11,559 bases of DNA from Anaerolineae bacterium (GTDB taxonomy: Bacteria > Chloroflexota > Anaerolineae > JAAYZQ01): the NCBI GenBank assembly GCA_016929795.1, contig JAFGIA010000220.1:1-11559 (forward strand). Reading direction: 5' to 3'. The notes under the pieces are model-generated. The model made no database searches. It was given only the letters and a program-made list of their open reading frames with translations, and was not told where the DNA came from. Both the position numbers and the translations under genes were made by a program. Of this stretch, positions 1-11,559 are shown in pieces. Within the stretch, counting starts at the first letter, position 1. Every line of letters begins with the position of its first letter.

Positions 1-603
1 ACCATCCTCATGCCCTTCTACTTGCAGTATGTGTTGGGCTATACGCCGCAGGTCGTGGGCTTGATGCTGGCCGTGGTGCCCATCGTCGTGGGCATCACCG
101 CTCCCCTGTCGGGCATGCTCTCCGACCGGATCGGCACCCGGCCCATGACCGTGGTGGGGCTGGTCGCGCTGGTGATCGGTTTTTCGGCGGTCAGCACCCT
201 GAAGGTCGACACGCCCCTACTCGGCTATCTCCTCCGCTTCGTGCCCGTGGGCATGGGCATTGGCCTCTTCCAGTCACCCAACAACAGCGCCGTCATGGGC
301 GCGGTGCCCCGCAGCCGGCTGGGGGTCGCCTCGGGGCTGCTGTCGGTCACCCGCACCCTGGGGCAGACGACGGGCATCGCCGTCATGAGCGCCATCTGGG
401 CCGGGCGCGTCGCCTTTCACCTGGGCGGGCACAGCCTGGCCCAGGCCACCGAGGCCGCGGCCGCCATCCAGGTGGCAGCCCTGAACGACACCTTTCGCGT
501 GGCCGTCGTCCTGCTCACCCTGGCCCTGCTCCTGGCCATCTGGGGCCTGATCTACGAACGCCGGGGGGCAAGCCGAAAATCTCAATCCATGCCTCTGGCC
601 TGA
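1..603 (+). CDS. MFS transporter, DHA2 (EmrB/QacA-like) drug-efflux type, C-terminal part
   Basis: The frame is open from the first base of the window, so the gene begins upstream; 200 residues of its C-terminal half are visible. It reads as a hydrophobic polytopic membrane protein. An N-terminal PFYLQYVLGY stretch is followed by a membrane segment, then the cytoplasmic-loop motif SDRIGTRP, a degenerate MFS motif A. Further membrane segments follow (about residues 57-75 and 78-98), then GVASGLLSVTRTLGQTTG, typical of 14-TM DHA2 proton antiporters. After a last membrane segment (about 165-185) comes a short basic tail. Members of this family export drugs or other small amphipathic compounds using the proton gradient; the substrate cannot be told from this fragment. 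It converges on the sfsA remnant and rtcB, with only about 60 bases between the stop codons, and is not part of the minus-strand operon. Confidence 0.85.
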   Translation, partial: TILMPFYLQYVLGYTPQVVGLMLAVVPIVVGITAPLSGMLSDRIGTRPMTVVGLVALVIGFSAVSTLKVDTPLLGYLLRFVPVGMGIGLFQSPNNSAVMGAVPRSRLGVASGLLSVTRTLGQTTGIAVMSAIWAGRVAFHLGGHSLAQATEAAAAIQVAALNDTFRVAVVLLTLALLLAIWGLIYERRGASRKSQSMPLA

Positions 604-664
604 GGCTGAATGCGGATTCTGTTCCCCAGTGCTTTGCGCGAGCGCCAGCTTTTGCCGCCAGCCG

Positions 665-916
665 TCAAACTCCCCCTGGGCGATCCAGGTACACCGGCAG
701 CGGGCGCACGATCTCGACCCGACCCGGCTCCACCCGGCAGCCATAGGCATAGATCTCGACGCCACGGGCGGCCGCCTCGCGCAGCGCCTGGCCAAACTCG
801 GGATCGGTCTCATCCTGCGGCCGCAGGCCGCGCGCGTCGTCGCGCTGCACGACGAATACGACCACAGCCCGGTACCCCTCTCCCACCGCCTCGGCCAGCC
901 TGCCCTCAATCCGCAA
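665..916 (-). pseudogene. sfsA: sfsA remnant: C-terminal third of a sugar fermentation stimulation protein A homologue
   Basis: The 83-residue frame matches the conserved C-terminus of SfsA: GYRAVVVFVVQRDD, then ETDPEFGQALREAAARGVEI, AYGCRV and PLPV. SfsA proteins are normally about 230-240 residues, so roughly 150 N-terminal residues, including the OB-like and nuclease-like front of the domain, are absent. The first usable start is a TTG at 916. The codons just before it read LAH, which also suits the SfsA pattern (a HLR motif before the RAVVLF strand) but lies across the rtcB stop codon. The gene therefore seems to have been cut by the event that placed rtcB here. It follows rtcB by 5 bases and could be co-translated as a short peptide. 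I judge it a decaying remnant. SfsA's own biochemical role is poorly defined (nucleic-acid binding and possible nuclease activity reported). Confidence 0.75.
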
Positions 917-921
917 ATGCG

Positions 922-2376
922 CTAGCCCTTCATCACCGCCAGCGGCCTCATGCGCGCCACCTTGCGCGCCAGGCCGGCGCCGTCCACCACCTCGATCACG
1001 GCGTGAATATCCTTGTACGCGTCCGGTGCCTCTTCGGCCAGCCCCGCCAGGCTGTCGGTGCGCACGGCGATGCCGCGCTCCTCCAGCTCTTTACGCAGCG
1101 TGCCACCATGGATCCGCTTCTTGGCCGCCGACCGGCTCATCGTGCGCCCGGCGCCGTGCGCCGAGGTGCCAAACGACTCTTCCAACGCGTCGGCCGTGCC
1201 CACCAGCACGTACGACGCCGTGCCCATGTCGCCGGGCACCAGCACCGGCTGCCCCACGGCGCGGTACACCGGGGTCACCGCCGGATGTCCCGGCCCAAAC
1301 GCGCGGGTCGCCCCCTTGCGGTGCACGCACAGCTTGGTCCGCTTGCCGTCCACCACGTGCTCCTCGATCTTGGCAATGTTGTGGCACACGTCGTACACGG
1401 TGTGCAGGTCGAACTTGTTCGTCCTGCGCGCCAGCACTTCTTCGAACGCCTGGCGCGCCAGGCCGGCCATCGCCTGCCTGTTGGCCCACGCATAGTTGGC
1501 GGCACACACCATCGCCCCATAGTAGCGCCTGCCTTCCGGCGAATCGAGCGGCGCACACACAAGCTGCCTGTCGGGCAGCACGATCTTGTACTTTTGCACC
1601 GCGGCCTGCAGGCTTCTCACATAGTCGCTGCACACCTCGTGGCCCAGGCCACGCGAGCCCGAGTGGATCTCGACGGTGAGCTGCCCCTGGAACAGGCCAA
1701 AGGCGCGCGCCACCGCCTCGTCGTAAATCTCGTCCACCTCCTGGATCTCGATAAAGTGGTTGCCCGACCCGAGTGTGCCAATTTGCGGCCCGCCGCGCTC
1801 CTTTGCCCTGGCGCTGACCGCCGACGGGTCGGCGCCGTCCATCGCGCCCCCCTCCTCCAACCGTTCCAGGTCCTCGGGCCGGCCATAGCCTGCCTTCACC
1901 GCCCAGCCTGCACCCTTGACGAGCACCTCATCCATCTCGCGCCCCGACACCCTGCGCGCGCCGCCCCCCTTGCCCACACCGCTCGGCACGTGCTTGAACA
2001 GCGACGTGATCAGGGCATCCACCTCACCGCGCACGTCGTCGGCCACCAGGTCCGACGCCATGAGCCGCACGCCGCAGTTGATGTCATAGCCCACGGCCCC
2101 CGGTGAGATGACCCCGTCAGGGTAGCGCGTGGCCACCACCCCACCGATTGGCGGGCCGTATCCCTGGTGCGCATCAGGCATCACCAACACGCGCTTGACC
2201 ACCCCAGGCAATGCCGCGGTATTTACGAGCTGGTCCAGGCTCTGGTCGCGGAACACCTGGTCCAGCAGCTCCTCACTGGCATAGATCCGCGCCGGCACCT
2301 TCATGTCTGCACGGTAGCTCTGCGGAATTTCCCACACGTACTCACTGACCCGCACCAAATCAGCCTTGGTTACCAT
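922..2376 (-). CDS. rtcB: RNA-splicing ligase RtcB (3'-phosphate/5'-OH RNA ligase)
   Basis: This 484-residue protein has the length of the canonical long RtcB. RtcB joins RNA 2',3'-cyclic phosphate or 3'-phosphate ends to 5'-OH ends with GTP and Mn2+, in tRNA splicing or RNA repair. Visible motifs are MPDAHQGYGPPIGGV (67-80), GYDINCG with metal ligands Asp98 and Cys101, GSGNHF with His207, EIHSGSRGLGH with His238, CHNIAK with His332, and SAHGAGR with His407, the residue that takes the GMP. All match the ligand set known from archaeal RtcB, so the enzyme should be active. The ATG start has a GGGGGAGG ribosome binding site immediately upstream. It lies 84 bases behind the archease-coding segment, on the same strand; archease is the known factor that allows RtcB multiple turnover. 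Its stop codon directly abuts the sfsA remnant. Confidence 0.97.
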   Translation of the reverse strand: MVTKADLVRVSEYVWEIPQSYRADMKVPARIYASEELLDQVFRDQSLDQLVNTAALPGVVKRVLVMPDAHQGYGPPIGGVVATRYPDGVISPGAVGYDINCGVRLMASDLVADDVRGEVDALITSLFKHVPSGVGKGGGARRVSGREMDEVLVKGAGWAVKAGYGRPEDLERLEEGGAMDGADPSAVSARAKERGGPQIGTLGSGNHFIEIQEVDEIYDEAVARAFGLFQGQLTVEIHSGSRGLGHEVCSDYVRSLQAAVQKYKIVLPDRQLVCAPLDSPEGRRYYGAMVCAANYAWANRQAMAGLARQAFEEVLARRTNKFDLHTVYDVCHNIAKIEEHVVDGKRTKLCVHRKGATRAFGPGHPAVTPVYRAVGQPVLVPGDMGTASYVLVGTADALEESFGTSAHGAGRTMSRSAAKKRIHGGTLRKELEERGIAVRTDSLAGLAEEAPDAYKDIHAVIEVVDGAGLARKVARMRPLAVMKG

Positions 2377-2395
2377 CGCCCTCCCCCTTTCCAGA

Positions 2396-2452
2396 AAATG
2401 AGAAATTAGAGATTAGAACGGGGTTGCCCACAGAGCCTCTCATTTCTCATTT
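2396..2452. repeat. A/T-rich heptad-like inverted repeat between the archease segment and rtcB
   Basis: The 84-base gap 2377-2460 is much more A/T-rich than the surrounding genes. It holds a perfect 11-base inverted repeat, AAATGAGAAAT at 2396-2406 and ATTTCTCATTT at 2442-2452, separated by 35 bases. Each arm lies in degenerate seven-base-periodic sequence: GAAATGA twice in a row on the minus strand near 2440-2453, and AATTTCT/AATCTCT-like units near 2400-2417. The centre contains GGGGTTGCCCAC (2420-2431). In RNA this would fold as a long hairpin in the leader of rtcB. It lacks a terminal U-run and so does not look like an intrinsic terminator. Short heptad repeats of this style are scattered between genes in several bacterial groups; whether this belongs to such a family is an inference. 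Confidence 0.55.
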
Positions 2453-2460
2453 CCAATTCT

Positions 2461-2877
2461 CTACACGTCAAACGTAATCACCGTCGACCATCCCAACTCG
2501 TCTTCCACCAGGGCCAGGTCGTGAAACGTAGCGGCTTTGATGTGGGCCTTGGTGGGATGCCCCGGCACGCCCCCAGCGCGCGCTTGCAGGGCCGTATCAT
2601 TCAGCCACAAAATTCTCAAGTCCGAAAAGATCACGCCTTCCACCTCGGAGAGGTAGAGCAGCTCATTGAGCCAGTCGACGAGCAACGTCTCCCGGTCCAG
2701 GGCCTCGAGGTGGATGTCATACCACCTGGTCGCCGGCGCGCCATCTTGGAGGCTGCTCGTCAAGCTGAACATGCCTCGCGCCGCGCCGGTGAACAGGTCG
2801 GGCAGGTCCTTGCCCCACACCTGGAGGGCACGGTCGGCGGTGTGATCGATCTCGTAATAGCGAAATGGACAGGGCAT
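2461..2877 (-). other. Archease-coding segment (possible separate cistron)
   Basis: If the reading frame is interrupted at the G-run, this ATG would start a free 138-residue archease, the usual family length and with the usual N-terminal approach to the HTAD motif. Archease is a small metal-binding chaperone-like cofactor that speeds activation and turnover of RtcB; it also widens NTP use in some archaeal systems. The conserved HTAD (residues 12-15 of the segment) and the aspartates of LLVDWLNELLYL are present. The only purine-rich sequence before the ATG is the G-run itself, which touches the start codon, so independent initiation would probably need coupling to ribF. This entry describes a domain within the larger frame and is not a second copy. 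Confidence 0.6.
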
Positions 2878-3846
2878 CCCCCCCCCATCGCGGCTGACAT
2901 CCACACCCTCTGCCGCCAGCACCTGGCGCGCCTGCCTGCTGTCACGCTCGATCTGGGCGATCAGCTCGTCGATGGCACCAAAGCGCCGCTCTTTGCGCAG
3001 GCGAGCGACAAACTCGACGACCAGGTCGCAGCCATAGATATCCTGGTCAAAGTCAAAGAGATAGGTCTCGACCGTCCGCTCCCCATCGTCAAAGCTGGGC
3101 CGCACGCCGACGTTGGCCACAGCCGGATAGCGCGTGGTCCCCAGCAGCGCAAATACCGCATACACGCCATTGGCCGGCACCGCACGCTCGTCGCGCACCT
3201 CCAGGTTGGCGGTCGGAAAGCCGAGCTGCCGGCCGCGCCGGGCACCCGACACCACCTCACCCGACACGCTCGGGTAGCGGCCAAGCAGGCGCGCGGCCTC
3301 AGCGACCGCTCCCTGTTGGATCAGGGAGCGGATGCGCGAGCTCGAGATCGGTACACCACCCTCGACGACTGGAGGCACGACGTGCACTCGGTAACCCAAC
3401 TCCTGGCCCAACTCGCGCAGCCGCTTCACGTCACCCTCCCGGCCACGTCCGAGAGCAAAGTCGGCGCCCACCCACAGCTCACGCAGCCCCAGGCGCTCGC
3501 CCACCCTCTCCATAAAATCCCGGGCAGTCATGTTGGCCACCTCGTGATTGAAGGGCAGTAGCACAACCAGGTCGAGGCCCAGCGCCTCGAGCAGGGCAAT
3601 CTTTTCACCAGGCGTCGTCAGATATTTCGGCGCACGTGCCGGCGCCAGGATGACTGCGGGGTGGGGATGGAACGTCATCAAGGCAGCCTTCCGGCCCGTG
3701 GCGCGTGCCCGCTCGATCACACCCGCGATGAGTGCCTGGTGGCCGCGGTGCACCCCGTCAAAGGCCCCAATCGTCAGAATAGTCTCTTCCCGCTGGCGCC
3801 GCGCCGGGTACCCCCCGCCTGACGCCAGATCGTCAATCACTTCCAT
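2461..3846 (-). CDS. ribF: Bifunctional riboflavin kinase/FAD synthetase RibF fused in frame to a C-terminal archease domain
   Basis: One 461-residue open frame contains two complete proteins. Residues 1-310 are RibF, which phosphorylates riboflavin to FMN and adenylylates FMN to FAD: GAFDGVHRGH (27-36), HPHP (60-63), ISSSRIR (168-173), the kinase motif GRQLGFPTANL (205-215), NVGVRPSF (245-252) and Glu260 of TVETYLFDFD. Residues 324-461 are a full-length archease: YYEIDHTADRALQVWG, LLVDWLNELLYL (388-399), IKAATFHDL (436-444) and the C-terminal ITFDV. Archease promotes guanylylation of RtcB, the next gene. The linker is short (about 314-323) and runs through nine consecutive G, so the fusion depends on the exact length of that run. 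The ATG start lies 14 bases inside truB, without a clear ribosome binding site, which suggests translational coupling. An upstream in-frame start at 4035 would add 63 non-homologous residues and is not preferred. Confidence 0.88.
   Translation of the reverse strand: MEVIDDLASGGGYPARRQREETILTIGAFDGVHRGHQALIAGVIERARATGRKAALMTFHPHPAVILAPARAPKYLTTPGEKIALLEALGLDLVVLLPFNHEVANMTARDFMERVGERLGLRELWVGADFALGRGREGDVKRLRELGQELGYRVHVVPPVVEGGVPISSSRIRSLIQQGAVAEAARLLGRYPSVSGEVVSGARRGRQLGFPTANLEVRDERAVPANGVYAVFALLGTTRYPAVANVGVRPSFDDGERTVETYLFDFDQDIYGCDLVVEFVARLRKERRFGAIDELIAQIERDSRQARQVLAAEGVDVSRDGGGMPCPFRYYEIDHTADRALQVWGKDLPDLFTGAARGMFSLTSSLQDGAPATRWYDIHLEALDRETLLVDWLNELLYLSEVEGVIFSDLRILWLNDTALQARAGGVPGHPTKAHIKAATFHDLALVEDELGWSTVITFDV
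2878..2886. repeat. Homopolymer of nine C (nine G in the ribF mRNA) at the RibF-archease junction
   Basis: Nine consecutive C on the plus strand correspond to three Gly codons (GAT GGG GGG GGG ATG) between the end of RibF and the first Met of archease. With eight G the RibF frame ends at a stop near 2760. With ten it ends at a TGA near 2719. In both cases RibF keeps its whole domain and archease is uncoupled. The site is therefore prone to replication or transcription slippage and also to sequencing error. Confidence 0.9.
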
Positions 3847-4831
3847 CGGCTGTCGCAAACACCTTCTTGGGCTGCCACTCTCCGCTATCTGGCTGGTAGA
3901 TGACAAGGGCGAGAAACTCACCGTCGAGGCTATAAGCGCGGGCCAGGGTCCGAGCGTGCCCGGGCGCTGCGTCTTCCCCCCCGGGTCGATCGCCGGGCAC
4001 CGCACCACCCTGCACGAGGCGGTGCGTCTGTTCATCGTTCAGAACCAATGCGGGCCAATCGAGCACCGCCTCGTCGATGGGCAGCAGGTAGCGCCCCTCC
4101 TCGCCGTGGCGAAACGCCTCCTCCAGCCGCTCCAGGCTCACCGCGTCGTGCAAGGTAAAGTGTCCACTTTGCAAACGCACCAGGGCGCCCAGGTAGGCAC
4201 TGCTGTTCAGCGCATGTCCGAGATCGTGTGCCAGCGAGCGGATGTAGGTGCCAGGGGAGCAAGTGATCTCGAGAATCAGCTCTGGCTCAGTCCAGGCGAG
4301 GATCTCGACGGCATCGATCTCGACAGGCCGGGGATGAGGCACCACAGCGAGTTCCCCCCGGGCTTTGCCCTCACGCGCAAGCCGGTGCAGAGGGCGCCCA
4401 TCGCGCTTGAGCGCCGAGTAGACAGGGGGCACCTGCTTGATTGGACCACGAAAGGCGGCCAGCGCCACTTCGATCTCTTCTCGGCGGAAATCGGTGCGGG
4501 TGCCGCTCCGCATCACCTCTCCGTCGGCGTCATAGGTATCCGTCTCGCTGCCAAATACCAGGGTGGCTCGATAGCGCTTGCGCCCCGCCATCAGGTACTC
4601 GCTGACACGCGTCGCCTGGCCCAGGCAAACCAGGAGGACGCCGGTAGCCATCGGGTCGAGCGTGCCGGCGTGTCCCACCTTGCGCTGCCCGGCGATCCGG
4701 CGCACCGCGTCGACGACATCGTGAGAGGTGATGCCTGCCGGCTTGTCTATGTTCAAGATACCTGTCAGCGGCTCGTCGCGCCGGGGCGCAACCCACCATT
4801 GCCGCTGGGGGCAGGTGGCGCAATCAGCCAT
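3833..4831 (-). CDS. truB: tRNA pseudouridine(55) synthase TruB
   Basis: TruB converts U55 in the T-loop of tRNA to pseudouridine. From the ATG at 4831 the protein is 332 residues. It shows the family entry motif GILNIDKPAGITSHDVV (24-40) and the catalytic loop KVGHAGTLDPMATGVL with Asp59. Next come KRYRATLVFGSETDTYDADGE (about 85-105) and PPVYSALKRDGRPLHRLAREG. The SPGTYIRSLAHDLG segment and a C-terminal PUA-like region follow. A GTG at 4894 would lengthen it by 21 residues. I prefer 4831 because the upstream stretch forms two stable hairpins and has no homology to TruB; a weak GGAA lies before the ATG. The extra N-terminus MADCATCPQRQ carries two Cys that are not a usual TruB feature. Its end overlaps the ribF start by 14 bases. 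Confidence 0.95.
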   Translation of the reverse strand: MADCATCPQRQWWVAPRRDEPLTGILNIDKPAGITSHDVVDAVRRIAGQRKVGHAGTLDPMATGVLLVCLGQATRVSEYLMAGRKRYRATLVFGSETDTYDADGEVMRSGTRTDFRREEIEVALAAFRGPIKQVPPVYSALKRDGRPLHRLAREGKARGELAVVPHPRPVEIDAVEILAWTEPELILEITCSPGTYIRSLAHDLGHALNSSAYLGALVRLQSGHFTLHDAVSLERLEEAFRHGEEGRYLLPIDEAVLDWPALVLNDEQTHRLVQGGAVPGDRPGGEDAAPGHARTLARAYSLDGEFLALVIYQPDSGEWQPKKVFATADGSD

Positions 4832-4859
4832 CACTATTCCATTTCCAGGGTGCCGCCGT

Positions 4860-4916
4860 GGCCGGGCATGGGAGCCCAGCCTGTTGGATTGCACAGGGGC
4901 GGCTGCTGCACCGCCC
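4860..4916 (-). other. Two tandem hairpins in the nrnA-truB gap
   Basis: The 93-base gap (4832-4924) contains GGGCGG (4897-4902) and CCGCCC (4911-4916), a 6-base-pair stem with an 8-base loop. It also has GGCCGGGC (4860-4867) and GCCCAGCC (4874-4881), an 8-base-pair stem with one G-U pair and a 6-base loop. Neither is followed by a U-run on the minus strand, so they are not classical terminators. They may protect or separate mRNA segments, or act on truB translation; the function is unknown. Confidence 0.45.
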
Positions 4917-4924
4917 GGTTGAGG

Positions 4925-5944
4925 TCAGCCTGTCGCCCGAGGGGTACTCGGATCCGACGCTTGCTCGGCCAGGCTGAGGCGAACTCTGGCCAGGACTCGT
5001 TCCTGGACCTCGCGCAGCGTGCCCTGCAACGTCGCCCCGGCGGCCTGCGGGTGCCCGCCGCCGTCCAGGCTCAAGGCCACGTGCGCTACATCCACATCCG
5101 GCGCCGAGCGCATGCTGACATCCACTTCTCCGTTTTCGCGTTCGGTAAAGACGATGATGACCTGGGCTTCGCGCACGCCTGATAGCGAGTTGGCCAGCCC
5201 ACTCACGTCCTTATCGTCGACACCCCAGCGCCGGCGCATCTCGACCGTCACTGCGGTCCACAAGATGCCGTCGTCAAGCTGCAAGTGGTTCACAGCATCG
5301 CCCCACAGGCGCACCGAGGCGAGCGGCCTGAGATCGAGGGACTGGCGGGCCACCTGCGGCAGCGGGGCCCCCGCACGCATCAGCCGCAGCGCAGCGGCAA
5401 TCGCCGCCTCGTCCACGTTCATGGTGCGAAAGGAGCGCGTGTCGGTCACCAATCCACAGAGCAGGCACGTCGCCGTTTCAGGATCCACGTCCCACCCCAG
5501 GGCATCGGCCAGCGCCAGCACCATCTGCGCAGTGGCCACACTATTCGGGTCGACCCAGTTGGCCGTGCCGAACAACGTATTGGTCACGTGATGATCGATG
5601 TTGATCAGCGGCACGGCTGCCAGGTCGTGTGCGGAGCCGGGCGCAGATGCCTTGTCGACCAGGTCGCCCATGCGCTGCCTATCGCTGCAGTCGAGGCTGA
5701 TCATCACGTCGTATGGGCCATCAGCCTTCTGGACGACCCGCTCACTTCCCGGTAAGAACATCAGGTCCTGGGGCACAGGATCCTGGCAGACGAGGGTCGC
5801 CCCCTTGCCCTGTGCCGCCAACAACCGGCCAAGAGCGAGCAGAGACCCAATGGCGTCACCATCAGGCGCGACATGCGTCACGACGAGCACTCGCCGGGCA
5901 GGCTCGATACATTCCGCGATCGTCTCGAGCAGCGTCCGGTCCAT
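4925..5944 (-). CDS. nrnA: DHH/DHHA1 phosphoesterase, NrnA-like (oligoribonuclease / pAp phosphatase)
   Basis: The 339-residue protein has all hallmarks of the NrnA branch of DHH phosphoesterases, which degrade 2-5 nt RNA fragments and dephosphorylate pAp with Mn2+. Motif I is THVAPDGDAIGS (23-34), motif II SLDCSDRQRMG (83-93), motif III NIDHHVTN (115-122) and motif IV GLVTDTRSF (164-172). The DHHA1 substrate-binding motif DGGGHPQAAGA is at 294-304. The start at MDRTLLETIAE is chosen because it leaves one base after the rbfA stop and matches the family N-terminus. A longer frame from 6247 runs antiparallel to nothing but lies wholly over rbfA in another frame, and is rejected. The position between rbfA and truB is standard for nrnA in many bacteria. 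A short polar tail after residue 325 is unremarkable. Confidence 0.93.
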   Translation of the reverse strand: MDRTLLETIAECIEPARRVLVVTHVAPDGDAIGSLLALGRLLAAQGKGATLVCQDPVPQDLMFLPGSERVVQKADGPYDVMISLDCSDRQRMGDLVDKASAPGSAHDLAAVPLINIDHHVTNTLFGTANWVDPNSVATAQMVLALADALGWDVDPETATCLLCGLVTDTRSFRTMNVDEAAIAAALRLMRAGAPLPQVARQSLDLRPLASVRLWGDAVNHLQLDDGILWTAVTVEMRRRWGVDDKDVSGLANSLSGVREAQVIIVFTERENGEVDVSMRSAPDVDVAHVALSLDGGGHPQAAGATLQGTLREVQERVLARVRLSLAEQASDPSTPRATG

Positions 5945-5945
5945 C

Positions 5946-6407
5946 TTACGCGGACCTGTCCTCTTGAACGTCCTCACCGTCCGACGAGACCCCATCGCGC
6001 AGGGCTTGCTCGTCGTCAGGCCCTCCTCTGTCGCGGGCCGTTTCCTCTTCCGCGATCTGATCCAGCAGCGCGTCGATGTGCTGCCCATACGCCGCACTTG
6101 TGTCGTGCATGAAAACCAGATCTGGCACCAAGCGCAATCGCACCCGGGCGCCAAGCTGGCTGCGCAAAAAACCAGTGGCGTGCTCCAGCGCCGATTTTGC
6201 CTCGGCGACCGACCGAGTGGTACTCGGGCCCGGCGCGTCGTCGTCAAGTAATGTGAAAAAGATGCGGGCCAGCAGCAAGTCAGGCGTGACCCGCACCTCG
6301 GTGATCGTCACCCCCTCCAGGCGCGGGTCGCGCACCTCGCGCAGCAAGAGCAAGGCAAGCTCCCTGTGCACCAACTCTGCCACCTGCCGTTGTCGACGTG
6401 TTGGCAT
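5946..6407 (-). CDS. rbfA: 30S ribosome-binding factor RbfA
   Basis: RbfA is a KH-type protein that binds the 30S subunit and helps process the 5' end of 16S rRNA. It is needed for efficient maturation, notably in the cold. The 153-residue product begins RRQRQVAELVHRELALLL, followed by REVRDPRLEGVTITEVRVTPDL (23-44), the FFTLLDD strand, and SALEHATGFLRSQLGARVRLRLVPDLVF (72-99), the family pattern in order. Residues after about 117 form an acidic disordered tail (EEETARDRGGPDDEQ and on) longer than in short RbfA proteins. The ATG has an AGGGAG upstream, about 12 bases away. It sits 63 bases behind infB and one base ahead of nrnA. Confidence 0.95.
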   Translation of the reverse strand: MPTRRQRQVAELVHRELALLLLREVRDPRLEGVTITEVRVTPDLLLARIFFTLLDDDAPGPSTTRSVAEAKSALEHATGFLRSQLGARVRLRLVPDLVFMHDTSAAYGQHIDALLDQIAEEETARDRGGPDDEQALRDGVSSDGEDVQEDRSA

Positions 6408-6470
6408 GATCTATTTCATCTCCCTAGCGACACGAGATCCGACCCAGCTTTTGAAAAGGCGCACGCTGCT

Positions 6471-8441
6471 CTACGCCACCCGCTCCTCGCGATAGAACTC
6501 GAACGTGTCACCTTCCTCAAAGTCATCAAACCCGGCCATCGCGATGCCGCACTCAAAGCCAGACCGCACCTCAGTCACATCTTCCTGGAAGCGCTTGAGC
6601 GAGCTAAGGTGGCCGTCGAACAGTTCCTCTCCATCACGCAGGACGCGGGCGCTGGCGTTGCGCGTCACCACCCCATCCGTGACGTAACAGCCCGCCACGT
6701 TGCCGCGCCGGCGGATGGTGAACACGGCGCGCACGTCGGCGTGGCCAATGACGACTTTTTCGTAGACCGGCTCAAGCATCCCCTTCAGCGCCAGGTCCAC
6801 ATCGTCGATGAGCTTGTAGATGATGTTGTACTGGCGGATATCGACGCCTTCCTGCACCGCCATCCGCCGTGCCGCTTCGTCGACGTCGACGTGAAATCCA
6901 ATGACCACGGCATCAGACGCTGCCGCGAGCATCACGTCTGACTCTGAGATCTGCCCGATCCCCTGGTGCAGGATCGTGACCTTTTGATCCTTGCCGCCCA
7001 GGCGCTCGATCGAGTTGACGATCGGTTCCAGGGATCCCTGGACGTCGGCCTTCAGGATCAGGTTCAGCTCAATCGCATCCCCCTCCTCAAAGCGAGAAAA
7101 GACTTCTTCCAGCGACAGAGTACGGGCGCGTGCAGGGCGCGCGCGAGCAATCCGCTGGCGCTCGGCAGTGTCTTCTGCCAGATCTCGTGCCTCGCGCTCG
7201 CTCTCGACCACGCGAAAGATGTCTCCTGCTTTGGGCACGTCAGATAGCCCCAGCACGAGGACAGGCATAGCCGGTGGCGCCGCGCGCACCGGCTCTCCGC
7301 GATGGTCGAACATGGCGCGCACCCGTCCCGAAATCGGGCCGATAACCAGGGCGTCGCCCACCTGCAGTGTGCCCCCCTGCACCAGCAACGTAGCCGTCGA
7401 CCCGCGCTTGGCATCGAGCTGCGCTTCGACAACGGTGCCGACAGCAGGCCGGTCCGGGTTGCTCTTGGGGTCTATCGACAGCTCGGTGACCAGGAGAATA
7501 TTATCCAGCAGTTCTTCGATCCCCCTGTGCGTCAGCGCAGAAACGGGCACCGCCACCACGTCCCCACCCCACTCCTCGACGACCAAGCCCGCATCCGATA
7601 ACTGCTGCTTGACCCGATCCGGGTGTGCCGACGCCTTGTCGATCTTGTTCAATGCCACCAGGATCGGCACCCCAGCCGCGCGTGCGTGGGCGATCGCTTC
7701 ACGCGTCTGAGGCATCACCCCATCATCGGCAGCCACCACGAGCACGGCCAGGTCAGTCACCTGTGCTCCTCTGGCACGCATAGCCGTAAACGCCTCATGT
7801 CCGGGCGTATCGAGAAAGGTGATCTTGCGCCCATCATGCTCCACCTGGTACGCACCGATGTGCTGCGTGATGCCACCATACTCGCCGGAAACCACGCTGG
7901 TATGGCGGATCGCATCCAGAAGCGTCGTCTTGCCATGATCGACGTGGCCAAGCACAGTGACCACGGGCGGGCGCGGCTTGAGGGCCGACTTGTCTTCGCT
8001 ATCGGCCAGTTTTTGCCACAGCGTGCCAAATGCCTTTTCTTCCTCTTCGCCCTCTTCGGCCTCGGGCTGGGCCAACTGCTCAGGCCTCGTCTCGAACCCG
8101 AGCTCGGCCGCCACGATCTCGGCTGTCTCATAGTCGATGGTCTGGTTGATGCTCACCACAATCCCATTGGCCATCAACTCTTTGATCACGTCGATCGGGT
8201 TGACCCGCAAAGATCGGGCCAGATCCCGCACTGTCATCGCCTCGGGCAAATCGATGATCACCGGCATCGGCGGCGGCGCAGCCGTCCGTGGGGCACTCGT
8301 ATCCGCCTCCCCGTGTGGTGCCCCTCGCTTCGCGCCCCCCCCGGGCTGATCGGACGACGCCCGACGGCGTCCCGAGGATCCCTCGGACCTCTGGTCCGGG
8401 CGCTGCGTTGTACGTGTCCCCTTATTCCCTCTACGTCCCAT
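6471..8441 (-). CDS. infB: Translation initiation factor IF-2
   Basis: IF-2 is the GTPase that brings fMet-tRNA to the 30S subunit and promotes subunit joining. The 656-residue protein has a short basic low-complexity N-terminus (1-60), then an IF2-N domain (about 62-118, [25 protein letters not shown]). An acidic linker (EEGEEEEK) leads into the G domain: GHVDHGKT (165-172), [10 protein letters not shown] (189-198), DTPGH (211-215), NKID (265-268) and SAL. Beta-barrel domain II, domain III ([22 protein letters not shown]) and a C-terminal domain with GxECGIA follow. It is shorter than the E. coli protein because the N-terminal region is reduced, as in many non-proteobacteria. The ATG has a strong GGGGAGG seven bases upstream and lies 22 bases behind ylxR. 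Confidence 0.98.
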
Positions 8442-8463
8442 CCTATAACCTCCCCTGGAGCGA

Positions 8464-8766
8464 CTACGCTTCCGTCATCTCTTCCTCAGACAATCGCTCG
8501 GCGATCAACGCTTGCAGCGCCGTTACATCTTCAGACACCACCCGGGCTTTGAAGCCGCGTGCCAGCACGCGTGCGTTCAGCCCCACGTGCCAGCATGCTT
8601 CCTCACGGCATATGTAGACGCCGCGTCCCGGCTGCTTGCCCTTTGGATCGATAGCCAGCGATCCATCCGGCGCGTGGATGATGCGGATCAACTCCCGCTT
8701 GGGCCGTTTCTGACCACACACCACGCACGTCCGCAGCGGCACGTGCTTTCTACGAGTGCCTGGCAA
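8464..8766 (-). CDS. ylxR: YlxR/RnpM family RNA-binding protein
   Basis: This 100-residue protein starts at a TTG that has a GGAGG seven bases upstream, and it begins 14 bases after the nusA stop. The family signature is intact: VPLRTCVVCGQKRPKRELIRI (9-29), a DPKGKQPGRGVYIC segment (40-53) and a Cys at 58. Cys14, Cys17, Cys53 and Cys58 could form a metal site; the CxxC is common in the family but zinc binding is not established here. YlxR proteins bind RNA, and the B. subtilis member was reported to modulate RNase P (RnpM). The nusA-ylxR-infB order is one of the most conserved in bacteria. The L7Ae-like ylxQ gene that sometimes follows is absent. Confidence 0.94.
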   Translation of the reverse strand: MPGTRRKHVPLRTCVVCGQKRPKRELIRIIHAPDGSLAIDPKGKQPGRGVYICREEACWHVGLNARVLARGFKARVVSEDVTALQALIAERLSEEEMTEA

Positions 8767-8780
8767 CAGGATCCTCCACG

Positions 8781-10469
8781 TTACCGGGTCCGCGGCCGGC
8801 CACCCCGTGGTGGGCGTCCGCCCCCCCCCAGGTTCAGGTCATCTTCGCCGTAATAGTCCCGGCGCGGGCGCCTCTTGCCTTTCTTCTTCTTGCCCCGCTT
8901 ATAGTCCGGTTCCTCTTCCGGCTCGTCGCGAACCCATTCCGCCTCAATGTCGAAATCCTCTGGTTCCTCTTCCTCTCCGTCAGCCCAGCCTGAGTAGTAG
9001 TCAACCTCCGGCTCGGTGCGCACCCAGCCGATCGAATCAGAAACAGGCTCCCCCTCGAATGGTGGCTCCTGATCGATCTCCGCCTCCAGCGCAGGGAGGG
9101 TCGGCGTCCTTTGTTCCTCAGGCTGCGCCTCTGCCACAAGCTCCGGCTTGCCTTCCATCACTGGCTCGGCTATCGCCTCGGGCGTGGGCACCTCTGTGTC
9201 CCCAACGCTGGGCTCGCCTTCTTCTTTCAGGCGTGCTTCCACTGGCTCGCTCGGCGGCCAATCGATGGGCAGATCCGGCTCGACCGCCGCGGCAATGATG
9301 CGCCGCTGGTCTGTCGAAAAGCCATCTGCATCCTGTTTTTGCAGCAGTGACTCTGCGAGCGTCAGCAGGTCCATCTGGTCCTGCGGCACGTGGATGTCTT
9401 CCAGCCGGCCCAGTGTCTCTTCCGCCGCCTCAGTGGCACTCTTGATATCGATCCGCCAGCCTGTCAACTTGGCCGCCAGGCGCGCATTCTGCCCTTCTTT
9501 GCCGATGGCGAGCGATAGCTGCCTGTCGGGCACAATCACCGTCGCCGTCTTGCCGACATCTGGATCATCGGCGAGCAGCACGTTCATCACCTTGGCCGGG
9601 CTCAGGCTGTTGGCGATAAAAACGCCGACCTCTGTATTCCACTGGACGACGTCGATCTTTTCGCCGTTCAGCTCGCTGACAATGTTCTGTATGCGTCCGC
9701 CGCGCACGCCGACGCACGAACCCACAGGGTCTACCCCCTCCTGCACAGCGTGCACCGCCACCTTGGAGCGAGATCCTGCTTCGCGCGCAATCGCCTTGAT
9801 CTCGACAGCTCCGTTGAAAATCTCGGGCACTTCGAGCTCCAGCAGCCGGCGTAGCAACAAGGGGCTGCGCCGCGACAGCGTGATGTGCGGGCCACGGCTG
9901 CCCTTGCGCACATCCAACACGTAGGCACGAATCCGCGAACCGCGGCGATAGCGTTCTGTCGAAACCTGCTCGCGTTCGGGGAGGATGGCTTCTGCCCCAT
10001 CAAGGTTGACGACGACGTCACCCGAGTGATAGTCATAGCTCTGCACTGTCCCCAGGGCGATCTCACCGGTGCTGTCGGCAAAAGAGCTGTAGAGTGCGTC
10101 TCGCTCTGCTTCACGGATGCGCTGCAGAATGACCTGTTTGGCCAGTTGGGCGGCAATGCGCCCAAAATCACGCGGCGTGCTCTCGATCATGACGGTATCG
10201 CCCAGCACGGCGCCAGGTTCGACCTCGCGCGCATCGGCCACCGAGACCTCGACCTTGGGATCGGTAACCTTGTCGACCACCTCCTTGGCGGCAAACACCT
10301 TCACCCCCCCTGTCTCGGGCTCGATGTGCACCTCCACGTTCATCATAGCACCATAGTTGCGCTTGTAAGCCGAAATAAGCGCTGCCTCCACGGCCTCCAG
10401 AACCACATCTGGTGACAGCTTGCGCTCGGCACACAACTGGTTGATGGCCAACATGAAATCACTTCTCAT
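8781..10469 (-). CDS. nusA: Transcription termination/antitermination factor NusA with long acidic-basic C-terminal extension
   Basis: NusA binds RNA polymerase and nascent RNA, enhancing pausing and intrinsic termination. It takes part in rRNA antitermination. Domains in order: RNAP-binding N-terminal domain (1-130), S1 (about 135-200, [19 protein letters not shown] ending [11 protein letters not shown]), KH1 ([13 protein letters not shown]) and KH2 ([26 protein letters not shown]). After about residue 395 comes a long region rich in Glu, Asp and Pro, then a Lys/Arg cluster ([14 protein letters not shown]). It ends with a Gly/Arg tail ([15 protein letters not shown]). This extension is not part of the minimal NusA fold. 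The ATG at 10469 fits the family start ([11 protein letters not shown]); an in-frame TTG at 10475 lies at better spacing (8 bases) from the GGAGG at 10484-10488, so the start may be two codons earlier. It is the first gene of the operon here; no rimP precedes it. Confidence 0.96.
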
Positions 10470-10586
10470 TTTCAACCGCCTACTCCTCCCTCAATCCACC
10501 AGGCACCGTCTCACCTGGCCCTTCTGTTCCCCCCGCCTCCCGAACCCTGACCGGCATCCCCAGCCTTGCAATACTCTCTGATAGCA

Positions 10587-10613
10587 GAAAAAGTGGGGGT
10601 TGCCCACTTTTTC
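10587..10613. terminator. Terminator-like hairpin in the nusA leader (possible attenuator)
   Basis: GAAAAAGTGGG (10587-10597) and CCCACTTTTTC (10603-10613) form a perfect 11-base-pair stem with a 5-base loop. It has the symmetric A-tract, GTGGG stem, T-tract form of a bidirectional intrinsic terminator. It lies about 20-50 bases downstream of the predicted nusA transcription start and well upstream of the coding start. On the minus strand it would therefore act inside the nusA leader. The GC part is only five base pairs, so termination is likely partial. Confidence 0.55.
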
Positions 10614-10641
10614 CAATGAACGGACCGCTAAGCTACAGGCC

Positions 10642-10670
10642 ATTATAACACAACACACATCGCCGCGCAA
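10642..10670 (-). promoter_or_regulatory. Predicted sigma70-type promoter of the nusA operon
   Basis: On the minus strand a -35 TTGCGC (10670-10665) is separated by exactly 17 bases from a perfect -10 TATAAT (10647-10642). The -10 is preceded by TG one base upstream (extended -10). Transcription would start near 10635, giving a leader of about 165 bases before nusA. The match is by eye. Confidence 0.65.
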
Positions 10671-10701
10671 ATCTACCAGCCAGCATTGCTGGCCTGCCAC
10701 T

Positions 10702-10730
10702 TTGCCCGCCCGCACACAAAATGGTACAAT
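10702..10730 (+). promoter_or_regulatory. Predicted sigma70-type promoter of the DUF3786-like gene
   Basis: TTGCCC (10702-10707), a 17-base spacer, and TACAAT (10725-10730) preceded by TGG form an extended -10 promoter. The start would be near 10737, only about 17 bases before the ATG at 10754. It is back to back with the nusA promoter, with about 31 bases between the two -35 elements. Confidence 0.6.
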
Positions 10731-10747
10731 CGCTCCCAGGAGGAGCG
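10731..10747 (+). promoter_or_regulatory. Ribosome binding site embedded in a short palindrome
   Basis: AGGAGGAG (10738-10745) is a near-perfect Shine-Dalgarno sequence placed 8 bases before the ATG at 10754; it decides that start over the ATG at 10721. It lies inside CGCTCC (10731-10736) and GGAGCG (10742-10747), arms of an inverted repeat. The palindrome spans the predicted transcription start, so it could be an operator. If the transcript includes its left arm, it could be a hairpin hiding the binding site. Confidence 0.5.
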
Positions 10748-10753
10748 ACGACA

Positions 10754-11422
10754 ATGAATCTACAGCCACGATCGCCGGAAGAAACGTATGGCCCAGCCCT
10801 GGAGCACGCCCATCAGGCCTTCCCCTACCTCGACCCGGCGGCGGCGGCAGCGCGAGCAGGCGTCGACTACCATCCTACCGCGGACGGCACCGGCACTTTT
10901 CAGGTTCCCTTCCTGGGCACGCTCTACCACGTCTCATGGCCTGCCGGCGGCGTGCAGCGTGCACAAGACAAAAGCGGAAGCGAACCACTACCTGCCGACG
11001 TGACGACCACCCTCATCCTCCTCCACTACCTGCTCACCGCCGATGGCAGCCCGATGGCCGACAACTGGGTGGCCTTTCGTTCCCTGCCTGGTGGTCTGGG
11101 ATACGAAGCTGCTTTCCACGGCAGAGCCAGCGGTCGCATCGAGCGCACATTTGGCAGCGACCGCCACGCGTTCGAGCAAGCAGCAAAGGCAATAGGCGGC
11201 GAGCCGCTCACCTTTGGCGATGCCTCGTTCGCCTTCCGGCCACTGCCCCGGCTCTGGATGGCTACTGTGCTCTACCTCGCCGACGACGAGTTCCCTGCCA
11301 GTGGCAACGTGCTCTTTGACGGCAGCGCAAGCCACTACCTGCCTACCGAAGACCTGGCAGTGCTCGGCGGCTTGCTGGCCAGCCGGCTGATCAGGGCAGC
11401 ACGCGCGCACACGCACGGATGA
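10754..11422 (+). CDS. DUF3786-like protein of unknown function
   Basis: The 222-residue soluble protein resembles, from memory, the DUF3786 family. Its landmarks are the TLYHVSWPAGG strand (57-66), TTLILLHYLLTADGSPMADNWVAFRSLPGG (85-114), an IERTFGSDRHAFEQAAKAIGGEP helix (129-151), and GDASFAFRPLPRLWMATVLYLADDEFPA (155-182). These are followed by NVLFDGSASHYLPTEDLAVLG (185-205). There is no signal peptide, membrane segment or Cys cluster. No enzymatic function is established for this family to my knowledge. It is divergent from nusA with its own promoter and strong ribosome binding site, and converges on the tRNA-Ser gene. The start at 10754 is preferred to 10721 because the latter lies upstream of the predicted transcript start. 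Confidence 0.82.
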   Translation: MNLQPRSPEETYGPALEHAHQAFPYLDPAAAAARAGVDYHPTADGTGTFQVPFLGTLYHVSWPAGGVQRAQDKSGSEPLPADVTTTLILLHYLLTADGSPMADNWVAFRSLPGGLGYEAAFHGRASGRIERTFGSDRHAFEQAAKAIGGEPLTFGDASFAFRPLPRLWMATVLYLADDEFPASGNVLFDGSASHYLPTEDLAVLGGLLASRLIRAARAHTHG

Positions 11423-11425
11423 ACC

Positions 11426-11466
11426 AAAAAAAAGGCCGCAACGCCTGGACGCTCCAGGCCGCGGCC
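11426..11466 (-). terminator. Intrinsic terminator of the tRNA-Ser transcript
   Basis: On the minus strand GGCCGC (11466-11461) pairs with GCGGCC (11439-11434). Inside it GCCTGGA pairs with TCCAGGC (11459-11453 with 11449-11443) around a 3-base loop, with a small bulge between the two stems. Eight T follow directly (11433-11426). It begins 6 bases after the tRNA CCA end, so it terminates the tRNA transcript just short of the DUF3786-like gene's stop codon. Confidence 0.88.
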
Positions 11467-11472
11467 CGAACC

Positions 11473-11559
11473 TGGCGGAGAGGGCGGGATTCGAACCCGC
11501 GGAGGTTTTACCCTCACACGATTTCCAATCGTGCGCATTCGGCCAGACTATGCTACCTC
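11473..11559 (-). tRNA. tRNA-Ser(GGA), 5' end clipped by the window edge
   Basis: Read on the minus strand, the sequence ends with CCTCTCC, discriminator G and an encoded CCA (11475-11473). The T-arm holds GGTTCGAATCC. The anticodon arm CACGA/TCGTG (about 11513-11533) encloses the loop TTGGAAA with anticodon GGA at 11526-11524, which decodes UCC and UCU. The long variable arm is that of a class II tRNA, as expected for serine. The acceptor 5' strand should begin GGAGAGG; only GAGG is inside the window, so about three bases lie beyond 11559. Confidence 0.95.

Follow-up and report, generated by a model that had tools for sequence, protein, structure and literature searches.

The stretch of DNA analysed here, to which we refer throughout as the window, is an 11,559-nucleotide sequence from an Anaerolineae bacterium. 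Its minus strand carries, from about position 10475 downwards, the gene order nusA, ylxR, infB, rbfA, a DHH phosphoesterase gene, truB, a fusion gene that joins the FAD synthetase RibF to archease, and rtcB; nusA, ylxR, and infB were named from their translations, and rbfA, the DHH phosphoesterase gene, truB, and rtcB were tested with Pfam. The truB gene (3833..4894, minus strand; Pfam TruB_N and TruB_C_2) overlaps the ribF start by 14 nucleotides. On the other side of the fusion gene, 84 nucleotides past its stop and on the same strand, begins rtcB (922..2376, minus strand), which encodes the RNA ligase activated by archease and matches the Pfam RtcB profile over positions 1-426 of 426 at 580 bits, so that the placing of rtcB next to the fusion gene by a first-pass annotation made from the sequence alone is confirmed. 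At the margins of the window, a divergent DUF3786 gene (10721-11422, plus strand; 174.5 bits) lies beside the nusA end of the cluster, and positions 1-603 of the plus strand hold the 3' end of a gene that by eye is MFS transporter-like and is cut by the window start.

The fusion gene itself (2461..3846, minus strand) is open from an ATG at 3846 to a stop at 2461-2463 and encodes 461 amino acids, and its identification as a fusion draws on this open frame, on three Pfam domains, and on the fused relatives described below. The domains, all on the minus strand, are an FMN adenylyltransferase (FMNAT) domain (residues 17-171, 3334..3798; FAD_syn, 157.7 bits), a riboflavin kinase domain (residues 188-310, 2917..3285; Flavokinase, 145.8 bits), and an archease domain (residues 330-461, 2464..2859; Archease, 103.5 bits). 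All three matches lie above the Pfam curated cut-offs and each runs nearly from end to end of its profile; together with the reading frame they confirm that RibF and archease are both complete and share one frame with no stop between them, as had been claimed for this locus. RibF makes FAD and is not an oxidoreductase; its FMNAT motifs are GxHxGH and ISSxxxR, and its kinase part is recognized by PTAN and a catalytic Glu. The window protein, with FAD_syn and Flavokinase in one chain, has GVHRGH at 31-36, ISSSRIR at 167-173, PTAN at 211-214, and E260, which aligns with E268 of Corynebacterium ammoniagenes RibF in an alignment to 2x0k counted by hand. From these features we infer that the RibF half is an ordinary bacterial FAD synthetase that would convert riboflavin to FMN and FMN to FAD. 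The same patterns run through the 144 fusion proteins assembled below, where the first FMNAT pattern is found in 143/144, PTAN in 142/144, and the narrow ISS pattern in 99/144, with S168, S169, and R173 invariant in 71 of the 144. Structurally, the first 12 Foldseek matches of the fusion model are C. ammoniagenes FAD synthetase, whereas the archease half matches 8odo, 8btx, and 4n2p, the human archease chain 8odo_D at an E-value of 5.9e-9. The archease residues, placed by aligning the protein with 1jw3 and 4n2p, are H335, D338, K437, D460, and the C-terminal V461, so that the window protein has the Pfam domain, the fold, and the residues needed for activation in Pyrococcus horikoshii, where these are H9, D12, K117, D141, and the C-terminal residue (PMC3973293).

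The two halves are joined by a linker (2875..2901, minus strand; residues 316-324) that is disordered in an AlphaFold2 model, where these residues fall below a pLDDT of 50 against a mean of 80.6 overall; the model is a moderate one (pTM 0.60, with the other four models at mean pLDDT 64-67), and the packing of its domains is not firm. Model confidence thus agrees with the earlier estimate of about ten residues for the linker. Within the linker lies a tract of nine G on the minus strand (C9 on the plus strand; 2878..2886), and this is where a miscounted run of bases might have joined two separate genes during sequencing or assembly. In a scripted frame test, 8 or 10 G in the tract led to a stop after 361 or 376 codons and to loss of the archease half. 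The closest relatives (P0002-P0005, 81-84% identical) answer this worry about the frame, which had been raised with the original annotation, because they read through the junction in the same frame and with the same residue count, with no insertion or deletion at the G9 tract; the junction residues themselves differ between these proteins and the window.

Two protein searches bear on the same question. A search with the whole fusion gave 7593 matches, of which the best 120 all carry the three Pfam domains, and since such a query favours fused proteins, the search was repeated with the RibF part alone, whereupon the best 120 of 7872 matches were again all found to carry an archease domain; the two listings together comprise 144 distinct proteins, the window's included. 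Among the matches listed in either search every relative is fused, and relatives that always keep the two as separate genes, against which the first-pass annotation had wished its reading to be checked, did not appear. Because the frame is intact in the closest relatives and the listed RibF relatives carry archease, we rejected the frameshift artefact, to which we assign next to no probability.

At the level of genomes, 377 of 396 Anaerolineae genomes match the fusion query, and at least 43/396, by hand count, read RibF into archease with no stop, 42 of them with both parts in the same frame by profile, to which a further genome (G423) and the window are added. The remaining one of the 43, G317, has an archease that scored below the profile cut-off. 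Related genomes with RibF and archease in one protein are thus many within Anaerolineae, and what had looked like a single odd gene is a common and probably recurrent arrangement arising from the order truB-ribF-archease-rtcB. In all 43 fused genomes tested for copy number (43/43), there is a single Flavokinase and a single Archease match, the archease of G317 being sub-threshold; as the frames that hold the two are equally long, no riboflavin kinase or archease was found in these genomes beyond the fused copy.

Wider samples were also covered. Archease was found in 95/301 genomes of a Chloroflexota-wide sample, in which three archease frames reach 440 codons or more, with RibF in two of them (G003 and G189) and not in the third (G080). 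It was found in 156/237 genomes from the phylum of an Omnitrophota genome and in 92/247 from the phylum of an Acidobacteriota genome. No RibF-archease fusion was seen in the Omnitrophota-phylum sample, where the longest archease frame among the matches listed has 253 codons, or in the Acidobacteriota-phylum sample, where the long frames fetched had no RibF match; 28 long-frame stretches fetched from the three samples gave no match to the RibF profile, and fusions split by contig ends would escape all of these genome counts. The Acidobacteriota-phylum archease frames of 342 to 948 codons were set aside as stop-free stretches with, by eye, no recognisable protein before archease, and an archease-RtcB fusion suspected in the same sample was not found. 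Two other archease frames were noted in passing, namely a GIY-YIG, nuclease-type domain followed by archease in one frame of 253 residues (L171, 2505-3263, plus strand; G814, Omnitrophota-phylum sample), and a Beta-lactamase superfamily domain (33 bits, partial) together with archease in 360 residues (L051, 2178-3257, plus strand; G164, Chloroflexota sample).

How the fusion arose can be approached through the neighbourhood of ribF, which in many bacteria, for example as ribC of Bacillus subtilis, lies beside truB, so that archease may have become its neighbour there for no further reason. In other Anaerolineae, truB, ribF, archease, and rtcB stand as separate neighbours, and in one stretch (L001) ribF and archease are separated by an in-frame TAG. 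We built a maximum-likelihood RibF tree from 91 of 95 labelled stretches, dropping the duplicates L069, L091, and L006 as well as L118 (G317); 44 of these 91 are fused (42 of the 43 genomes, the window, and G423, which is partly masked and had no copy-number test), in 23 archease is the gene that follows ribF, and 24 show neither arrangement; 44/91 is not a frequency, because the selection was made among the best matches in the genome search. On this tree the fused state needs 11 changes, at least 7 of them forced by well supported branches, and a tree constrained to hold the fused genes together as a single clade is rejected (p-AU 8.6e-12). Under equal-cost parsimony, an unfused root implies ten gains and one loss, and a fused root implies five gains and six losses, whereas once a gain costs at least 3 times as much as a loss, one fused ancestor with 17 losses becomes cheapest. 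Repeated independent fusion from neighbouring genes is therefore the favoured reading of the tree, though not a proven one, and a single origin followed by 17 losses is possible. G340 and G315, both fused and with rtcB next, fall together with the window (support 99/88 and 100/99). Elsewhere, 34/44 fused stretches have no rtcB directly downstream (some being cut by contig ends), and since the fusion persists in the largest group, where this holds for 30/30 fused rows within the stretch, adjacency to rtcB is not what keeps it.

The junctions carry further traces of the putative route. In 43 of the 44 fused stretches the profile matches are separated by a linker of 4 to 24 residues (L119, the remaining one, is masked at this place), and a rougher anchor puts the linker at about 3 to 71 residues in 143/144 proteins. 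An ATG, that of M324 (2875..2877, minus strand), follows the G9 tract in the window and may be left over from a time when archease had a start codon of its own; the fusions L071, L073, L076, L077, L082, and L117 likewise keep a methionine close to where archease begins. That such methionines occur in several separate lineages of fusions fits a recent loss of the ribF stop. As a side observation, L076, L077, and L119 (G362, G405, and G423) form a tight clade far from that of the window, with a methionine (NPMAG) before archease. Such a start codon might also be in use, so that the gene would yield both the fusion and free archease by internal initiation at M324, which is compatible with the explanation we prefer: the ATG lies directly behind the G run, which might serve as a weak site for the ribosome, and its methionine is conserved in P0002-P0005, but there is no spacer at all between G run and ATG, and a methionine occurs in that stretch in only 18/144 proteins, the window's included, so that we consider such dual products unlikely. 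The fixed 1:1 ratio of the two activities proposed earlier accordingly stands for lineages that have no internal start, whereas in the window M324 might allow separate archease to be made.

Adjacency alone might account for all of this if a stop lost between two co-transcribed genes is tolerable, is rarely regained, and brings no benefit, a neutral ratchet that overlaps the explanation we prefer. The 5 to 173 nucleotides between the two profile matches in the separate forms, the varying linkers, and the production of archease with N-terminal tags (PMC12263435, PMC10944509) are in keeping with it. Yet neighbouring pairs have not fused alike, since 44/67 adjacent ribF-archease pairs are fused as against 0/78 truB-ribF pairs and 0/27 archease-rtcB pairs, although RibF may simply not tolerate fusion on the truB side, and the 4-residue linkers without methionine in some fused lineages tie the two products together for good. 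We hold a purely neutral course to be distinctly improbable, and the restriction of fusion to the ribF-archease junction may mean that linkage brings a benefit which neighbourhood by itself does not.

The absence of archease-rtcB fusions has a candidate explanation in the archease C-terminus. In P. horikoshii archease, D141 and the C-terminal carboxylate are metal ligands and are needed for full activity (PMC3973293). The terminal D-x is kept in the fusions: all 44 fused rows (44/44) end exactly in D-V or D-T, 23/23 adjacent rows keep D-x, and in the protein set 138/144 end in D-V and two in D-A, with four apparently cut off. A requirement for a free C-terminus would explain why RibF could be added at the N-terminus while archease and rtcB have not fused. 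The archease Lys was recognized by eye in 17 rows (10 fused and 7 adjacent) that lie outside the script pattern. The conserved His is present in 35/44 fused and 23/23 adjacent rows (by script and by eye, the HTAD of L119 and L142 having been read by eye), and in nine fused rows, all within one 16-row clade, it is replaced by Tyr (8) or Ser (1). Substitution of this His in P. horikoshii archease severely reduced activation (PMC3973293), and the nine fused archeases that have lost it may therefore lack the known mode of RtcB activation and may have a changed function. These rows (L098, L102, L109, L110, L111, L112, L115, L116, and L050), in which the His of HTAD is Tyr or Ser, keep the C-terminal D-T, and RtcB was found in eight of their genomes (G458, G470, G525, G408, G367, G534, G479, and G189) and not in the ninth (G507). 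Overall, an RtcB match was found in 37/43 fused draft genomes and was missing in G374, G482, G498, G565, G507, and G317, draft assemblies that may be incomplete. In some genomes the rtcB frame is about 940-1030 codons long and the match to the RtcB profile breaks at about position 50 (G364, G361, G335, G341, G307, and G432, and likewise G489, G389, G379, G408, and G367), and in G364 (L173, 542-3517, minus strand) an insert of about 500 residues at the active-site motif YDIN-CGVR is, by eye, intein-like. Inteins are a known feature of RtcB.

Taken together, these observations make it likely that two working enzymes of one predicted operon became a single chain when the ribF stop was lost, and that their domains are largely independent. 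The starting order would have been archease, often with rtcB, directly behind truB-ribF in Anaerolineae; in-frame loss of the ribF stop codon would have turned the spacer into a flexible and variable linker, and the product would be a trifunctional polypeptide with an N-terminal FAD synthetase and an ordinary C-terminal archease assisting the transfer of GMP to the RtcB of the neighbouring gene, with the fusion setting the ratio of the two halves. Our proposal for why the fusion is tolerated is that archease can bear an extension at its N-terminus, while the carboxylate at its C-terminus has to stay free and exposed.

A functional coupling of the two halves would give the fusion a further purpose, either in that the RibF half senses or supplies flavin and RtcB activation follows the flavin or redox state, or in that local FAD charges a PYROXD1-like protector of the RtcB active-site cysteine; we consider coupling, in either version, unlikely. 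In the strongest form, the fusion would be a regulatory device in which flavin or ATP occupancy of the RibF half gates GMP delivery by archease and its repeated appearance is convergence, a proposal we regard as quite improbable. Apparent recurrence of the fusion at the ribF-archease junction alone speaks for coupling, as does a cysteine just before the archease core in 135/144 proteins of the window's wider subclade, but by eye this cysteine is absent from those fused rows that do not belong to the three-row clade of the window (L113 has one nearby), neither the length nor the sequence of the linker is conserved, RibF supplies FAD without being a redox enzyme, and the samples of the Omnitrophota and Acidobacteriota phyla yielded no such fusion. 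Animals do have a link between a flavoprotein and RtcB: in human RTCB a cysteine of the active site is prone to oxidation and is shielded by PYROXD1, an FAD enzyme, which cannot be bound to RTCB together with archease (PMC12263435). This case makes a connection between flavin and RtcB thinkable; the link between flavin or redox state and RNA repair, marked as speculation when first proposed, finds no support at this locus, where linkers are not conserved.

Among the open-access papers listed, those on archease and gene fusion contain no RibF, archease together with riboflavin came up in a soil survey alone, those listed for FAD synthetase do not deal with archease, and nothing was found on RtcB with RibF or on archease with Anaerolineae. 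As far as the open-access literature reaches, then, the pairing is undescribed, as had been supposed, though subscription papers and domain-architecture databases may record one. Where the listed relatives carry a source name, it is FAD synthetase (RibF), FMN adenylyltransferase, or riboflavin kinase, and never archease, so that database annotation hides the archease half of these proteins. Archease is a transient helper, and its covalent tie to a flavin-making enzyme tests how much freedom it needs; the fusion lineages offer a natural test of RtcB activation being tied to metabolism, and the idea that archease must come last in a fusion, its C-terminus being a metal ligand, can be put to the test. 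Were the regulatory device true, the cell's flavin or redox state would set the course of RNA repair and tRNA ligation.

Compared with known systems, the window protein resembles the bifunctional FAD synthetase RibF of C. ammoniagenes (2x0k) and Thermotoga maritima (1mrz) in keeping its motifs, and residues 19-312 align along nearly the whole C. ammoniagenes enzyme (203.6 bits to 2x0k); known RibF enzymes stop after the kinase domain, whereas the window protein goes on for about 150 residues. With the archeases of P. horikoshii (4n2p), Methanothermobacter thermautotrophicus (1jw3), and human (8btx, 8odo) it shares the fold, the H, D, K, and D residues, and the free C-terminus, but the solved chains have 140-143 residues (human 183-200), whereas the window archease is preceded by an enzyme of about 310 residues. 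As in the tRNA splicing operon, where the archease coding sequence stands directly before rtcB (Desai 2014, PMC3973293), the two lie next to each other in the window, 84 nucleotides apart; unlike in that operon, the window archease has no gene of its own and forms the 3' end of ribF. The likeness to the PYROXD1-RTCB system of animals lies in a flavin-related protein being tied to the archease activation step of RtcB, and no homology is claimed, PYROXD1 being an FAD oxidoreductase bound at the active site of RTCB (PMC12263435), whereas RibF makes the cofactor.
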